DNA of 64,000 nt from Microbacterium sp. W4I4 (GTDB lineage Bacteria; Actinomycetota; Actinomycetes; Actinomycetales; Microbacteriaceae): assembly GCF_030816235.1 (NCBI RefSeq), contig NZ_JAUSXT010000001.1, positions 930,001-994,000 of the forward strand, in the 5' to 3' direction. Position numbers and translations under genes: made by a program. Positions 1 through 64,000 of the stretch are shown one piece after another; position 1 is the stretch's first letter; each line of letters begins with the position of its first letter. Under the pieces are notes generated by a model, which ran no database searches, had not been told where the DNA came from, and saw only the letters and a list, made by a program, of their open reading frames with translations.

Positions 1-442
1 GCTCTGGGCGCTCGACATCCCGGGTGACCGCAGAGCGCGGGTGCGCGAGGTCCTGAGCCAGGTCGGCCTCGACGCAGACATGGCGGACCGGCATCCGCAC
101 GAGTTCTCCGGCGGCCAGCGTCAGCGGGTGGCGATCGCCCGCGCGATCGCCCACCGTCCCCGGATCCTCGTCGGCGACGAGCCGCTGTCCGCGCTGGACG
201 TGACCGTGCGGGCGCAGATCCTGGAGCTCCTGCAGCAGCTGCGGCGGGATGAAGGGCTCACGCTGATCCTCGTCTCGCACGACATCGGCGTGGTGCAGAA
301 CCTCGCCGACACCGTTGCGGTGATGAAGGACGGCGCGATCGTCGAGCGCGGCAGGACGGATGCCGTGCTGCAGAACCCCACGAAGGACTACACGAAGGCG
401 CTGCTCGCCGCGATCCCGGTGATCACGCCCCCGACCCTTTGA
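1..442 (+). CDS. Peptide/nickel-type ABC transporter ATP-binding protein, C-terminal part
   Basis: This is the 3' end of an ATPase gene that begins before the window; the reading frame is open from base 2. The ABC signature FSGGQRQRVAIARA, the Walker B stretch RILVGDEPLSALDV and the switch-histidine segment LILVSHDIGVV are all visible, followed by a short tail ending YTKALLAAIP, as in the DppD/DppF/OppD/OppF ATPases of oligopeptide importers. The Walker A half is outside the window. It would energise uptake of di- or oligopeptides from the cytoplasmic face of the membrane. Its stop overlaps the convergent acetyltransferase gene by 20 bases. The family is clear; the substrate cannot be read from this fragment. 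Confidence 0.85.
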   Translation, partial: LWALDIPGDRRARVREVLSQVGLDADMADRHPHEFSGGQRQRVAIARAIAHRPRILVGDEPLSALDVTVRAQILELLQQLRRDEGLTLILVSHDIGVVQNLADTVAVMKDGAIVERGRTDAVLQNPTKDYTKALLAAIPVITPPTL

Positions 443-971
443 TCGCCGGGTCCCTGAGCCGGTCGAAGGGCAGGCTCTTCTGCAGGAAGAACACGCCCTG
501 CGACTCGCCGAACTTCTCACCGACGTCGGTGAGCCGGCCCACATCGACGAATCCGGCTTTGCGGTGCAGAGCGATCGACGCATCGGCACCGCGATCGGCG
601 ATCACCGCGATCACCTGCCGCAGACCCGCGCTGCGGCAGGCGTCGAGGAACTCGGCGAGCAGCGCCCGGCCGATCCCGCGCCCCGCTGCCGACGGTGCCA
701 GATAGATCGAGTTCTCGATCGTGAAGCGGTACGCCGACTTCGGCGACCAGGGCTGGCCGAGGGCGTAGCCCAGCACGTCACCGGCATCCGTCTCGGCGAC
801 GAGGAACGGGATGCCGGCAGCGGCGATCTTCGCCGACTTCTGCGCCCAGTCCTCCTCCGTCGATTCGATCTCGTCGTAGGTGACCGTCGAGGTGCGCACG
901 TAATGGTTGTAGATGTCGCGGATGGCGGGCAGGTCGGCGTCCGCGACCGGGCGCACGCGCAGCGCGCTCAC
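423..971 (-). CDS. GNAT N-acetyltransferase, phosphinothricin-acetyltransferase-like
   Basis: This 182-residue GNAT enzyme resembles the phosphinothricin/methionine-sulfoximine acetyltransferases: it opens with [20 protein letters not shown] and carries the acetyl-CoA loop [14 protein letters not shown] near residue 105. I use the GTG at 971 because it overlaps the ung stop codon (GTGA), suggesting translational coupling in an SDR-ung-GNAT operon; upstream in-frame sequence looks non-native. The last residues ([10 protein letters not shown] and following) are encoded by a near copy of a 19-base dispersed repeat at 452-470, so the natural C-terminus has probably been replaced or extended by repeat DNA. 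The gene overlaps the convergent ABC gene by 20 bases. The true substrate is unknown. Confidence 0.8.
452..470 (-). repeat. Variant copy of the 19-base dispersed repeat
   Basis: CCCTGAGCCGGTCGAAGGG on the plus strand is the reverse complement, with one mismatch, of the 19-mer found twice in tandem at 49795-49832. It lies inside the 3' end of the acetyltransferase gene. Confidence 0.75.
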
Positions 972-1669
972 TCCTCCCCCTCCACACGCCAGTCGACGGC
1001 GGTGCCGCCCGACGACTCGAGCAGGGCGTTCGCGCGGGAGAACGGACGGGAGCCGAAGAAACCGCGCCGGGCGGACAGCGGCGACGGATGCGCGGACTCG
1101 ATCACCGGCGTGCTGCCGAGCAGGGGCTTCAGCCCTCGAGCATCCGCCCCCCACAGGATCGCGACCAGCGGCCGGTCCCTGGCCACGAGCGTGCGGATCG
1201 CCAGTTCCGTCACCTGCTCCCACCCCCAGCCGCGGTGCGAGGCCGGAACGCCGGGGCGCACGGTGAGGACCCTGTTCAGGAGCAGCACGCCCTGATCGCT
1301 CCACGCGGTCAGGTCGCCGTGCGGTGCTGGCGGGATGCCGAGATCATCCTGGCGCTCGCGGTAGATGTTGCCCAGGCTCCTCGGCAGCGGACGCACATCG
1401 CGCTCGACCGCGAAGGAGAGCCCGATCGGATGACCCGGTGTCGGATACGGATCCTGGCCGGTGATGAGCACGCGCACGTCGTCCAGCGGCCGCTGGAAGG
1501 CGCGGAGCACGTTCGCACCTTCCGGGAGGTAGCCGTGGCCGGACGCCTGCTCGGCGCGCAGGCGGTCTCCGAGTTCGGTGATCAGCGGCTGCAGCGGCGC
1601 GAGCGCGGCAGCCCACCCGTGATCGATCTGCCCCGCATCGGCGAGCTGGGCGAGGGTGTGCGGCGGCAT
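968..1669 (-). CDS. ung: Family 1 uracil-DNA glycosylase
   Basis: This 233-residue enzyme removes uracil from DNA at the start of base excision repair. The catalytic motif [16 protein letters not shown] (Asp as general base) lies in the N-terminal half, and the DNA-intercalation loop [15 protein letters not shown] with its conserved His lies near the C-terminus, both as in family 1 UDGs; length is normal. The ATG at 1669 overlaps the stop of the upstream SDR gene (ATGA), and its own stop overlaps the GTG of the acetyltransferase, so the three genes form one tightly coupled transcript. The link with an SDR and an acetyltransferase is probably only positional. Confidence 0.95.
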
Positions 1670-2454
1670 CAGTCCACGTCGGTGCGCACGTGCAGCGGCC
1701 CGCGGGCCAGCAGGTGCTGCGCGGACTGCGCGACCGGGCGCATCGTGACGAGGTCGAGGTTGACTCGCCGCGGCGCGTTCAGCGCGTAGGCGATGACATC
1801 CGCCACGTCCTCCGCGAGCAGCGGCTCGTCGACTCCGGCGTAGGTGGCCTCGGCGGCGATGCGGTCGCCGCCCAGACGGTTCAGCGTGAACTCTTCGGTG
1901 TGCACCATGCCCGGTGCGACCTCGACGACGCGGATCGGCTCGCCGTTGAGTTCCTGCCGCAGCACCTTCACGAGCATCGACTCCGCCGCCTTCGCGGCGT
2001 TGTAGCCGGCGCCGCCCGGGTACGCGATCTGCGCGGCGGTCGAGGTGACGAACACCGTGTCCGCGTGACCGGTCTGCGCCGCGCCGTCGCGCAGCAGCGG
2101 GAGGATGCCGGACACCAGCCGCTGCGTCGACAGCACGTTCGCGTCGTACATCCACTGCCAGTCATCGATCGAACCGCCCTCGACGCTGTCGGTGCCCCTG
2201 GCGCCGCCGGCAACCTGCACGAGAGCGTGCACGGGCCCGGTGCGTTCAAGCTCCTCGAGCAGGGCCGCGACGGCATCCGCATCCGTCAGATCGCACGCGA
2301 TCGCCGACGAGCCGGTCTCGGCGGCGAGCGCCGCCAGCCGGTCGGCGCGTCTCGCGACTCCGACGACATCCCAGCCCTGTGCACGCAGCGCGCGCACAGT
2401 CGCCTCCCCGATACCGGTACTGGCCCCGGTCACCACGGCACGTCTGTTCACCAT
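1669..2454 (-). CDS. Short-chain dehydrogenase/reductase
   Basis: This 261-residue classical SDR has the nucleotide-binding motif [12 protein letters not shown] at the N-terminus and the catalytic GYNAAKAA (Tyr-x3-Lys) near residue 160, and is likely NADP(H)-dependent. The start at 2454 is chosen because TACGGT lies six bases upstream, the leaderless pattern seen at many genes here; the frame stays open further upstream, but that extension (rich in R, K and G) is not SDR-like. It is first in the operon with ung and the acetyltransferase, divergent from metY, and a perfect 12-base palindrome lies in the shared promoter region. The substrate is unknown. Confidence 0.85.
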
Positions 2455-2460
2455 GCGTCC

Positions 2461-2466
2461 ACCGTA
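2461..2466 (-). promoter_or_regulatory. Leaderless -10 of the SDR-ung operon
   Basis: On the minus strand TACGGT is followed by six bases and then the ATG at 2454, so transcription would start at or next to the start codon. Confidence 0.6.
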
Positions 2467-2519
2467 CGGCTTTTTCCGTTTCCTGCCGTGATCCGGCCGC
2501 GCCCTGCCGCGATCTGAAG

Positions 2520-2531
2520 TGTTACGTAACA
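2520..2531. promoter_or_regulatory. Perfect palindrome TGTTACGTAACA, probable operator
   Basis: This is a perfect 12-base inverted repeat, extendable to 18 bases with one mismatched pair. It lies 11 bases upstream of the proposed metY -35 element and about 53 bases upstream of the SDR -10 box. The symmetry suggests a dimeric TetR/MarR-like regulator, which is not encoded next to it. Confidence 0.55.
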
Positions 2532-2542
2532 TTTCCCGGCGG

Positions 2543-2572
2543 TTGTCGATGAATGCCGGCGGACCCTACTGT
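2543..2572 (+). promoter_or_regulatory. Candidate metY promoter
   Basis: TTGTCG at 2543-2548 and TACTGT at 2567-2572 are separated by 18 bases, about 60 bases before the metY ATG. I see no SAM riboswitch in the leader. Confidence 0.45.
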
Positions 2573-2631
2573 CGCTACAAGGCATCCGCCGCACGACCTC
2601 TTACCCGTACCCTGACCTCCGGGAGAACCTC

Positions 2632-3954
2632 ATGTCCGCAGCAGACGACTGGCGCTTCGAGACCAAGCAGATCCACTCCGGCGCCGCCCCCGACCCGGTG
2701 ACGAAGGCGCGGGCGACGCCGATCTACCAGACCACGTCGTACGTGTTCGACAACGCCGACCACGCCGCGAACCTGTTCGCTCTGGCGGAGTTCGGCAACA
2801 TCTACACCCGCATCCAGAACCCGACGCAGGATGTGCTCGAGCAGCGCCTCGCGGCTCTCGAAGGCGGCACGGGCGCATTGGTGCTCTCCAGCGGCCAGGC
2901 CGCATCCACCTTCGCGATCCTGAACATCGCGCAGGCCGGCGACCACTTCGTGGCCTCCAGCTCGATCTACGGCGGCACCTACAACCTCTTCAAGTACACC
3001 CTCGCCAAGCTCGGCATCGAGGTCACGTTCGTCGAGAACCAGGACGACATCGAAGAGTGGCGCGCCGCGATCCGTCCGAACACGAAGCTGCTGTTCGCCG
3101 AGACCATCGGCAACCCGAAGATCAACGTGCTCGACATCCGCGCCGTCGCCGACGTCGCACACGGCAATGACCTGCCGTTGATCGTCGACAACACGATCGC
3201 GACCCCGTTCCTGATCCGGCCGTTCGAGCATGGAGCCGACATCGTGATCCACTCGGTCACCAAGTTCCTCGGCGGCCACGGCACCACCATCGGCGGCGCG
3301 ATCATCGACGGTGGCAGCTTCGAGTGGTCCAAGCACGTCGATAAGTTCCCCGGCCTCACCGAGCCCGACCCCTCCTACCACGGCGCCAGCTACACCACTG
3401 CTGTCGGCGACGGTCTCGCGTACATCATCAAGGCCCGCGTGCAGCTGCTGCGCGACCTCGGCTCGGCCATCGCCCCGCAGAGCGCCTGGAACCTCATCCA
3501 GGGCGTGGAGACCCTGTCGCTGCGCATCGAGCGCCACGTGCAGAACGCCCAGGAGATCGCCGAGTGGCTCGACGACCACAGCGACGTCGCCTCGGTGAAC
3601 TACTCGGGTCTGCCCTCGTCGCCCTGGTACGCCAAGGCCAACGAGTACGCGCCCAAGGGTGTCGGAGCGGTGCTGTCGTTCGAGCTCAAGGGCGGTGTCG
3701 AGGCCGGTCGCGAGTTCGTGAACAGCCTGTCGCTGTTCAGCCACCTCGCCAACATCGGCGACGTGCGCTCGCTCGTCATCCACCCGGCATCCACCACGCA
3801 CTCGCAGTTGACCCCCGAGCAGCAGCTGACCGCCGGCGTCACGCCGGGCCTGGTTCGTCTGTCGGTGGGCCTGGAGAACGTCGAGGACCTCAAGGCCGAC
3901 CTCGAGCAGGCGCTCTCCGCCGCTCGTGCCGTCGCCGAGGCCGCACGGGCCTGA
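2632..3954 (+). CDS. metY: O-acetylhomoserine sulfhydrylase
   Basis: This 440-residue PLP enzyme of the Cys/Met metabolism family makes homocysteine from O-acetylhomoserine and sulfide. Visible are YTRIQNPTQ with the PLP-phosphate residues, the LSSGQAA segment that binds the cofactor phosphate, [12 protein letters not shown] with the Asp for the pyridine nitrogen, and [11 protein letters not shown] containing the PLP lysine. Length and the wide substrate loop match MetY rather than MetB or MetC. The ATG follows GGGAGAACCTC. It precedes metX on the same strand but is separated from it by a strong hairpin, so the two are probably transcribed separately. Some homologues also use O-acetylserine. 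Confidence 0.93.
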
Positions 3955-3970
3955 CCCCTCCTCCTCAGAC

Positions 3971-4012
3971 ACGCACGATGCCCCGGACCTCCTGGTCCGG
4001 GGCATCGTGCGT
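3971..4012 (+). terminator. Strong hairpin terminator after metY
   Basis: A perfect 19-bp stem (3971-3989 with 3994-4012) closes a TCCT loop. No T-run follows, as is common for actinobacterial hairpin terminators. Confidence 0.8.
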
Positions 4013-4177
4013 CCTGCGTCCGGTGCCGTCGGCCGGAGACTCTGGCCGGCATTCGGCGTGCCGTCGCGCAACACGCCGTGCCCACAGCATCCGCTCCGGA
4101 TGATGAAACGGATGCCGCGCGGCGCTCCACCCGTAACCTGCGGTCCTCACCCACAAGGGCAGGACACAATGGGAGGC

Positions 4178-5383
4178 ATGGACTGGCAGACGACATCTGA
4201 GGACACGGTGCCGTCGGCGCCCGTGACCGAAGCCGATGAGCGTCTGCTGCGTGCGCGGCCGCCGGCGACGGGCGCCTGGCGCGACGGGGATCCCGCCGGG
4301 GGCCGCCGCTTCACGTTCCTCGGCGACTTCCGCACCGAGAACGGCCAGCACCTGCCCATGACACGGCTGGCATGGGAGTCCTGGGGAGAGTTGAACGAAG
4401 CCGGCGACAACGCCGTGCTGATACTGCATGCCCTCACCGGCGACAGCCACGTGCGCGGACCCGCGGGTGCCGGACATCCGACCGCCGGCTGGTGGGAGCA
4501 GATCGTCGGCCCCGGGGCGGCCGTCGACACCGACCGCTGGTTCGTGATCGCGCCGAACATGCTGGGCGGATGCCAGGGATCGACCGGCCCCGCCAGCATC
4601 GCTCCCGACGGCCGTGAGTGGGCCTCCCGGTTCCCCTACCTCACGATCCGCGATCAGGTCTCCGCGCAGGTCCGCCTGGCCGACGAGCTCGGCATCCGGC
4701 GCTGGGCCGCCGTGATCGGCGGGTCGATGGGCGGAATGCACGCCCTGGAGTGGGCGGTGATGGAGCCGGAGCGCGTCGAGCGTCTGGCGGTGCTGTCCTC
4801 TCCCCCGGTCACGACCGCCGACCAGCTGGCACTGAACTTCGTGCAGTTGGAGACGGTGCGCATGGACCCGCGCTTCTCAGGCGGCGAGTACTACGACGCC
4901 GCGCTCGGCGAGGGACCCCACCGCGGGCTCGCTCTGGCACGGCGCATGGCGCTGCTGAACTACCGCAGTCCGATCGAACTCAACCAGCGCTTCCAGCGCT
5001 CCTGGCAGTCCGGAGTCTCGCCGCTCGGACGCGGGGGCCGGTTCGCCGTGGAGTCGTATCTCGACTTCCACGGCAACAAGTTCACCCGCCGCTTCGACGC
5101 GAACAGCTACCTCACCGTCGTCGAGGCGATGAACTCGCACGACGTCGGCCGCGACCGCGGCGGCGTCGAAGAGGCGCTGCACGCCATCACGGCGAAGACC
5201 CTCGTGCTGGGCATCGACACCGACAGGCTGTTCCCTGCCGACGGGCAGCAGCGCATCGCACGCAGCGTGCCGAACCTCATCGACGACGAGGCGGTCGTGC
5301 TGACCAGCGACTTCGGCCACGACGGATTCCTCATCGAGACAGACCCGGTCGGCGTGCACCTGCAGCGGCTGCTCGACGCCTGA
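4178..5383 (+). CDS. metX: Homoserine O-acetyltransferase
   Basis: This alpha/beta-hydrolase-fold acyltransferase (about 401 residues) transfers acetyl from acetyl-CoA to homoserine and supplies the substrate of MetY. The nucleophile elbow GGSMGGMHALEW carries the catalytic Ser; the charge-relay Asp (GIDTDRLFP) and His (DFGHDGF) are in the C-terminal third, and PNMLGGCQGSTGPAS is the typical oxyanion-side loop. Two in-frame ATGs exist. I use 4178; 4169 would add three residues and has an AGGA four bases upstream. A possible -10 (TAACCT, 4134-4139) gives it its own promoter after the terminator. It converges on the Nudix gene with an 11-base gap. Confidence 0.93.
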   Translation: MDWQTTSEDTVPSAPVTEADERLLRARPPATGAWRDGDPAGGRRFTFLGDFRTENGQHLPMTRLAWESWGELNEAGDNAVLILHALTGDSHVRGPAGAGHPTAGWWEQIVGPGAAVDTDRWFVIAPNMLGGCQGSTGPASIAPDGREWASRFPYLTIRDQVSAQVRLADELGIRRWAAVIGGSMGGMHALEWAVMEPERVERLAVLSSPPVTTADQLALNFVQLETVRMDPRFSGGEYYDAALGEGPHRGLALARRMALLNYRSPIELNQRFQRSWQSGVSPLGRGGRFAVESYLDFHGNKFTRRFDANSYLTVVEAMNSHDVGRDRGGVEEALHAITAKTLVLGIDTDRLFPADGQQRIARSVPNLIDDEAVVLTSDFGHDGFLIETDPVGVHLQRLLDA

Positions 5384-5394
5384 TCGAGGCGCGG

Positions 5395-6054
5395 TCAGCC
5401 GCGCTCGTACACCCAGGGCAGCGGCCCCATCCGCAGCCGATGCCGCGCACCGAGAACGCCGGGTTCGTCCGGATGCGCATCGTCGCCGGGCCAGATGGCG
5501 AGCCCGCCCTCCGCGGTCTCCTCCATGCGGGTGGTGAAATGCGCGGGCTCGGCGGCCGACCGCACGGCTTCGAACACCGCGTCGACGCTGCGGTGAGCAA
5601 GCAGCCCGTGCAGCGTGACCCACGTCGGCGGGAAGAGCACGATCTCGCCCGCTGCGTGCCTGGCGAAGACGCGCTCGACGGTGACCCAGGCGGCTTCCTC
5701 GATCTCTCCCGGGTTCGTGCGGACGTCCTCGCCCTGCTCCCGGCCGAGGAAGAACCACGTGCGGAACCTCACCGGCATCTCGGCCGGCGGAGTCCAGCAC
5801 GACAGCACGGTGAGGTCGTGGACGCGGATCCCGGCCTCCTCGTGGGTCTCCCTCCGGGCCGCATTGCGCGCAGCATCCACCTCGGTCGCCGCACCCACCC
5901 GGTCGGGCGGGTCCACACGGCCACCGGGGAACACCCACGCGCCCGGGAACGATCCGGACTGCGGTCGCCTCAGCAGCAGAGTCTCCGGGCCGTCCGGACC
6001 GTCGCGCAGCACCACGGCGGTCCCGGCGAGCCGCATCGGCACCGGATCGGTCAT
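5395..6054 (-). CDS. Nudix hydrolase
   Basis: This 219-residue protein has a Nudix core: FPGGRVDPPDR, an insertion, then AARRETHEEAGI with the metal-binding REtxEE. Nudix enzymes cleave nucleoside diphosphates linked to another group with Mg2+. The longer Nudix loop and C-terminal extension recall the NUDT7/NUDT19-like branch (CoA and related diphosphates), but the substrate cannot be fixed. The start MTDPVPMRLAG at 6054 lies seven bases after the stop of the thiamine-binding gene, so the two are probably cotranscribed; upstream in-frame sequence overlaps that gene. Confidence 0.85.
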   Translation of the reverse strand: MTDPVPMRLAGTAVVLRDGPDGPETLLLRRPQSGSFPGAWVFPGGRVDPPDRVGAATEVDAARNAARRETHEEAGIRVHDLTVLSCWTPPAEMPVRFRTWFFLGREQGEDVRTNPGEIEEAAWVTVERVFARHAAGEIVLFPPTWVTLHGLLAHRSVDAVFEAVRSAAEPAHFTTRMEETAEGGLAIWPGDDAHPDEPGVLGARHRLRMGPLPWVYERG

Positions 6055-6061
6055 GGCTGCG

Positions 6062-6379
6062 TCAGCTCTCGTCGGCGGCGTCGATGGCGGCTTCGAGGCG
6101 CTCGATCTTGGCATCCAGCTCACCGCTGTACCCGGGACGGATGTCGGCCTTCAGCACCAGCGACACGCGCGATCCGAAAGGCATGACGGCTTCGGTCGCG
6201 CGCTTCACGACATCCATCACCGTGTCCCAGTCCGGACCCTCGATCTCGGTGAACATGCTGGTCGTGCGGTGCGCGAGACCGGATTCGCGCACGACGCGCA
6301 CGGCGGCCGCGACGGCGTCATGGACAGAGTCTCCTTCACGGCCGCTTCCGGACGGGGCCACTGAGAATGCGACGAGCAT
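6062..6379 (-). CDS. MTH1187/YkoF-type thiamine-binding protein
   Basis: This small 105-residue protein of the MTH1187/YqgV (DUF77) family starts MLVAFSVAPSG and contains TTSMFTEIEGPDWDTVMDVV, the family's characteristic helix-strand region. Members form ferredoxin-like dimers or tetramers that bind thiamine or related pyrimidines. A strong Shine-Dalgarno (AGGAGG, six bases before the ATG at 6379) sets the start. It sits between a membrane glycosyltransferase and a Nudix gene on the same strand; no thiamine transporter is adjacent, so its role here is inferred only from the family. Confidence 0.82.
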   Translation of the reverse strand: MLVAFSVAPSGSGREGDSVHDAVAAAVRVVRESGLAHRTTSMFTEIEGPDWDTVMDVVKRATEAVMPFGSRVSLVLKADIRPGYSGELDAKIERLEAAIDAADES

Positions 6380-6394
6380 GATTCCTCCTGATGT

Positions 6395-7633
6395 TCACGG
6401 GGTGGGGCGGGTGGATGCGGAAGCCTTCGGCACGCGCGTCACGGCACGCACGGAATGGACGAGCAGGACGACCAGCAGCAGATTGCGCACGGTGACGACG
6501 AGCACCGCCGCGGGCTCGGCGCGCAGCAGACCGTCGTAGACGAGCGGGTAGATCGTGAAGGTCAGCGCGCACAGCAGGAGGACCAGCACCGTCGCCGTCC
6601 GCGCGCGCGGACGGTCGAAGACCAGCCACAGGATCGCGGGAGCGATGAGCCAGGTCCCGAACTGGGGCGAGCCGACCTTGTTGGTGACGATCAGCGCCAC
6701 GACCAGGGCGAGTGCCAGCGGGGGCAGCAGGCGCTGCCAGGCGGCACCGTCACGGGCGCGCACGATGCCGAGGACCACGATCCCCACGAGCACGACGACC
6801 ATCACCGCGGTGAGCACGGTCGAGACGGCATCGGCTCCCGGCGCGACGATCTGGAACGTCAGGATGTCGAAGCTGTACTCGATCCGAACGGCCCCGACGA
6901 CGGCGAGCCAGAGGAAGGGCGTCGCGGCGACCGCCTCGATCTGCAGCCCGCGCCCGGTCTGGGTGAGGAGGAAGCCGAACGCGTGCTCGCCCGCCCCCAG
7001 CAGGAGCAGCACCACGACGATCGCCGCGCTGACGGATGCCGCGGTGAACGCCACCTGCCATGAGCGCCTGCCCGCGGCGACCACAGCGAGGATGATGGCT
7101 CCCGGCCAGATCTTCACCCATGCGCCGATGGTCAGCAGTGCGGCGCCGACCCGAGGCCGCTGGGCGAGCCACAGGCCGCCCGCGATCGCGATCGGCACGG
7201 TGATCGCGTCGATGCGGTACATCGCGATGGGCCCGAGAAGGACCAGGGCACCGATCCAGAACCAGGCCGCACGACGACGGCGTCGGGTTCCGCCGCTCCC
7301 GACGAGGGCTCCGAACGCCAGCATGTCGCACAGGGTGACCAGGACCGCCCAGCCGATCAGATAGCCGCCGGCGACGCCGAACGCCGTGGTGAACGGCACG
7401 GCGAGCACCTGCGCCAGCAGCATCGGCACCAGGGCGAGCTGCGGGTACACCCACGTCTCGGTGATCCCCACCACCGGTCCACCGCCGAGCGCGGCAGCCG
7501 ACCAGGGCTGATAGACGAGCGTGACATCGCCCATCGGCTGGCTGGGCAGCACCCAGCCGAGCCAGGCGACGAGCACGTGCGCTGCGAGGAATGCACCCCA
7601 CAACGTGGCGGAGCGGGTCTTCTTGCGTGTCAT
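6395..7633 (-). CDS. GT87/DUF2029-family membrane glycosyltransferase
   Basis: This 412-residue polytopic protein has about ten hydrophobic segments. It resembles the DUF2029/GT87 polyprenyl-phosphomannose-dependent mannosyltransferases that build actinobacterial lipoglycans and related surface glycans. An early extracytoplasmic loop, DVTLVYQPW, is where this fold normally carries its acidic catalytic residue. It could add a mannose-type sugar on the outer face of the membrane, but donor and acceptor are inferred. The start at 7633 lies 16 bases after nnrD in the same direction; I see no clear ribosome site. Confidence 0.65.
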   Translation of the reverse strand: MTRKKTRSATLWGAFLAAHVLVAWLGWVLPSQPMGDVTLVYQPWSAAALGGGPVVGITETWVYPQLALVPMLLAQVLAVPFTTAFGVAGGYLIGWAVLVTLCDMLAFGALVGSGGTRRRRRAAWFWIGALVLLGPIAMYRIDAITVPIAIAGGLWLAQRPRVGAALLTIGAWVKIWPGAIILAVVAAGRRSWQVAFTAASVSAAIVVVLLLLGAGEHAFGFLLTQTGRGLQIEAVAATPFLWLAVVGAVRIEYSFDILTFQIVAPGADAVSTVLTAVMVVVLVGIVVLGIVRARDGAAWQRLLPPLALALVVALIVTNKVGSPQFGTWLIAPAILWLVFDRPRARTATVLVLLLCALTFTIYPLVYDGLLRAEPAAVLVVTVRNLLLVVLLVHSVRAVTRVPKASASTRPTP

Positions 7634-7649
7634 GCGATCGGCACCGCGC

Positions 7650-8483
7650 TCATGCGATCAGCTCCCCGATGGCCGCGGGCAGCGCCTGGGCGAGGTCCAG
7701 TGCGACGATCGGGTGCCCTGCTGCGCCGTCGACGGCTCCGGATGCCAGGGCTCCGGCGTGGCCGTGCAGCCAGACGGCTGCCGCGGCGACCTCGTGACGG
7801 GGCTGTTCGGGGTTCGCGGCCAGGAGGGCCGCGATGACCCCGGCGAGAACGTCTCCGGTGCCGGCCGTGGACAGCCAGGCCGGTCCGTTCGAGACGGTGA
7901 TCGGCAGCGTGCCGGGGGCGGCGATGATCGTCTGCGCGCCCTTGCGCACCACCACGTTCCCCAGCGTCTCGGCGGTCTCGACCACCTCGGCGATGCGCTG
8001 CTCCGCGGTCGAGTCCCGCACGGCGGTCAGCCCCAGGCGTTCGCGCAGTCGGGCGAGCTCGCCCGCGTGCGGGGTCAGCACGAGTGGTGCGGTCGCGCCG
8101 TGCGCGAGATCCAGTGCACCGGCATCCACCACGACCGGCTCCTCACGATGCAGGATCTCCTGCATCGCGGCGAGTTCCTCGCCGTCGCGGTGGGCGGGAT
8201 CCGTCCCCGAGCCGATCACCCACGCACCCACGCGCGTGCGGCCGATGTCCGTGCCCGCCACGGTCTCCGGGCGCCGGGCGAGCACGGCATCCGCCGCCCC
8301 GCCCAGGTAGCGCACATACCCGGCACCGGCGCGCCAGGCGGCTTCCACGCCCAGCACCGCGGCGCCCGGATAGGCGCGCGATCCGGTGCGCAGCGCGACC
8401 ACGCCGCGCGAATACTTGTCGTCATCCGCAGTCGGCGCTCGCAGGAATGGGACGGTGTCGTCCCTCGTCCATTCGCGGATCAT
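7650..8483 (-). CDS. nnrD: ADP-dependent NAD(P)H-hydrate dehydratase
   Basis: This 277-residue ribokinase-fold enzyme repairs hydrated NAD(P)H. Diagnostic segments are KYSRGVVALRTGSRAYPGAA at the N-terminus, VLTPHAGELARL in the middle, and NGPAWLSTAGTGDVLAGVIAALLA with the catalytic Asp in the GTGD nucleotide loop. The fused NnrE epimerase domain present in many bacteria is absent, so any epimerase is encoded elsewhere. TAGCGT six bases before the ATG at 8483 indicates a leaderless transcript. It diverges from the Old Yellow Enzyme gene with only 50 bases between the two start codons. Confidence 0.92.
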   Translation of the reverse strand: MIREWTRDDTVPFLRAPTADDDKYSRGVVALRTGSRAYPGAAVLGVEAAWRAGAGYVRYLGGAADAVLARRPETVAGTDIGRTRVGAWVIGSGTDPAHRDGEELAAMQEILHREEPVVVDAGALDLAHGATAPLVLTPHAGELARLRERLGLTAVRDSTAEQRIAEVVETAETLGNVVVRKGAQTIIAAPGTLPITVSNGPAWLSTAGTGDVLAGVIAALLAANPEQPRHEVAAAAVWLHGHAGALASGAVDGAAGHPIVALDLAQALPAAIGELIA

Positions 8484-8489
8484 GTGTCC

Positions 8490-8495
8490 ACGCTA
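8490..8495 (-). promoter_or_regulatory. Leaderless -10 of nnrD
   Basis: TAGCGT (minus strand) followed by GGACAC and then the ATG. Confidence 0.65.
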
Positions 8496-8521
8496 GCGCG
8501 CCCGGCGCTCTCGGCAGGCGG

Positions 8522-8527
8522 TAGCGT
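8522..8527 (+). promoter_or_regulatory. Leaderless -10 of the Old Yellow Enzyme gene
   Basis: TAGCGT followed by CGAGGA and then the GTG at 8534. The same hexamer drives the divergent nnrD 26 bases away. Confidence 0.65.
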
Positions 8528-8533
8528 CGAGGA

Positions 8534-9595
8534 GTGAGTCTGCTCTTCTCCCCGCTCTTCCTGCGTGATCGCACCTTCCGCAACCGTCTCTGGGTCTCCC
8601 CCATGTGCATGTACAGCGCCGTGGACGGCGTGCCGCAGAACTGGCATCGCACCCACCTGGCGCAATTCGCCTCGGGCGGCGCCGGGCTGGTGATGGCCGA
8701 GGCCACCTCCGTGGTCTCCGAGGGCCGCATCTCGCCGCGCGACACCGGCCTGTGGACGGACGAGCAGCGCGACGTCTGGGCGCAGATCGTCGCCGATGTG
8801 CACGAGCGGGGTGCCCTGATCGGTGTGCAGCTCGCCCACGCGGGCCGCAAGGCCTCCACCTGGTGGCCGTGGGCGGACACCCGCGGCTCGGTGCCGGCGG
8901 ATGAGGGCGGCTGGCAGACTCTTGCGCCGTCCGACGTCGCGTTCGAGGGGTATGCCGCGCCTGCGGCACTGGACGCCGACGGTATCGAGCGCGTCGTGAC
9001 CGGTTTCGCCGACGCCGCACGTCGCGCCGTCGACGCCGGATTCGACGTTCTCGAGGTGCACGGCGCACACGGGTATCTGCTGCATCAGTTCCTCTCGCCC
9101 CTGTCGAACGTCCGCGACGACGAGTACGGCGGCTCGCTGGAGAATCGCGCGCGGCTGCTGCTGCGCACTCTGGATGCCGTGCGCGATGCCGCCGGCGAGG
9201 GCCTGCCCGTGTTCGTGCGCCTTTCGGCCACCGACTACGCCGAGGGCGGCTTCACCCCCGAGGAGGCCGCGCAGGTGGGTCTGTGGGCGCGCGAGCACGG
9301 CGCCGACCTGGCCGATGTCTCCAGCGGCGGCACCATCGCCCACCCGGCCATCGACTACAGTCCCGGCTACCAGGTGCCGTTCGCGGCGACCGTGCGCGCA
9401 GGCGGACGGGTACCCACGGCGGCCGTCGGGGTCATCACGTCTGGCCGGCAGGCCGAGGAGATCCTCACCTCGGGCGCCGCGGATGCCGTCTTCGCCGGTC
9501 GTGAATGGCTGCGCGACCCGCACTTCGCGCTGCGTGCGGCGAGGGAGCTGGGCGCCGAGGTGGACTGGCCGCCGCAGTACCTGCGCGCCCGCTGA
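8534..9595 (+). CDS. NADH:flavin oxidoreductase, YqjM-type Old Yellow Enzyme
   Basis: This 353-residue FMN TIM-barrel ene-reductase has all the YqjM-class marks: VSPMCMYSA with the redox-tuning Cys near residue 26, QLAHAGRKAS, and VHGAHGYLLHQFLSPLSN with the substrate-binding His pair near residue 175. It would reduce activated C=C bonds with NAD(P)H; YqjM-type enzymes are linked to stress by electrophiles. The GTG start is set by the TAGCGT box six bases upstream. The GAGGA directly abuts the start codon, too close to act as a ribosome site, which supports leaderless translation. Confidence 0.9.
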   Translation: MSLLFSPLFLRDRTFRNRLWVSPMCMYSAVDGVPQNWHRTHLAQFASGGAGLVMAEATSVVSEGRISPRDTGLWTDEQRDVWAQIVADVHERGALIGVQLAHAGRKASTWWPWADTRGSVPADEGGWQTLAPSDVAFEGYAAPAALDADGIERVVTGFADAARRAVDAGFDVLEVHGAHGYLLHQFLSPLSNVRDDEYGGSLENRARLLLRTLDAVRDAAGEGLPVFVRLSATDYAEGGFTPEEAAQVGLWAREHGADLADVSSGGTIAHPAIDYSPGYQVPFAATVRAGGRVPTAAVGVITSGRQAEEILTSGAADAVFAGREWLRDPHFALRAARELGAEVDWPPQYLRAR

Positions 9596-9612
9596 CGCGC
9601 GGGGCGAGCACT

Positions 9613-9631
9613 GCGGCGGCGTGTCCGCCGC
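9613..9631. terminator. Short hairpin between convergent genes
   Basis: A 7-bp GCGGCGG/CCGCCGC stem with a 5-base loop lies in the 48-base gap between the oxidoreductase gene and the convergent CBS-domain gene. It is weak as a terminator. Confidence 0.35.
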
Positions 9632-9643
9632 TGTGAGGGGCGG

Positions 9644-10705
9644 TCAGCGACCGCGTCCCCGGCGCGTGGCGTCCTGAACCTCGCCGACCAGCTCCTCGAG
9701 GATGTCCTCCAGGAACAGCACGGCGGTCGTCTCTCCGCGCATGTCGCGCACCTTCGCCAGGTGGCGTCCGCCGCGGCGCATGGCCGCGAGAGCATCCTCC
9801 AGGTCGGTGTCCTCCTGCACGGGGATCATGTGGTGGATGCGCTTGGCCGGCAGCGGGACATCCGCCTTGTCGTCCGCCCCGTCCTCCTCGAACGAGCGCA
9901 GCACGTCCTTCAGGTGCACGTAGCCGATCGGCGCGTCCTCGGCATCCACGATCACATAGCGGGAGAAGCCGTAGCGGGCGACCGCCTTCTCGACGTCGGC
10001 CGGTGTGGCACTCGCCGGCAGGGTGATGAGCTCTGCCAGAGGCACGGCCACATCACGGGCCTTCTTGTCGGTGAACTCCACGGCCGCGGCCACGGCCCCC
10101 GAGGTGTCGCTGAGCACGCCCTCGCGACGCGAGCGATCCACGATCGTCGCGACCTCGTCGATCGTGAACGTCGAGGCGGCCTCGGTCTTCGGCTCCACCC
10201 GGAACAGCCTCAGCACCGCGTTCGCGGAGCCGTTCAGCGCCCAGATGACGTGGCGGAACACCCGTGAGACCCACACCAGCGGCGGCGCGAGGATGAGCAC
10301 GGCACGGTCGGGCACCGAGAACGCGAGGTTCTTCGGCACCATCTCCCCGAACACGACGTGCAGGAACGACACGAGCGCGAGCGTGATCACGAACGCCGCG
10401 ACCGAGATCACGGTGGGATCCCAGCCGATCGCGTGCATCGGGATCTCGAGCAGGTGATGGATCGCCGGCTCGGACACGTTCAGGATCAGCAGCGAGCAGA
10501 TCGTGATTCCCAGCTGCGAGGTCGCCAGCATCAGCGTGGCGTGCTCCATGGCGTACAGCGCGGTCTTCGCGGAGCGCGAGCCCCGTTCCGCGAGCGGTTC
10601 GATCTGCGAGCGGCGCGCGGAGATCACCGCGAACTCGCCGCCGACGAAGAAGGCGTTGGCCAGCAGCAGCACGACCAGCCAGACCAGTCCGGCCCAATCG
10701 CTCAT
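9644..10705 (-). CDS. CNNM/HlyC-type membrane protein with CBS pair
   Basis: This 353-residue protein has an N-terminal DUF21 (CNNM) transmembrane domain with about four segments and the conserved VVFGEMVPKNLAF motif, then two CBS domains. It lacks the C-terminal CorC_HlyC domain present in its upstream paralogue. Related proteins (CorB, YhdP) are implicated in Mg2+ export or homeostasis; the old name hemolysin is misleading. Its ATG overlaps the upstream paralogue's stop (ATGA), so the two are coupled and might work as a heteromer. Ion specificity is inferred. Confidence 0.85.
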   Translation of the reverse strand: MSDWAGLVWLVVLLLANAFFVGGEFAVISARRSQIEPLAERGSRSAKTALYAMEHATLMLATSQLGITICSLLILNVSEPAIHHLLEIPMHAIGWDPTVISVAAFVITLALVSFLHVVFGEMVPKNLAFSVPDRAVLILAPPLVWVSRVFRHVIWALNGSANAVLRLFRVEPKTEAASTFTIDEVATIVDRSRREGVLSDTSGAVAAAVEFTDKKARDVAVPLAELITLPASATPADVEKAVARYGFSRYVIVDAEDAPIGYVHLKDVLRSFEEDGADDKADVPLPAKRIHHMIPVQEDTDLEDALAAMRRGGRHLAKVRDMRGETTAVLFLEDILEELVGEVQDATRRGRGR

Positions 10706-12047
10706 CGGCTGACCTCCTGGTCGTCGTCGCCGGAACCGGCGGGGCCTGCGGGATCTGCGGGATCTGCGATGTAGCGGATGCGGTCGACACGGCGTCCGTC
10801 CATCCGGGCGACCATGAGCCTGCCGGAGGGGATGCGCACCTCATCGCCGAGCACGGGGACGCGCTCGAGAAGACTCATCACGTATCCGCCGATCGTGTCG
10901 TAGACCTCGCCCTCCGGCACGTCGATGCCGGTGCGGGCGAGCAGCTCGTCCGGCCGCAGCTCGCCGGGGAAGGTGATGGAGTCCGCGCGTCGGACGATGC
11001 CCGCGCGCGAACGGTCGTGCTCGTCGAAGACCTCGCCGACGATCTCCTCGATGAGGTCCTCCAGCGTGACGATGCCGGCGGTGCCGCCGTACTCGTCGAT
11101 CACGATGGCCATCTGATAGCCCTTGGAGCGCAGCTCCGCGACCAGCACGTCCAGGTGCATGGTCTCGGGCACCCGCAGCGGGTCGGTGCTGAGTGCTCCG
11201 ACGGGCACCTCCATGCGCTTCCCGCGCGGCACGGAGACCGCGGCCTTGACGTGCACGACGCCGGTGATGTCATCCAGGTCGTCGTCGTAGACCGGGAACC
11301 TGCTGTGTCCGGTGCTGCGGGCCAGTCGGATGACGTCGTCGGCCGAGTCGCCCACCGAGATGGCGTGCATGCTCGGACGCGCGGTCATGATGTCATCCGC
11401 GGTCAGGCGCGCGAAGGTGAGGCTGCGGTCGAGCAGTGTCGCGGTGTCCTCCTCGAGCACGCCCTGGCTGGCCGAGCGGCGCACGAGCGAGGACAGCGTC
11501 CTCGGCGCTGCGAGCGCCGCTGAGCTCCTCCTTCGGCTCGATGCCCATGCCGCGCAGCACGGCGTTCGCACTGCCGTTGAGCAGCACCACGGCAGGCTTG
11601 AACACCAGCGTGAAGGCCGTCTGGAACGGCATCACCACCTTGGCGGTCGCCAGCGGCAGCGCGAGGGCGAAGTTCTTCGGCACGAGCTCGCCGATGATCA
11701 TCGACAGGATCGTGGCGACCAGCATCGCGACCGTCACCGAGACCGGTGTCGCAGCGGCCTCGGGCACGCCCCAGACCTCCAGCAGCGGCTCGAGGAGCTT
11801 CGAGATCGCCGGCTCCATCGTGTATCCGGTCAGCAGCGTGGTGAGCGTGATGCCCAGCTGCGCCGAGGACAGATGCGTCGAGGTGATCTTCAGAGCCCGA
11901 ATCGTCATCGAGAGGCGGGACTCTCCCCGCGCCTCCCGCGCTTCCAGTTCGGCACGATCGAGGTTGACGAGCGCGAACTCGCTGGCGACGAACAGACCCC
12001 GTGCCCACTATGAGAAGCAGCCCCACGCCCAGCAGCACGAATTCCAT
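10702..12047 (-). pseudogene. CNNM/HlyC-type CBS membrane protein with two +1 frameshifts
   Basis: The full protein (about 447 residues) is present but spread over three frames: MEFVLLGVGLLL..., then LFVASEFALVNLDRA... with IGELVPKNFAL, then LSSLVRRSASQGVLE... with two CBS domains and a CorC_HlyC domain. Removing one C from the CCCC run at 11997-12000 and the base at 11497 restores one continuous family protein (SAEDLSSLVRRSA across the second site). The family is linked to Mg2+/Co2+ homeostasis. The ATG at 12047 overlaps the stop of a 23-codon open frame (TGATG), and the 3' end overlaps the downstream paralogue. Sequencing error and genuine decay are both possible; intact flanking motifs favour error. 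Confidence 0.75.
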
Positions 12048-12118
12048 CAGCTGGCTCCCTCGCTTTCAGCGAGAGACGGGCGGTGGGGCGATGTACTGCA
12101 AGAGGGAGGGTCGTCCAT
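12047..12118 (-). CDS. Possible 23-residue leader peptide
   Basis: A short open frame starting MDDPPSCSTS and ending EGAS lies directly upstream of the CBS-protein gene; its TGA overlaps that gene's ATG as TGATG. A TAATAT box at 12129-12134 sits ten bases before its ATG. It could be a translated leader that couples or senses expression, as seen for some Mg2+ transporters, but there is no homology evidence. Confidence 0.3.
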   Translation of the reverse strand: MDDPPSCSTSPHRPSLAESEGAS

Positions 12119-12128
12119 GGTGCCGACG

Positions 12129-12134
12129 ATATTA
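12129..12134 (-). promoter_or_regulatory. Candidate -10 for the CBS-protein operon
   Basis: TAATAT on the minus strand is the best -10 match in this stretch and lies 82 bases before the ATG at 12047. The rest of 12135-12216 shows nothing clear. Confidence 0.45.
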
Positions 12135-12216
12135 CCGAATCGGACTGTGAGGCGAAGCGCGCGTCCGCGATCGGCGAACACGCGAGCGGGAGCCGATCGG
12201 ATGCCGTCCGGATCAC

Positions 12217-13677
12217 CTACCAGCTGACGGGGAGCGCCTTGCCCTCTTCGTATCCCGACGCGGACTGCAGACCGACCAGGGCGCGCTCGTGGAACTGCGC
12301 GACGGTCGCGGCGCCGGCGTAGGTGAACGAGGAGCGCACGCCCGAGGTGATCATGTCGAGCAGGTCCTCCAGCCCTGGGCGCAGCGGGTCGAGGTAGATC
12401 ATCGACGACGAGATGCCCTCGGCGAACAGCTCCTTGCGGGCCAGCTCGTAGGGGTCGAGTCGCTCGAAGCGCGCCTGCACGGCCTTGGTGGATGCCATGC
12501 CCCAGGACTCCTTGTACGCCCGTCCGCGCTCGTCGTGCATCACCTCGCCCGGAGACTCGATGGTGCCGGCGAACCAGGAGCCGACCATGACGGATGCGGC
12601 CCCGGCGGCGAGCGCGAGGGCCACGTCGCGCGGATAGCGCACTCCCCCGTCGGCCCAGACGTGCGCTCCGAGGGAACGGGCGGCCTCCGCGGTCTCGAGC
12701 ACGGCCGAGAACTGCGGGCGCCCCACGGCGGTCATCATCCGTGTGGTGCACATCGCACCGGGCCCGACGCCGACCTTGAGGATGGTCGCACCGGCACGCA
12801 CGAGGTCGTGCACGCCGTCGGCGGTGACGATGTTGCCCGCCACGATCGGCAGGCCGAGATCCAGCTGCGCGACGGTCTCCAGTGCACGCAGCATCCCCTC
12901 CTGATGCCCGTGCGCGGTGTCGAGGACCAGCACGTCGACACCGGCGGATGCCAGTGCCCGTGCCTTCCCTGCGACGTCGCCGTTGATGCCGACGGCCGCG
13001 GCCACCGCCAGACGCCTCGAGGCGTCGACGGCCGGACGGTACAGGCTCGAGCGCAGGGCGCTGCGGGGTGAGAGCGTGCCGACGACCTTTCCTCGGTCGA
13101 GCACGAGGACCATCTCGGCATCCACGGCCCCGATCGTGTCGAACGCCTCGCGGCCCTCCCCGATGTCCTCCGCGGCGACCGCGACCGGCTCGGAGTGGAC
13201 CAGATCGCCGAGTGCGGCATCCGTCAGCGCCGTCGCCAGCCGCGGTGCGGGCAGGATGCCGAGCACGTCGCCGCGCTCGAGCGGCTCGTCTCCGCGTCGT
13301 TCGGCGACCACGATGCCGTGTCCGTTCGTGGCGGGAAGCAGACGCAGCGCATCGGCGACCGTGGCGCGCGGCGACAGCACCAGCGGGGTGTCCCAGCGAA
13401 CCGGCTGCCGCTTGACCCAGCGGATCGCCTCGTCCAGCTGCTGCAGCGGCAGATCCTGAGGGAGCACGCCGAGTCCGCCGCGCCTGGCGAGGGTGGCCGC
13501 GAGACGCGGTCCGGTGACCGAGTTCATGTTCGATGCGACCAGCGGAATCGTCGCGGGGGTCCCGTCCCCCGGGGCCAGATCCACTTGGAGCCGGCTCGTC
13601 ACGTCGGAGTGACGAGGCACCAGGAAGACGTCCGAATAGGTCAGATCCACTGCAGGTCGCTCACCGGAGAACTTCAT
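12217..13677 (-). CDS. guaB1: GuaB1-family protein, probable CBS-containing GMP reductase
   Basis: This 486-residue TIM-barrel protein of the IMPDH/GMPR family has two CBS motifs inserted between about residues 95 and 210. The active-site loop is GVGPGAMCTTRMM, with the catalytic Cys followed by Thr-Thr-Arg. Classical IMP dehydrogenases usually have GPGSICTTR and a different flap. The related mycobacterial GuaB1 has been characterised as a GMP reductase (GMP to IMP with NADPH) tuned through its CBS domains, so purine salvage is the better call than IMPDH. TAGCTT six bases before the ATG marks a leaderless start. It is divergent from kgd. Confidence 0.85.
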   Translation of the reverse strand: MKFSGERPAVDLTYSDVFLVPRHSDVTSRLQVDLAPGDGTPATIPLVASNMNSVTGPRLAATLARRGGLGVLPQDLPLQQLDEAIRWVKRQPVRWDTPLVLSPRATVADALRLLPATNGHGIVVAERRGDEPLERGDVLGILPAPRLATALTDAALGDLVHSEPVAVAAEDIGEGREAFDTIGAVDAEMVLVLDRGKVVGTLSPRSALRSSLYRPAVDASRRLAVAAAVGINGDVAGKARALASAGVDVLVLDTAHGHQEGMLRALETVAQLDLGLPIVAGNIVTADGVHDLVRAGATILKVGVGPGAMCTTRMMTAVGRPQFSAVLETAEAARSLGAHVWADGGVRYPRDVALALAAGAASVMVGSWFAGTIESPGEVMHDERGRAYKESWGMASTKAVQARFERLDPYELARKELFAEGISSSMIYLDPLRPGLEDLLDMITSGVRSSFTYAGAATVAQFHERALVGLQSASGYEEGKALPVSW

Positions 13678-13683
13678 ATCGCC

Positions 13684-13689
13684 AAGCTA
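13684..13689 (-). promoter_or_regulatory. Leaderless -10 of guaB1
   Basis: TAGCTT (minus strand), six bases, then the ATG at 13677. Confidence 0.6.
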
Positions 13690-13837
13690 CCCCGGCGGGC
13701 CGCCCGAAACAGCCTGACTGCAGAGCATTCCGACAGGCAGATGGCATTAGGCTTGATGACTGTTACATGTGCGACCCGACGCACTCTCGCTGTCGAGTCG
13801 CATTCACAGCTTCAGTGACGAAAGAGGGCGGTAGAGC

Positions 13838-16800
13838 GTGTCGAACCAGGTGACCGGCGTCGGCGGCGACGGGGGGTTCGGAGCCAATTCCTGGCTCGTG
13901 GACGAGCTGTACGTGCAGTTCAAGCAGGATCGCAACTCCGTCGACAAGGAGTGGTGGCCGATCCTGGAGAACTACACCCCGGATTCCACCGCGCAGACGA
14001 CATCGCCGCAGGCTGCTTCCGCACAGGTGATCAGCCCCGTCACCGCACCGATTCCGGTGATCGGCGCGCAGCCGGTCGCCCGCACCACCGCCAAGCCCGC
14101 CAAGCAGGCGCCGATCCCCGCCCAGGCGCCGAAGCCGCAGGCGAAGGAGGAGGCCGCTCCCACTGACGAGGAGAAGGTCACCCCGCTGCGCGGCATGCCC
14201 AAGACCCTCGCGGCGAACATGGACCAGTCGCTGAGCGTGCCCACCGCGACCAGCGTGCGCACGATCCCGGCGAAGCTGATGATCGACAACCGCATCGTCA
14301 TCAACAACCACATGTCGCGCACGCGCGGCGGCAAGGTGAGCTTCACGCACCTGATCGGCTGGGCGCTGATCCAGACGCTCAAGGAGTTCCCCAGCCAGAA
14401 CGTCTTCTACGCCGAGATCGACGGCAAGCCGTCGGTGGTGGCGCCCGCGCACGTGAACCTCGGCATCGCCGTCGACATCCCCAAGCCCGACGGCACCCGC
14501 GCCCTGCTGGTCCCCAGCATCAAGCGCGCCGACACGATGTCGTTCAGCGAATACCTCATCGCGTACGAGGACCTGATCTCCCGCGCCCGGAGCAACAAGC
14601 TGACCGCCGCCGACTTCGCCGGCACCACGGTCTCGCTGACCAACCCCGGCGGCATCGGCACCGTGCACTCGGTGCCCCGCCTCATGAAGGGCCAGGGCTG
14701 CATCATCGGCGCCGGCGCCCTGGACTACCCGGCCGAGTTCCAGGGTTCGAGCGCCAAGACGCTCACCGAGCTGGGCATCGGCAAGACGATCACGCTGACC
14801 AGCACCTACGACCACCGCGTCATCCAGGGTGCAGGCTCCGGCGAGTTCCTCAAGAAGGTGCACGAGCTGCTGATCGGCGAGCGCGGCTTCTACGACGACA
14901 TCTTCGCCGCCCTGCGCATCCCGTACCAGCCGATCCGCTGGAACGCGGACATCGCGGTCGACCTCGCCGAGCGCGTGGACAAGCAGGCGCGCGTGCAGGA
15001 GCTCATCAACTCCTACCGCGTGCGCGGTCACCTGATGGCCGACATCGACCCGCTGGAGTACGTGCAGCGCTCGCACCCCGATCTCGAGATCGAGAGCCAC
15101 GGCCTGACCTTCTGGGACCTGGACCGCGAGTTCGTGACCGGCGGCTTCGGCGGCAAGCGCGTGATGAAGCTGCGCGACATCCTCGGCGTCCTGCGCGACT
15201 CGTACTGCCGCACGCTCGGCATCGAGTACATGCACATCCAGGACCCCGCCCAGCGTCGCTGGTTCCAGGAGAAGGTCGAGGTCAAGTACGTCAAGCCCGG
15301 CCACGACGAGCAGCTGCGCGTGCTGAGCAAGCTGAACGAGGCCGAGGCCTTCGAGACGTTCCTGCAGACGAAGTTCGTCGGTCAGAAGCGCTTCTCCCTG
15401 GAGGGCGGCGAGTCGCTGATCCCGCTGCTGGACGAGATCCTGCAGGGCGCCGCGGGCGCAGGCCTGGACGGCGCCGCGATCGGCATGGCCCACCGCGGTC
15501 GCCTCAACGTGCTCACCAACATCGCCGGCAAGACGTACGGTCAGGTGTTCCGCGAGTTCGAGGGTTCGCTGACGCCGGGCAACCAGCGCGGCTCCGGCGA
15601 TGTGAAGTACCACCTGGGCACCGAGGGCACCTTCATCGCCGAGGACGGCGCCGAATTGCCCGTGCACCTGGCCGCCAATCCCTCGCACCTCGAGACCGTC
15701 GACGGCGTGCTCGAGGGCATCGTCCGCGCCAAGCAGGACCGCAAGCCCATCGGCACCTTCGCCTGGCTGCCGATCCTCGTGCACGGCGACGCGGCCTTCG
15801 CAGGGCAGGGCGTGGTCGTCGAGACGCTGCAGATGTCGCAGCTGCGCGGTTATCGCACCGGCGGCACGGTGCACGTGGTGGTCAACAACCAGGTCGGCTT
15901 CACCACGCTGCCGACCGATTCGCGCACCTCGGTGTACTCCACCGATGTCGCCAAGACCATCCAGGCGCCGATCTTCCACGTGAACGGCGACGACCCGGAG
16001 TCGGTCATCCACGTCGCACAGCTCGCGTTCGAATACCGCGAGCGCTTCCACAGCGATGTCGTGATCGACCTGGTCTGCTACCGCCGCCGCGGTCACAACG
16101 AGGGCGATGACCCGTCGATGACCCAGCCGCTGATGACCGACCTCATCCAGGCCAAGCGCTCGGTCCGCAAGCTCTACACCGAGGCTCTCGTCGGACGCGG
16201 TGACATCACCGAAGAGGAGTACGAGCAGGCGAAGGACGACTTCCAGCGACGTCTGGAGGTCGCGTTCGCCGAGACACACGCCGCCGAGACCGGCGCGACG
16301 CCGATCGCTCCTGAGCTGACCCCGGTCGACGACCAGATCGGCTCCCCGGATGTGACGGGCGTCCCGCTCGAGGTGATCCACCTCATCGGCGACGCGCACG
16401 CGAACAAGCCCGACGGGTTCACCGTGCACTCCAAGCTGCAGCAGCAGCTCGACAAGCGCCAGACGATGAGCCGCGAGGGCGGCATCGACTGGGGCTTCGG
16501 TGAGCTGCTCGCCTTCGGCTCGCTGCTCGTCGAGGGCACGCCGGTGCGCCTGGCCGGACAGGACTCGCGCCGAGGCACCTTCGTGCAGCGTCACGCCGTG
16601 CTGCACGATCGCAGCAACGGCCAGGAATGGCTCCCGCTGGCCAACCTCTCCGACAGTCAGGGTCGCTTCTTCGTCTACGACTCGCTGCTCAGCGAATACG
16701 CGGCGCTCGGTTTCGAGTACGGCTACTCGGTCGAGAACACCGAGTCGCTCGTGCTCTGGGAGGCGCAGTTCGGCGACTTCGTCAACGGCGCGCAGTCGGT

Positions 16801-17509
16801 GATCGACGAGTACGTCTCCGCCGCCGAGCAGAAATGGGGTCAGCAGTCCGGCGTCGTGATGCTGCTGCCGCACGGCTACGAGGGTCAGGGGCCCGACCAC
16901 TCCTCCGCCCGCATGGAGCGCTTCCTGCAGCTGTGCGCACAGGAGAACATGATCGTGGCGCGTCCGTCGACGCCCGCATCGTACTTCCATCTGCTGCGTC
17001 GTCAGGCGTATGCCCGGCCGCGCAAGCCGCTGATCGTGTTCACGCCGAAGGCCATGCTGCGTCTGCGTGGTGCGACCAGTCAGGTCGAGGACTTCACGCA
17101 GGGACGCTTCGAACCGGTGATCGACGATGACCGTGGTCTGGACCGCGCTGCCGTCAAGCGCGTGCTCGTGCACGCCGGCAAGATCCACTGGGATCTGCGC
17201 AGCGAGCTGGACAAGAACCCGAACCCCGAGGTCGCCCTCGTGCGTCTCGAGCAGTTCTACCCGACCCCGATCGACGCGCTGAAGGCGATCACGGACTCGT
17301 ACCCGAACGCCGAGCTCGTGTGGGTGCAGGATGAGCCCGAGAATCAGGGCGCATGGCCGTTCCTGGCACTCGCGTTCAAGGATGTGCCCGGCGATCGTCA
17401 GTTCCGCGCTGTCTCGCGTCCGGCCGCGGCGTCGCCCGCCACCGGTTCGTCGAAGGTGCACGCGACCGAGCAGGTCGAGCTGCTGAAGACCGCGCTGACG
17501 CTGGGCTGA
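13838..17509 (+). CDS. kgd: Multifunctional 2-oxoglutarate decarboxylase/dehydrogenase (fused E2-E1)
   Basis: This 1223-residue actinobacterial Kgd/OdhA fuses three parts: an N-terminal anchor (NSWLVDELYVQFKQDRNSVD, residues 17-36) and a Pro/Ala linker; an E2-like acyltransferase domain (about 100-340) ending in the catalytic TYDHRVIQG; and a full thiamine-diphosphate E1 (from about 370) with AHRGRLNVL, the GxG-rich cofactor region and RRRGHNEGDDPS. It decarboxylates 2-oxoglutarate in the TCA cycle and works with a lipoylated E2 and Lpd encoded elsewhere; GarA/OdhI-type FHA proteins usually inhibit it. The GTG start follows GAGGGCGGT. A TAGGCT at 13748-13753 is one possible -10 in the 160-base gap to guaB1. 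Confidence 0.95.
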   Translation: MSNQVTGVGGDGGFGANSWLVDELYVQFKQDRNSVDKEWWPILENYTPDSTAQTTSPQAASAQVISPVTAPIPVIGAQPVARTTAKPAKQAPIPAQAPKPQAKEEAAPTDEEKVTPLRGMPKTLAANMDQSLSVPTATSVRTIPAKLMIDNRIVINNHMSRTRGGKVSFTHLIGWALIQTLKEFPSQNVFYAEIDGKPSVVAPAHVNLGIAVDIPKPDGTRALLVPSIKRADTMSFSEYLIAYEDLISRARSNKLTAADFAGTTVSLTNPGGIGTVHSVPRLMKGQGCIIGAGALDYPAEFQGSSAKTLTELGIGKTITLTSTYDHRVIQGAGSGEFLKKVHELLIGERGFYDDIFAALRIPYQPIRWNADIAVDLAERVDKQARVQELINSYRVRGHLMADIDPLEYVQRSHPDLEIESHGLTFWDLDREFVTGGFGGKRVMKLRDILGVLRDSYCRTLGIEYMHIQDPAQRRWFQEKVEVKYVKPGHDEQLRVLSKLNEAEAFETFLQTKFVGQKRFSLEGGESLIPLLDEILQGAAGAGLDGAAIGMAHRGRLNVLTNIAGKTYGQVFREFEGSLTPGNQRGSGDVKYHLGTEGTFIAEDGAELPVHLAANPSHLETVDGVLEGIVRAKQDRKPIGTFAWLPILVHGDAAFAGQGVVVETLQMSQLRGYRTGGTVHVVVNNQVGFTTLPTDSRTSVYSTDVAKTIQAPIFHVNGDDPESVIHVAQLAFEYRERFHSDVVIDLVCYRRRGHNEGDDPSMTQPLMTDLIQAKRSVRKLYTEALVGRGDITEEEYEQAKDDFQRRLEVAFAETHAAETGATPIAPELTPVDDQIGSPDVTGVPLEVIHLIGDAHANKPDGFTVHSKLQQQLDKRQTMSREGGIDWGFGELLAFGSLLVEGTPVRLAGQDSRRGTFVQRHAVLHDRSNGQEWLPLANLSDSQGRFFVYDSLLSEYAALGFEYGYSVENTESLVLWEAQFGDFVNGAQSVIDEYVSAAEQKWGQQSGVVMLLPHGYEGQGPDHSSARMERFLQLCAQENMIVARPSTPASYFHLLRRQAYARPRKPLIVFTPKAMLRLRGATSQVEDFTQGRFEPVIDDDRGLDRAAVKRVLVHAGKIHWDLRSELDKNPNPEVALVRLEQFYPTPIDALKAITDSYPNAELVWVQDEPENQGAWPFLALAFKDVPGDRQFRAVSRPAAASPATGSSKVHATEQVELLKTALTLG

Positions 17510-17525
17510 GCCCGAGTCTCACCGA

Positions 17526-17562
17526 AAGGATGCCGTCCCTCGCTTGGAGGGGCGGCATCCTT
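17526..17562. terminator. Hairpin terminator after kgd
   Basis: A 16-bp stem containing one T-G wobble (17526-17541 with 17547-17562) closes a 5-base loop. It lies between convergent genes and could serve both. Confidence 0.75.
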
Positions 17563-17613
17563 CGTCTCCGGCGGAGGCCACCTCGCCTCCCTGCGCTGCT
17601 GTCCGACGGACGC

Positions 17614-18915
17614 TCAGTACCAGATGCTGACGAAGGGTGCGGGATCGGTGTGCAGTGCATGGCTCAGCGCCGACACCGCATCCGCTTCCCCGTTGACGCG
17701 TCCCGCGGCCGCGAGCTGACTCAACGGCACTCCCCCGGCGTACACGGTCGACAACTCCGCCACGCCCAGAGTCACATCCGCGGCAGCGGTCGTCTCCTCG
17801 ACGGATGCCGCGCCCGAGGCGTCCACGCGGACGCGCCAGGCGCCGTCGGCGAACCCGTAGGGGTCGGTGACGCGCAGGACCACGTCCGCTGGTCCCGCGA
17901 AACGACGTCCCCGCAGGGCGGCCGGCACGTCCAGCAGCCGCAGCCAGCCGTGATCGTGCAGGGCGACCTCGACCGAGCGCTGGTCTGCCACGAGGTGCAG
18001 GATGGGATCGTCTGTGGGGCGCAATGCGGACTCCACCCGGTCGACCAGGTCATGGTTCACGGCGAAGCCCCACAGCGCGCGCTGCGCCTCGTCCGTCTCC
18101 GCCACCAGGTGGCGGATCGTCATCGTGCTGTGGTGGGAGTTCGGAGGCTCCTGCAAGCTGAAGGACATCGCACCGCGCAGCCTGCCGTCGGCATCCAGGT
18201 AGCGGATGCCGCGCACGGCCGCGTCCGTCTTGGCGCCGTCCGCGGTGATCCCCGCCAGGCCGAGCCAGCGGCGACTCCATCCGGGGATCTGCCCGGTGCG
18301 CGCGGATCGCGCCCTCTCATGCACGGCGTCGAGGTCGATCGCGAGCAGCGCCTTGTCCACGTACTCCAGCCGACCGGGAGCGGCGGGCGCCGCCCATCCG
18401 GCCGTCCGGGTGTCGACGACGACTCGAGCGGCCTGGATCGCCGGGCCGAAGCCGTAGCGTCCGTAGATGGTCGCCTCGGTGACCGTGAGCCCCGCCATCG
18501 GGATCCCGGCCGAAGCCGCCGCGCGCAGCTCGCCCTCGAGCAGTCCGCGGGCGATCCCGCGGCGTCGGTGGGTCGCCGAGACGGTGACCATGCTGATGGC
18601 CCACATGGGGATGCTGCCGCCGGGCACGGTCATGTCCGCCACCCAGGAGTTCACGGTGCCGACGGGAAGCTCGTCGGCCTCCGCGCCCTGCGGATACACA
18701 CCGACATTGCGTCGTTCGGCCCAGGTGGCCCGCATCTCGGTGATCTCCGCGAACGTGGGCTCGGCACCGAGGAAGCCGCGCTGGGTGGCGCGGGCGAATC
18801 GGGCCGACTCGTCCTCGTCCGAGATGTCGACGACGCGGTACTCGTACCCGCCGTCCTTCAGCCTCTCCGCGGAGGTCGCGTCTGCGGGTACTGTGCGCGC
18901 GTCTGTCGAAGTCAC
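17614..18915 (-). CDS. Eis-like GNAT acetyltransferase with SCP2-type C-terminal domain
   Basis: This 433-residue protein has the Eis architecture: an N-terminal GNAT domain with the acetyl-CoA loop RRRGIARGLLEG (near residue 125), a second degenerate GNAT fold, and a C-terminal sterol-carrier-like domain ending in an aromatic residue (FVSIWY), whose carboxylate serves as catalytic base in Eis. Family members acetylate aminoglycosides and other amines at several positions; the natural substrate is unknown. The GTG at 18915 lies six bases after TAGTCT. It sits just downstream of rsrA on the same strand, but its own leaderless promoter argues for separate transcription. Confidence 0.85.
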   Translation of the reverse strand: MTSTDARTVPADATSAERLKDGGYEYRVVDISDEDESARFARATQRGFLGAEPTFAEITEMRATWAERRNVGVYPQGAEADELPVGTVNSWVADMTVPGGSIPMWAISMVTVSATHRRRGIARGLLEGELRAAASAGIPMAGLTVTEATIYGRYGFGPAIQAARVVVDTRTAGWAAPAAPGRLEYVDKALLAIDLDAVHERARSARTGQIPGWSRRWLGLAGITADGAKTDAAVRGIRYLDADGRLRGAMSFSLQEPPNSHHSTMTIRHLVAETDEAQRALWGFAVNHDLVDRVESALRPTDDPILHLVADQRSVEVALHDHGWLRLLDVPAALRGRRFAGPADVVLRVTDPYGFADGAWRVRVDASGAASVEETTAAADVTLGVAELSTVYAGGVPLSQLAAAGRVNGEADAVSALSHALHTDPAPFVSIWY

Positions 18916-18921
18916 CCGCCC

Positions 18922-18927
18922 AGACTA
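18922..18927 (-). promoter_or_regulatory. Leaderless -10 of the Eis-like gene
   Basis: TAGTCT (minus strand), GGGCGG, then the GTG at 18915. Confidence 0.65.
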
Positions 18928-18950
18928 CTCAGGGCGGGACGAGCGGGCGG

Positions 18951-19196
18951 TCAGTGGGACGAGGCCTGTGCGACCTTCAGTCGTGCGAAGACCTGCTCGC
19001 GCAGCTCTTCGGGTGCGGTCTCGCGGCACGCGCGCGCGATGACCTCGGTCAGTGTCGTGGCGACGAGCGCCTCGTCCTTGCAGGACTGGCAGTTCTCGAG
19101 GTGCTCGCGGATCTCGGTGTGCTCGGTGTTGCACACCTCGTTGCGGAGGTACTCCTCCAGGTCACGACGGGCCTTGTCACAGCCGCAGTCACTCAT
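18951..19196 (-). CDS. rsrA: Redox-sensing zinc anti-sigma factor
   Basis: This 81-residue ZAS-family protein has the zinc motif H32-x3-C36-x2-C39 ([10 protein letters not shown]) and further cysteines at positions 4, 6 and 22. In RsrA, oxidation forms a disulfide that ejects zinc and frees SigR. Its ATG overlaps the sigma-factor stop (ATGA), the standard arrangement of a sigma/anti-sigma pair made in balanced amounts. The protein should bind the sigma factor in the cytoplasm under reducing conditions. The assignment is firm from motif, size and neighbour. Confidence 0.92.
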
Positions 19197-19786
19197 TTCT
19201 CGCTCCTCGATCTGGCGCCGGCGATCCCTCGCTCGGCGGCATAGTCCGCCAGCAGCTCCCGCAGCATCCGCCTGCCCCTGTGCAGACGGCTCATGACGGT
19301 GCCGATGGGTGTCTTCATGATGTCGGCGATCTCCTGGTAGGAGAATCCCTCGACGTCGGCGAGGTACACGGCCAGACGGAAGTCCTCCGGCACCTCCTGC
19401 AGTGCATCCTTGACGACGGATGCGGGCATGCGATCGATCGCCTCGGCCTCGGCCGAGCGGCTGTGCGTGGCGGTGGTGGATTCCGCCCCGCCCATCTGCC
19501 AGTCCTCGAGCTCGTCGATCGTGCCCTGGTACGGCTCGCGCTGCCGCTTGCGATAGATGTTGATGTATGTGTTGGTGAGGATGCGGTACAGCCACGCCTT
19601 GAGGTTGGTGCCCTGCGAGAACGACGACCATGCCGCGAACGCCTTCACGAAGGTCTCCTGCACCAGGTCAGCGGCGTCGGCCGGGTTGCGCGTCATGCGC
19701 ATGGCCGCCGCGTAGAGCTGATCCATGAAGGGGATCGCCTGCTCCTCGAAATCGCGTCGAGGATCGCCGGATACTGTGTCGTCCAT
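19193..19786 (-). CDS. sigR: ECF sigma factor of the SigR/SigH thiol-stress type
   Basis: This roughly 197-residue ECF sigma factor has region 2 ([26 protein letters not shown], from about residue 25) and region 4 ([30 protein letters not shown]), closely matching actinobacterial SigR/SigH, which induce thioredoxin and other thiol-redox genes. TAGACT at 19795-19800 fixes the start to ATG 19786 (8-base gap) or GTG 19789 (5-base gap). The frame stays open for 25 codons upstream, but that would place the promoter inside the gene. It is cotranscribed with rsrA and divergent from aroA. I see no GGAAT/GTT autoregulatory promoter. Confidence 0.92.
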
Positions 19787-19794
19787 CACCGGCC

Positions 19795-19800
19795 AGTCTA
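19795..19800 (-). promoter_or_regulatory. Leaderless or near-leaderless -10 of sigR-rsrA
   Basis: TAGACT (minus strand), five bases before GTG 19789 and eight before ATG 19786. Confidence 0.6.
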
Positions 19801-19896
19801 GGCGGGCGAGTGGGTCGGCACTGGATATGTCTCTCTCACGGCGTATCAGCGTCGCCTGCATCGGTCACCTCCCTCTCCGCGTGTCGCGGGCTTCAC

Positions 19897-19902
19897 TAGG
19901 CT
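19897..19902 (+). promoter_or_regulatory. Leaderless -10 of aroA
   Basis: TAGGCT followed by eight bases and the ATG at 19911. Confidence 0.55.
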
Positions 19903-19910
19903 AAGAACCG

Positions 19911-21236
19911 ATGAGCACTCAACGGTATTCCCCTTCCCCGCCTCGGGGTGCGTACATCGCACCGGGCAGCGACCTGCCCGTGCACGCCTCCGTGAGCATT
20001 CCGGGCTCGAAATCCCTCACGAATCGCGAGCTGATGATCGCCGCGATCGCAGACGGCCCTGGTCTCCTCGTGCGACCGCTGCACTCCGATGACTCCCGCC
20101 GCATGGTCGAGGCGCTTCGTCAGCTCGGCGTCGGCATCGAGGAGGTGCCGTCCGATGGCGAGTTCGGTCCCGACCTACGGGTCACGCCCGCTCCCCTGCA
20201 CGGCGGGGTGACGATCCACTGCGGTCAGGCCGGCACGGTGATGCGCTTCATCGCCCCTCTGGCCGGTCTCGCCTCCGACGACGTGCACGTGACGGCGGAC
20301 GCGAACGCGCTGCACCGCCCCATGGGTGCGCTGATCACCGGACTGCGCGATCTGGGCGTCGACGTCGACGACGAGGGCACCTGGTCGCTGCCGTTCACCA
20401 TCCGCGGTCACGGCCGCATCCGCGGCGGACGTCTCGAGATCGACGCGTCCGACTCCAGTCAGTTCGTCTCGGGACTGCTGCTGGCGGCTCCCCGCTTCGA
20501 CGTCGGCCTGCACCTGGTGCACACCGGCGACCACCTGCCGAGCCTGCCGCACATCGACATGACCATCGAGTCGCTCAGCCGTCGTGGCATCCGCATCGAG
20601 CGCCCCGCGGTCGGCGAGTGGCTCGTCGAGGCCGGCGTCCCGCGCGCCAAGGACGTCGCCATCGAGCCGGATCTGTCCAATGCCGCGCCGTTCGTGGCGG
20701 CGGCGCTGGTCACCGGCGGTGAGGTAACCGTCGGCGGCTGGCCGCTGCACTCCACCCAGCCAGGCGCCCTGCTGCCCGACATCCTGCATGCCATGGGTGC
20801 GCACACGACTCGACACGGCGGTGCACTGACCGTCCGCGCCGGCGACGGCATCCGCGGTCTGGATCTCGATCTGTCGGCCGCGAGCGAGTTGACCCCGACG
20901 ATCGTCGGCCTGGCGGCGTTCGCCGACGCCCCGACCACGATCCGCGGCGTCGGCCACATCCGCACGCACGAGACCGATCGCATCGCCGCTCTGATCGGAA
21001 ACCTGCGGGCCCTCGGCGGCGAGGCCGAGGAGCTGCCGGACGGACTGCGCGTCATCCCGCGCACGCTGCACGGCGGCACGTGGCCCGCGCATCACGATCA
21101 CCGCATGGCGACCACGGGGGCTCTGATCGGCCTGCGCGTGCCCGGAGTCGAGATCGACGACATCGGCACGACGACCAAGACGCTGCCCGAGTTCACGATG
21201 CTGTGGGAGCGGATGCTGAGGGGCACCCGCGCGTGA
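19911..21236 (+). CDS. aroA: 5-enolpyruvylshikimate-3-phosphate synthase
   Basis: This 441-residue enzyme performs the sixth step of the shikimate pathway (shikimate-3-phosphate plus PEP to EPSP). Visible are SIPGSKSLTNRELMIAAIAD with the PEP/S3P-binding Lys and Arg, and HCGQAGTVMRFIAPLAG in the position of the glycine-rich loop, plus HHDHRMATTGALIGLR near the C-terminus. The loop reads GQAGTVMRF where class I enzymes read GNAGTAMR; this variant is common in actinobacteria. It opens an aroA-rsgA transcript (GTGA overlap), the same pairing seen next to sigR-rsrA in mycobacteria and streptomycetes. Confidence 0.95.
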   Translation: MSTQRYSPSPPRGAYIAPGSDLPVHASVSIPGSKSLTNRELMIAAIADGPGLLVRPLHSDDSRRMVEALRQLGVGIEEVPSDGEFGPDLRVTPAPLHGGVTIHCGQAGTVMRFIAPLAGLASDDVHVTADANALHRPMGALITGLRDLGVDVDDEGTWSLPFTIRGHGRIRGGRLEIDASDSSQFVSGLLLAAPRFDVGLHLVHTGDHLPSLPHIDMTIESLSRRGIRIERPAVGEWLVEAGVPRAKDVAIEPDLSNAAPFVAAALVTGGEVTVGGWPLHSTQPGALLPDILHAMGAHTTRHGGALTVRAGDGIRGLDLDLSAASELTPTIVGLAAFADAPTTIRGVGHIRTHETDRIAALIGNLRALGGEAEELPDGLRVIPRTLHGGTWPAHHDHRMATTGALIGLRVPGVEIDDIGTTTKTLPEFTMLWERMLRGTRA

Positions 21237-22294
21237 GCTGGCTGGGCGACGACGATGAGCTCGACGACTTCGAGGAGTTCGACGAGGGCAGCATCCGCAC
21301 GCGTCCCAACCCGAAGGCCAACCGACCGCGCACCAAGCGCCGCCCGGCCCATGAGGACGCCCGCATCGGCCGGATCCTCGGCGTCGACCGCGGGCGCTAC
21401 AGCGTCCTGATCGACGAGGGCCGGACCGACGAGCGCATGGTGACGTCGACGAGGGCACGCGAGTTGCGGCGCACCCCGATCGTCACCGGCGATCTCGCGC
21501 GCGTGGTCGGCGACACCTCCGGAGACGAGGGCACGCTCTCCCGCATCGTCGGACTCGTGGATCGCACCTCGCTGCTGCGCCGCAGCGCCGATGACACCGA
21601 CCAGGTCGAGCGGGTGATCGTCGCCAACGCCGATCAGATGCTCATCGTCGTCGCGGCGGCCGACCCCGAGCCGCGCACACGTCTCGTGGACCGCTACCTG
21701 GTCGCTGCGCTGGATGCCGGCATCCGCCCGCTCCTGGTCGTCACCAAGACCGATCTGGCCGATCCGGCGGCCTTCCTCTCGCACTTCGACGGTCTCGACC
21801 TCACGGTGTTCACGAGCGCTCGCGGGCAGATGCCGGTGGACGAGATCGGCGCAGAGCTGATCGGACGCTCGACGGTCTTCGTGGGACACTCCGGCGTGGG
21901 CAAGTCGACCCTGGTGAATGCTCTCGTCCCGGGCGCAGGGCGCGCCACAGGCCACGTCAACGAGGTCACCGGGCGCGGACGTCACACCTCCTCCTCCACG
22001 GTCTCCCTGCGCTACACGACGCCGAACGGCAGCGGCTGGGTCATCGACACACCCGGGGTGCGGTCGTTCGGTCTCGGACACGTCGATCCCGCCAACATCC
22101 TCGCCGCCTACACGGAACTCGCAGAGATCGCCGAGGAATGTCCGCGCGGGTGCACGCACTTGCCGGATGCCGAGGACTGCGCCCTCAACGAGGCCGCCGC
22201 CGCAGGGCGGCTGAGCGACACCGGGAAGGACCGTCTTGAGTCGCTGCAGCGCCTGCTCACGACCTTCGGAGACTCGCCGCGATCCGGCGGATAG
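21233..22294 (+). CDS. rsgA: Ribosome small-subunit maturation GTPase RsgA
   Basis: This 353-residue circularly permuted GTPase assists late 30S assembly. An acidic tail (DDELDDFEEFDEG) and an OB-fold precede the GTPase domain, whose motifs appear in permuted order: VVTKTDL (G4), GHSGVGKST (G1) and DTPGVRSFG (G3). The C-terminal zinc site is ECPRGCTHLPDAEDC. The GTG start overlaps the aroA stop by GTGA. The acidic N-terminal extension is typical of actinobacterial homologues. Confidence 0.95.
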   Translation: MSWLGDDDELDDFEEFDEGSIRTRPNPKANRPRTKRRPAHEDARIGRILGVDRGRYSVLIDEGRTDERMVTSTRARELRRTPIVTGDLARVVGDTSGDEGTLSRIVGLVDRTSLLRRSADDTDQVERVIVANADQMLIVVAAADPEPRTRLVDRYLVAALDAGIRPLLVVTKTDLADPAAFLSHFDGLDLTVFTSARGQMPVDEIGAELIGRSTVFVGHSGVGKSTLVNALVPGAGRATGHVNEVTGRGRHTSSSTVSLRYTTPNGSGWVIDTPGVRSFGLGHVDPANILAAYTELAEIAEECPRGCTHLPDAEDCALNEAAAAGRLSDTGKDRLESLQRLLTTFGDSPRSGG

Positions 22295-22297
22295 GCT
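22292..22297 (+). promoter_or_regulatory. Leaderless -10 of bcp
   Basis: TAGGCT, GAGCGA, then the GTG at 22304. The box overlaps the last codons of rsgA. Confidence 0.65.
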
Positions 22298-22303
22298 GAG
22301 CGA

Positions 22304-22780
22304 GTGACCACCATGCGCCTGGAACCCGGTACCCCTGCTCCCGACTTCACCCTCTCCGATCAGGACGGCTCCCGCGTCTCGCTGGCGGATCTGCGCGGCC
22401 GGAAGGTCATCCTGTACTTCTATCCCGCCGCGATGACCCCGGGCTGCACCACGCAGGCCTGCGACTTCCGCGACAGCATCTCCTCGCTGCAGGGCGCCGG
22501 CTACACCGTGATCGGCGTCTCCCGCGACGAGCCGGCCAAGCTGCGCGAGTTCCGCGAGCGCGACGCACTGACCTTCGAGCTGCTCAGCGATCCCGATCAC
22601 GCCGTGCACACGGCCTACGGCGTCTGGGGCGAGAAGATGAACTACGGCAAGGTCATCGAGGGTGTGATCCGCTCGACTTTCGTCATCGACGAGCAGGGCG
22701 TGATCGAGCTCGCCCAGTACAACGTCAAGGCCACCGGCCATGTGGCGCGACTGCGCAAGACCCTCGGCATCGACGCCTGA
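22304..22780 (+). CDS. bcp: Thioredoxin-dependent peroxiredoxin, Bcp/PrxQ type
   Basis: This 158-residue peroxiredoxin reduces H2O2 and organic hydroperoxides. The active site MTPGCTTQACDFRD shows the peroxidatic Cys48 and the resolving Cys53 five residues later, the atypical two-Cys PrxQ arrangement. It begins ten bases after rsgA with its own leaderless promoter and converges on a small membrane-protein gene. With sigR-rsrA close by it fits a peroxide/thiol-stress neighbourhood. Confidence 0.94.
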   Translation: MTTMRLEPGTPAPDFTLSDQDGSRVSLADLRGRKVILYFYPAAMTPGCTTQACDFRDSISSLQGAGYTVIGVSRDEPAKLREFRERDALTFELLSDPDHAVHTAYGVWGEKMNYGKVIEGVIRSTFVIDEQGVIELAQYNVKATGHVARLRKTLGIDA

Positions 22781-22789
22781 CGCGCGTCG

Positions 22790-23200
22790 TCAGTCGTCGT
22801 CGCGCTCGGGCCTGTGAAGACGGGGGTCCGATGCACCGTCGCGGCGGGTGGCAGCGATCAGCAGCGCCAGTCCGACGACGCCTGCGCCGCCGACCACCAG
22901 CGCGAACAGCCACGGCGTGGGCTGGATGCTGAGGGACGCCAATGCGAGGGCGATGGCGAGCACCTGGAAGAGGATGCCGCCTGAGCGGGCCCAGGACGCA
23001 CGGCGCAGCGTTCCGAAGGCGAAGGCGAACAGGGCCGCCGCGCCGATCAGCGTCAGCACGATCAGCGCCACCCCACTGGCCGGCGACGACGCGTCTCCGG
23101 AGCCGAGAGCGAACAGTTCGACGAGGGTGATCACCGCCAGTGCCGCGCCTTCGAGAGCAAGGACTCCGGCCGCGAAAGCGGCAGGTCCGGAACGGCGCAT
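22790..23200 (-). CDS. Small four-helix membrane protein, function unknown
   Basis: This 136-residue protein has about four hydrophobic segments (starting FAAGVLALEGAALAVITLVE), short charged loops and a basic/acidic C-terminal tail (RRDGASDPRLHRPERDDD). I chose the ATG at 23200 because GGGAGGA lies nine bases upstream; the open frame continues further but runs through the whiB1 promoter region. I do not recognise a functional family; similar proteins are common next to actinobacterial housekeeping genes. It is divergent from whiB1. Confidence 0.6.
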   Translation of the reverse strand: MRRSGPAAFAAGVLALEGAALAVITLVELFALGSGDASSPASGVALIVLTLIGAAALFAFAFGTLRRASWARSGGILFQVLAIALALASLSIQPTPWLFALVVGGAGVVGLALLIAATRRDGASDPRLHRPERDDD

Positions 23201-23245
23201 GCGCGCACTCCTCCCAAGAGTTGTCAGAAAACCCTTGATTTCAGA

Positions 23246-23260
23246 TTGTTTCTGTAACAA
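23246..23260. promoter_or_regulatory. Inverted repeat TTGTT-N5-AACAA upstream of whiB1
   Basis: This perfect 5+5 inverted repeat lies in an unusually AT-rich stretch (about 23221-23273) between the membrane-protein gene and whiB1, roughly 145 bases before the WhiB start. It is a candidate regulator site; no Crp-type TGTGA-N6-TCACA site is visible. Confidence 0.4.
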
Positions 23261-23405
23261 ACTAGTAAAAGCCATGTGCTCCCACATCGGAGTGGGGCGG
23301 GTCAATCGCCCGCAAGACCAGGGTAGCGGAATCCCGATCCGTCCCCGAACTCGAGTGCCGCATCTGCGGCCGCCCACACCGAACACATCACTCTGAGGAG
23401 CCTCA

Positions 23406-23654
23406 ATGGACTGGCGCGATAAAGCGGCCTGCCTGACCGTCGACCCCGAACTGTTCTTCCCCGTCGGGAACACCGGTCCGGCCGTCGATCAGATCGAGAA
23501 GGCGAAGGCCGTCTGCGCCACCTGCACCGTCACGGAGATCTGCCTGCAGTACGCCCTGGAGTCCGGCCAGGACTCGGGCGTGTGGGGCGGGCTCTCGGAG
23601 GACGAGCGCCGCGCTCTCAAGCGTCGTGCGGCTCGCGCGCGCCGCGCCGGCTGA
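23406..23654 (+). CDS. whiB1: WhiB1-type iron-sulfur transcription factor
   Basis: This 82-residue Wbl protein has the four [4Fe-4S]-binding cysteines at positions 9, 37, 40 and 46, the turn GVWGG (58-62), and a basic C-terminal tail (RRALKRRAARARRAG) that contacts DNA. MDWRDKAACLTVDPELFFPVG matches WhiB1, an essential, NO-sensitive regulator that binds the primary sigma factor. GAGGAGCCTC supplies the ribosome site. The long 205-base AT-rich upstream region is distinct from the leaderless genes around it and suggests complex control. Confidence 0.93.
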   Translation: MDWRDKAACLTVDPELFFPVGNTGPAVDQIEKAKAVCATCTVTEICLQYALESGQDSGVWGGLSEDERRALKRRAARARRAG

Positions 23655-23667
23655 CACCGACCTGAAC

Positions 23668-23707
23668 GAAGAGGCGCCGGCGGGGATCTCCCCGCCGGCG
23701 CCTCTTC
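23668..23707. terminator. Bidirectional terminator between whiB1 and pdtaS
   Basis: A perfect 18-bp stem (23668-23685 with 23690-23707) closes an ATCT loop between convergent genes. Confidence 0.8.
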
Positions 23708-23716
23708 GCATCCGTG

Positions 23717-25189
23717 TCAGGCCGTGATCCACCGCATCGGGATGTCGATGGTCACCTCGGTGCCCTCGCCTTCGCGGCCCTTCCATTCGATGGTGCCGCT
23801 GAGCTCGCCTTGGATCAGGGTCCGCACGATCTGGGTGCCCAGTCCCTGGCCCACCCTGCCGTCGACGAGACCGTGGCCGGTGTCGATCACCTTCACCCGC
23901 AGCTGCTCCGACGTGCGGACGGCTTCGATGCGCACGATGCCCTCCCGGCCCGCCAGGCCGTGCTCGACCGCATTGGTCACCACTTCGGTGAGCGCGAGGG
24001 CGAGCGGAGTCGCGTACTCGCTCGGGAGAACCCCGAAGCGTCCCTCCAACTGCGTGCGTGCTCGCGTGTTGGGCGCTGCGGCGACCTCGGCGACGAGCTT
24101 GAGCACCCGATCGAAGACCTCGTCGAAGTCGACGGTCTGCGACAGTCCGCTGGCGAGCGTGTCGTGCACGACCGCGATGGCCTCCACCCGACGCATCGCC
24201 TGGGTCAGTGCCTCGCGCGCCTCATCGGAGTGGGTGCGGCGCGCCTGGATGCGCAGCAGCGACCCGACGGTCTGCAGGTTGTTCTTGACGCGGTGGTGGA
24301 TCTCGCGGATCGTGGCGTCCTTGGTGATCAGCTCCTGCTCCTGATGCCGGAGCTCGGACACGTCCCGGCAGAGGACGATCGCACCGATCCGGGTGCCATG
24401 GTCCTTCAGCGGGATGGCGCGCAGAGACACGGTCACGCCGCGCGCCTCCATATCGGTGCGCCAAGGAGCACGTCCGGTCACGACGACCGGCAGCGACTCG
24501 TCCACCTGCCGCGAGGGCGGGATGATCCTGGTGGTCACTTCGGCGAGGGACTCCCCCTCCAGCTCGTCATCGAAGCCCATCCGGTTGAAGGCGGACAGCG
24601 CGTTCGGGCTGGCGAAGGTGGTGATACCGTCGACGTCCAGTCGAATCAGTCCGTCCGATGCGCGGGGAGCGCCACGACGAGGTGCGGTGGGAGCTGCGAG
24701 GTCGGGGAACTCGCCCGAGGTGATCATGCGGAACAGGTCGCTCGCGCACTCGTCGAAGCTGATCTGCTGGCGCGACGGCATCCGCGCCTCGCCGAGGTTC
24801 GTGTGCCGGGTCAGGACGCCCAGGATGACCCGGTCCCCCTGGTTGCGCATGATCGGCACCGCACGGACCCTGGTCGGTATCTCCTCGAACCAGTCCGGTG
24901 AGGAGGAATCGACGATCGCGCCGGACTCGAACGCGGACTGCACCTGCGTGCGCCACTGGGGCCGCACCTTCTCGCCGACGATGTCGCGGTAGAAGAGCGT
25001 GGCCGCACCGCTGGGTCGGGAATGCGTCACGGCGACGAACGAGCCGTCGGAGGTCTGGATCCACATCACGATGTCTGCCGAGGCGAGGTCGGCGAGCAGC
25101 TGACCGTCACCGGCGAGTCGGTGGAGCCATTCCACGTCGGCGTCGGTCAGGATGCCTTGGGCGTGGACGAGATCACTGAGCGTTGACAC
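23717..25189 (-). CDS. pdtaS: PdtaS-type sensor histidine kinase
   Basis: This 490-residue cytosolic kinase has a GAF-like domain (about 30-155), a PAS domain (about 180-285) and a HisKA_2/HATPase module with phospho-acceptor EIHHRVKNNLQTVGSLL (His298/299), followed by N- and G-boxes (ALTEVVTNAVEHG, GLGTQIV). It matches mycobacterial PdtaS, which phosphorylates the RNA-binding antiterminator PdtaR and responds to NO and copper; no pdtaR gene is adjacent. TAGGCT six bases before the GTG at 25189 defines a leaderless start. Confidence 0.88.
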   Translation of the reverse strand: MSTLSDLVHAQGILTDADVEWLHRLAGDGQLLADLASADIVMWIQTSDGSFVAVTHSRPSGAATLFYRDIVGEKVRPQWRTQVQSAFESGAIVDSSSPDWFEEIPTRVRAVPIMRNQGDRVILGVLTRHTNLGEARMPSRQQISFDECASDLFRMITSGEFPDLAAPTAPRRGAPRASDGLIRLDVDGITTFASPNALSAFNRMGFDDELEGESLAEVTTRIIPPSRQVDESLPVVVTGRAPWRTDMEARGVTVSLRAIPLKDHGTRIGAIVLCRDVSELRHQEQELITKDATIREIHHRVKNNLQTVGSLLRIQARRTHSDEAREALTQAMRRVEAIAVVHDTLASGLSQTVDFDEVFDRVLKLVAEVAAAPNTRARTQLEGRFGVLPSEYATPLALALTEVVTNAVEHGLAGREGIVRIEAVRTSEQLRVKVIDTGHGLVDGRVGQGLGTQIVRTLIQGELSGTIEWKGREGEGTEVTIDIPMRWITA

Positions 25190-25195
25190 TCGTTC

Positions 25196-25201
25196 AGCCT
25201 A
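25196..25201 (-). promoter_or_regulatory. Leaderless -10 of pdtaS
   Basis: TAGGCT (minus strand), GAACGA, then the GTG at 25189. Confidence 0.65.
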
Positions 25202-25238
25202 CTGGGGTCGATCGTGTGGTCGCGGAGACCCGTCGCCC

Positions 25239-25634
25239 TCAGAGAACCGCGAACGAGCTGGCCCGCCACCTGCTGTCGAGCCCTTCCAGGCGGATCGCGA
25301 CGGCCCGTGTGCGGCCCGGTCCCGCCACGACGACGACCGCCTCGACGATGCCGTCGGCGGGTGCGCTCTCCCGGATCGAGAGGATCTCGAATGTCGGCCT
25401 GGTGGGAGCGACGCCGCGCGCACTGCGGGCACGGGCGGAGAGGTTGGCCCGTGCGGCAAGCGCGCGGAAGGCGTCCTCGCTGAGCCAGCGCGCCAGCTGC
25501 TCGACGTCACGGACGCCCGCGAGCACCTCGAGAGCTCCTTGCGTGAGACTCCGCAGCAGCGGGATCGGGTCGGGCAGCTGCGCAGCCGAGGTGGGCTGCG
25601 GCTCGAAGTACTCACTCGACGTCGTCGTCATCAT
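25239..25634 (-). CDS. Rv3235-family protein
   Basis: This 131-residue protein matches the actinobacterial Rv3235 family: a variable N-terminus, then a helical region ending in ARARSARG, then PTFEILSIRESAPADGIVEAVVVVAGPGRTRAVAIRLEGLDSRW, the conserved beta-rich C-terminal half. Function is unknown. In mycobacteria it lies close to secA, hpf, lpqB and mtrAB, all present in this window but about 16-30 kb away. A GGGGGG ribosome site lies seven bases before the first of two adjacent ATGs. Confidence 0.8.
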   Translation of the reverse strand: MMTTTSSEYFEPQPTSAAQLPDPIPLLRSLTQGALEVLAGVRDVEQLARWLSEDAFRALAARANLSARARSARGVAPTRPTFEILSIRESAPADGIVEAVVVVAGPGRTRAVAIRLEGLDSRWRASSFAVL

Positions 25635-25740
25635 CCGCGTTCCCCCCGGCCCGTGGCAGTTCATAGATAAAAGTGCGCGTAACGATTTCCCTTGCAGTGA
25701 ACCATGGCTCGGCGCGCGGAGAAACCCCCTTTTTCGGATC

Positions 25741-25782
25741 TGTGGATAACTTCCCCGCCGGATGCCGCCCCTCGCCTACCCT
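25741..25782 (+). promoter_or_regulatory. 12-mer TGTGGATAACTT plus leaderless -10
   Basis: TGTGGATAACTT at 25741-25752 contains a perfect DnaA-box 9-mer. It begins exactly 36 bases before the -10 TACCCT (25777-25782), which is seven bases before the GTG at 25790. The same 12-mer occurs at the same distance in the promoter at 26744. Confidence 0.55.
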
Positions 25783-25789
25783 CGGAAAG

Positions 25790-26387
25790 GTGGAATGGGA
25801 GCACCTCTTCGAAGACCTCGAGGGTCAGCTCGCTGCGGAGTGGGAGTCCGAGCGAGCGGCGCTGGATGCCGAGTCCGAGCGCCTGCGCATCTCGAAGCTG
25901 ACCCTGCATGAGCGCTTGCGCACCATGGCGGCCGACACCCCTCGACTGCTGCTCGAGCTCGTCGGCGGGGAGCGCTGGGACACGACGCTGCGCGCCATCG
26001 GGCGCCGACTGGGTCGGCGTTCAGGCGGACGGGGACGCGCGGATGCGGGTGGTGCCCCTGACGGCGGTGGAGGCGATCGGCGCCGACCACGGCACCCTTC
26101 TCGCCGGGCTCGCATCGGATGCCGCCCCGGCGGGGCTGCGTGAGCGGATGACGTTCGGCTTCGTGCTGCGCGATCTCGCCCGCCGGCGCACGCCTGTGAC
26201 GATCGCCCGGCACGGCTCGGATCCTCAGCACGGCACGATCGACCGGGCCGGCGCCGATCACCTGGATCTCGCCCTGCACGATCCGCACGAGCCCCGTCGG
26301 GCGCGGGCGGTGCGCGGCTTCCGCCTCGTCTCCTTCACGGCCGTCACCTGGGTGCGCATCGAGGACGGCACGTCCAGCGCGCTCTGA
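25790..26387 (+). pseudogene. Conserved actinobacterial protein with a +1 frameshift, function unknown
   Basis: Two overlapping frames make one protein of about 198 residues. The first starts EWEHLFEDLEGQLAAEWESE, a charged coiled-coil N-terminus. At the GGG run at 26000-26002 the sequence must lose one G to continue as TTLRAIGADWVGVQ into a second frame that ends SFTAVTWVRIEDG. The second half has repeated short beta-type motifs (GTIDRAGADHLDLALHD) like a small barrel. I do not recognise a named family, though similar proteins seem common in Microbacteriaceae. TACCCT seven bases before the GTG sets the start. Whether the lesion is real or a sequencing error is open. Confidence 0.65.
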
Positions 26388-26415
26388 GAGAGATGACGAG
26401 TGCCCAGCGGGGGTC

Positions 26416-26694
26416 TCAGTCCCGTCGATACGGTGTGGTGCCCCACAGCTCTGGGAAGCTGGCCTCGTTCGCCTGCCGCCACAGTGCCATGCGCCTGGCC
26501 TCCTCGGACTGCTCCGAGAGGTACTCGGCGAGGCTGGACTCCTCGACGCGCCAGCGCGCCGGCGACCCGAGCTGCGACCCGCGCAGGCGTCCGTGCTGCA
26601 CGAGGTCGATGACTTCATCGACTTCGATGCAGAGAAGCTCGGCGACCTGCGCGGGTGCGAGGAAGCGCGGAGCCGACTCGGATGGTTCGGGCAT
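26416..26694 (-). CDS. Excisionase-type helix-turn-helix protein
   Basis: This 92-residue protein has a single winged-helix domain of the HTH_17/excisionase class (FLAPAQVAELLCIEVDEVIDLVQHGRLRGSQLG), then an E/A-rich helix and a short tail. Such proteins bind DNA; in actinobacteria stand-alone versions near the secA/Rv3235 region are common and have no proven role. No phage or integrase gene is nearby, so it is probably not an excisionase. GACAAT six bases upstream of the ATG suggests a leaderless start. It is divergent from the SAF-domain gene. Confidence 0.75.
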   Translation of the reverse strand: MPEPSESAPRFLAPAQVAELLCIEVDEVIDLVQHGRLRGSQLGSPARWRVEESSLAEYLSEQSEEARRMALWRQANEASFPELWGTTPYRRD

Positions 26695-26700
26695 GTCCTC

Positions 26701-26706
26701 ATTGTC
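26701..26706 (-). promoter_or_regulatory. Likely leaderless -10 of the HTH gene
   Basis: GACAAT (minus strand), GAGGAC, then the ATG at 26694. The first base departs from the TANNNT consensus. Confidence 0.45.
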
Positions 26707-26743
26707 CCCTGCCGGAGGCTTCGTTTCCGCTGAGAATCAGCCC

Positions 26744-26785
26744 TGTGGATAACTTTCTCGGGACATCCTCGGAATCTGTGACCAT
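26744..26785 (+). promoter_or_regulatory. Second 12-mer TGTGGATAACTT plus leaderless -10
   Basis: The 12-mer at 26744-26755 begins 36 bases before GACCAT (26780-26785), which is six bases before the ATG at 26792. This geometry is identical to the promoter at 25741-25782. Confidence 0.55.
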
Positions 26786-26791
26786 TGCAGC

Positions 26792-27406
26792 ATGATGCAC
26801 GCACGTGCCCGCCGTCCCTTCTTCGGCGATCTCCGCTTCCTGGTCGGCCTCGCGCTGGTCGTCGTCTCGATCGCCGGCGTCTGGCTGCTGGTCTCCTCTT
26901 CGCGTCAGACGACCCCGCTCCTTCAGGCGACGCGCACGATCCTTCCCGGCGAGGTCATCGATTCGGCGGACTTCCAGATCGTCGAGGTGGGGCTCGGAAC
27001 TCTCACCGGTGCGTACCTGGCGCCGCAGGATGTCGACCCGCACTCGATCGCCACGAGGACGCTCCCGAAGGGCGAGCTCGTGCCGCTGTCGGCCATCGGC
27101 GATCAGGACGACTCCCGCACCACGACGGTCGTGGTCAGCAGCACCGTCCTGCCCGAGGGGGTGCGGGCGGGGACGGTCGTCGAACTGTGGCATTCGCCGC
27201 TGCTCGAGGACGGGAAGACCCTCGATGCGCCACGGGTCCTGGTCGGCGACGCGGTCGTGGCCGCCGTGGCCGAAGCAGACGGCATGCTCAGCCAGAGCCG
27301 CACGGACGTGGAGGTCGTCATCGACCGCTCCGAGGTCGCGGACGTGCTCGCCGCGATCGCGAGCGGTTCGGTCGTCTCGATCATCCCCGCAGGGGCGGGC
27401 TCATGA
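26792..27406 (+). CDS. SAF-domain (CpaB/RcpC-like) membrane-anchored protein
   Basis: This 204-residue protein has one N-terminal transmembrane segment (FLVGLALVVVSIAGVWLLV, about 14-32), then a SAF domain (TRTILPGEVIDSADF...TRTLPKGELVPLSAI) and a C-terminal beta-rich part. SAF/CpaB proteins normally contribute to Flp pilus assembly by binding cell-wall sugars. Here the only pilus-like partner is the overlapping downstream MinD/CpaE-like gene (ATGA); no prepilin, TadA ATPase or TadB/C gene is in the window. The function may therefore be a cell-envelope role unrelated to pili. Confidence 0.75.
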   Translation: MMHARARRPFFGDLRFLVGLALVVVSIAGVWLLVSSSRQTTPLLQATRTILPGEVIDSADFQIVEVGLGTLTGAYLAPQDVDPHSIATRTLPKGELVPLSAIGDQDDSRTTTVVVSSTVLPEGVRAGTVVELWHSPLLEDGKTLDAPRVLVGDAVVAAVAEADGMLSQSRTDVEVVIDRSEVADVLAAIASGSVVSIIPAGAGS

Positions 27407-28608
27407 CCTCCGTCGTGATCGTCGCCCCTGGCGAGGACGCCGCGATGATGGCATCCGATCTCGAACTCGAAGGCGTCGACGTCCGCCGAATCGATCCTTC
27501 CGGGCTGCGCGATGTCGCGCTGGCGGAGGTGGATGCGCTTCTGATCGCAATGACTCGCGGAGCGCTCACCCCCGATCTGGTGAGCTCGTGCGATCGTGCC
27601 GGGGTGCGGATCCTCCCCATCGGGGATGCCGATTCCCGGATCGTCTCGCGATTCGGGCTGGGTGCGCCCCTCCCCTACGACACTCCCGCGTGGCGGATCG
27701 TCCAGCTGCTGGCATCGGCGCCCGAGATCTCGGATGCCGCCCCGCAGCGGCCCTCCCGTGTGCTCGCCGTCTGGGGAGCGCACGGGGCGCCCGGCCGCTC
27801 CACCGTGGCGATCCAGCTGGCCGTGGAGCTGTCCCGGGCGGGCCGACGCACGGCGCTGGTGGATGCCGACAGCGTGGCCCCGTCCATCGCCCTGCAGCTC
27901 GGCCTGGGCGACGACGCACCCGGGCTCGCCGCCGCCTGCCGGCGCGCGGAGCTCGGCACCCTGGACGCTGCCGAACTGTCGCGTCTGTCCTCACCGGTGG
28001 AGACGTCCGGCGGGACCCTCGAGGTCCTCGGCGGCTTGAACCGACCCGGCAGATGGCCCGAGCTCGGTGCAGCACGAGTGCGCACGACGCTCGCCGCATG
28101 CCGCACCTGGGTCGACGAGACCGTCGTGGACGTGTCCGCCGAGTTCGAGGAGGACGACGACCCCCTCGACCCGGGAGCGCCGGCCAGGCACGCGGCGACC
28201 GCGTCAGCCCTGATGGAAGCGGATGCCGTGGTGGCGGTGCTCTCCGCCGATCCTCTGGGTGTCAGCCGCTTCGTCCGCGGTTACGCCGAGCTGAAGCACC
28301 TCGTGAGCGGCACGCCGATCACCGTGGTCGCGAATCGCGTGCGTCCCGGACCGCTCGGCATCGATGCACGCGGCCAGGTCCGCCGCACACTCGACCGGTT
28401 CGCGGGGATCGAGGACGTGTCGTTCCTGCCCGAGGACCAGCGCGCCGCGGATGCAGCGGCGCTGCATGCCAGGGCGATCGCCGATGTGTCGCCGCGATCG
28501 CCGCTGGTGTCGGCCGTGCGTCGCGTGGCCTCAGGTCTGCGGCCACGCGACGAAGTCACTGCCGGTAACTCGCGAGGAAGTTCCCGAGCCGCTCGACGGC
28601 TTCGCTGA
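27403..28608 (+). CDS. CpaE/MinD-like P-loop ATPase with atypical Walker A
   Basis: This 401-residue protein has an N-terminal receiver-like half (about 1-110) and a C-terminal ParA/MinD ATPase half: WGAHGAPGRSTVAIQLAVELS (Walker A), LVDADSVAPSIALQLGLG (switch region) and TPITVVANRVRPG. The deviant Walker A reads GAPGRST, lacking the usual first Lys (KGGxGKT) and carrying Arg where the nucleotide-binding Lys is expected, so ATP hydrolysis may be weak. The layout is that of CpaE, which localises pilus machinery. Its ATG overlaps the SAF gene's stop. The last 53 bases overlap the convergent aminotransferase gene, an unusually long overlap that suggests a C-terminal extension. Confidence 0.75.
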   Translation: MTSVVIVAPGEDAAMMASDLELEGVDVRRIDPSGLRDVALAEVDALLIAMTRGALTPDLVSSCDRAGVRILPIGDADSRIVSRFGLGAPLPYDTPAWRIVQLLASAPEISDAAPQRPSRVLAVWGAHGAPGRSTVAIQLAVELSRAGRRTALVDADSVAPSIALQLGLGDDAPGLAAACRRAELGTLDAAELSRLSSPVETSGGTLEVLGGLNRPGRWPELGAARVRTTLAACRTWVDETVVDVSAEFEEDDDPLDPGAPARHAATASALMEADAVVAVLSADPLGVSRFVRGYAELKHLVSGTPITVVANRVRPGPLGIDARGQVRRTLDRFAGIEDVSFLPEDQRAADAAALHARAIADVSPRSPLVSAVRRVASGLRPRDEVTAGNSRGSSRAARRLR

Positions 28609-29779
28609 GGACTCGGGGCTCGGGCAGGGTGACGACGCGCAGATGGTCGGGGTTCGGCCAGTTGAAGCCGGTGCCCTGCACCATCAGGATCTTCTCGGAC
28701 ACCAGGAGGTCGTAGACGAGCTTCGCGTCGTCGCGGATCTCGTGCACGTTCGGGTCCAGCCTCGGGAACGCGTACAGCGCGCCTTCCGGCTTCACGCAGC
28801 TCACCCCGGGAATCGCCTCCAGCCCGCGCCACGCGATGTCACGCTGCTCGTGGAGACGTCCGGACGGCGCGATGAGCGCATCGATCGACTGCACCCCGCC
28901 GAGGGCCGCCTGCACGGCGTGCTGGGCGGGGACGTTCGGGCACAGCCGTGTCGAGGCGAGCAGGGTGATGCCCTCCAGGAAGCCGTGCGCATGGGACTTC
29001 GGCCCGGTGATCACGACCCAGCCCGAGCGGAATCCGGCGACGCGGTAGGTCTTGGACAGGCCGTTGAAGGTCAGACACAGCAGATCGGGCGCAAGCGTCG
29101 CGGTGGGGATGTGCTTCGCATCGTCGAAGAGGATCCGGTCGTAGATCTCATCCGAGAGCAGCAGCAGCTGATTCTCTCGCGCGATCTGCACCAGCCCTTC
29201 CAGCACCTCGCGCGAGTACACCGCGCCGGTGGGATTGTTCGGGTTGATGATGACGATCGCCTTCGTCTGGGGCGTCACCTTCGCGCGGATGTCCTCGAGG
29301 TCCGGCTGCCAGCCGTTGTCCTCGTCGCACAGGTAGTGCACCGGGGTGCCACCGGCGAGGGAGGTCATCGCCGTCCACAGCGGGTAGTCCGGCGCGGGGA
29401 TCAGGACCTCGTCGCCCTCGTCGAGCAGCGCCTGCATGACCATCGTGATCAGCTCCGACACGCCGTTGCCGAGATAGACGTCATCGGGGTCGAAGCGGGG
29501 GAAATCCGGGATCTCCTCGTAACGGCTCACCACGGCGCGACGCGCGGAGATGATGCCCTTGCTGTCGCTGTAGCCGTGCGCGGTCGGCAGCGCGGCGAGC
29601 ATGTCGCGCACGATCTGGTGCGGTGCTTCGAAGCCGAAGGTGGCGGGATTGCCGGTGTTCAGCTTGAGGATCTGATGTCCTTCGGCCTCCAGGCGCGCGG
29701 CCTCGACCAGTGCCTTGCCCCTGATCTCGTAGAGAACGTTCTTGAGCTTGGACGACTGGTCCAGTGTGCGCCTGGTCAT
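28556..29779 (-). CDS. Alanine-type PLP-dependent aminotransferase
   Basis: This 407-residue class I aminotransferase closely resembles AlaA/AlaT (pyruvate-utilising alanine transaminases): KLNTGNPATFGFEAP, LGNGVSELITM, APDYPLWTA, INPNNPTGAVY with the cofactor-contacting Asn, LLSDEIYDRILFD, and FNGLSKTYRVAGFRSGW containing the PLP lysine. It links alanine and glutamate with pyruvate and 2-oxoglutarate. TATCCT six bases before the ATG at 29779 sets a leaderless start; an in-frame upstream ATG would remove that promoter. It is not part of the FdrA cluster, since the GntR gene begins its own unit. Confidence 0.88.
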   Translation of the reverse strand: MTRRTLDQSSKLKNVLYEIRGKALVEAARLEAEGHQILKLNTGNPATFGFEAPHQIVRDMLAALPTAHGYSDSKGIISARRAVVSRYEEIPDFPRFDPDDVYLGNGVSELITMVMQALLDEGDEVLIPAPDYPLWTAMTSLAGGTPVHYLCDEDNGWQPDLEDIRAKVTPQTKAIVIINPNNPTGAVYSREVLEGLVQIARENQLLLLSDEIYDRILFDDAKHIPTATLAPDLLCLTFNGLSKTYRVAGFRSGWVVITGPKSHAHGFLEGITLLASTRLCPNVPAQHAVQAALGGVQSIDALIAPSGRLHEQRDIAWRGLEAIPGVSCVKPEGALYAFPRLDPNVHEIRDDAKLVYDLLVSEKILMVQGTGFNWPNPDHLRVVTLPEPRVLSEAVERLGNFLASYRQ

Positions 29780-29785
29780 CCGCCC

Positions 29786-29791
29786 AGGATA
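29786..29791 (-). promoter_or_regulatory. Leaderless -10 of the aminotransferase
   Basis: TATCCT (minus strand), GGGCGG, then the ATG at 29779. Confidence 0.65.
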
Positions 29792-29832
29792 CCGGGGCAC
29801 GGGCAGCGCACGACGACGCCGCGGGCAGGAGC

Positions 29833-30507
29833 TCAGGTCGCGGCGGCCCGCGATGCCACCGGTCGCAGACTCACGGCGTGCGCAAGGCGCTCCTGACGAC
29901 TGCTCTCGACATGCGCCCGTGCCAACGCGCTCGCCCGATCGCCGTCGCGATCGCGAACGGCCTCGTAAAGCGCGACGTGCTCGTCAGCGATGTGCTCCAG
30001 GTCGTCGTGCTGGACCAGCGACCAGCGCAGTCGACTGCGAATGCTGCCCATCAGGTCACCGAGCAGACGATTGTCGGCCAGCTGCACCGCGACCTCGTGG
30101 AAGTCGGCCGCCGCGCGGCGCGAGGTCACGCTGTCCTCGAGGCGTGCGCTCGCCTGCTCGGCATCCAGGACGTCCTTGAGCCGCTGGAGATCCTCGCGCC
30201 GATGACGCTCCGCGGCAAGTCGGAAGGCCATCGGTTCGAGGACCTCCCTGACCTCGTCGAGATCGGCGAGGTCGGCTGCGGTGAACTCGCGGACGATCGC
30301 CCAGGTACGCGGGCGCAGCTCGACGAGGCCTTCGCCGTCGAGGAGCTTCAGCGCGTCGCGGACCGGCACACGGCTGACGCCGAACTCGGTGGCGAGATCG
30401 CGCTCGGTGAGCTTGCTGCCGGGCGGGCGCTCGCCGTCGAGGATCGAGTCGCGCAGCCATGTGGCGACCCGACTCGATTCCAGTTCGCGTTCTTCTGCTC
30501 CGGTCAC
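29833..30507 (-). CDS. GntR/FCD-family transcriptional regulator
   Basis: This 224-residue regulator has an N-terminal winged helix (LTERDLATEFGVSRVPVRDALKLLDGEGLVEL) and an all-helical FCD ligand domain with the metal-site histidines spread through its C-terminal two thirds. FCD regulators sense small carboxylates or catabolic intermediates. The gene is 34 bases downstream of carbamate kinase on the same strand. Three TGGTATNCCA operators of the FCD-GntR type lie in the divergent promoter region of the cluster, so it is the likely repressor. The GTG start at 30507 has a poor ribosome site; GAAGAT six bases upstream may be a leaderless box. Confidence 0.85.
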   Translation of the reverse strand: MTGAEERELESSRVATWLRDSILDGERPPGSKLTERDLATEFGVSRVPVRDALKLLDGEGLVELRPRTWAIVREFTAADLADLDEVREVLEPMAFRLAAERHRREDLQRLKDVLDAEQASARLEDSVTSRRAAADFHEVAVQLADNRLLGDLMGSIRSRLRWSLVQHDDLEHIADEHVALYEAVRDRDGDRASALARAHVESSRQERLAHAVSLRPVASRAAAT

Positions 30508-30541
30508 AGGATCATCTTCGCATCTCGGCCGTGCTCGCCGG

Positions 30542-31540
30542 TCACGCCTTCTTGGCGAGCGCCTTCTCCGCCGGTGCCTTCTCGGCCGGAGCCTTCTCGA
30601 CCGGAGCCTTCTCCACCCAGCGGATGCCCTCCGCCAGCGTCGGCACGATCTCGGTGCCGATCTTGCGGGCGAGCAGGTCGTCGAGCCGGTCCAGCGGTCC
30701 GATGAGCGTGCGCCCTCCTGCGCGTGCCACGCGGATCGCCGCGTCGATCTTGGGCTGCATGGACCCCTCGGCGAACTTCATCGCGGCGACGGCGTCCGCC
30801 GAGGCCGTGTGGATGTCGCGCTGCTCGGGCGTGCCCCAGTTCTCGCTGACGTAGTCGCCGTCGGTGAGCATGATCAGCGTGTCGGCGCCGATGTCAGCGG
30901 CGAGCGCTGCGGAGGCGAGGTCCTTGTCGACGACGGCCTGGACGCCGATGTGGCGGCCCTGCGAGTCGGCGCGCACGGGCACGCCGCCGCCGCCGACGCA
31001 GACTGCGAGGCTGCCCGCTTCGAGCAGGCGGCGGATCAGCGGCGCCTGGACGATGGCGACGGGGTTCGGCGAGGGCACGACGCGGCGGAACGCCTCGCCA
31101 TCCTTCGCGATGGTCCATCGGTACTCGGCGGCGGCCTCGGCTGCGTCGTGCGCGGAGTACTGGGGCCCGATGAGCTTGGTGGGGCGGTCGAAGGCCGGGT
31201 CGGACTCGTCGACGACCGTGGTGGTGATGATCCCGGCCACCTCGCGCTCGCCGCCCAGGGCGTTCGAGAGCTCCTGCTGCACGACGTAGCCGATCATTCC
31301 CTGCGTCTCGGCACCGAGGATGTCGAGGGGGTAGGCCGCGACGTCCTGGTAGGCGAGGTTCTGCAGTGCGAGCAGGCCGACCTGCGGCCCGTTGCCGTGC
31401 GTGATGACCATCTCGTTGTCGCGTGCGAGCGATGCCAGCGCGATACAGGCCGAGCGGACGTTGCTCCGCAGGTACTCGGCGGTCATCGGCTCGCCACGAC
31501 GTGCGAGGGCGTTGCCTCCCAGTGCCACTACGACGCGCAT
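30542..31540 (-). CDS. arcC: Carbamate kinase with repetitive C-terminal tail
   Basis: This 332-residue amino-acid-kinase-fold enzyme (ALGGNALARRGEPMTAEYLRSNV; ITHGNGPQVGLLALQN; LMLTDGDYVSENWG; FAEGSMQPKIDAA) interconverts carbamoyl phosphate plus ADP with carbamate plus ATP. The kinase core ends near residue 305; the last 24 residues are an added tail of VEKAP/AEKAP repeats encoded by 15-base direct repeats at about 30545-30615. In this cluster it should run toward ATP synthesis, using carbamoyl phosphate from the FdrA-type carbamoyltransferase, as AllK does in E. coli. It is divergent from that operon and upstream of the GntR gene. Confidence 0.92.
   Translation of the reverse strand: MRVVVALGGNALARRGEPMTAEYLRSNVRSACIALASLARDNEMVITHGNGPQVGLLALQNLAYQDVAAYPLDILGAETQGMIGYVVQQELSNALGGEREVAGIITTTVVDESDPAFDRPTKLIGPQYSAHDAAEAAAEYRWTIAKDGEAFRRVVPSPNPVAIVQAPLIRRLLEAGSLAVCVGGGGVPVRADSQGRHIGVQAVVDKDLASAALAADIGADTLIMLTDGDYVSENWGTPEQRDIHTASADAVAAMKFAEGSMQPKIDAAIRVARAGGRTLIGPLDRLDDLLARKIGTEIVPTLAEGIRWVEKAPVEKAPAEKAPAEKALAKKA
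30545..30615 (-). repeat. 15-base tandem repeats encoding EKAP tail
   Basis: About four to five copies of GAGAAGGCNCCGGNN in tandem encode the VEKAP/AEKAP tail of carbamate kinase. Confidence 0.8.
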
Positions 31541-31565
31541 GTTCTCTCCCTTGTTGAAACCGTTC

Positions 31566-31615
31566 TGGTATGCCAGATTAGTAAATGGTATTCCATTTCT
31601 TTAAATGGTATACCT
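31566..31615. promoter_or_regulatory. Three phased GntR operators between carbamate kinase and the FdrA operon
   Basis: TGGTATGCCA (31566-31575), TGGTATTCCA (31586-31595) and TGGTATACCT (31606-31615) start exactly 20 bases apart, two helical turns. The consensus TGGTATACCA is a palindrome of the kind bound by FCD-type GntR proteins. The sites cover AT-rich candidate -10 elements for both divergent transcripts. Confidence 0.8.
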
Positions 31616-31633
31616 AGATGCAACACATTCACA

Positions 31634-31672
31634 GCATCCGCATCTCGGCCACCACACCGGGTGCGCGGATGC
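31634..31672 (+). other. Leader hairpin upstream of the DUF2877 gene
   Basis: GCATCCGC (31634-31641) pairs with GCGGATGC (31665-31672) just before the ribosome site. It may affect translation of the first operon gene. Confidence 0.35.
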
Positions 31673-31687
31673 CACGGAGAGAAGACG

Positions 31688-32632
31688 ATGACCCCCGTCG
31701 CACCCCTCGTCGCGTTTCGCGCGACCACCTGGGATGCTGCGCTTGAGGAGACGCTCTCACGCGCCGCTGAGCACAGGCGGGTGTCCGGCGTTCCCGCGAT
31801 CGTGCATTCGGTCCACCAGCGCGTCCTCAACATCCTGGTCGACGGTGCACTGATCGCCGTCGCGCATGACGACCTCGACGACGCCCCGTCGACGATCCGC
31901 ACCGAAGTCTCGAACTGGGCCGCTCGGGGCGTCGCGCAGGGCGCCCCGGTGCACATCGACGCCACGGGCATCCGGATCCCCGCGGCCGACGGCACGACCA
32001 TCGCGATCGACCTCTCCCCCGACGCGGCATGGACGCCGGCACCGGTCGACCTCTCCGCACTCACCGTCGACGACATCGACGCAGCGCTGCACATCCTCTC
32101 CGACTTCACGGCCCCCCAGGCGATGACCGACTTCGGCCGCGCCGCGGCCGCGCCGATCGCCGAGCGGCTCGACGCCCTCCGCCATGCGCTGCTGGCCGGT
32201 CCGCCCGCCCCCATCACCGCGGCGAGCGAACGGCTGATCGGACTCGGCGAGGGACTCACCCCGACCGGTGACGACATCCTCACCGGATTCGCCTTCCTCG
32301 CCGCCCAGCCGGGCATGCATGGCGCGGGACGCCTCACCGCGATCGAGGACGCCGTGCGCGGGGCTGACGATCTGACCGGCCTGCTCAGCCTCACCACCAT
32401 GCGCCACGCGCTGCGGGGCCGCGGGCGGCAGTGCCTGCACGATCTCGCGGCGGCCGTCGAAGCCGGCGACGCGCAGTGGCTGCGCACCGCGGCAGCGCTC
32501 ATCCAGAACATCGGGCACACCTCGGGCGCCGACATCCTCACCGGTGTGCGCATCGCCCTCGAAATCGAGTGCGCGCTGCGCGCGGCTCCGGACACGACCA
32601 CCCCCCATCTCATCGACGAGAAGGAAAACTGA
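31688..32632 (+). CDS. DUF2877 protein, AllH/YlbF-like
   Basis: This 314-residue protein of the DUF2877 family (E. coli YlbF, renamed AllH) has the two family hallmarks GLGEGLTPTGDDILTGFAFL (about 178-197) and NIGHTSGADILTGV near the C-terminus. In E. coli AllF (FdrA), AllG (YlbE) and AllH (YlbF) together act as oxamate carbamoyltransferase. The ATG at 31688 follows GGAGAGAAG. It is first in the operon, and its TGA overlaps the next ATG (TGATG). The AllH role is inferred from family and from FdrA and DUF1116 in the same operon. Confidence 0.82.
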   Translation: MTPVAPLVAFRATTWDAALEETLSRAAEHRRVSGVPAIVHSVHQRVLNILVDGALIAVAHDDLDDAPSTIRTEVSNWAARGVAQGAPVHIDATGIRIPAADGTTIAIDLSPDAAWTPAPVDLSALTVDDIDAALHILSDFTAPQAMTDFGRAAAAPIAERLDALRHALLAGPPAPITAASERLIGLGEGLTPTGDDILTGFAFLAAQPGMHGAGRLTAIEDAVRGADDLTGLLSLTTMRHALRGRGRQCLHDLAAAVEAGDAQWLRTAAALIQNIGHTSGADILTGVRIALEIECALRAAPDTTTPHLIDEKEN

Positions 32633-33924
32633 TGACCACGACGACCGTCGCCGAAACCACCGCCGCCTCCGAGTTCGAGCACGAACCCGTGCCGTTGAGT
32701 CACCGCAAGTCGCTGTTCAGCGTCTCGGCGGTGTGGTTCGGGTTCCCGATGATCATCACCAACGCCATCCCTGGCGGCATGATGGTCGCCTCTCTCGGCT
32801 TCTGGCGCGGCGTCGCAGCGATCCTCGTCGCCAACGTGCTGATGATGGTCTACGTCAGCCTGCTCAGCTGGCGCGCCGGCCGCACCGGCAAGAGCTTCGC
32901 TCTGCAGGCCATCGAGACCTTCGGCACTGCGGGCTACATCATCGCCTCCGGCTTCCTGTCCACGGTGGTCATCGGCTGGTTCGCGTTCAACACAGGCAAC
33001 ACCGGCGCGACCCTGCACCTGGCGTTCGGCTGGAACGAAACTCTCATGGCCGCACTCGCCGGTCTGGTGTTCATCGGCGTCACGTATCTGGGCATCCGCG
33101 CCCTGTCGGTGCTCGGCGCCATAGCCGCGCCGCTGTTCGTGGTGGCCGTCGTCATCGCCATCGTGATCGCCTCCACCAAATACGACTTCGCTGCGATCTG
33201 GTCGTTCCAGGGCAGCACCGACCCGGCCGTCACCGCCATCTCCTTCGGCGCGGCCGTGACCGCCATCATGGCGACCTTCCTCGACTCCGGCACTATGACC
33301 GCCGACTTCACACGGTGGTCGAAGAACGGCCGTGAAGCGGTGCTCGCAACCCTGACCGCCTTCCCGATCGCCAGCGTCGTCTCCCAGGTCTCGGGTGGGA
33401 TCTTCGTCGCCGCCGGCGCGCTGATCGTCGACGGCAACTTCTCCACGATCCTCACCAGCACCGGCTCACCGTGGCTGAACGTGTTCCTGCTGATCTTCGT
33501 CGCGATCAACCTGGGCTCCGTCGCCACGCACTGCCTGTACAACGGCGCGCTGGGCTGGTCGCATATCGCGAAGTCGACCATGCGCGTCTTCACGCTCGTG
33601 CTCGGCGTCATCGGCGTCATCGCCGCCATGCTCGGCGTCTGGTACTACTTCGCCCCCTGGCTTGCGCTGCTCGGGGTGATCGTGCCGCCGATGGGCGCCG
33701 TGCTCATCGTCGACCAGATCTTCATGGCTCGCCGCAACGAGGGCCGGGCGGAGCGGAGGTTCCGCAGCAGCGCCTTCATCGCCTGGGCGATCGGCGCCGC
33801 GTTCGCGCTGCTCTCCCACAACCTGGCCCCGGAGTTCTCGGACGCCGTCGTCGGCCTCGTCGTCGGCGGCCTGGCGTACTGGGCGATCGAAAACCTCTCA
33901 CGAAAGAAGGAGCTCACCAGATGA
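32632..33924 (+). CDS. CodB-like NCS1 permease
   Basis: This 430-residue protein has about twelve transmembrane segments and resembles cytosine permease CodB and related NCS1 carriers (VPLSHRKSLFSVSAVWFGFPM, IPGGMMVASLGFW, FNTGNTGATLHLAFG). It should import a nucleobase-like compound with H+ or Na+. It is translationally coupled to the DUF2877 gene before it (TGATG) and to the ankyrin gene after it (ATGA), so its expression is tied to the carbamoyltransferase genes. It is one of three different nucleobase-type carriers in this cluster; exact substrate unknown. Confidence 0.85.
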   Translation: MTTTTVAETTAASEFEHEPVPLSHRKSLFSVSAVWFGFPMIITNAIPGGMMVASLGFWRGVAAILVANVLMMVYVSLLSWRAGRTGKSFALQAIETFGTAGYIIASGFLSTVVIGWFAFNTGNTGATLHLAFGWNETLMAALAGLVFIGVTYLGIRALSVLGAIAAPLFVVAVVIAIVIASTKYDFAAIWSFQGSTDPAVTAISFGAAVTAIMATFLDSGTMTADFTRWSKNGREAVLATLTAFPIASVVSQVSGGIFVAAGALIVDGNFSTILTSTGSPWLNVFLLIFVAINLGSVATHCLYNGALGWSHIAKSTMRVFTLVLGVIGVIAAMLGVWYYFAPWLALLGVIVPPMGAVLIVDQIFMARRNEGRAERRFRSSAFIAWAIGAAFALLSHNLAPEFSDAVVGLVVGGLAYWAIENLSRKKELTR

Positions 33925-34526
33925 CAGACAACGGCGCGGACCAGCGCTATCTGGACGCGGCAGCGGCCGGCGACCTGGAGGCCGTCAAGGCCGCCCTGGC
34001 CGACGGCGCGGACAAGGACGCCGTCGATCACGAGGAGGCGAGCGCCATCCTGCTCGCGACCCGCGGCCGGTACCTGGACGTCGTGCGGGCGCTGATCGCG
34101 GAGGGCGTCGACATCGACGCCCAGGATCAGACCTGCTTCAACCCCTTCATCCATGGCTGCATCTTCGACGACCTCGAGATCGTGCAGCTCATGGTCGAGG
34201 CCGGCACCGATCTCAAGCGACTCACCCGCATGGGCGGCAACGGTCTGACCCCGGCTGCGGAGAAGGGGCACCTCGAGGTGGTGCGCTACCTGCTCGAGAA
34301 CACCCGCATCAACGTCAATCTGACCAACAACCTGGGCTGGACCGCCCTGATCGAGACGATCATCCTCGGCGACGGCGGACCGGTGCGCCAGCAGACCGTC
34401 GAACTGCTGCTCGCGCACGGCGCGAAGCCCGGCATGACCGACGAGTGGGGCGTCTCCCCCGTCGAGCTGGCTCGCAAGCGCGGCTTCGACGAGATCGTCG
34501 CCATCCTCGAGCGCCACCAGGCCTGA
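33921..34526 (+). CDS. Ankyrin-repeat protein inside the catabolic operon
   Basis: This 201-residue protein is made almost entirely of about five ankyrin repeats (YLDAAAAGDLEAVKAALADG; ATRGRYLDVVRALIAEGVDI; EKGHLEVVRYLLEN; TVELLLAHGA; ARKRGFDEIVAILERH). No signal peptide or membrane segment is visible, so it is cytosolic and probably a protein-binding scaffold. Its ATG overlaps the permease stop and fdrA follows after 22 bases. A binding partner such as FdrA/DUF1116 or the permease tail is plausible but not shown. Confidence 0.85.
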   Translation: MTDNGADQRYLDAAAAGDLEAVKAALADGADKDAVDHEEASAILLATRGRYLDVVRALIAEGVDIDAQDQTCFNPFIHGCIFDDLEIVQLMVEAGTDLKRLTRMGGNGLTPAAEKGHLEVVRYLLENTRINVNLTNNLGWTALIETIILGDGGPVRQQTVELLLAHGAKPGMTDEWGVSPVELARKRGFDEIVAILERHQA

Positions 34527-34548
34527 CACCTCTCCCGAAAGGATCACG

Positions 34549-36099
34549 ATGACCAGACACATCGAAATCAGGAAGAACACCTACGTCGACTCCGTCTCGC
34601 TCATGTCCATGAGCACGAAGGCGAACGCCGTCGAAGGCGTCACCCAGGCGCTGCTGGGCATGGCGACCCCGATGAACAAGGAGGTGCTCCTCAACGTCGG
34701 CGTCTCCGACCCCGCGGTCGACGCGGCCAAGCCGAGCGATCTGATGATCGTCATCGACGCGTCCGACGACACCATCGAGGCGGCGATCCAGGCGGTCGAC
34801 GACATCCTCGCCCGCAAGAACAAGGGATCGGCGGATGCCGCCGAGGTGCGCTACCGCACGCTCGACGGCGCCTTCACCGAGGTGACGGATGCCAACCTCG
34901 TGCTCATCTCGGTCAACGGCGCGTTCGCGGCCCGTGAGGCGCGCAAGGCCCTCAACGCCGGAAAGCACGTCATGATCTTCTCGGACAACGTGTCGTTGGA
35001 GGACGAGCTCGCACTGAAGACGCTGGCACATGACAAGGGTCTGCTCGTGATGGGCCCGGACTGCGGCACCGCCATCATCAACGGAGTCGGACTCGCGTTC
35101 GCGAACGCGGTCCGCCGTGGGAGCATCGGCATCGTCGGCGCCTCCGGCACCGGCAGCCAGGAGCTCTCCGTGCGCATCCACGACTTCGGCGGCGGCGTGT
35201 CGCAGCTGCTCGGCACGGGCGGTCGCGACCTTTCCGCCGAGATCGGCGGCATCTCCATGATCGACGGCATCCGCGCACTCGACGCCGACCCCGAGACCTC
35301 GGTCATCGTCGTCGTGTCCAAGCCCCCGGCAGAAGAGGTCGCCGACAAGGTCCTCGCCGTCGCGGGCGCCGCCTCCAAGCCGGTGATCGTCAACTTCCTC
35401 GGCTCGAAGCGCACCGAGTCCGGCCACGCGAACGTGACGATGACTTCCGGGACCAAGCCCGCAGCCCTCGCCGCGGTGCTGGCCACAGGCGTCGACGAGT
35501 CGACGCTGGACCTGCACGCGCTGAACATCCCGCTGATCGAGGAGGTGCGCGCCAAGCTCGCCCCCGAACAGAAGTACGTGCGCGGTCTGTTCTGCGGCGG
35601 CACGCTGTGCGACGAGGCGATGTTCGCCGCACTCGACAAGTACGAGAACGTGTACTCCAACATCCAGAAGGACCCGGCGTACACGATCGGCGCGACCGAG
35701 CCGTCTCGCGAGCACACCTTCCTCGACATGGGCGACGACGACTTCACCAACGGGCGTCCGCACCCCATGATCGACCCGAGCATGCGCCTTCAGCGCCTCG
35801 CCCAGGAGGCCGAGGACCCCGAGGTGGGCGTCATCGCGATGGACTTCATCGTGGGCTTCGGCTCGCATGAGGACCCCGTCGGCGTGACCATCCCCGCCAT
35901 CACCGCAGCCAAGGAGAAGGCCGCCGCGCGCGGTCAGCACCTGGAGATCCTCGGCTACGTGCTCGGCACCGACCTGGACACCCCGGCCGTGACCGAGCAG
36001 GTCGCCATGCTCGAGGCCGCCGGTGTGACCATCTCCTCCTCCTCCACCAACCTCGGGCTGCTGGCCCGCGAATTCGTCGCGAAGGGTGACAACCGATGA
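34549..36099 (+). CDS. fdrA: FdrA/AllF, CoA-ligase-like subunit of carbamoyltransferase
   Basis: This 516-residue protein of the FdrA family, built on a succinyl-CoA-synthetase-like scaffold, has an N-terminal domain (IEIRKNTYVDSVSLMSMST), a Rossmann-type module (GSIGIVGASGTGSQEL, about 191-206, followed by GGGVSQLLGTGGRDLS) and a C-terminal ligase-like half. SGHAN at 291-295 lies where SCS alpha subunits have their phosphohistidine segment; equivalence is untested. In E. coli FdrA (AllF) with AllG and AllH converts oxalurate plus phosphate to oxamate plus carbamoyl phosphate. GAAAGGATCACG precedes the ATG; the stop overlaps the DUF1116 ATG. Confidence 0.9.
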   Translation: MTRHIEIRKNTYVDSVSLMSMSTKANAVEGVTQALLGMATPMNKEVLLNVGVSDPAVDAAKPSDLMIVIDASDDTIEAAIQAVDDILARKNKGSADAAEVRYRTLDGAFTEVTDANLVLISVNGAFAAREARKALNAGKHVMIFSDNVSLEDELALKTLAHDKGLLVMGPDCGTAIINGVGLAFANAVRRGSIGIVGASGTGSQELSVRIHDFGGGVSQLLGTGGRDLSAEIGGISMIDGIRALDADPETSVIVVVSKPPAEEVADKVLAVAGAASKPVIVNFLGSKRTESGHANVTMTSGTKPAALAAVLATGVDESTLDLHALNIPLIEEVRAKLAPEQKYVRGLFCGGTLCDEAMFAALDKYENVYSNIQKDPAYTIGATEPSREHTFLDMGDDDFTNGRPHPMIDPSMRLQRLAQEAEDPEVGVIAMDFIVGFGSHEDPVGVTIPAITAAKEKAAARGQHLEILGYVLGTDLDTPAVTEQVAMLEAAGVTISSSSTNLGLLAREFVAKGDNR

Positions 36100-37520
36100 G
36101 TGTCAACGATCTTTTCCAGACCGATCTGAGGCCGGTGAACCTGGGCCTCGACATGTTCGCCGACGACATGAAGGCGCAGGGCGTCGATCCTGTGCTGATG
36201 GACTGGACCCCGCCGGGTGGTGGCGATCCCGAGGTCATCGCCGCGCTCAGCCGCCTCGAGGATCCCGCCGTGGCGGAGCGCATCGACGCGGCCAACCAGG
36301 TCGCGCTCGATCGCATCCTGACCGCTCAGCCGTTCCTGGAGGGCTTCGGCCAGGCGATCGACGTCGTCCCCGGGATGACGGCGAAGACGATCCTGCACGC
36401 CGGTCCCCCGATCGAGTTCCCCCGCATGTCCGGTCCGATGAAGGGCGCCGTCACCGGTGCGCTGGTCTTCGAAGGCCTCGCGAAGGACGTCGACGAGGCG
36501 TTCGAACTCGCGGCATCCGGCGAGATCACCTTCTCGCCGTGCCACGAGCACCAGTCGGTCGGCTCCATGGCCGGTGTGACCAGTGCCAGCATGTGGATGC
36601 ATCAGGTGACCAACCGCACCCACGGCAACACCGCGTACACCAACCTGTCCGAGCAGCTCTCGAAGATCCTGCGCTTCGGAGCCAACGACCAGTCGGTCAT
36701 CGACCGCCTGAACTGGATGCGCGACGTGTTCGGACCTGTGCTCTCCGGCGCCATGGCGCTGAACACCGACGGACTCGACCTGCGGCTCATGCTGTCGCAG
36801 GCGCTGCACATGGGAGACGAGGCGCACAACCGCAACGTCGCCGGCACCACGCTGCTCATCCAGGCGCTCGCGCCGTACATCCTCGAGACCGACTTCACCA
36901 CGAAGGAGAAGCGCGAGGTGTTCGACTTCGTCGCCTCCTCGGACTACTTCTCCGGCCCGACCTGGATGGTCGCGGCTAAGGCGGCGATGGATGCGGCCAA
37001 CGGAGTCGAGGACTCCACGATCGTCACCACCATGGCCCGCAACGGCGTCGATTTCGGCATCCGCGTCTCCGGCACCGGCTCGCAGTGGTTCACCGGTCCC
37101 GCCCAGCAGGTCATCGGTCCCATGTTCGCCGGGTACACCCCCGAGGACTCGGGTCTGGACATGGGCGACTCGGCCATCACCGAGACGTTCGGCATCGGCG
37201 GCTTCGCGATGGCGGCAGCGCCCGCGATCGTCGCCCTCGTAGGCGGCACGGTCGATGACGCGATGGGCTACTCGCGGACGATGAACGCGATCACCACGGG
37301 CAACAACCCGAACATCACCATCCCCGCCCTGGACTTCATGGGCGTGCCCAGCGGCATCGACGTGCGCAAGGTGATGGAGACCGGCATCCTGCCGATCATC
37401 AACACCGCGATCGCGCACAAGGATCCCGGAATCGGCATGATCGGCGCCGGCATCACGCATCCGCCCGTCGAGGCGTTCCAGCAGGCGCTGCGCGCCCTTT
37501 CCGACGGGATCGCAGCATGA
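36096..37520 (+). CDS. DUF1116 protein, AllG/YlbE-like
   Basis: This 474-residue DUF1116 protein (E. coli YlbE/AllG family) starts NDLFQTDLRPVNLGLDMFADD. Conserved regions include GMTAKTILHAGPPIEFPRMSG, FSPCHEHQSVGSMAGV and, toward the C-terminus, VSGTGSQWFTGPAQ. It is the second subunit expected for the oxamate-type carbamoyltransferase. ATGA overlaps at both ends couple it to fdrA and to the NCS2 permease, which implies stoichiometric synthesis. The substrate is inferred from E. coli. Confidence 0.87.
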   Translation: MSVNDLFQTDLRPVNLGLDMFADDMKAQGVDPVLMDWTPPGGGDPEVIAALSRLEDPAVAERIDAANQVALDRILTAQPFLEGFGQAIDVVPGMTAKTILHAGPPIEFPRMSGPMKGAVTGALVFEGLAKDVDEAFELAASGEITFSPCHEHQSVGSMAGVTSASMWMHQVTNRTHGNTAYTNLSEQLSKILRFGANDQSVIDRLNWMRDVFGPVLSGAMALNTDGLDLRLMLSQALHMGDEAHNRNVAGTTLLIQALAPYILETDFTTKEKREVFDFVASSDYFSGPTWMVAAKAAMDAANGVEDSTIVTTMARNGVDFGIRVSGTGSQWFTGPAQQVIGPMFAGYTPEDSGLDMGDSAITETFGIGGFAMAAAPAIVALVGGTVDDAMGYSRTMNAITTGNNPNITIPALDFMGVPSGIDVRKVMETGILPIINTAIAHKDPGIGMIGAGITHPPVEAFQQALRALSDGIAA

Positions 37521-39103
37521 CCGCGGTCGCGCCCGCAGCGGCATCGACACAATTGCACTGGTGGAGGCGCGGTGACATCGCGGCCTTCTTCGCGCTGTTC
37601 ACCAACAACCTCACCAACCTCATCACCTTCACGGCGCTGCTGACGATGGCAGGGCTGCCCATCTCGATCGTCGTCGGGCGGATCGCCCCGGCGTTCGGCC
37701 TGGCGATCCTGATCACGTCATCGATGTACGTCTGGTTCGCCCGGCGTCTGGCGGCGAAGGAGGGCCGCGGTGATGTCGTGGCGCTCCCCTCGGGTCCGAG
37801 TGCGCCCTCGATCTTCACTGTCACGTTCCTCGTGATCCTGCCGGTGTACTCGTCGACGCAGAATGCCGAACTGGCCATCGCCATTGCACTGGTCTGGGGC
37901 TTCCTCGAGGGACTGATCCTGTTCGTCGGATCTTTCTTCGGCGATCTGCTGCGCCGTGCCGTGCCGCGCTCGGTGCTGCTGGCCTGCCTTGCCGGCCTCG
38001 GACTGCTGCTGCTGGCGATGAACCCGATGCTGCAGGCGTTCCAGTTCCCCGTGGTCGCCTTCATCGTTCTGGTGATCGTGTTCATGAACTGGTTCGGCCG
38101 CTCGCCGTTCCTGGGCAAGGTCCCCACCGGTCTGCTGCTGCTGATCGTGGGTACTGCGTCCGCATGGGCGTTCGGACTGCAGAGCCCCGAGGCTGTGCAG
38201 ACGGCACTGACGAATGCCGGCTTCCACCCGCCGCAGGTGGCCATCGGCAGCTTCGTCGAGGGTCTTGCGCACGCAGGTCCGTACCTCGCATCCGCCGTGC
38301 CGCTCGCGCTCGCGAACTACGTCTTCGACCTGGAGAACATCGAGGCCGCCGAGGCCGCCGGCGACCACTACAAGGCGCGCCCGGTGATGCTTGTCAACGG
38401 CGGCGCGACGATGATCGGCGCGCTGCTCGGCAACCCCTACCCCGTCACCGTGTACATCGGCCACACCGCGTACAAGGAGATGGGTGCGGGGATCGGCTAC
38501 ACCCTCGCCAACGGCATCACGATGTTCGTCGTCGGACTGCTCGGCCTGAGCTCGCTGCTGCTCTCGATCGTCCCGATGGCGGCGATCGCCCCGATCCTCA
38601 TCTACATCGGCGTCGTCACCGCCAACCAGGCGGTGCGCGAGACGCCGAAGGTCGAGATCCCGGTGATCTTCATCGCCCTGTTCCCCTGGATCGCCAACTG
38701 GGCGAACAGTCTGGTGGGCAACGTACTGAAGTCCGTGGGCACGAACGCCGGCGAGGTCGGAGCGGACGCACTGAACGCCGCCGGCACGTACTATTCCGGA
38801 ATCGCCAACCTCGGCAACGGCGCCCCGCTGTCGTCGCTGCTGTGGGGGATGATCGCGATCTTCGCGATCCGGAACAAGCCCATCAACGGCATCATCGTCA
38901 GCGTCCTTGCGGCGATCGTCGCCTTCTTCGGCATCATCCACGCTCCGGTTCCCGCCGTCGGCGGGGAGACGCAGACGATGTTCATGGTCGCCTACCTGAT
39001 GGTGGCCGCGCTGTTCCTGGCGAAGTGGATCCAGGACCGGGTGACGAAGGAGACTGTTTCCTTCGCCGCCCATGAAGAACTCACGATGTCGGCGCTCCGC
39101 TGA
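37517..39103 (+). CDS. NCS2/AzgA-type nucleobase permease
   Basis: This 528-residue membrane protein with about 12-14 segments has NCS2-type features: FFALFTNNLTNLITFTALL in the first helix region, ALPSGPSAPSIFTVTFL resembling the substrate-site helix, and a long hydrophobic core with GNPYPVTVYIGHTAYKEMGAG. AzgA-like members take up adenine, guanine or hypoxanthine. Its ATG overlaps the DUF1116 stop, so it is the last gene of the coupled block; a hairpin follows its end. Specificity is undetermined. Confidence 0.8.
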   Translation: MTAVAPAAASTQLHWWRRGDIAAFFALFTNNLTNLITFTALLTMAGLPISIVVGRIAPAFGLAILITSSMYVWFARRLAAKEGRGDVVALPSGPSAPSIFTVTFLVILPVYSSTQNAELAIAIALVWGFLEGLILFVGSFFGDLLRRAVPRSVLLACLAGLGLLLLAMNPMLQAFQFPVVAFIVLVIVFMNWFGRSPFLGKVPTGLLLLIVGTASAWAFGLQSPEAVQTALTNAGFHPPQVAIGSFVEGLAHAGPYLASAVPLALANYVFDLENIEAAEAAGDHYKARPVMLVNGGATMIGALLGNPYPVTVYIGHTAYKEMGAGIGYTLANGITMFVVGLLGLSSLLLSIVPMAAIAPILIYIGVVTANQAVRETPKVEIPVIFIALFPWIANWANSLVGNVLKSVGTNAGEVGADALNAAGTYYSGIANLGNGAPLSSLLWGMIAIFAIRNKPINGIIVSVLAAIVAFFGIIHAPVPAVGGETQTMFMVAYLMVAALFLAKWIQDRVTKETVSFAAHEELTMSALR

Positions 39104-39126
39104 GCGTCGGCGACTGAGACACCACC

Positions 39127-39164
39127 GTCGCGCCCGGGGAGACGCACCGCTCCCCGGGCGCGAC
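39127..39164 (+). terminator. Hairpin between NCS2 and NCS1 permease genes
   Basis: A perfect 14-bp stem (39127-39140 with 39151-39164) with a 10-base loop. It may end or reduce transcription before the last two genes of the cluster. Confidence 0.7.
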
Positions 39165-39172
39165 GTATACCC
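39163..39172. promoter_or_regulatory. Weak fourth operator-like site and -10 region
   Basis: ACGTATACCC contains the GTATACC core (7 of 10 positions of TGGTATACCA read on the other strand) and could double as a -10 element about 30 bases before the NCS1 gene. Confidence 0.35.
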
Positions 39173-39203
39173 TCAATCTCGGTGCTGAGAGAAAGCGGAT
39201 GCC

Positions 39204-40697
39204 ATGTCCGAGACCACCGTCAGAGATCTGATCGATCCCGGCGAGGAAGCCGTCGACAGGTACCGCGCTCGCGGCTACGCCGACGACGTCCTGCCGATCC
39301 GCCCGAAGGATCGCACCTGGAAGGTCCCCCAGTTCGTGACTGTGTGGATGGGGCCGATCCACAACATCCTGTCCTACTTCACCGTGATGACGTTCTTCGC
39401 ACTGGGCTTGAACGCCTGGCAGGTCGTCGGCGCGATCATGACGGCCGCGGCGATCGTGTCCATCGGATACGTGCTCAACGGCCAGGCCGCCGCGAAGTAC
39501 GGCGTTCCCTTCGCCATGCAGCTGCGTGAGGCCTTCGGCCACAAGGGCGCCCTGGTGCCCACCTGGATCCGCGGCATCATCGCCGGCTTCGTGTTCTTCG
39601 GCATCACCAGCGTCTCCTCGGCGCAGGCCTTCGACGTCGTCTTCGAGACGATCTTCCCCGGGTTCATGGACATCGGCGGCGGCGCCGACATCCTGGGCCT
39701 GCCGATTCCGACCGCCATCTCGTATCTCGTCACCTGGGTGCTCACCGTCGGACTGTTCCTGGGTGGACAGGCGTTCCTCGGCAGGTTCAGCACCTGGGCG
39801 AACCCGGCCGTCTTCATCCTCGTGGTGATCGCCGTCGTCATCGCCGTGACCAATGCCGGCGGCTTCGGCGAGGTCATGTCCGTGCGTCCCGTCGACAGCA
39901 TCGTGACCCCGCTGGTGTTCATCACCTGCGTGTCGATGCTGGTGTCCAACTGGGCCGGTCCCATCGTCAACACCGGCGATTACACGCGCAACGCCAAGGC
40001 GATGAAGGACCCGGCGGTCGGCTTCCCGATCGGCGTGATCGGCTCCTACATCCTGTTCGCGCTCGTCACGGTCTCGTTCGTCGCGTCGCTGCAGGTCGCC
40101 ACCGGCGGCGACTTCGACATCAACCGCCCGGGCGTGTTCGTCGAGGCGATCAACTCGATCGGCAACCCGTTCGTGGTGGTGCTGCTCATCATCGCGATGA
40201 ACGTCGGCGCCGTCGCCTTCGTGGTGTTCGGCAACATGCTGCCGGCAGGTCTCCAGCTCACGGCGCAGCTGCCGAAGCTGTTCACGGTGAAGCGCGGCGC
40301 GATCCTCGCGGCCCTCATCGGCACGTTCATCCTGCCCTGGCAGTTCGTCGAGAACACCGACATGCTGTTCCTGTTCTACTCGTTCATCGGCTCCCTGTTC
40401 GGCCCCATCGTCGGCATCATGCTCGCCTCCTACTTCGTCGAGCGCGGTCGCACATTGGATCTGGACGGCATCTATGCCGACTACCGCGGCGGTGAGAAGG
40501 GATCACTGCCGGCATACAACTGGCGGGCACTGGGCGTGATGTTCCTGAGCTTCGTGATCACCATGGCCGGACGCATCCCCGGCATCTCCTCGGTCGACTT
40601 CCTCGCCCAGGTGAACAACCTCGCGTTCTTCTCGGGGCTGATCATCGGGTTCGTCGGCTACACGCTCACCATCCTCGCCAACCGCCGTCGTGCCTGA
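39204..40697 (+). CDS. NCS1 permease, hydantoin/allantoin/purine-cytosine type
   Basis: This 497-residue NCS1 carrier with about 12 transmembrane segments has family segments VTVWMGPIHNILSYFTVMTFFALGLN (helix 1), GKxG-type PFAMQLREAFGHKGALVP (helix 3) and SNWAGPIVNTGDYTRNAKAM (loop 6-7). Relatives include Mhp1 (hydantoin), PucI (allantoin) and FurA-type uracil carriers. It is the second NCS1 protein of the cluster but not closely similar to the CodB-like one. It follows a hairpin and a possible separate promoter, with GAGAAAGCGG before the ATG, and probably forms a pair with the deaminase gene. Confidence 0.85.
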   Translation: MSETTVRDLIDPGEEAVDRYRARGYADDVLPIRPKDRTWKVPQFVTVWMGPIHNILSYFTVMTFFALGLNAWQVVGAIMTAAAIVSIGYVLNGQAAAKYGVPFAMQLREAFGHKGALVPTWIRGIIAGFVFFGITSVSSAQAFDVVFETIFPGFMDIGGGADILGLPIPTAISYLVTWVLTVGLFLGGQAFLGRFSTWANPAVFILVVIAVVIAVTNAGGFGEVMSVRPVDSIVTPLVFITCVSMLVSNWAGPIVNTGDYTRNAKAMKDPAVGFPIGVIGSYILFALVTVSFVASLQVATGGDFDINRPGVFVEAINSIGNPFVVVLLIIAMNVGAVAFVVFGNMLPAGLQLTAQLPKLFTVKRGAILAALIGTFILPWQFVENTDMLFLFYSFIGSLFGPIVGIMLASYFVERGRTLDLDGIYADYRGGEKGSLPAYNWRALGVMFLSFVITMAGRIPGISSVDFLAQVNNLAFFSGLIIGFVGYTLTILANRRRA

Positions 40698-40731
40698 CGG
40701 CTCCCATCGCAGCAGTGAAACGGAGAACACC

Positions 40732-41220
40732 ATGAGTCATCCCACCCCTTCCCCGCAGACCCTGGACTCGTACTTCGCCCCGGCGGTCGAGGCCACCATC
40801 GCGGGGATGCGCGCCAGCAACGGCGGCCCGTTCGGCGCGACCCTGGTCGACAGCGACGGCAAGATCGTCGTCGCCGTCGGAAACACGGTCGTACGCGAAA
40901 CGGATCCGTCCGGCCACGCGGAGATGGTTGCCGTTCGCGAGGCGTGCAAGAGGCTGAACACGCTCGATCTGTCGACGTACACCATGTATGCGACCTGCGA
41001 ACCGTGCCCGATGTGCGTCGGCGTGATGATGCTGGCCGGCATCAAGACCTGCTACTACGCATCCACGCACGACGACGCGGCTGCGAACGACTTCAGCGTC
41101 CAGCACATCATCGACTACCTCGATGGCAGTGACAAGTCTGCGCTCGACATGGTGCACCTCGACGAGGGCCGCGACGACTGCGCGAGCATCTGGACGGAGT
41201 ACCAGGCGCTGAAGGGCTGA
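40732..41220 (+). CDS. Cytidine-deaminase-fold nucleobase deaminase
   Basis: This 162-residue zinc hydrolase has H62-A-E64 (GHAEMVAVREA) and P91-C92-x2-C95 (CEPCPMCVGVMM), the full set of zinc ligands and the proton-shuttling Glu of the CDA fold. Size and the GGPFGATLVDSDGKIV start match the guanine deaminase/nucleoside deaminase group rather than tRNA-specific TadA. It would deaminate an imported base to an oxo-ring product, which hydrolases elsewhere could open to a carbamoylated compound for FdrA. It lies 34 bases after the NCS1 permease; a terminator ends the cluster. Confidence 0.85.
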   Translation: MSHPTPSPQTLDSYFAPAVEATIAGMRASNGGPFGATLVDSDGKIVVAVGNTVVRETDPSGHAEMVAVREACKRLNTLDLSTYTMYATCEPCPMCVGVMMLAGIKTCYYASTHDDAAANDFSVQHIIDYLDGSDKSALDMVHLDEGRDDCASIWTEYQALKG

Positions 41221-41232
41221 GCAGCGCAATAC

Positions 41233-41271
41233 ATGAAGAAGGCCGGTCCCGTCGGGGCCGGCCTTCTTCAT
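41233..41271. terminator. Bidirectional terminator between the cluster and secA
   Basis: An 18-bp stem with one T-G wobble (41233-41250 with 41254-41271) and a 3-base loop lies between convergent genes. Confidence 0.8.
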
Positions 41272-41283
41272 CTGTTCTGGTGC

Positions 41284-44073
<2,790 letters not shown>

Positions 44074-44240
44074 GGATTTCTCCCTTGGATTTCGGGTTCC
44101 GACGGGGGTGGTCGCCGGACATATCGTGCCATGTTACCGGCCCGTGACATGCACGCGCTGTACGCGGCGCGCGTTCCGACACGCTGAGCGCGAACGGACA
44201 CGCGGATGCCGAATGCCTAGGTTTCATTTCCCGGCATGCA

Positions 44241-44267
44241 TATACTCGGAAACGCAATACTCGGAAA
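44241..44267 (+). promoter_or_regulatory. PadR operon promoter with two direct repeats
   Basis: TATACT at 44241-44246 is a near-consensus -10. ATACTCGGAAA occurs at 44242-44252 and again at 44257-44267, 15 bases apart, overlapping and following the -10. They are likely operator half-sites for autorepression. Confidence 0.6.
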
Positions 44268-44283
44268 TCCGACAGGAGATCAC

Positions 44284-44877
44284 ATGTCCGTCCGCCAAAG
44301 CCTGCTCGCCATCCTGGATCAGGGCCCCTGCTACGGGTATCAGCTGCGCTCCGAGTTCGACCGGCGCACCGGCTCCACCTGGCCGCTCAACGTCGGCCAG
44401 ATCTACAACACCCTGGAGCGCCTGGAGCGGGACGGCCTGGTCGAGAAGGGCGAGGTCAACGAGCAGGGCCATGTCTACTACGAGATCACGGATGTCGGCA
44501 GCGCGGAGGTGCGGGACTGGCTGGACTCCCCCGTGCAGCGCGGCGGCGGCACCCGGGACGAGCTGGCGATCAAACTGGCCGTCGCGGCCACCCTGCCTGG
44601 CGTGGACGTCTCCGCCGTCATCCAGAACCAGCGCCGCGCCTCGCTGGCACAGCTTCAGGAGCTGAACCGCGCCAAGTACGCCGGAGCCGACCCCGACGGC
44701 CCCGAGGAACTGGCATGGAGCCTTGTCATCGATTCGATGATCTTCGCCGCCGAAGCCGAGGTGCGCTGGCTCGATCACACCGAGCAGCGGCTGAGCATGC
44801 ACCCGCAGCGCGCGCTGGAGCTCGAACTGTCCACCGAGCGTCCCAAGCGCGGTCGCCCGACGAAGGCACGGGCATGA
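44284..44877 (+). CDS. PadR-family transcriptional regulator
   Basis: This 197-residue PadR protein has an N-terminal winged helix (QSLLAILDQGPCYGYQLRSEFDRRTG...IYNTLERLERDGLVEKGE) and a C-terminal helical dimer domain of the longer (Vir-type) class. PadR regulators with adjacent ABC exporters usually repress their own operon and respond to drugs or cell-wall-active compounds. CAGGAGATCAC precedes the ATG at 44284; an upstream in-frame ATG lies within the promoter repeats and is rejected. The stop overlaps the ATPase ATG (ATGA). Confidence 0.88.
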   Translation: MSVRQSLLAILDQGPCYGYQLRSEFDRRTGSTWPLNVGQIYNTLERLERDGLVEKGEVNEQGHVYYEITDVGSAEVRDWLDSPVQRGGGTRDELAIKLAVAATLPGVDVSAVIQNQRRASLAQLQELNRAKYAGADPDGPEELAWSLVIDSMIFAAEAEVRWLDHTEQRLSMHPQRALELELSTERPKRGRPTKARA

Positions 44878-45596
44878 GCGGCGAGGCGGTGCTGCGGCTG
44901 GTGGGAGTCTCGCAGCAGTACGGCACAGGAGAACTCGCCGTGTCGGCGCTCAGCGGCATCGACCTGGAGGTGCTGCCCGGTGAGCTCGTCGCCGTGATGG
45001 GCACATCGGGCTCGGGCAAGTCCACACTGCTGTCGATCGCGGGCGGATTGCAGACGCCGACGGTCGGCGAGGTGGTGATCGACGGCGAGCATCTCAGCAC
45101 CGCGAAGCCGGACCAGCTCGCGGCCCTTCGTCGCCGGGCGGTCGGATTCATCTTCCAGGACTACAACCTCATCCCCACGCTGACCGCGATGGAGAATGTC
45201 ACGCTGCCGATGGAGTTGAACGGCGTCAGCCGGCGCACCGTGCGCCGCGCGGGCCGGGATGCTCTGGGGCTGGTCGGCCTCGCCGATCGCGGCGACGCCT
45301 ACCCGGATGACCTCTCCGGCGGTCAGCAGCAGCGCGTCGCGATCGCGCGCGCCATCATCGGCGGGCGCCGGCTGATCCTCGCCGACGAGCCGACCGGCGC
45401 GCTGGACTCCGTCACCGGGGAGCAGGTCATGAAGACCATCCGCGGGCGCATCGATGCCGGTGCCGCCGGCATCCTGGTGACACACGACCCGCGGCACGCG
45501 GCCTGGGCGGATCGGATCGTCTACCTGCGCGACGGGCGCGTCGTCGACGAGTCGCGACGCGATACTGCGGAGTCGATCCTGGCGGCGCGCACATGA
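44874..45596 (+). CDS. ABC transporter ATPase, MacB/LolD type
   Basis: This 240-residue ATPase has Walker A GTSGSGKSTLLS, signature LSGGQQQRVAIARA, Walker B LILADEPTGALD and switch His (VTHDPRHAA). The FIFQDYNLIPTLTAMENV Q-loop region is typical of the MacB/LolD/FtsE group that works with FtsX-type permeases by mechanotransmission rather than classical transport. It is coupled by ATGA to PadR before it and to the permease after it, forming a three-gene operon. The exported or resisted compound is unknown. Confidence 0.92.
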   Translation: MSGEAVLRLVGVSQQYGTGELAVSALSGIDLEVLPGELVAVMGTSGSGKSTLLSIAGGLQTPTVGEVVIDGEHLSTAKPDQLAALRRRAVGFIFQDYNLIPTLTAMENVTLPMELNGVSRRTVRRAGRDALGLVGLADRGDAYPDDLSGGQQQRVAIARAIIGGRRLILADEPTGALDSVTGEQVMKTIRGRIDAGAAGILVTHDPRHAAWADRIVYLRDGRVVDESRRDTAESILAART

Positions 45597-48307
45597 GCAG
45601 GCGGGCCCGGCCGGGTGTGACGTTCACGCTCGCCTGGCGGCAGCTGCTGCGCACGGCGGGGTCGTCCGTGCTGATCACGGGACTGATCGCCGTACCGGTG
45701 GCCGCTGCTGCCGGCGTGCTGACCTTCGCCGAGAGCCGCACTCCGACCATCGCTCAGACGGTGGACCTCGAACTCGGCGAGACCCAGTCCTGGATCAGGA
45801 TCGAAGGCGGAGCGGACCCCTCGAGGATGCAGGCGATCGACTCCCCCCGCATGACGCAGACGGAACCCGCGGACGACGGTTCGCCGAAGCACCCCGAACT
45901 CCCGGCGCCGACCGATCTGAGCGATGCGGGTCTGCCTGCGGGCACCGAGGCGATCCCCCTCGCCGCGGGGTACGAGCGAGTGACCACGCCGACCGGGATC
46001 GCGGGCTTCTCCGTCATCTATGGCAAGACGTGGGATCCTCGCCTGACTGGCAGGTTCGACCTGATCTCAGGTCGAGCTCCGCAGTCGTCGCACGAGGCCA
46101 TGGCGTCTCCCGACCTGCTGGAGCGCCTGGGCGCGACAGTGGGTGACGACATCGAGTTGCCCGACCGCGAGTCCACCGTGCGGGTGGTGGGGACAATGCG
46201 TGCGATGGACGGCGGCACCTACCGCATGCCGCTGTTCCTTCCGACGAGCGCGCAGCCTGAGGGTCAGGGCGATCCGCCGCAGCGTCCGGACACGACCTGG
46301 TTCCTGCCGGGCTGGCAGCCCGACATGGCCCAGCTCGCCGAGCTGAACCACACCGGCTACGTCGCCTACGCCCGTGATCTCGTACTGGATCCGCCTCCCG
46401 GGGCATTCATGGCGACGAACGTGAGCTCGATGTGGGCGACGCTCATGGTGGTCTCGCTCGGTCTGGTGTTCGGCGGGCTGCTCGTCGGACTGCTGGCCGC
46501 CGCGGCGATGGCGGTGAGTGCGCGCCGCCAGCAGCGCTCCCTGGCCGTGCTCAGCACGGTCGGCGCACGCCGCGGCGATGTCTTCCGCACCGTTCTGATC
46601 CAGGGAGGCGTGCTGGGGCTCGCGGGTGGGCTGATCGGCGCGGCGATCGGCGTCGGCGGAGTCGCCCTGGTGAATGCCCTGCTTGATCCGGGCGTGAAGA
46701 ACACCTTCTGGTCGTCGTGGGGGCTGACAGTGCCGTGGTCAGCGGTGGGAGTCGTCGTCTTCGCGGTTCTGGTGGGACTTGCAGCATCCGTCATCCCCGC
46801 CCGCGCCGCCACGCGCGGCGATGCCCTCGCGGCCCTGCGCGGCGCACGTCGCCCGGTACGGATGTCGCTGCGTCGACCTGTCGTGGGAATCGTGATCGCC
46901 CTGATCGGCGGCGCGCTGGTCGCGGGCGGAGGCGTGCTCTTCGGTGTGCTCGCCGGACGGGATGACTGGAACGCACCACTGCAGACGACGGCGCTGTGGG
47001 CGTCGATCATCGGGGTGCTGCTGCTTCTGCTCAGTGTCACGCTCAGCGGTCAGGGCATCCTCGCACTGCTGACGAAGCTGCTGGCGCGCTTCGGTTCGGC
47101 AGCCCGGCTGGCGTCGAGGGACGCGGTGGCCAACTCCCCGCGCACCGTGCCCGCCTTCGTGTCCATCGCCGCCAGCACGGCTGTCGCGGTCTTCGTGCTG
47201 TGCGCGATCGCCATTCCGAACGCGCAGTCGGAGCGCATCTGGGCATGGGCTGCGCCGAAGGGCAGTGTCATCGTCTCCAACTGGGGCGAGGCATCGTCGT
47301 CGCAGGCTCCGGCCTTTCTCGCCGACACCCGACCTGAGCGGCTCCTTCCGGTGTCCGCCCCCGTCGAGCCCGTCGTCGACACGACGGACACGACGGGCCC
47401 CTCACCCGAGGTCGTATATCCGTCGCTCTGGGCGGGCGAAGCCGGTGGGTGGATCGACTCACCGGGTGAAGTGCTGCGGATCATCGGAGTGGACGACGTC
47501 GAGGCGATCACCGGCGTCGCGCTGAGCGACACCGAGCGTCAGGAGTTCGCGGATGGCGGTGCGATCGCACTGCTGGCGCAGCGCCCGGTGCCGCAGGGGT
47601 ACGGCACCTACGTCAGCGAAGACGACACCGCTCGGCTCGCGTTCTGGGATGCCGAGGAGATGTACACGGAGGAGGCGCCGCGGCCGGTGCGCACCGTGGC
47701 CCTGCCCGTCCAGGTGCACGTCGGCGTCAGCTCGGCGAGTCCGATCATCCTCTCCCCCGCCGCCGCCGAGCAGTACGGCGTGCAGACGCGCGTGAGCAAC
47801 TGGGTCGCACTGTTCGACGATCCACCGACCGACGCCCTGCTGGATCGGCTGCGCGCGGACGCCGAGACCGCGAGCACCGCCGGCGCGATGTACGACGTGC
47901 GCGTGGAGACCGGACCGGACTCGCCGATGCCGTGGCTGGCGCTGGTGCTCGGCATCCTCAGCATCATCGTCATCGCCGCCGCGACGATCAGCCTGGGCCT
48001 GGCGCGCATCGAACGGCGGGAGGACGATGCGACTCTCGCCGCCGTGGGCGCCACCACGGCGCTGCGACGTCGGGTCTCGGCCTGGCAGGCGGTCATCATC
48101 GCCGGTGTGGGGTGCCTGATCGGCGTGCTGCTGGGGCTGGCCGGCACGTGGGCCCTGACCCAGGCCATGCCGGGATCCCGCCTCGGTGACGCGCCTGTGC
48201 TGTGGCTGCTGGGCATCGCCATCGGTCTGCCCGCGGTGATCGCACTGGTCTCCCTGATGATCCGTCCCCCGCAGGCCGATCTCACCCACCGCACCGCGAT
48301 CGCCTGA
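45593..48307 (+). CDS. FtsX-domain ABC permease
   Basis: This 904-residue permease has an N-terminal membrane helix, a large extracytoplasmic region (about 50-270), then an FtsX core (SSMWATLMVVSLGLVFGGLLVGLLA...RQQRSLAVLSTVGARRGDVFRTV), more membrane helices, a second extracytoplasmic region (about 590-760) and a second FtsX domain near the C-terminus (LALVLGILSIIVIAAATISLGLARIERREDDATLAAVGAT). The duplicated layout matches single-chain exporters of antimicrobial peptides or lipids paired with PadR and an ATPase. A nested hairpin follows the stop codon. Confidence 0.88.
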   Translation: MSRRARPGVTFTLAWRQLLRTAGSSVLITGLIAVPVAAAAGVLTFAESRTPTIAQTVDLELGETQSWIRIEGGADPSRMQAIDSPRMTQTEPADDGSPKHPELPAPTDLSDAGLPAGTEAIPLAAGYERVTTPTGIAGFSVIYGKTWDPRLTGRFDLISGRAPQSSHEAMASPDLLERLGATVGDDIELPDRESTVRVVGTMRAMDGGTYRMPLFLPTSAQPEGQGDPPQRPDTTWFLPGWQPDMAQLAELNHTGYVAYARDLVLDPPPGAFMATNVSSMWATLMVVSLGLVFGGLLVGLLAAAAMAVSARRQQRSLAVLSTVGARRGDVFRTVLIQGGVLGLAGGLIGAAIGVGGVALVNALLDPGVKNTFWSSWGLTVPWSAVGVVVFAVLVGLAASVIPARAATRGDALAALRGARRPVRMSLRRPVVGIVIALIGGALVAGGGVLFGVLAGRDDWNAPLQTTALWASIIGVLLLLLSVTLSGQGILALLTKLLARFGSAARLASRDAVANSPRTVPAFVSIAASTAVAVFVLCAIAIPNAQSERIWAWAAPKGSVIVSNWGEASSSQAPAFLADTRPERLLPVSAPVEPVVDTTDTTGPSPEVVYPSLWAGEAGGWIDSPGEVLRIIGVDDVEAITGVALSDTERQEFADGGAIALLAQRPVPQGYGTYVSEDDTARLAFWDAEEMYTEEAPRPVRTVALPVQVHVGVSSASPIILSPAAAEQYGVQTRVSNWVALFDDPPTDALLDRLRADAETASTAGAMYDVRVETGPDSPMPWLALVLGILSIIVIAAATISLGLARIERREDDATLAAVGATTALRRRVSAWQAVIIAGVGCLIGVLLGLAGTWALTQAMPGSRLGDAPVLWLLGIAIGLPAVIALVSLMIRPPQADLTHRTAIA

Positions 48308-48321
48308 CCCGGAAGCTCCCT

Positions 48322-48405
48322 CGCCGAGACCCCGTGCTGCTGTCGACACCCCGTGCTGTGGACGTCGACAGCACGGGGTGTGGGTGAGAGCCCGGGGTCT
48401 CGGCG
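48322..48405. terminator. Nested double hairpin after the ABC operon
   Basis: An outer 12-bp inverted repeat (48322-48333 with 48394-48405) encloses an inner 14-bp one (48346-48359 with 48368-48381, 8-base loop). It probably terminates the operon; the nested form is unusual. Confidence 0.6.
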
Positions 48406-48461
48406 GGGCGGTGTTCGCGCAAGGCGCATCCGATGCACAGCACCCGCATGGCGGGCGACCG

Positions 48462-48467
48462 TAGGAT
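48462..48467 (+). promoter_or_regulatory. Leaderless -10 of the coiled-coil gene
   Basis: TAGGAT followed by seven bases and the ATG at 48475. Confidence 0.6.
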
Positions 48468-48474
48468 CGAGGAC

Positions 48475-49794
48475 ATGGCCGGATTCTGGGGCAGACGCAA
48501 ACGTGAAGAGGAAGCGCTCGCGGCGCAGGACGCGGATCTCGCGCGCCGTGCCGAGCAGGCACTCGTGGCCGCGGATGAGCGCATCCGCACCACCGCCGAT
48601 GAGTTGGCTTTCGCGCAGGCGGAGCTCGGCGAGTCGCTGACCGCCGACCTCAAGGCCGCGCTCGCATCCGTGCGCACGCACCTGCGCGAAGCGTTCCAGC
48701 TGCACCAGCTCAACCACGACGAGATCCCCGACACCGTCGAGGAGCTTCGTACCCGCAACGCGCGCATCGCGCAGCTGTGCGACTGGGCCGAGGACCTGCT
48801 CGACGAGAAGACCGCCGTGCTGGCCGAGAACGTCGCGAAGGTCCGCCGCGCGCCCGAGGTGACCGCTCAGGTGCTCCGGGATGCCGAGGAGCTGACCACA
48901 CGCATTGCACCGGCCCGGGCCACCATCGAGCGTCTCAGCGCCCGCTACGCCGAGAGCGCCATGCGCCGCATCGCCTCCTCGGCCGACGAAGCCGAGCAGC
49001 TCATCGCCTTCGCACGACATGGCGCCGACGTGTCCGGGCGCCGACGCGACGCGCACCGGAACGAAGAGGCGAACCTCGCCCTGGAGACCGCCACCGAGGC
49101 CGTGCGGCGTACGGGCACGATCCTCGACACCGTCGACGACTTCGAGATCGAGGCGCTCCGCGCGGAATCGACTCTCGCCGATGTGGTCGCCGACTCGCGC
49201 GGTGACATCGTCGCCGCGCGCAGCGCGCCGCAGACGCCGGAGGTCGTCGCGGCCGCCGCGAACCTGGAGGCGGCACTGAGGGCGCTCTCCCCTGCAGGCA
49301 CGCTCAACGACCCGTTCGCCGAGCTCACGCAGCTGCGCAACGCCAACAGTGCGCTGGACGCCGCGATCGACAAGGCGCAGTACCGCGCGCAGCATCCGCT
49401 CCCCTCTCTCGACCAGGTGCAGCACGCCCTCGACGACGCAGACCGGCAGCTGGGCGTCGCCCGCAGCCTGATCTCGGGCCACCGCGGCTGGATCGGCGCC
49501 GACGCCCGCACCCGCCTCGCCGAAGCCGAGCGACTGCGCGTCGATGTGCCCACGCTCCTGCCCGCCGAGGACACCCGCGAGCAGGCGCTGTCGTCCGCCC
49601 GCAGGGTGGCTCAGCTGGCCTCGGAGTCGCTGCAGCTCGCACAGCGCGACATCGACTCCTCCCGCCCGCAGGATCAGAACTGGGGCAACGGCGGCTGGGG
49701 CGGCGGACGCCGCAGCGGCGGAGGCAGCGACCTCATGGGCGGCGTGCTCGGCGGCCTGGTGATCGGCAGCATCCTGGACGGCATCTTCGACTGA
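48475..49794 (+). CDS. Long coiled-coil protein with Gly-rich tail, function unknown
   Basis: This 439-residue protein has no signal peptide. It is almost wholly charged helix (EEEALAAQDADLARRAEQAL, VEELRTRNARIAQLCDWAEDL, and repeats of similar type to about residue 405), with one central region around SGRRRDAHRNEEANLALETA. It ends in a Gly-rich segment (NWGNGGWGGGRRSGGGSD) and a short hydrophobic stretch (LMGGVLGGLVIGSILDGIF), resembling the tail of TPM-domain proteins without their TPM domain. The ATG at 48475 is set by TAGGAT seven bases upstream. It may be a truncated or derived TPM relative, probably membrane-associated through the tail. Confidence 0.6.
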   Translation: MAGFWGRRKREEEALAAQDADLARRAEQALVAADERIRTTADELAFAQAELGESLTADLKAALASVRTHLREAFQLHQLNHDEIPDTVEELRTRNARIAQLCDWAEDLLDEKTAVLAENVAKVRRAPEVTAQVLRDAEELTTRIAPARATIERLSARYAESAMRRIASSADEAEQLIAFARHGADVSGRRRDAHRNEEANLALETATEAVRRTGTILDTVDDFEIEALRAESTLADVVADSRGDIVAARSAPQTPEVVAAAANLEAALRALSPAGTLNDPFAELTQLRNANSALDAAIDKAQYRAQHPLPSLDQVQHALDDADRQLGVARSLISGHRGWIGADARTRLAEAERLRVDVPTLLPAEDTREQALSSARRVAQLASESLQLAQRDIDSSRPQDQNWGNGGWGGGRRSGGGSDLMGGVLGGLVIGSILDGIFD

Positions 49795-49832
49795 CCCTTC
49801 GACAGGCTCAGGGCCCTTCGACAGGCTCAGGG
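49795..49832. repeat. Tandem pair of the 19-base repeat
   Basis: CCCTTCGACAGGCTCAGGG occurs twice back to back (49795-49813 and 49814-49832). A one-mismatch copy in reverse orientation lies at 452-470. Confidence 0.85.
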
Positions 49833-49846
49833 ACCCAGGTCACGCG

Positions 49847-49882
49847 AGAGGCGCCCTCCCCCGAACGGGAGAGGGCGCCTCT
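49847..49882. terminator. Bidirectional terminator before hpf
   Basis: A 12-bp AGAGGCGCCCTC/GAGGGCGCCTCT stem with a 12-base loop lies between convergent genes. Confidence 0.75.
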
Positions 49883-49889
49883 GTCACGC

Positions 49890-50549
49890 TCAGGACGCCA
49901 GCGCCTCCTCAGCAGGCGGCGCCTGCGTGGTCAGTGAGATGACACCGTAGTCCCAGCCCTTGCGGCGGTAGACGACGCTGGGGTGGTCGCTGCGCGCGTC
50001 GACGAACAGGAAGAAGTCGTGGCCGACCAGCTCCATCCGGTCGACGGCCTCCTCGACGGTCATCCACTCCGCATCGAAGTTCTTCGTGCGGATGACGACG
50101 GGCGAGTACGCCTCCTCCTCGTCCTCCACGACCGGGATCGCACCGGTGGCGACGGCCCGCAGCACGTCAGCGGACGCCGGCTGCACGTCGATTCCCTCCA
50201 GGGAGCCGCTGCCCTTCTCGAAATGGGCACCGCGGCCCTGGTTGCGGCCGTCGATGCGCTTCTCCTTCGCGCGGCGCAGCTGTTCGGCGAGCTTGTCGAG
50301 TGCCATGTCCATCGCGGCGAACTTGTCGCCATCGACTGCCTCGGCGCGCACGACGGGTCCCTTCCCGAGGAGCGTGAGCTCCACCGTCTCGTCAGGGATC
50401 CGACCGTTGCGATACGCACGGTGCGTCACCTTGACCTCGAGCCGGAGCGCTCGCGGCGCGAGCGTCTGGATACGTGCTGTCTTCTCTTCGACAACCGTCC
50501 GGAACCGGTCGGAGATACTCACTCCGACACCGACGATGCTCGTTTCCAT
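49890..50549 (-). CDS. hpf: Long-form ribosome hibernation promoting factor
   Basis: This 219-residue protein has an N-terminal S30AE domain (METSIVGVGVSISDRFRTVVEEKTARIQ...FAAMDMALDKLAEQLRRAKEKR) that occupies the mRNA/tRNA channel of the 30S subunit, a flexible linker (about 110-150) and a C-terminal domain (MTVEEAVDRMELVGHDFFLFVDARSD) that dimerises 70S ribosomes into 100S. I choose the ATG at 50549 because AGGAGG lies five bases upstream; the GTG one codon earlier is too close to it. In mycobacteria it sits between secA and comF; here comF is still adjacent. Confidence 0.93.
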   Translation of the reverse strand: METSIVGVGVSISDRFRTVVEEKTARIQTLAPRALRLEVKVTHRAYRNGRIPDETVELTLLGKGPVVRAEAVDGDKFAAMDMALDKLAEQLRRAKEKRIDGRNQGRGAHFEKGSGSLEGIDVQPASADVLRAVATGAIPVVEDEEEAYSPVVIRTKNFDAEWMTVEEAVDRMELVGHDFFLFVDARSDHPSVVYRRKGWDYGVISLTTQAPPAEEALAS

Positions 50550-50639
50550 CACTGCCTCCTTGTCCCGGTCCTCCCGGCCAAGGGCGGACCGCGGTCGCCT
50601 TGTGACCCCCTACGCTAGTCGCCGCGACCGAACATGTCA

Positions 50640-51305
50640 CTACCCGTTCACCGAGAGTTTCCGCGTGTCGTGCCTGTCGGGCGTGGCAGCCAGTGCGACC
50701 GCGCAGATCGGGCGCAGACCGACGGCTCTCAGCGCCCGCGCGGCCTCGTCGATGGTCGCCCCTGTGGTCACCACATCATCGACGATGACGACCTCCCTGC
50801 CCGTATGCAGCGCACCGATCGCGCGCATGCTGCCGGCGACGTTGCGTGCGCGCTCGTCACGGTCCAGCTCGCGCTGATCCCGGGTGCGGCGGGTCTGGCG
50901 CAGCACCCGCTCGGCGCGGAACCCTGCTCGTCGGATCAGCAGCTCCGGCACCCGATAGCCGCGCCTGCGATACGCCCCGCGACCGGTGGGAACGGGGACG
51001 AGGACGGCGCCGGCGGGAACTCGGGCGGCGAGCACGTCGGACAGCGCCCTGCCGAGCGGTCGCGCGAGCATGGTCGCGCCCTCCTCCTTGACCCTGCGGA
51101 TGCTGCGCGCGGGAACCCCCTCATAGACCAGGGCGGCATGCACAGGCAGCCCGCCCGGGGTGCGCACCTCGATCGGGTCGGCGATCAGCCTCCCGCGGCA
51201 CTCCTCGCACAGCAGGGTGCCTGCGCGGTCGCAGCCTGGGCAGACGGATGCCAGCAGCAGCGCGAGCGCCTCCAGCGCGACCAGCACTGCCCATCGCCAT
51301 CCCAT
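50640..51305 (-). CDS. ComF-family phosphoribosyltransferase-like protein
   Basis: This 221-residue ComF protein has the N-terminal zinc ribbon CPGC...CEEC and a phosphoribosyltransferase-type VVIVDDVVTTGAT loop in the C-terminal half. ComF is needed for DNA uptake in competent bacteria, but most actinobacterial members have no proven role. CAGGAT six bases before the ATG suggests a leaderless start. It lies between hpf and lpqB, as in mycobacteria. Confidence 0.85.
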   Translation of the reverse strand: MGWRWAVLVALEALALLLASVCPGCDRAGTLLCEECRGRLIADPIEVRTPGGLPVHAALVYEGVPARSIRRVKEEGATMLARPLGRALSDVLAARVPAGAVLVPVPTGRGAYRRRGYRVPELLIRRAGFRAERVLRQTRRTRDQRELDRDERARNVAGSMRAIGALHTGREVVIVDDVVTTGATIDEAARALRAVGLRPICAVALAATPDRHDTRKLSVNG

Positions 51306-51311
51306 ACCCTG

Positions 51312-51317
51312 ATCCTG
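51312..51317 (-). promoter_or_regulatory. Possible leaderless -10 of comF
   Basis: CAGGAT (minus strand), CAGGGT, then the ATG at 51305. The first base departs from the consensus. Confidence 0.4.
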
Positions 51318-51397
51318 ACCTGCGCAGCTGACGCACGCGAGTGAATATCACGGCATCCGTGCACAACTCGTCGCTCGGCGCCGCCTGTGCAGGAGGT

Positions 51398-53104
51398 TCA
51401 GTAGCCGGCCCGCGTGCCGAGCACGAGGACGTTCTGCAACGACCGCTGCCAGGATGAGCCGCGCTGCGCGTACACCGCACCGTCGGAGGAGAGCACCCGC
51501 AGACCAGTGGAGGTCTTCGCCCCTGACAGCGCATCCGCTCCGTCCGGTGCGGACGAGGACGAGAACGGCCCGCCGACGACGAACGTGGTGAGCTCCAGGT
51601 CCGGGGCGCTTCCCAGCACTGCCAGGGAATCGTCGCCCACCCAGGCGAGCCCGCGCGACGGCCCGGACAGCCGGCCGACCTCGTGCACCTCGCCGAGCTC
51701 CGTGGGCTGGGAGTCCTTGCCGCGCACCACCGCCGCCACGACCACGCGACGCTGTCCGCCCCTCGTCACCACGGCGGCGACGCGCGCACCATCGGCGGAG
51801 ACCCGCAGCTGGCTGATGTTCTCTGCGCCGGGCCAGGCCTGGGCGATCGGCTGCAGCACCCTCTGCGCGCTCCAGGCGTGCAGGCTCGCTGGCGCGTCGC
51901 GCTGCACAGTCCAGGTGAAGCCGAACGGGTCCAGCGATGGCTCGATGAGTCCTGGCGCGTCATCGAGCTCCACGGTGTTGCCCGCGGTGACCGCGAACAC
52001 GCGTCCGTCACGCAGCTGCATGGCCGCCAGCCTCGCATCCGACGACACATCCACGGCCCGGATGGGATCCGTGATCTTCGCGATCTGGGCCGTAAGCTCT
52101 CCTACGGGCTCGAGCGAATCGCCGGTGACCGCGCGACCGAAGGTCTCATCGTTCAGCACGAGCACGCCGGGGTCGACGATCTCGGCGTCGACGGGGGTCG
52201 TGCCGGCATCGAGTGCGACGCCATCGACGGTGAAGTTCACCTCCGTCACCCCGACTCCGGCGAGACTCGCCTCGAGCTGGGTGCGCATCCGCGACAGGTC
52301 GGCCGACGAGGCGGCGAGCGCCGTGCGCGTCAGAGCCACGGATGCCACCTGCGAGGTGTCCACCTGGATGGCATCGCCGGCGAGTTCGACATCATCCGAG
52401 AACGCGGTGCGCACGGCCGGCGCGAGCCAGTCGCTCGGCTCGCCCGAGATGAGGGCGCGGGCGATGGAGGTCGCCATCGCCGGCCGGCGAGGGAACCACC
52501 GCACATCCGGGACGAGGTGCGTCCAACTGGGGTCGAAGTACTTCAGCGCGTACTTCTGGTACACCCGGAGGAAGGTCTCCGCATCCAGCACGATGCCGTC
52601 ATCGGCCTTGGCGATCCGCCACTCGCCGTCGTCGTTGCGCTTCAGCTGGTAGGTCGCCTTGCCCGGGCCCGTCTGGGCACTGTAGGCCCCGTCTGCGTCC
52701 AAGCTGGCGACCTGGTCGAAGTTCGCGTGCACCTCGGCCGTCTTCGCGGACTTGTCGTCGGCGCCTGCGGATGCATCGAACTCGCGCGTGACCGCCGACG
52801 CGTCAATGGTCACCCCCGCTCCGGGCTTCCATTTCTGCCCGAAGTCGTCGGTGAGGAACTCCTGCGCCGTCTCCCAGTTGCGCGCGGGTGAGATCGCGGC
52901 TTCCAGGAAGCCCGCCACGATCCTCTCCGGATCGTCGCCGGGCCTGGGCCCCTGGGCGTAGAAGACGAACGGGTCAGCCTGCCCTTCATCGCCGATGGTG
53001 AGGCCGGCGTTCGGCGCACCAGAGGTGGGCAGGCCGGCGCATCCGGCGAGAAGCAGCGCCGCGACTGCGACCGCCAGCGCACGGATGCCGCGCAGACGCC
53101 TCAT
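51398..53104 (-). CDS. lpqB: MtrAB-associated lipoprotein LpqB
   Basis: This 568-residue lipoprotein has the lipobox LLAG-C22 after a short basic signal sequence. Residues 23-330 contain a GerMN-type pair of domains and the rest folds as a beta-propeller-like region. LpqB binds the extracytoplasmic domain of MtrB and tunes the kinase in mycobacteria and streptomycetes. Its ATG overlaps the mtrB stop (ATGA), completing the mtrA-mtrB-lpqB operon. The protein faces the outside, anchored in the membrane. Confidence 0.93.
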   Translation of the reverse strand: MRRLRGIRALAVAVAALLLAGCAGLPTSGAPNAGLTIGDEGQADPFVFYAQGPRPGDDPERIVAGFLEAAISPARNWETAQEFLTDDFGQKWKPGAGVTIDASAVTREFDASAGADDKSAKTAEVHANFDQVASLDADGAYSAQTGPGKATYQLKRNDDGEWRIAKADDGIVLDAETFLRVYQKYALKYFDPSWTHLVPDVRWFPRRPAMATSIARALISGEPSDWLAPAVRTAFSDDVELAGDAIQVDTSQVASVALTRTALAASSADLSRMRTQLEASLAGVGVTEVNFTVDGVALDAGTTPVDAEIVDPGVLVLNDETFGRAVTGDSLEPVGELTAQIAKITDPIRAVDVSSDARLAAMQLRDGRVFAVTAGNTVELDDAPGLIEPSLDPFGFTWTVQRDAPASLHAWSAQRVLQPIAQAWPGAENISQLRVSADGARVAAVVTRGGQRRVVVAAVVRGKDSQPTELGEVHEVGRLSGPSRGLAWVGDDSLAVLGSAPDLELTTFVVGGPFSSSSAPDGADALSGAKTSTGLRVLSSDGAVYAQRGSSWQRSLQNVLVLGTRAGY

Positions 53105-54777
53105 GAGTGCTCCCCCTGACCGGATGCCGCGGGCCTCAGCACGATGGGCTGCGTGACGCCGCCCAGATCGGCGACGGACTCCTGCGGCTCGAGCGGGATC
53201 GGGCTCGGTCCGTCCATCTGGTCATCGGAACGGGGAATGGTGAGCACGAAGTTGCTGCCCACCCCCAGCTCCGACCAGACCTGCAGCGTGCCGCCGTGCA
53301 GAGTCGCATCGCCGAGGGCGATGGACAGGCCGAGGCCGGTGCCCCCGATCGTGCGCTTGCGCGAGGGATCGGCGCGCCAGAACCGGTCGAAGACGTGCTC
53401 CACGTCCGCGGGACGCATTCCCATGCCGTAGTCGCGCACGCCGACGGCGACCGCGTACTGATTGCTGTCGACCGTGACCACGACGGGCCGGCCCTCGCCG
53501 TGCTCGATCGCGTTGCCGACGAGGTTGCGCAGCACGCGCCGCACGCGCCTCGGGTCCATGTCCACCGGCGAGTAGCCGCCCGGCGCGACCATGCGCAGCT
53601 CGGTGTGGTGCGTCTCGGCGAGCGGGCGCATCTGGTCGATGATCTCCTCGGCCAGCTGAGCGAGGCTGGTGGCCTCGATCTCGAGCTGCACGGATCCGGC
53701 GTCGTAGCGGCTGATCTCCAGGAGGTCGGCGAGCAGCGTCTCGAAGCGCTGCACCTGGGTGTGCAGCAGCTCGGCCGTGCGAGCCGTGGTCGGGTCGAAC
53801 TCTTCCTTCTGATCGTTGAGCATCTCGGCCGCCAGCCGGATCGTGGTCAGCGGCGTGCGCAGCTCGTGCGAGACGTCGGACACGAAGCGCTGCTGCACCA
53901 GCGAGAGCTCGGCGAGCTCCTTGATCTGCCGTTCCAGGCTGTCCGCCATGGCGTTGAACGACGTTCCCAGGCTCGCCAGCTCGTCCTCGCCGTGCACGGG
54001 CAGGCGCACCCCCAGTTCGCCGGATGCCAATCGCGCACTGGTCTCGGCGGCTTCGATGATCGGGGACGACACCGATCTCAGCACGAGCCAGGAGATCGCG
54101 GCGATCAGGGCGACGAGGGTGAGACCTGCGAACCAGAGTGTGCGCTGCACGAACAGCAGCGTCTCATCGGCATCCGCCAGGTCGTACGCGATGTACACGT
54201 CGTAGGTGGCGACGCCGGGGATCTTCAGGAGCTGCCCGACGACGATGCCGGCGGACTCGCCTTCATCGCCATGAGGCAGGGCGATGGACTGCCAGGCCTG
54301 GCGTCCCGGGACCTTCTGCACCCGGGTGCGCAGCTCGTTGCTGAGCTGTGCGGAGGTGAGCTGCAGGCTGCCGAAGCCCGGCGGCGTGTATCCGTCAGCG
54401 GCACTCTCGGCGAGCAGGCCCACGATGCGGTTCGAGGACGCCGTCCGGCTGAGCTCGCCCTGAGCCTCGCGCCACAGCGTGGACAGGGTGGCGCGATCAT
54501 CGCCTGCCACTCCGGAGTCGAGCACGTTCTGCGCCTGCGCCACGGCGGAGCGCGCGTTGTGCAGCGACTCCTCCTTGCGCGCCTCGAACAGGTCGTTGCG
54601 GATGACGAGCCCCATGATGGTGCAGATGATGAGAATGGCCAGCGACGTCGCCGCCAGCGTGATGGCGGTGGCGCGGAAACGCATGGACCGGTGCCAGTCG
54701 GCGACCAGCGCACCCGGCCAGCTGCGCGGCGACCGCCAGAGCATCGCATTCACGCGCGTCGCGGTAGTCGCGATCAC
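53101..54777 (-). CDS. mtrB: Sensor histidine kinase MtrB
   Basis: This 558-residue kinase has two transmembrane segments (about 38-58 and 213-236) around an extracytoplasmic sensor domain, a HAMP domain, H-box FVSDVSHELRTPL with phospho-acceptor His304, N-box NLVGNAIEHG and G-box GGTGLGLSIALG. MtrB phosphorylates MtrA and links cell-wall state to division and osmotic response. The GTG start at 54777 lies nine bases after mtrA. Order and overlaps match the conserved actinobacterial operon. Confidence 0.93.
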   Translation of the reverse strand: MIATTATRVNAMLWRSPRSWPGALVADWHRSMRFRATAITLAATSLAILIICTIMGLVIRNDLFEARKEESLHNARSAVAQAQNVLDSGVAGDDRATLSTLWREAQGELSRTASSNRIVGLLAESAADGYTPPGFGSLQLTSAQLSNELRTRVQKVPGRQAWQSIALPHGDEGESAGIVVGQLLKIPGVATYDVYIAYDLADADETLLFVQRTLWFAGLTLVALIAAISWLVLRSVSSPIIEAAETSARLASGELGVRLPVHGEDELASLGTSFNAMADSLERQIKELAELSLVQQRFVSDVSHELRTPLTTIRLAAEMLNDQKEEFDPTTARTAELLHTQVQRFETLLADLLEISRYDAGSVQLEIEATSLAQLAEEIIDQMRPLAETHHTELRMVAPGGYSPVDMDPRRVRRVLRNLVGNAIEHGEGRPVVVTVDSNQYAVAVGVRDYGMGMRPADVEHVFDRFWRADPSRKRTIGGTGLGLSIALGDATLHGGTLQVWSELGVGSNFVLTIPRSDDQMDGPSPIPLEPQESVADLGGVTQPIVLRPAASGQGEHS

Positions 54778-54786
54778 AGCAGTCCC

Positions 54787-55467
54787 CTAGCCGACGCTCC
54801 CGGCACGGTAGCCGACGCCGCGCACCGTCATGACGATCCGGGGATTGTCCGGGTCGAGCTCGACCTTGGCGCGCAGCCGCTGCACATGCACGTTGACCAG
54901 ACGGGTGTCGGCCTTGTAGTGGTAGCCCCAGACCTGCTCCAGCAGCATCTCCCGCGAGAATACCTGCTGAGGCTTCGAAGACAGCGCGACCAGCAGCTGG
55001 AACTCCAGCGGCGTCAGCGCGATCGGCGCGGTGCCGCGGCGCACCTCGTGCGCATCGACGTCGATGGTCAGGTCGCCGACGCGCAGCACCTCCGCCGTGG
55101 CCTGCGGAGTGGGGCGAAGCCTGGTGCGGATGCGGGCGACGAGCTCCTTCGGGTTGAAGGGCTTGACGATGTAATCGTCCGCGCCGACCTCGAGGCCGCG
55201 GACCACGTCGGCGGTGTCGGTTCGAGCCGTGAGCATGATCACCGGAACACCGGATTCGGCGCGGATGCGGGTGCAGATCTCGATGCCGTCCATGCCCGGA
55301 AGCATGAGATCCAGCAGGACGAGGTCGGGGCGCGTGGAGCGCCATTCCTCGACGGCCTGTGCGCCATCGGCGCAGAAGAGCACGTCGAATCCCTCCGTGC
55401 GCAGCACGATGCCGATCATCTCGGCCAGAGCCGTGTCGTCGTCGACCACGAGGATTCGAGAGGTCAT
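54787..55467 (-). CDS. mtrA: Response regulator MtrA
   Basis: This 226-residue OmpR-class regulator has a receiver domain with phospho-acceptor Asp53 (LVLLDLMLPGMDG), conserved Lys (YIVKPFNPKEL) and a winged-helix DNA-binding domain (PLEFQLLVALSSKPQQVFSREMLLEQVWG). MtrA controls cell-division and cell-wall genes. The ATG at 55467 begins MTSRILVVDDD; the frame is open further upstream but that sequence is not receiver-like. TAGGCT at 55535-55540 is a likely -10, giving a leader of about 60 bases. Confidence 0.95.
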   Translation of the reverse strand: MTSRILVVDDDTALAEMIGIVLRTEGFDVLFCADGAQAVEEWRSTRPDLVLLDLMLPGMDGIEICTRIRAESGVPVIMLTARTDTADVVRGLEVGADDYIVKPFNPKELVARIRTRLRPTPQATAEVLRVGDLTIDVDAHEVRRGTAPIALTPLEFQLLVALSSKPQQVFSREMLLEQVWGYHYKADTRLVNVHVQRLRAKVELDPDNPRIVMTVRGVGYRAGSVG

Positions 55468-55534
55468 CTTGTGCCCAGCCTCAGCTTTCTCTCCGATGCG
55501 GACGCGAAGTCCCCGGGCGCCCGCAACTCGGATC

Positions 55535-55540
55535 AGCCTA
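55535..55540 (-). promoter_or_regulatory. Candidate -10 of the mtrAB-lpqB operon
   Basis: TAGGCT (minus strand) about 68 bases upstream of the mtrA ATG. No clear -35 is visible; the TTGACA nearby is on the other strand. Confidence 0.4.
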
Positions 55541-55635
55541 CTTGACATTGGCCGACTCGAGCCGGAGATCGCCGCGTGCCGTTGCGGGGCGGCCTTTATG
55601 ACACGATGGGAGAGCACAGCGGAGGGAGTGCCGAG

Positions 55636-57111
55636 ATGAGCGGACAGACATGGACGCCCGCCCCGAAGAAGGGGGTGTTCCCCCTGCATCCGATGACCTT
55701 CGGGACCATCCTCGGACGCGCCTTCGCCGCGCTGCGCCACAACCCGAAGGTGCTGTTCGGGTTCGCCGTCCTGGTGCAGTTCGCAGCCGGGACCGTGACC
55801 GCGGGCGTGCTGCTGCTGGTGGGCTGGTTCATCGCGGCGCGGATCGCTTCGGTGCCCACATACTCACCCGACTACGAAGCCATCGTCGCCGGGTCGGTCG
55901 CGCTCGGAATCGTCGCGGCGATTCTCGTCGCCCTCGCCACCGTCGCGTTCGTCTCGGTCATCCAGGGGCTCGTGGCCGCCGACGTGTCCTACGCGGCCCT
56001 CTCGCAGAAGGCGCCGCTGAAGCTGCTGTGGCGGCGCGTGAAGCCCGCTTTCTGGCGGCTTTTCGCCTACTCGCTGCTGCAGAGCCTGGCCGCCCTGCTC
56101 TGGATCGCTCTGATGTTCGGTGTGGTCTTCGGGATCCTGTCGACGGGCGGGTTCGACTCGGCCTCATCCATCGCACTCGCCGTGGGCATCGGCCTGCTGC
56201 TGGTCCTCGGCAGCATTCCGCTCTACATCTGGCTGACCACCAAGCTGCTCATCGTGCCGTCTGTCCTCGTCCTGGAGCACGCGCCGCTGCGCACTGCTCT
56301 GGTGCGCTCGTGGCGGCTGATCCGCGGTCGGTTCTGGGTCGCGTTCGGCGTGACCGTCGTCATCGGACTCGTCATGGGCTTCGCCGTGCAGGTCGTCGCC
56401 TTCCCGGCGTCGATCGTCTCGTCGCTGCTGACCGGGGTGATCGCACCCACCGGCGGCGAGGACGTGTCGGCGTGGATCGGCGTGATCATCGCGAACATCG
56501 CCCCGCAGGTGCTGGTGCTGGCCGTGCAGGCCATCGCCATCGTCGTGCAGGGCACCGGTGCCACGCTCATCTACCTCGACAGCCGGATGCGGTACGAGGG
56601 GCTCGATCAGGCTCTGGTCAAGCACGTCGAACTCGTGTCGCAGGGCGCGTCTTCGGATCAGCTCGACGATCCCTACAGCGTCGATCCCGCACGTGCGGTC
56701 TCGAAACAGCCGCCGATCGTGCAGACGCCGGTGCAGCCCGCGTACCCGGCCTACGGATATCCGATGCAGCCCGGCTACCCGGCACAGCCGGGATACCCGC
56801 CGCAACCCGGATACCCGACCTCGGGCGGCTACGCCGCACCCACCGCACAGCCCGGGTACACCGCACAGCCCGGCTACCCCGCACAACCCGGGTACCCGCC
56901 GCAACCCGGGTACCCGCCGCAACCCGGCTACCCGGCACAGCCCGCAACGAACGGCTATACCGCTCCCCCGCCGCCCGCCGCGCCCCAGGCCGCGACGCCC
57001 CCGTCGAACCCTGAGCAGAACTCCGCAAGCCCGTCCGATCAGTCGCAGGCTCCCGCGGTCATGCCGCCATCGTCCACGAGCCCGTGGGCGGCCCCCGGCT
57101 CCGACGCATGA
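55636..57111 (+). CDS. Polytopic membrane protein with QPGYP-repeat tail
   Basis: This 491-residue protein has about six membrane segments between residues 30 and 325, in the layout of the glycerophosphoryl diester phosphodiesterase membrane-domain proteins common in actinobacteria, but without the catalytic phosphodiesterase. The C-terminal third is cytosolic or external and low complexity: eight QPGY units (such as PAQPGYPPQPGYP) between about residues 375 and 440, then a Pro/Ser-rich end. GGAGGG nine bases before the ATG at 55636 sets the start. It is divergent from mtrA and coupled (ATGA) to the DUF4129 gene. Confidence 0.7.
   Translation: MSGQTWTPAPKKGVFPLHPMTFGTILGRAFAALRHNPKVLFGFAVLVQFAAGTVTAGVLLLVGWFIAARIASVPTYSPDYEAIVAGSVALGIVAAILVALATVAFVSVIQGLVAADVSYAALSQKAPLKLLWRRVKPAFWRLFAYSLLQSLAALLWIALMFGVVFGILSTGGFDSASSIALAVGIGLLLVLGSIPLYIWLTTKLLIVPSVLVLEHAPLRTALVRSWRLIRGRFWVAFGVTVVIGLVMGFAVQVVAFPASIVSSLLTGVIAPTGGEDVSAWIGVIIANIAPQVLVLAVQAIAIVVQGTGATLIYLDSRMRYEGLDQALVKHVELVSQGASSDQLDDPYSVDPARAVSKQPPIVQTPVQPAYPAYGYPMQPGYPAQPGYPPQPGYPTSGGYAAPTAQPGYTAQPGYPAQPGYPPQPGYPPQPGYPAQPATNGYTAPPPPAAPQAATPPSNPEQNSASPSDQSQAPAVMPPSSTSPWAAPGSDA
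56755..56945 (+). repeat. 18-base repeats encoding PGYP(A/P)Q units
   Basis: Tandem near-identical units of the form CCCGGNTACCCGNCNCAN encode eight QPGY motifs, interrupted once by a TSGGYAAPT stretch. Confidence 0.8.
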
Positions 57112-57761
57112 TCGCCTTGCCCCTCGACGTCCTCATCCCCGAAGGGGATGAGGCCAGACGCTGGGCGGAGCAGGAGCTCGCCAAGCAGGAGTATCAGGCC
57201 GCGAAGCCCACCTGGTTCGACGATCTCATCTCGGGAATCGTGACCTGGTTCTTCGGTCTGTTCACGGAGCGCGGGGCGGGTGGCCTGGCCCCCGTGGCCG
57301 TGACGGTGATCGTCATCGTCATCGTCGCCGCGCTGATGGTCGCCCTGCTGGTGTGGGGCCGGCCGCGCGCATCGCAGACCGTGCGCCGTCGTCGTGATCT
57401 GCTCGGCGAGCGCGATGACCGCACCGCAGCGCAGCTGAGGGCCGAGGCCGAGCGCCGGGCGCGCGAGCAGGACTGGGACGAAGCCGTCGTGTTGAGGTAC
57501 CGCGCTCTCGCGCGCGACCTGATGGAACGCGACCTCATCGACCCTGCCCCCGGGGCCACCGCCCAGGGCATCGCCCGCGAGGCATCCACTCCCTTCCCCG
57601 CGTTCGGCGAGCACCTGCACAGCGCAGCCACGGCCTTCGACGCGGTCAGGTACCTGCGCACTGCGGCGAGCGAGGCGGACTACCGCACGCTGGCGGCGAC
57701 GGATGACGATGTGCGTGCCGCCCAGCCGGCGGTCCCGGCCGTCGAGGCGGTGCCGGCATGA
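57108..57761 (+). CDS. DUF4129-domain membrane protein
   Basis: This 217-residue protein has an amphipathic N-terminus (IPEGDEARRWAEQELAKQEYQ), one strong transmembrane segment (about 62-84, VAVTVIVIVIVAALMVALLVW) and a cytosolic C-terminal DUF4129 domain (DWDEAVVLRYRALARDLMERDLI...AATAFDAVRYLRTAASEADYRTL). DUF4129 proteins accompany MoxR and DUF58 proteins and are thought to act with them in envelope maturation. ATGA overlaps couple it to both neighbours. Confidence 0.85.
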   Translation: MIALPLDVLIPEGDEARRWAEQELAKQEYQAAKPTWFDDLISGIVTWFFGLFTERGAGGLAPVAVTVIVIVIVAALMVALLVWGRPRASQTVRRRRDLLGERDDRTAAQLRAEAERRAREQDWDEAVVLRYRALARDLMERDLIDPAPGATAQGIAREASTPFPAFGEHLHSAATAFDAVRYLRTAASEADYRTLAATDDDVRAAQPAVPAVEAVPA

Positions 57762-58981
57762 GCATCGTCGACGCCCCGGTCTCCGCAGCCGTCGTCCCCG
57801 ACGGCGACTCCGCGGTCCCCTCCACCGCCGCGCCGCACCTGCCGGGCCGCGGCCGACGGGTGCTGGGCTGGGTCTTCGTCATCGCACTGCTGCTGGGAAT
57901 CGGACTGCTGTCGATGCGCTTCGTCGCCGCCTCTCCCGATCTGACCGGCACGCTGAATCCGGAGAGCCCGGGTCCCGGTGGCGCGAAGGCGCTCGCCGAA
58001 CTGGTGCGCGATCAGGGCGTGGACATCGAGGTGACGCGCAGCCGTCTCTCCGCGGCCGACGCTCTGGACGCCGATGCCACGCTCGTGCTGACCGATCCCT
58101 ACGCGCTGACCGATGAGGCCGCCACAACCCTGATGGAGAGCGCCGATCGAGTCGTGCTGCTCACCAGCAGCGCCCGGATGCTGCGGCTCCTCGACCTCGG
58201 CGAGGATGCACCGGCCGAGAGCGGAGCCGTCGACGCGCAATGCGCGCTGCCCGAGTTCGCCCGAGTCGGGAGCATCGACGCCGAGCGGATGTTCATGTCC
58301 GCCACGGGCGTCGAGGGCTGCTTCCGGGAGCCCTCCGGCGCGTCCGCCGTGTTGCGCGCGGATGTCGACGGCCGCACGATCACTCTCGTCGAAGGCGCGC
58401 ATCTGCTCGCCAACGACGCTCTTGCCGAGAACGGGAACGCGGCGCTCGGGCTCGCGCTGCTCGCTCAGCAGGACCGCGTGGTCTGGTACGTGCCGACCTT
58501 CGCCGACAGCGACATCTCCTCCGGTGGCGGTGCGAGCATCGCGGATCTCACCCCCGGGTGGATCAGCCCCGCCATTCTGCTGCTCCTGATCGCCGCGATC
58601 GCCGCGATCGTGTGGCGCGGACGCCGCTTCGGCCCGCTCGTCGCCGAGTCCCTTCCGGTGACCGTACGTGCGGCAGAGACCATGCAGGGCCGCGCACGGC
58701 TGACGGCGAAGGCCGCAGATGCCCCGCATGCCGCGGCCGTCATCCGCACGGGCACTCTCACCCGCCTCGCCGCACGCCTCGCCCTCAGCCCGCGCGCATC
58801 CGTGCCGGAGATCGCGGATGCGGCATCCGATCGACTCCGGGTGCCACGAACCTCCCTGTACGACCTGCTCGGCGGCCCGCCGCCGCAGAGCGACAACGAG
58901 CTGATCGAGCTCGCACGCCGTCTCGCCGAACTGGAGACGGCCGTCGATGACGCCGTCCGCACCGAAAGGAACCGCCCGTGA
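57758..58981 (+). CDS. DUF4350-domain membrane protein
   Basis: This 407-residue protein has a membrane helix near residues 35-57, a DUF4350-type domain (PESPGPGGAKALAELVRDQGVDI...) facing outside, a second helix near 270 (ISPAILLLLIAAIAAIVWRGR) and a cytosolic C-terminal region. It is a standard member of the MoxR/DUF58/DUF4129 gene group. Overlaps of ATGA at its start and GTGA at its end suggest the operon makes a multi-protein complex. Its biochemical role is unknown. Confidence 0.85.
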   Translation: MSIVDAPVSAAVVPDGDSAVPSTAAPHLPGRGRRVLGWVFVIALLLGIGLLSMRFVAASPDLTGTLNPESPGPGGAKALAELVRDQGVDIEVTRSRLSAADALDADATLVLTDPYALTDEAATTLMESADRVVLLTSSARMLRLLDLGEDAPAESGAVDAQCALPEFARVGSIDAERMFMSATGVEGCFREPSGASAVLRADVDGRTITLVEGAHLLANDALAENGNAALGLALLAQQDRVVWYVPTFADSDISSGGGASIADLTPGWISPAILLLLIAAIAAIVWRGRRFGPLVAESLPVTVRAAETMQGRARLTAKAADAPHAAAVIRTGTLTRLAARLALSPRASVPEIADAASDRLRVPRTSLYDLLGGPPPQSDNELIELARRLAELETAVDDAVRTERNRP

Positions 58982-59958
58982 GCGACGAGCCCACTGCCCC
59001 CACCGCGCCCGACGACGACGCGCTGCGTCAGGCGATGCACCGCGTCCGCACCGAGGTCGACAAGGCGGTGATCGGGCAGGCCGGTACCGTCACCGGACTG
59101 CTGGTCGCTCTGCTCGCCCGCGGCCACGTGCTGCTGGAGGGCGTGCCCGGCGTCGCCAAGACGCTGGTGGTGCGCAGCTTCGCCCGGGCGATCGGTCTGG
59201 ACACCAAGCGGGTGCAGTTCACCCCCGACCTGATGCCAGGTGACGTGACCGGCTCGCTCGTCTACGACGCGCGCACCGGCGAGTTCGAGTTCCGCGCGGG
59301 CCCCGTGTTCACCAACATCCTGCTCGCCGACGAGATCAACCGCACGCCCCCGAAGACCCAGGCGGCACTGCTGGAGGCCATGGAGGAGCGTCAGGTGTCG
59401 GCCGACGGTCTGAGTCGTCCGCTGCCGGATCCCTTCCTCGTGGCCGCCACGCAGAACCCCGTCGAGCACGAGGGCACCTACACGCTGCCCGAGGCGCAGC
59501 TGGACCGCTTCCTCATGAAGCTCGTGGTCGGCATGCCCGAGCGCGACGCCGAGGTCGCCGTTCTGAGGCTGCACGCCGGAGGATTCTCGCCGCGTCTGCT
59601 GACCGGTGTGCAGGCTGTGGTCAGCGCGGACGAGATCCGCGCCGCGCAGGATGCCGCGGCGCGGGTGCAGGTGACCGACGATGTTCTGGGCTATGTCGTC
59701 GACCTCGCCCGCGCCACCCGCCTGTCGCCGTCGGTGGAGCTGGGAGCGAGCCCCCGCGCATCGACCGCGCTGCTGGCCGCCGCCAAGGCATGGGCCTGGC
59801 TGAACGCGTCCTCTGCCGTCACCCCCGATCACGTGCAGACCATGCTCATGCCCGTCTGGCGGCACCGGCTGTCCCTGCGCCCCGACGCGCAGATGGAGGG
59901 CGTGTCGCCGGATGCCGTGCTGCAGTCGGTCGTGCAGCAGACCCGAGTTCCCATCTGA
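58978..59958 (+). CDS. MoxR-family AAA+ ATPase
   Basis: This 326-residue MoxR ATPase has Walker A LLEGVPGVAKTLVVRSF, Walker B with sensor (NILLADEINRTPPKTQAALLEAMEE), sensor-1 ATQNPVEHEGTYTLPEAQLDRFL and a helical lid. MoxR proteins act as chaperones, often with von Willebrand-factor or DUF58 partners, to load cofactors or fold envelope proteins. The GTG start overlaps the DUF4350 stop (GTGA), and the DUF58 gene follows 17 bases later. Confidence 0.92.
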   Translation: MSDEPTAPTAPDDDALRQAMHRVRTEVDKAVIGQAGTVTGLLVALLARGHVLLEGVPGVAKTLVVRSFARAIGLDTKRVQFTPDLMPGDVTGSLVYDARTGEFEFRAGPVFTNILLADEINRTPPKTQAALLEAMEERQVSADGLSRPLPDPFLVAATQNPVEHEGTYTLPEAQLDRFLMKLVVGMPERDAEVAVLRLHAGGFSPRLLTGVQAVVSADEIRAAQDAAARVQVTDDVLGYVVDLARATRLSPSVELGASPRASTALLAAAKAWAWLNASSAVTPDHVQTMLMPVWRHRLSLRPDAQMEGVSPDAVLQSVVQQTRVPI

Positions 59959-59975
59959 GATGAGTTCGATCTGAC

Positions 59976-61284
59976 ATGTTCCTGACCGCTCTGCCTGCCC
60001 TGCTGCTCGCGCTGGGCGTCGTGCCGATCGCGCTGCTCGGCGCGCTCGGCTGGTCGGCGTGGGCGGTGCTGGCCGGATGGCTGCTGCTGTGCGCGCTCCT
60101 CGTTGCGCTCGACGTGCTTCTCGCGGCGAGCCCCCGGCACGTCGTCGTGACGCGTCGGGTGCCCGCGCGGGCACGTCTGGGCGAGCCCGTGATGACGAGC
60201 GTCGCCGTGCAGAACACCGGTTCGCGCGCACTGCGCGGCTGGCTGCGCGACGCCTGGCAGCCCACTGCCGGCGCGCCGCTGGCGCGCGAGCAGATCAGCA
60301 TCCCTCCCGGCGAGCGCCGTCGTCTGCAGGTGCCTCTGCTCCCCCGCCGCCGCGGCGAGCTCTCCAGCGACTTCGTCGTGATCCGCTCCCGTGGCCCGCT
60401 CGGGCTCGCCGGCCGCCAGGGGCGCCATGATGTGCGCGGTGCGCTGCGGGTGCTGCCGGCATTCACCTCCCGCAAGCATCTGCCGTCCCGCCTGGCCACG
60501 GCTGCGCGAGCTGGATGGGAACACCTCCATCCAGGTCCGCGGGCAGGGCACGGAGTTCGACTCGCTGCGCGAGTACGTGCGCGGCGACGACATCCGCTCG
60601 ATCGACTGGCGCGCCACCGCGCGCGCCGGAACGACCATGCTGCGCACCTGGCGTCCCGAGCGCGACAGGCAGGTCGTGATCATCGTCGATACGGGCCGCA
60701 CCTCGGCGGCGCGCGTGGGCGACAGCACGCGTCTGGACGCGTCGCTGGAGGCCGCGCTGCTGCTGGCCGCCCTCGCCTCGCGCGCCGGCGACCACGTGCA
60801 CCTGCTGATGTACGACCGCGTCACCCGCGCCCGGGTCAGTGGCGTCGACGGTGCGGCGCTTCTTCCCGCGCTGACGGATGCCATGGCCCCCGTGCACGCC
60901 AGGCTGGTCGACACCGACTGGGCGGGAGCCTTCGCCGCCGTGCGCACACTGACGACGCGCCCCTCGCTGATCGTCGTGCTGACGGCGCAGGACGCCGCGG
61001 AGTCCGCACGGGGCTTTCTGGGTGCGTTCCCCGATGCCTCCCGCGCGACGACGCTGCTGGTGGGCTCCGCCACCGATGACTCGATCGTGCAGCTCGCCCG
61101 TCGCCGCGACTCCCGTATCGACGTCTATCTGGCGGCCGCAGCCGAGCAGACCATCAGCGACGCGCAGGTGGTGGCGGATGCGGTGCGCCGTGCCGGCGGC
61201 GAGGCGATCGCCACGGATCCCGACTCTCTTCCTCCGCGCATCGCAGACCGCTATCTGGAGCTCAAGGCGGCCGGGCGTCTGTGA
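59976..61284 (+). pseudogene. DUF58 protein with a +1 frameshift
   Basis: The gene is split over two frames. The first starts MFLTALPALLLALGVVPIALLG with two membrane helices and ends in HLPSRLAT; the second continues LRELDGNTSIQ, then VRGQGTEFDSLREYVRGDDIRSIDWRATARAG, the DUF58 signature, and a von Willebrand-like domain (VVIIVDTGRTS). One extra G at 60500-60501 separates them; dropping it gives about 435 residues, normal for the family. DUF58 proteins work with MoxR. Because the rest of the operon is intact, the frameshift may be a sequencing error. Confidence 0.8.
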
Positions 61285-61318
61285 ACGGGGTCCGATCCTC
61301 CGGAACCGATCCTTATTA

Positions 61319-61345
61319 TGAATCATTCAGAACAACGGCTAGACT
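61319..61345 (+). promoter_or_regulatory. Fur-type operator and leaderless -10 of fur-katA
   Basis: TGAATCATTCA at 61319-61329 is a perfect 5-1-5 palindrome in an AT-rich patch at the expected -35 position. TAGACT (61340-61345) follows, then six bases and the ATG at 61352. Confidence 0.6.
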
Positions 61346-61351
61346 GAGGGC

Positions 61352-61780
61352 ATGTCCACGACCGCGACTCCTGAGCGCCTCCGCGCGGCAGGACTGCGTG
61401 TGACGCTGCAGCGGGTGGCCGTGCTCGAGGCCCTGCAGACCCGGCCGCACGCCTCCGCCGAGACGGTCCATTCGCTGCTGCGCGAGCACCGCAGCAGTGT
61501 CGCACTGCCCACCGTGCACGGCATCCTGGGCGACCTGACCGGTGCGGGCATCGTCCGCCGCGTGAGCCTGCCGGATGCCGGCAGCGCCCTCTACGAGGTG
61601 CAGCAGGAGTTCGACAACCACCACCACCTGCAGTGCGTGGACTGCGGGCGGGTCGAGGATGTCGCCTGCGCCGTCGGCTCGGCACCCTGTCTGCATCCGG
61701 ACCAAGACCATGGCATGCGCATCCTCGAAGCCACTGTGACCTACCGAGCCATCTGTTCCGATTGTGAAAGGAAGAAGTGA
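61352..61780 (+). CDS. Fur-family peroxide regulator (FurA/CatR/PerR-like)
   Basis: This 142-residue Fur protein has a winged-helix domain (LRAAGLRVTLQRVAVLEALQTRPHASAETVHSLL), a metal site in the DNH-rich hinge (FDNHHHLQCVDCGRVEDV), and two CxxC pairs (CVDC, CSDC) that hold structural zinc. Its position directly before katA (TGA then ATG) is that of FurA/CatR, which repress catalase until oxidised by peroxide. The palindrome in its promoter supports autoregulation. The start is fixed by TAGACT six bases upstream. Confidence 0.9.
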   Translation: MSTTATPERLRAAGLRVTLQRVAVLEALQTRPHASAETVHSLLREHRSSVALPTVHGILGDLTGAGIVRRVSLPDAGSALYEVQQEFDNHHHLQCVDCGRVEDVACAVGSAPCLHPDQDHGMRILEATVTYRAICSDCERKK

Positions 61781-63280
61781 ATGACTGACAAGAGCTTCAC
61801 GACCACCCAGACCGGCACGCCCGTCGCCAGCGACGCGCACTCGCTGACCGGCGGTCCCGACGGCACCACAGCTCTGCACGACCGCTATCTGGTCGAGAAG
61901 CTCGCCTCGTTCAACCGCGAGCGCGTGCCGGAGCGCAACCCGCACGCCAAGGGAGGCGGCGCATTCGGCGAGTTCGTCGTCACCGAGGACGTCTCGCAGT
62001 ACACCCGCGCGGCCGCCTTCCAGCCCGGCGCCAGGAGCGAGACGCTGCTGCGTTTCTCGTCCGTCGCCGGCGAGCAGGGCTCCCCCGACACGTGGCGTGA
62101 CGTGCGCGGCTTCTCGCTGCGCTTCTACACGACCGAGGGCAACCTCGACATCGTCGGCAACAACACCCCGACGTTCTTCCTGCGCGACGGCATCAAGTTC
62201 CCCGACTTCATCCATTCGCAGAAGCGTCTGACCGGCTCCGCGCTGCGCGACGCCGACATGCAGTGGGACTTCTGGACGCTCTCGCCCGAGTCCGCCCACC
62301 AGGTCACCTATGTGATGGGCGACCGCGGCCTGCCGCGCTCGTGGCGCCACATGAACGGGTACGGCTCGCACACCTACCAGTGGGTCAACGCCGCGGGTGA
62401 GCGCTTCTGGGTGCAGTACCACTTCCTCACCCAGCAGGGTGTGGAGCCGATGTTCGCCGACGAGGCCGAGCGCATCGCCGGTCAGGATGCCGACTACTAC
62501 CGTCGCGACCTGTACGAGTCGATCGACAAGGGCGAGTTCCCGGCATGGGACGTCTACGTGCAGGTCATGCCGTACGACGAGGCCAAGGACTACCGCTTCA
62601 ACCCGTTCGACCTGACCAAGATCTGGTCGAAGAAGGACTACCCGCGGATCAAGGTCGGCACGTTCACGCTGAACCGCAACCCGCAGAACTTCTTCGCCGA
62701 GATCGAGCAGGCCGCGTTCTCGCCGGGGAACCAGGTTCCAGGCACGGGCATCTCGCCGGACAAGATGCTCATGGCGCGCGTCTTCTCGTACCCGGACGCC
62801 CAGCGCTACCGCATCGGCACGAACTACAACCAGCTGCCGGTCAACCAGCCGCACGCCGCCCACACGAGCAACTACATGCACGAGGGCAACATGCAGTACC
62901 ACTACAACACCGCCGAGCACCGGGTGTACACGCCCAACTCGTACGGTGTCGCCGGTGGGCCGCAGGCCGACCCGCAGCGCGGTGTCGAGGCGAGCTGGGA
63001 GTCGGACGGCGCACTGATCCGCAGCGCTGCCACCCTGCACTCCGAGGACGATGACTTCGGTCAGGCGCGCACACTCATCAACGACGTGTTCACCGCCGAG
63101 GAGCGCCAGCGCTTCATCGAGACCCTCGCCGGTCAGTACGATGCGCTGACCGTCCCCGCCATCCAGGAGCGCTTCTTCTGGTACTGGGGCCAGGTGGACC
63201 CGAAGGTCGCGGAGGACGTCCGCGATGCGGTCGCCACGGGCGCCGCGAACGACGAGGAGCCGGTGGGCGTCGGCGAGTGA
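61781..63280 (+). CDS. katA: Monofunctional haem catalase, small subunit clade
   Basis: This 499-residue clade 3 catalase has catalytic His54 ([12 protein letters not shown]), distal Asn in [25 protein letters not shown], and proximal haem ligand Tyr in [19 protein letters not shown]. It breaks down H2O2 in the cytoplasm. It begins directly after the Fur gene's stop and is likely cotranscribed with and controlled by it. A UUCG hairpin follows. Confidence 0.95.
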
Positions 63281-63296
63281 TCGACTGATTCCCTGC

Positions 63297-63328
63297 GCGG
63301 CGTCGGATGCTTCGGCATCCGACGCCGC
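63297..63328 (+). terminator. UUCG-loop terminator after katA
   Basis: A perfect 14-bp stem (63297-63310 with 63315-63328) closes a TTCG tetraloop, an especially stable fold. Confidence 0.85.
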
Positions 63329-63381
63329 TATCGTTCGCAGTGAATTCGATCGCCCCGATCGAACGGACGAGAGGGAATCTC

Positions 63382-64000
63382 ATGAGCGATTCAGCCACAA
63401 CAGCACCTCCGACTTTGGGCGCGAAGCTCGCCGCCGAGGGGTTCGGAACGTTTCTGCTGGTCTTCGGCGGCGTCGGCACCGCAGTGTTCGCCTCCAACCA
63501 TTTCACCGACCCGGGCGCGGGCTCGGCCGTCTACGTCGCCGTCGCCCTCGCGTTCGGCCTGACCGTGCTGGTGGGCGTGTACGCGTTCGGCCCGCTGTCC
63601 GGCGGCCATTTCAACCCGGCGGTGACGCTGGGTGCCGCGGCGGCGGGGCGCATCGCGTGGCGCGACGTCCTGCCGTACATCATCGCGCAGGTCGTCGGCG
63701 GTGTCGTCGCCTCCACCGCGCTGACCCTGATCGGGCTGTTCGGTCCGGAAGGCTGGCTGACCACGGCGCAGGACGCCGGCTTCGCCTCGAACGGCTGGGG
63801 CTCGCACTCCCCAGGCGGGTTCGGGATGATGGCGGCGATCATCATCGAGGTCATCCTGACCGGGTTCTTCCTGCTGGTCATCCTCGGCTCGACGCATCCG
63901 ACTCGCGGCGGCGCGCACGCCGGCATCGCCATCGGCCTGTCGCTGACGCTGATCCACCTGATCGCCATCCCGGTCGACAACACCTCCGTGAACCCCGCGC
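63382..64000 (+). CDS. Aquaporin Z-like channel, N-terminal part
   Basis: The gene runs off the window end; about 206 residues are visible. MIP-family features are GTFLLVFGGVGTAVFASN in helix 1, the first NPA loop GGHFNPAVTLG, and the start of the second NPA (TSVNPA) at the edge. Residues between place it with AqpZ-type water channels rather than GlpF. GAGAGGGAATCTC precedes the ATG. It follows the katA terminator on the same strand; whether it passes peroxide is unknown. Confidence 0.88.
   Translation, partial: MSDSATTAPPTLGAKLAAEGFGTFLLVFGGVGTAVFASNHFTDPGAGSAVYVAVALAFGLTVLVGVYAFGPLSGGHFNPAVTLGAAAAGRIAWRDVLPYIIAQVVGGVVASTALTLIGLFGPEGWLTTAQDAGFASNGWGSHSPGGFGMMAAIIIEVILTGFFLLVILGSTHPTRGGAHAGIAIGLSLTLIHLIAIPVDNTSVNPA

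Follow-up and report, generated by a model that had tools for sequence, protein, structure and literature searches.

An ankyrin-linked cluster for a probable FdrA-type carbamoyltransferase of the YahDEFG type in Microbacterium sp. W4I4

Gene content and layout of the cluster

The window analyzed here is a 64,000-nucleotide stretch of the Microbacterium sp. W4I4 genome, and coordinates refer to it unless the genome is named. Between positions 29833 and 41220, all ten genes of a preliminary description of this DNA were found where it had located them and in the same orientation. On the minus strand lie the genes for a GntR/FCD-family transcriptional regulator (29833 to 30507; PF00392 and PF07729) and a carbamate kinase (30542 to 31540; NF009008, 408.6 bits against a cut-off of 361), an enzyme that converts carbamoyl phosphate and ADP to ATP, NH3, and CO2. 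The plus strand carries, in order, AllH, a CodB-type permease, an ankyrin protein, FdrA, AllG, an NCS2-like permease, an NCS1 permease, and a deaminase.

The AllH/DUF2877 subunit (31688 to 32632; 314 aa) matched PF11392 with 75.8 bits (cut-off, 25), and the YahG-type AllG/DUF1116 subunit (36096 to 37520; 474 aa) matched PF06545 with 296.5 bits (cut-off, 27); Pfam now calls these two domains of formerly unknown function AllH and AllG, respectively. Between them are the CodB-type NCS1 permease (32632 to 33924; PF02133), the YahD-type ankyrin-repeat protein (33921 to 34526; 201 aa; Ank_2), and the YahF-type FdrA (34549 to 36099; 516 aa; NF004760, 485 bits against a cut-off of 433). Downstream follow the NCS2-like permease, labeled from the names of its relatives (37517 or 37553 to 39103), an allantoin-permease-like NCS1 permease (39204 to 40697; PF02133, 222.6 bits), and a CDA-fold deaminase (40732 to 41220; PF00383; 162 aa from the ATG at 40732).

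The genes of the plus-strand operon overlap at four of their seven junctions, by 1 base between the AllH and CodB-type genes and by 4 bases each at CodB-ankyrin, FdrA-AllG, and, with the start at 37517, AllG-NCS2-like. The most likely start of AllH, judging from its sequence context, is 31688, because a ribosome-binding site precedes it in most aligned Microbacterium relatives; the 283-residue form from 31781 gave an AlphaFold pLDDT of 94. A 1,000-codon open frame in one member of the genus, considered as a possible FdrA-AllG fusion, was ruled out as such, since the two genes lie in different frames. Tens of genomes, spread over the phyla Actinomycetota, Bacillota, and Pseudomonadota, carry the same block, and this recurrence makes the cluster more than a chance association.

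Three operator-like sites of the TGGTATNCCA type (31566 to 31615) lie between the two arms, at 31566, 31586, and 31606, a spacing of exactly 20 bp. At least one such site was present in all 25 carbamate kinase-AllH intergenic regions compared, with two or three at 20 bp in 16 of them. The GntR/FCD gene adjoins the cluster in many relatives, and its product is the likely controller; the conserved array of candidate operators fits this assignment. The genome contains two exact copies of ATGGTATNCCA, the second of which (genome position ~3,109,580) adjoins no purine or ureide gene recognizable by eye. Allowing two mismatches, the operator in tandem at 20-bp spacing gave 16 strand-wise matches in the genome against 5 in a reversed control. 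Perfect tandem pairs were confined to those in the window and another at genome position 1,285,930, which lies before an operon for a peptide-type ABC transporter; its proteins are 22 to 52% identical to those of ABC genes near other FdrA clusters. This operator-based search of the genome found no distant ring-opening gene.

Kinship with E. coli yahDEFG

The preliminary description had framed the locus in terms of E. coli AllF/AllG/AllH, a frame that missed its nearer kin. By sequence, the cluster is of the uncharacterized E. coli yahDEFG type and not of the allFGH (oxalurate/allantoin) type. Identity to FdrA is 60% for YahF versus 38.5% for AllF, and identity to AllG is 70% for YahG versus 47% for YlbE; the ankyrin protein shares 50.5% identity with YahD over 184 residues, and AllH shares 25% with YahE. 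In a quick tree with long branches, drawn for FdrA only, YahF and the window protein share a clade that leaves AllF outside. The yahDEFG(H)IJ cluster of E. coli likewise combines ankyrin, AllH, FdrA, and AllG genes with a linked kinase and a deaminase-type enzyme. It differs in that the window kinase is closer to YbcF/AllK (49.5%) than to YahI (38%), in that the window has a CDA-fold deaminase in place of the amidohydrolase YahJ, in that none of the three permease types of the window occurs in the K-12 cluster, and in that the regulator is GntR/FCD rather than LysR. A literature search of limited depth found no enzyme assay of any YahDEFG-type protein.

E. coli AllFGH and AllK share with the window the three homologous subunits, the carbamate kinase, and the invariant AllG residues, which amount to 43 alignment columns across 23 proteins, the characterized E. 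coli AllG among them. Unlike the window, the AllFGH operon has no ankyrin gene, and the allantoin genes of E. coli are missing from the window cluster; AllF also carries at its C terminus a 42-residue stretch matching AllG 14-55. In the three subunits, Pfam found none of the OTCase/ATCase domains of aspartate and ornithine transcarbamylases, only AllH, CoA_binding/Ligase_CoA, and AllG. Succinyl-CoA synthetase alpha, a relative of FdrA, suggested a phosphohistidine mechanism for the latter as well, which was ruled out, since the column of the active-site phosphohistidine contained no His in any of 28 FdrA rows.

We surveyed 81 YahDEFG-type loci, covering at most 10 kb on each side. AllH was present in 68, the kinase in 69, the ankyrin gene in 70, and at least one of the three permease types in 58; short contigs and divergent AllH sequences contribute to the absence of the kinase from 12 loci and of AllH from 13 in the span covered. 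Six actinobacterial loci of a single sub-clade had no ankyrin gene in that span, one of them (L083) having one farther away. The ankyrin gene, overlooked as a conserved member in the preliminary description, probably encodes a fourth subunit or an assembly factor of the FdrA-AllG-AllH enzyme. These data set apart a second, ankyrin-linked clade that takes in yahDEFG of E. coli K-12, and the function of this long-unknown operon becomes directly testable with a few acyl-ureas.

Carriers, deaminase, and proposed function

The two NCS1-type carriers scored below the cut-offs of specific models: the CodB-type permease gave 190.8 bits with the cytosine permease model (cut-off, 326), and the downstream NCS1 permease gave 366.7 bits with the allantoin permease model (cut-off, 620), its best among NCBIfam models. 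The NCS2-like protein matched no Pfam family even at an E value of 10, a sequence search of the PDB at an E value of 1 returned no chain, and comparing profiles on a small scale with three proteins annotated as NCS2 did not support the label. The label is taken from relatives, some bearing the name "xanthine permease" or "adenine/guanine/hypoxanthine permease" and one of the 120 listed (60% identity to the window protein) carrying PF00860. In the PDB, the deaminase is closest to guanosine, deoxycytidine, and guanine deaminases, whose scores differ little (E values of 1e-25 to 1e-27). An NCS1 gene was present in 16 of 19 deaminase loci. Deaminase and NCS1 also change together along the tree, in the same direction in about 4.5 of 5 pairs with good support and in opposite directions in none, a coupling that falls short of the 0.05 level (sign test, median P = 0.0625). 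The nucleobase-type carriers and the deaminase of the preliminary description are supported. In 20 of the 81 loci there is a carrier and neither deaminase type nearby, so that deamination appears to be an optional side route.

The family matches support the earlier view of a catabolic FdrA-type carbamoyltransferase working with carbamate kinase. We propose, with a probability of about one half, that the operon lets the cell draw nitrogen and energy from a small nucleobase-like ureide. An oxo compound would enter through the NCS2-like and CodB-type permeases and its amino analogue through the NCS1 permease; the CDA-fold deaminase would turn the analogue into the oxo compound, releasing NH3. An acyl-urea would then serve as carbamoyl donor and be phosphorolysed to carbamoyl phosphate by the FdrA-AllG-AllH enzyme, which would be a paralogue of oxamic transcarbamylase, an enzyme whose genes were reportedly assigned only in 2024 and with one substrate. 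Carbamate kinase would convert the carbamoyl phosphate to ATP, NH3, and CO2, and the GntR/FCD protein would control both arms through the three operators. We infer all of these elements: the reaction and its direction, the subunit role, the regulator-operator binding, and the substrate. Because five Bacilli loci have an AllC-family ureide hydrolase nearby, a further hydrolase may take part. As donor we tentatively favor oxalurate, which E. coli AllFGH is described as converting to carbamoyl phosphate and oxamate (PMC11326118), or a close acyl-urea that would form nonenzymatically, as it might from parabanate. In keeping with this, the cluster itself has no ring opener. The parabanate suggestion comes purely from chemistry: at neutral pH, parabanic acid is described as undergoing hydrolysis to oxaluric acid (PMC5703782).

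Alternative donors and routes

A donor of the biuret or s-triazine type (biuret, allophanate, or carboxybiuret) in place of oxalurate is unlikely. Other FdrA groups do adjoin cyanuric acid amidohydrolase, biuret-hydrolase-like cysteine hydrolases, and allophanate hydrolase, an AllG-kinase remnant neighbors atzC, and the best PDB relative of YahJ is a chain named N-isopropylammelide isopropylaminohydrolase. However, the window FdrA belongs to another clade, none of the 81 loci held an AtzD-type relative, an isochorismatase-type family (f41) occurred in only 5 of 80 loci (L047, L049, L050, L054, and L069), and a search of the window's own genome for AtzD/barbiturase gave no match (the control was silent).

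It is improbable that the cluster simply represents AllFGH-AllK in the known route from allantoin through oxalurate. The same three subunits and kinase are present, the best NCBIfam model of the NCS1 protein is the allantoin permease, and in a genus sample of 149 genomes uricase was found in 8 of the 12 with AllG versus 35 of the 137 without it (Fisher P = 0.005, kinship ignored). Yet FdrA and AllG group with YahF and YahG, allantoinase was not clearly commoner with AllG (8/12 versus 74/137; P = 0.55), and 4 of the 12 AllG-bearing genomes had neither uricase nor allantoinase over the cut-off. Relatives of AllB (allantoinase) or AllD (ureidoglycolate dehydrogenase) were found in none of the 81 loci within 10 kb at most on each side, and the doubt of the preliminary description about allantoin is supported. 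The window's own genome showed no uricase, no allantoinase over the cut-off, and no xanthine dehydrogenase, and an AllC-like query gave a single weak match (25%, E = 0.001).

Equally improbable is the original version, in which the CDA-fold enzyme deaminates cytosine or guanine, enzymes encoded away from the cluster open the ring, and FdrA receives the resulting ureido compound. The deaminase is indeed closest to guanosine/guanine deaminases, CodB-type and purine-permease-like carriers are present, and three amidohydrolases of the genome with no specific name (two Amidohydro_3 proteins and one D-aminoacylase-like protein) leave room for a ring opener. Against this, many otherwise similar clusters have no deaminase, and no xanthine dehydrogenase was found in the genome. 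The suggested enzymes "elsewhere" are not supported: dihydroorotase was the sole named cyclic amidase among the seven Amidohydro_1 matches in the genome, which included no named opener for uracil, xanthine, or hydantoins.

A complex that works in reverse or in another role, such as transferring a carbamoyl group to an acceptor or removing carbamoyl phosphate, is very unlikely; the kinetics described for E. coli OXTCase were measured on the substrates carbamoyl phosphate and oxamate (PMC11326118), but the conserved carbamate kinase (69/81 loci) and importers (58/81) point to catabolism.

Returning to ureide use, we tentatively suggest a broader scheme in which FdrA-AllG-AllH enzymes are widespread ATP-yielding ureide phosphorylases with clade-specific donors. 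AllF would use oxalurate, and the AtzD-linked clade would probably use ureides derived from cyanurate. The ankyrin-containing four-subunit clade of the window would work on fragments of bases, either oxidized or amino-substituted (parabanate/oxalurate, for instance), and would do so without a ring-opening enzyme. Such a cluster may also have been the source from which the atrazine gene atzC was captured, and FdrA-type clusters could then explain the origin of this gene. Were several donors confirmed, substrate-level ATP from ureides would be a general way of living on nucleobase and s-triazine fragments.

Two observations concern s-triazine genes themselves. The first is the position of atzC beside an AllG-kinase remnant. 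Orthology of AtzC and YahJ is not claimed, since none of the 12 inner forks of their tree was resolved and AtzC was closest by BLAST, among the 14 proteins compared, to the CodA-like enzyme of locus L033 (33%). The second is that cyanuric acid amidohydrolase is joined to an FdrA cluster in 47 plasmid records, as cyanuric acid amidohydrolase-NCS2-AllH-FdrA-AllG-carbamate kinase blocks in Citrobacter, Klebsiella, Raoultella, and others. Like the window, these blocks have FdrA, AllG, AllH, the kinase, and an NCS2-family permease; unlike it, they have an AtzD-type ring opener, allophanate hydrolase nearby, and no annotated ankyrin gene, and their FdrA, 41% identical to that of the window, falls in another group of the tree.

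Gene content and kinship of the cluster

We found that all ten genes of the preliminary description matched in the window. A GntR/FCD regulator (29833-30507) and carbamate kinase (30542-31540) lie on the minus strand, and AllH (31688-32632), a CodB-type NCS1 permease (32632-33924), an ankyrin protein (33921-34526), FdrA (34549-36099), AllG (36096-37520), an NCS2-like permease (37517-39103), an NCS1 permease (39204-40697) and a CDA-fold deaminase (40732-41220) follow on the plus strand, with overlaps at 4 of the 7 plus-strand junctions. The cluster, in a 3.84-Mb genome of one contig, is bounded by an aminotransferase gene and secA, the identical two neighbors at many named Microbacterium loci, and its closest FdrA/AllG relatives come from Cryobacterium and Microbacterium; both features point to a Microbacterium-like host. 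It is real and functionally coherent, it is distinct from the allantoin route as known, and it is an uncharacterized variant of a kind characterized recently.

Compared with the proteins of Escherichia coli K-12, FdrA shares 60% identity with YahF and 38.5% with AllF (fdrA), and AllG shares 70% with YahG and 47% with YlbE. The ankyrin protein is 50.5% identical to YahD and AllH 25% identical to YahE, and the kinase is the sole member closer to YbcF/AllK (49.5%) than to YahI (38%). In a quick FdrA tree of 91 rows, the window protein and YahF share an 81-row clade with members from Actinobacteria, Bacilli, Enterobacterales, Pasteurellaceae and Betaproteobacteria. Beyond it, in a deep order made unsure by long branches, stand AllF (L004, L103), plasmid and second-copy Avibacterium proteins (L087, L099, L102, L047, L050), and L088, L100 and L101. 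A search of an open-licence literature collection gave no paper on the function of YahDEFG-type proteins; in the available text of PMC7033237, YahD is mentioned only among PSI-BLAST hits. AllH is much less conserved than AllG (25% mean column identity over 48 rows versus 64% over 23 rows), and in E. coli locus L004 (16681-19617) the FdrA C terminus carries a stretch matching the AllG N-terminal piece, a shift of the gene boundary.

The NCS2-like permease bears the least secure label of the three carriers. It gave no Pfam match even at an E value of 10; its relatives are named xanthine or adenine/guanine/hypoxanthine permeases, and PF00860 is present in 1 of the 120 listed.

Three sites spaced exactly 20 bp apart (31566, 31586 and 31606) lie between the kinase and AllH genes, and we infer that the GntR/FCD protein binds these candidate sites. 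With one mismatch allowed, at least one TGGTATNCCA-type site was present in all 25 kinase-AllH intergenic regions. In 16 of these regions such sites were repeated at 20-bp spacing, as triplets in nine and as pairs in the others. The whole genome contains two exact copies of ATGGTATNCCA. A second perfect tandem GGTATACC pair, also at 20 bp, stands at L135 7931-7958 (G000:C1:1285930, in the window's own genome), where it precedes an operon for an ABC transporter of the peptide type.

Variation across related loci

Related loci were retrieved with patterns from the window AllG, and the best 80 of 203 relatives were kept, so that the set leans to the window's type. In these 80 loci plus the window, short contigs such as L019 included, a gene was counted when it lay no more than seven genes from AllG and matched a window or E. 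coli protein by BLAST. Among these 81 loci we found AllH in 68, carbamate kinase in 69, ankyrin in 70, the CDA-fold deaminase in 19, a YahJ/AtzC-type amidohydrolase in 31, and NCS1, NCS2-like and CodB-type permeases in 17, 39 and 17, respectively, with at least one of these permeases in 58. Ankyrin was absent from this span in 11 loci (L013, L019, L022, L025, L043 and the actinobacterial L045, L046, L048, L055, L080 and L083, the last with an ankyrin gene farther off). Only L033 had both deaminase types, and 20 loci, including L019, had neither but at least one of these permeases.

The deaminase and NCS1 were found together at 16 of the 19 CDA-fold deaminase loci; the deaminase occurred without NCS1 at three Bacilli loci (L033, L034 and L040), and NCS1 without the deaminase only on the truncated contig L019. 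On a 77-row tree (rows L019, L047, L050 and L063 omitted), each changed state 10 times or more. The two shifted in the same direction in about 4.5 of 5 well-supported independent pairs and in opposite directions in none (sign test, median P of 0.0625, range 0.0625 to 0.125). This co-occurrence and joint change suggest that NCS1 and the deaminase behave as an optional side module.

In Leucobacter (L018, L021 and L032; L021 scanned as representative), the FdrA clusters have AllH on the opposite strand and include a chlorohydrolase/8-oxoguanine-deaminase-like amidohydrolase, an amino acid permease and genes for an ABC transporter.

The allantoin route and candidate ring openers

Doubt had been expressed earlier that allantoin is the substrate, and it was borne out: relatives of AllB and AllD, like those of AtzD, occurred in none of the 81 loci (window plus best 80 of 203) in the available flanking DNA. 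An AllC-family enzyme (31-34%) was present in five Bacilli loci. Among 149 genomes of the genus, AllG was present in 12, uricase in 43 and allantoinase above the cut-off in 82. Eight of the 12 AllG genomes had both enzymes and four had neither (the window's own, G030, which is 77% complete, G092 and G107). With kinship ignored, uricase was commoner with AllG (8/12 versus 35/137 genomes; P = 0.005), which favors a link of some kind with purine breakdown, and allantoinase was not enriched (8/12 versus 74/137; P = 0.55).

Despite this enrichment, the window's genome has no uricase. Nor did it yield a match to xanthine dehydrogenase (control positive in 5 of 14) or to AtzD/barbiturase, the latter a weak negative because the positive control was silent everywhere. 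Its seven Amidohydro_1 matches comprise dihydroorotase, imidazolonepropionase, NagA (slightly below its cut-off), a weak Xaa-Pro-dipeptidase-like protein, a D-aminoacylase-like protein, and two Amidohydro_3 proteins below every NCBIfam cut-off; an unrecognized ring opener may be among them. Nine M20 matches reached at best 25% (205 residues, E value of 0.001) to an AllC-like query, and three isochorismatase-family matches showed at most weak likeness to biuret-hydrolase-type queries.

s-Triazine and biuret neighborhoods of other FdrA/AllG groups

On pTC1 (L085 9983-12779), the atrazine gene atzC is directly preceded by a truncated AllG and a kinase for carbamate that is 47% identical to YahI, a remnant of an FdrA/AllG-type cluster. 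The kinase-atzC pair is retained behind ISPps1 on pADP-1 (L138 4758-6986), and 80% or more of this stretch is present in seven plasmid records. At least 80% of a second block, cyanuric acid amidohydrolase-NCS2 permease-AllH-FdrA-AllG-kinase, is held by 47 plasmid records, mostly from Enterobacterales; in both examples (L087 3740-11381 and L102 10300-17941) allophanate hydrolase is nearby, and the L087 ring opener scored 582 bits against cyanuric acid amidohydrolase versus 327 against barbiturase. A Klebsiella plasmid (L100 6297-16687) combines FdrA and AllG with allophanate hydrolase (atzF), carbamate kinase and two amidohydrolases, one ring-opening and the other cytosine-deaminase/AtzC-like. 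Biuret-hydrolase-like cysteine hydrolases (271 to 319 bits, cut-off 370) stand beside FdrA-AllG in L099 (7373-14582), L101 (5295-15898) and L050 (14185-17790), whose FdrA proteins fall outside the clade of the window protein. Because of these neighborhoods, an FdrA family with several substrates seems plausible.

In nitrifiers, allFGHK adjoins biuret/triuret genes and has been interpreted as serving oxalurate degradation, and the available text of that report describes atzD as not found there (PMC12625717). At the Peptoclostridium locus L101 the regulator is of the PucR type, and two genes are annotated as xanthine permeases. In Methylocystis (L088 8953-13379), a distant AllG lies inside a nitrilase/MSMEG_0572-type gene cluster, in which the FdrA-like protein is annotated as an oxidoreductase.
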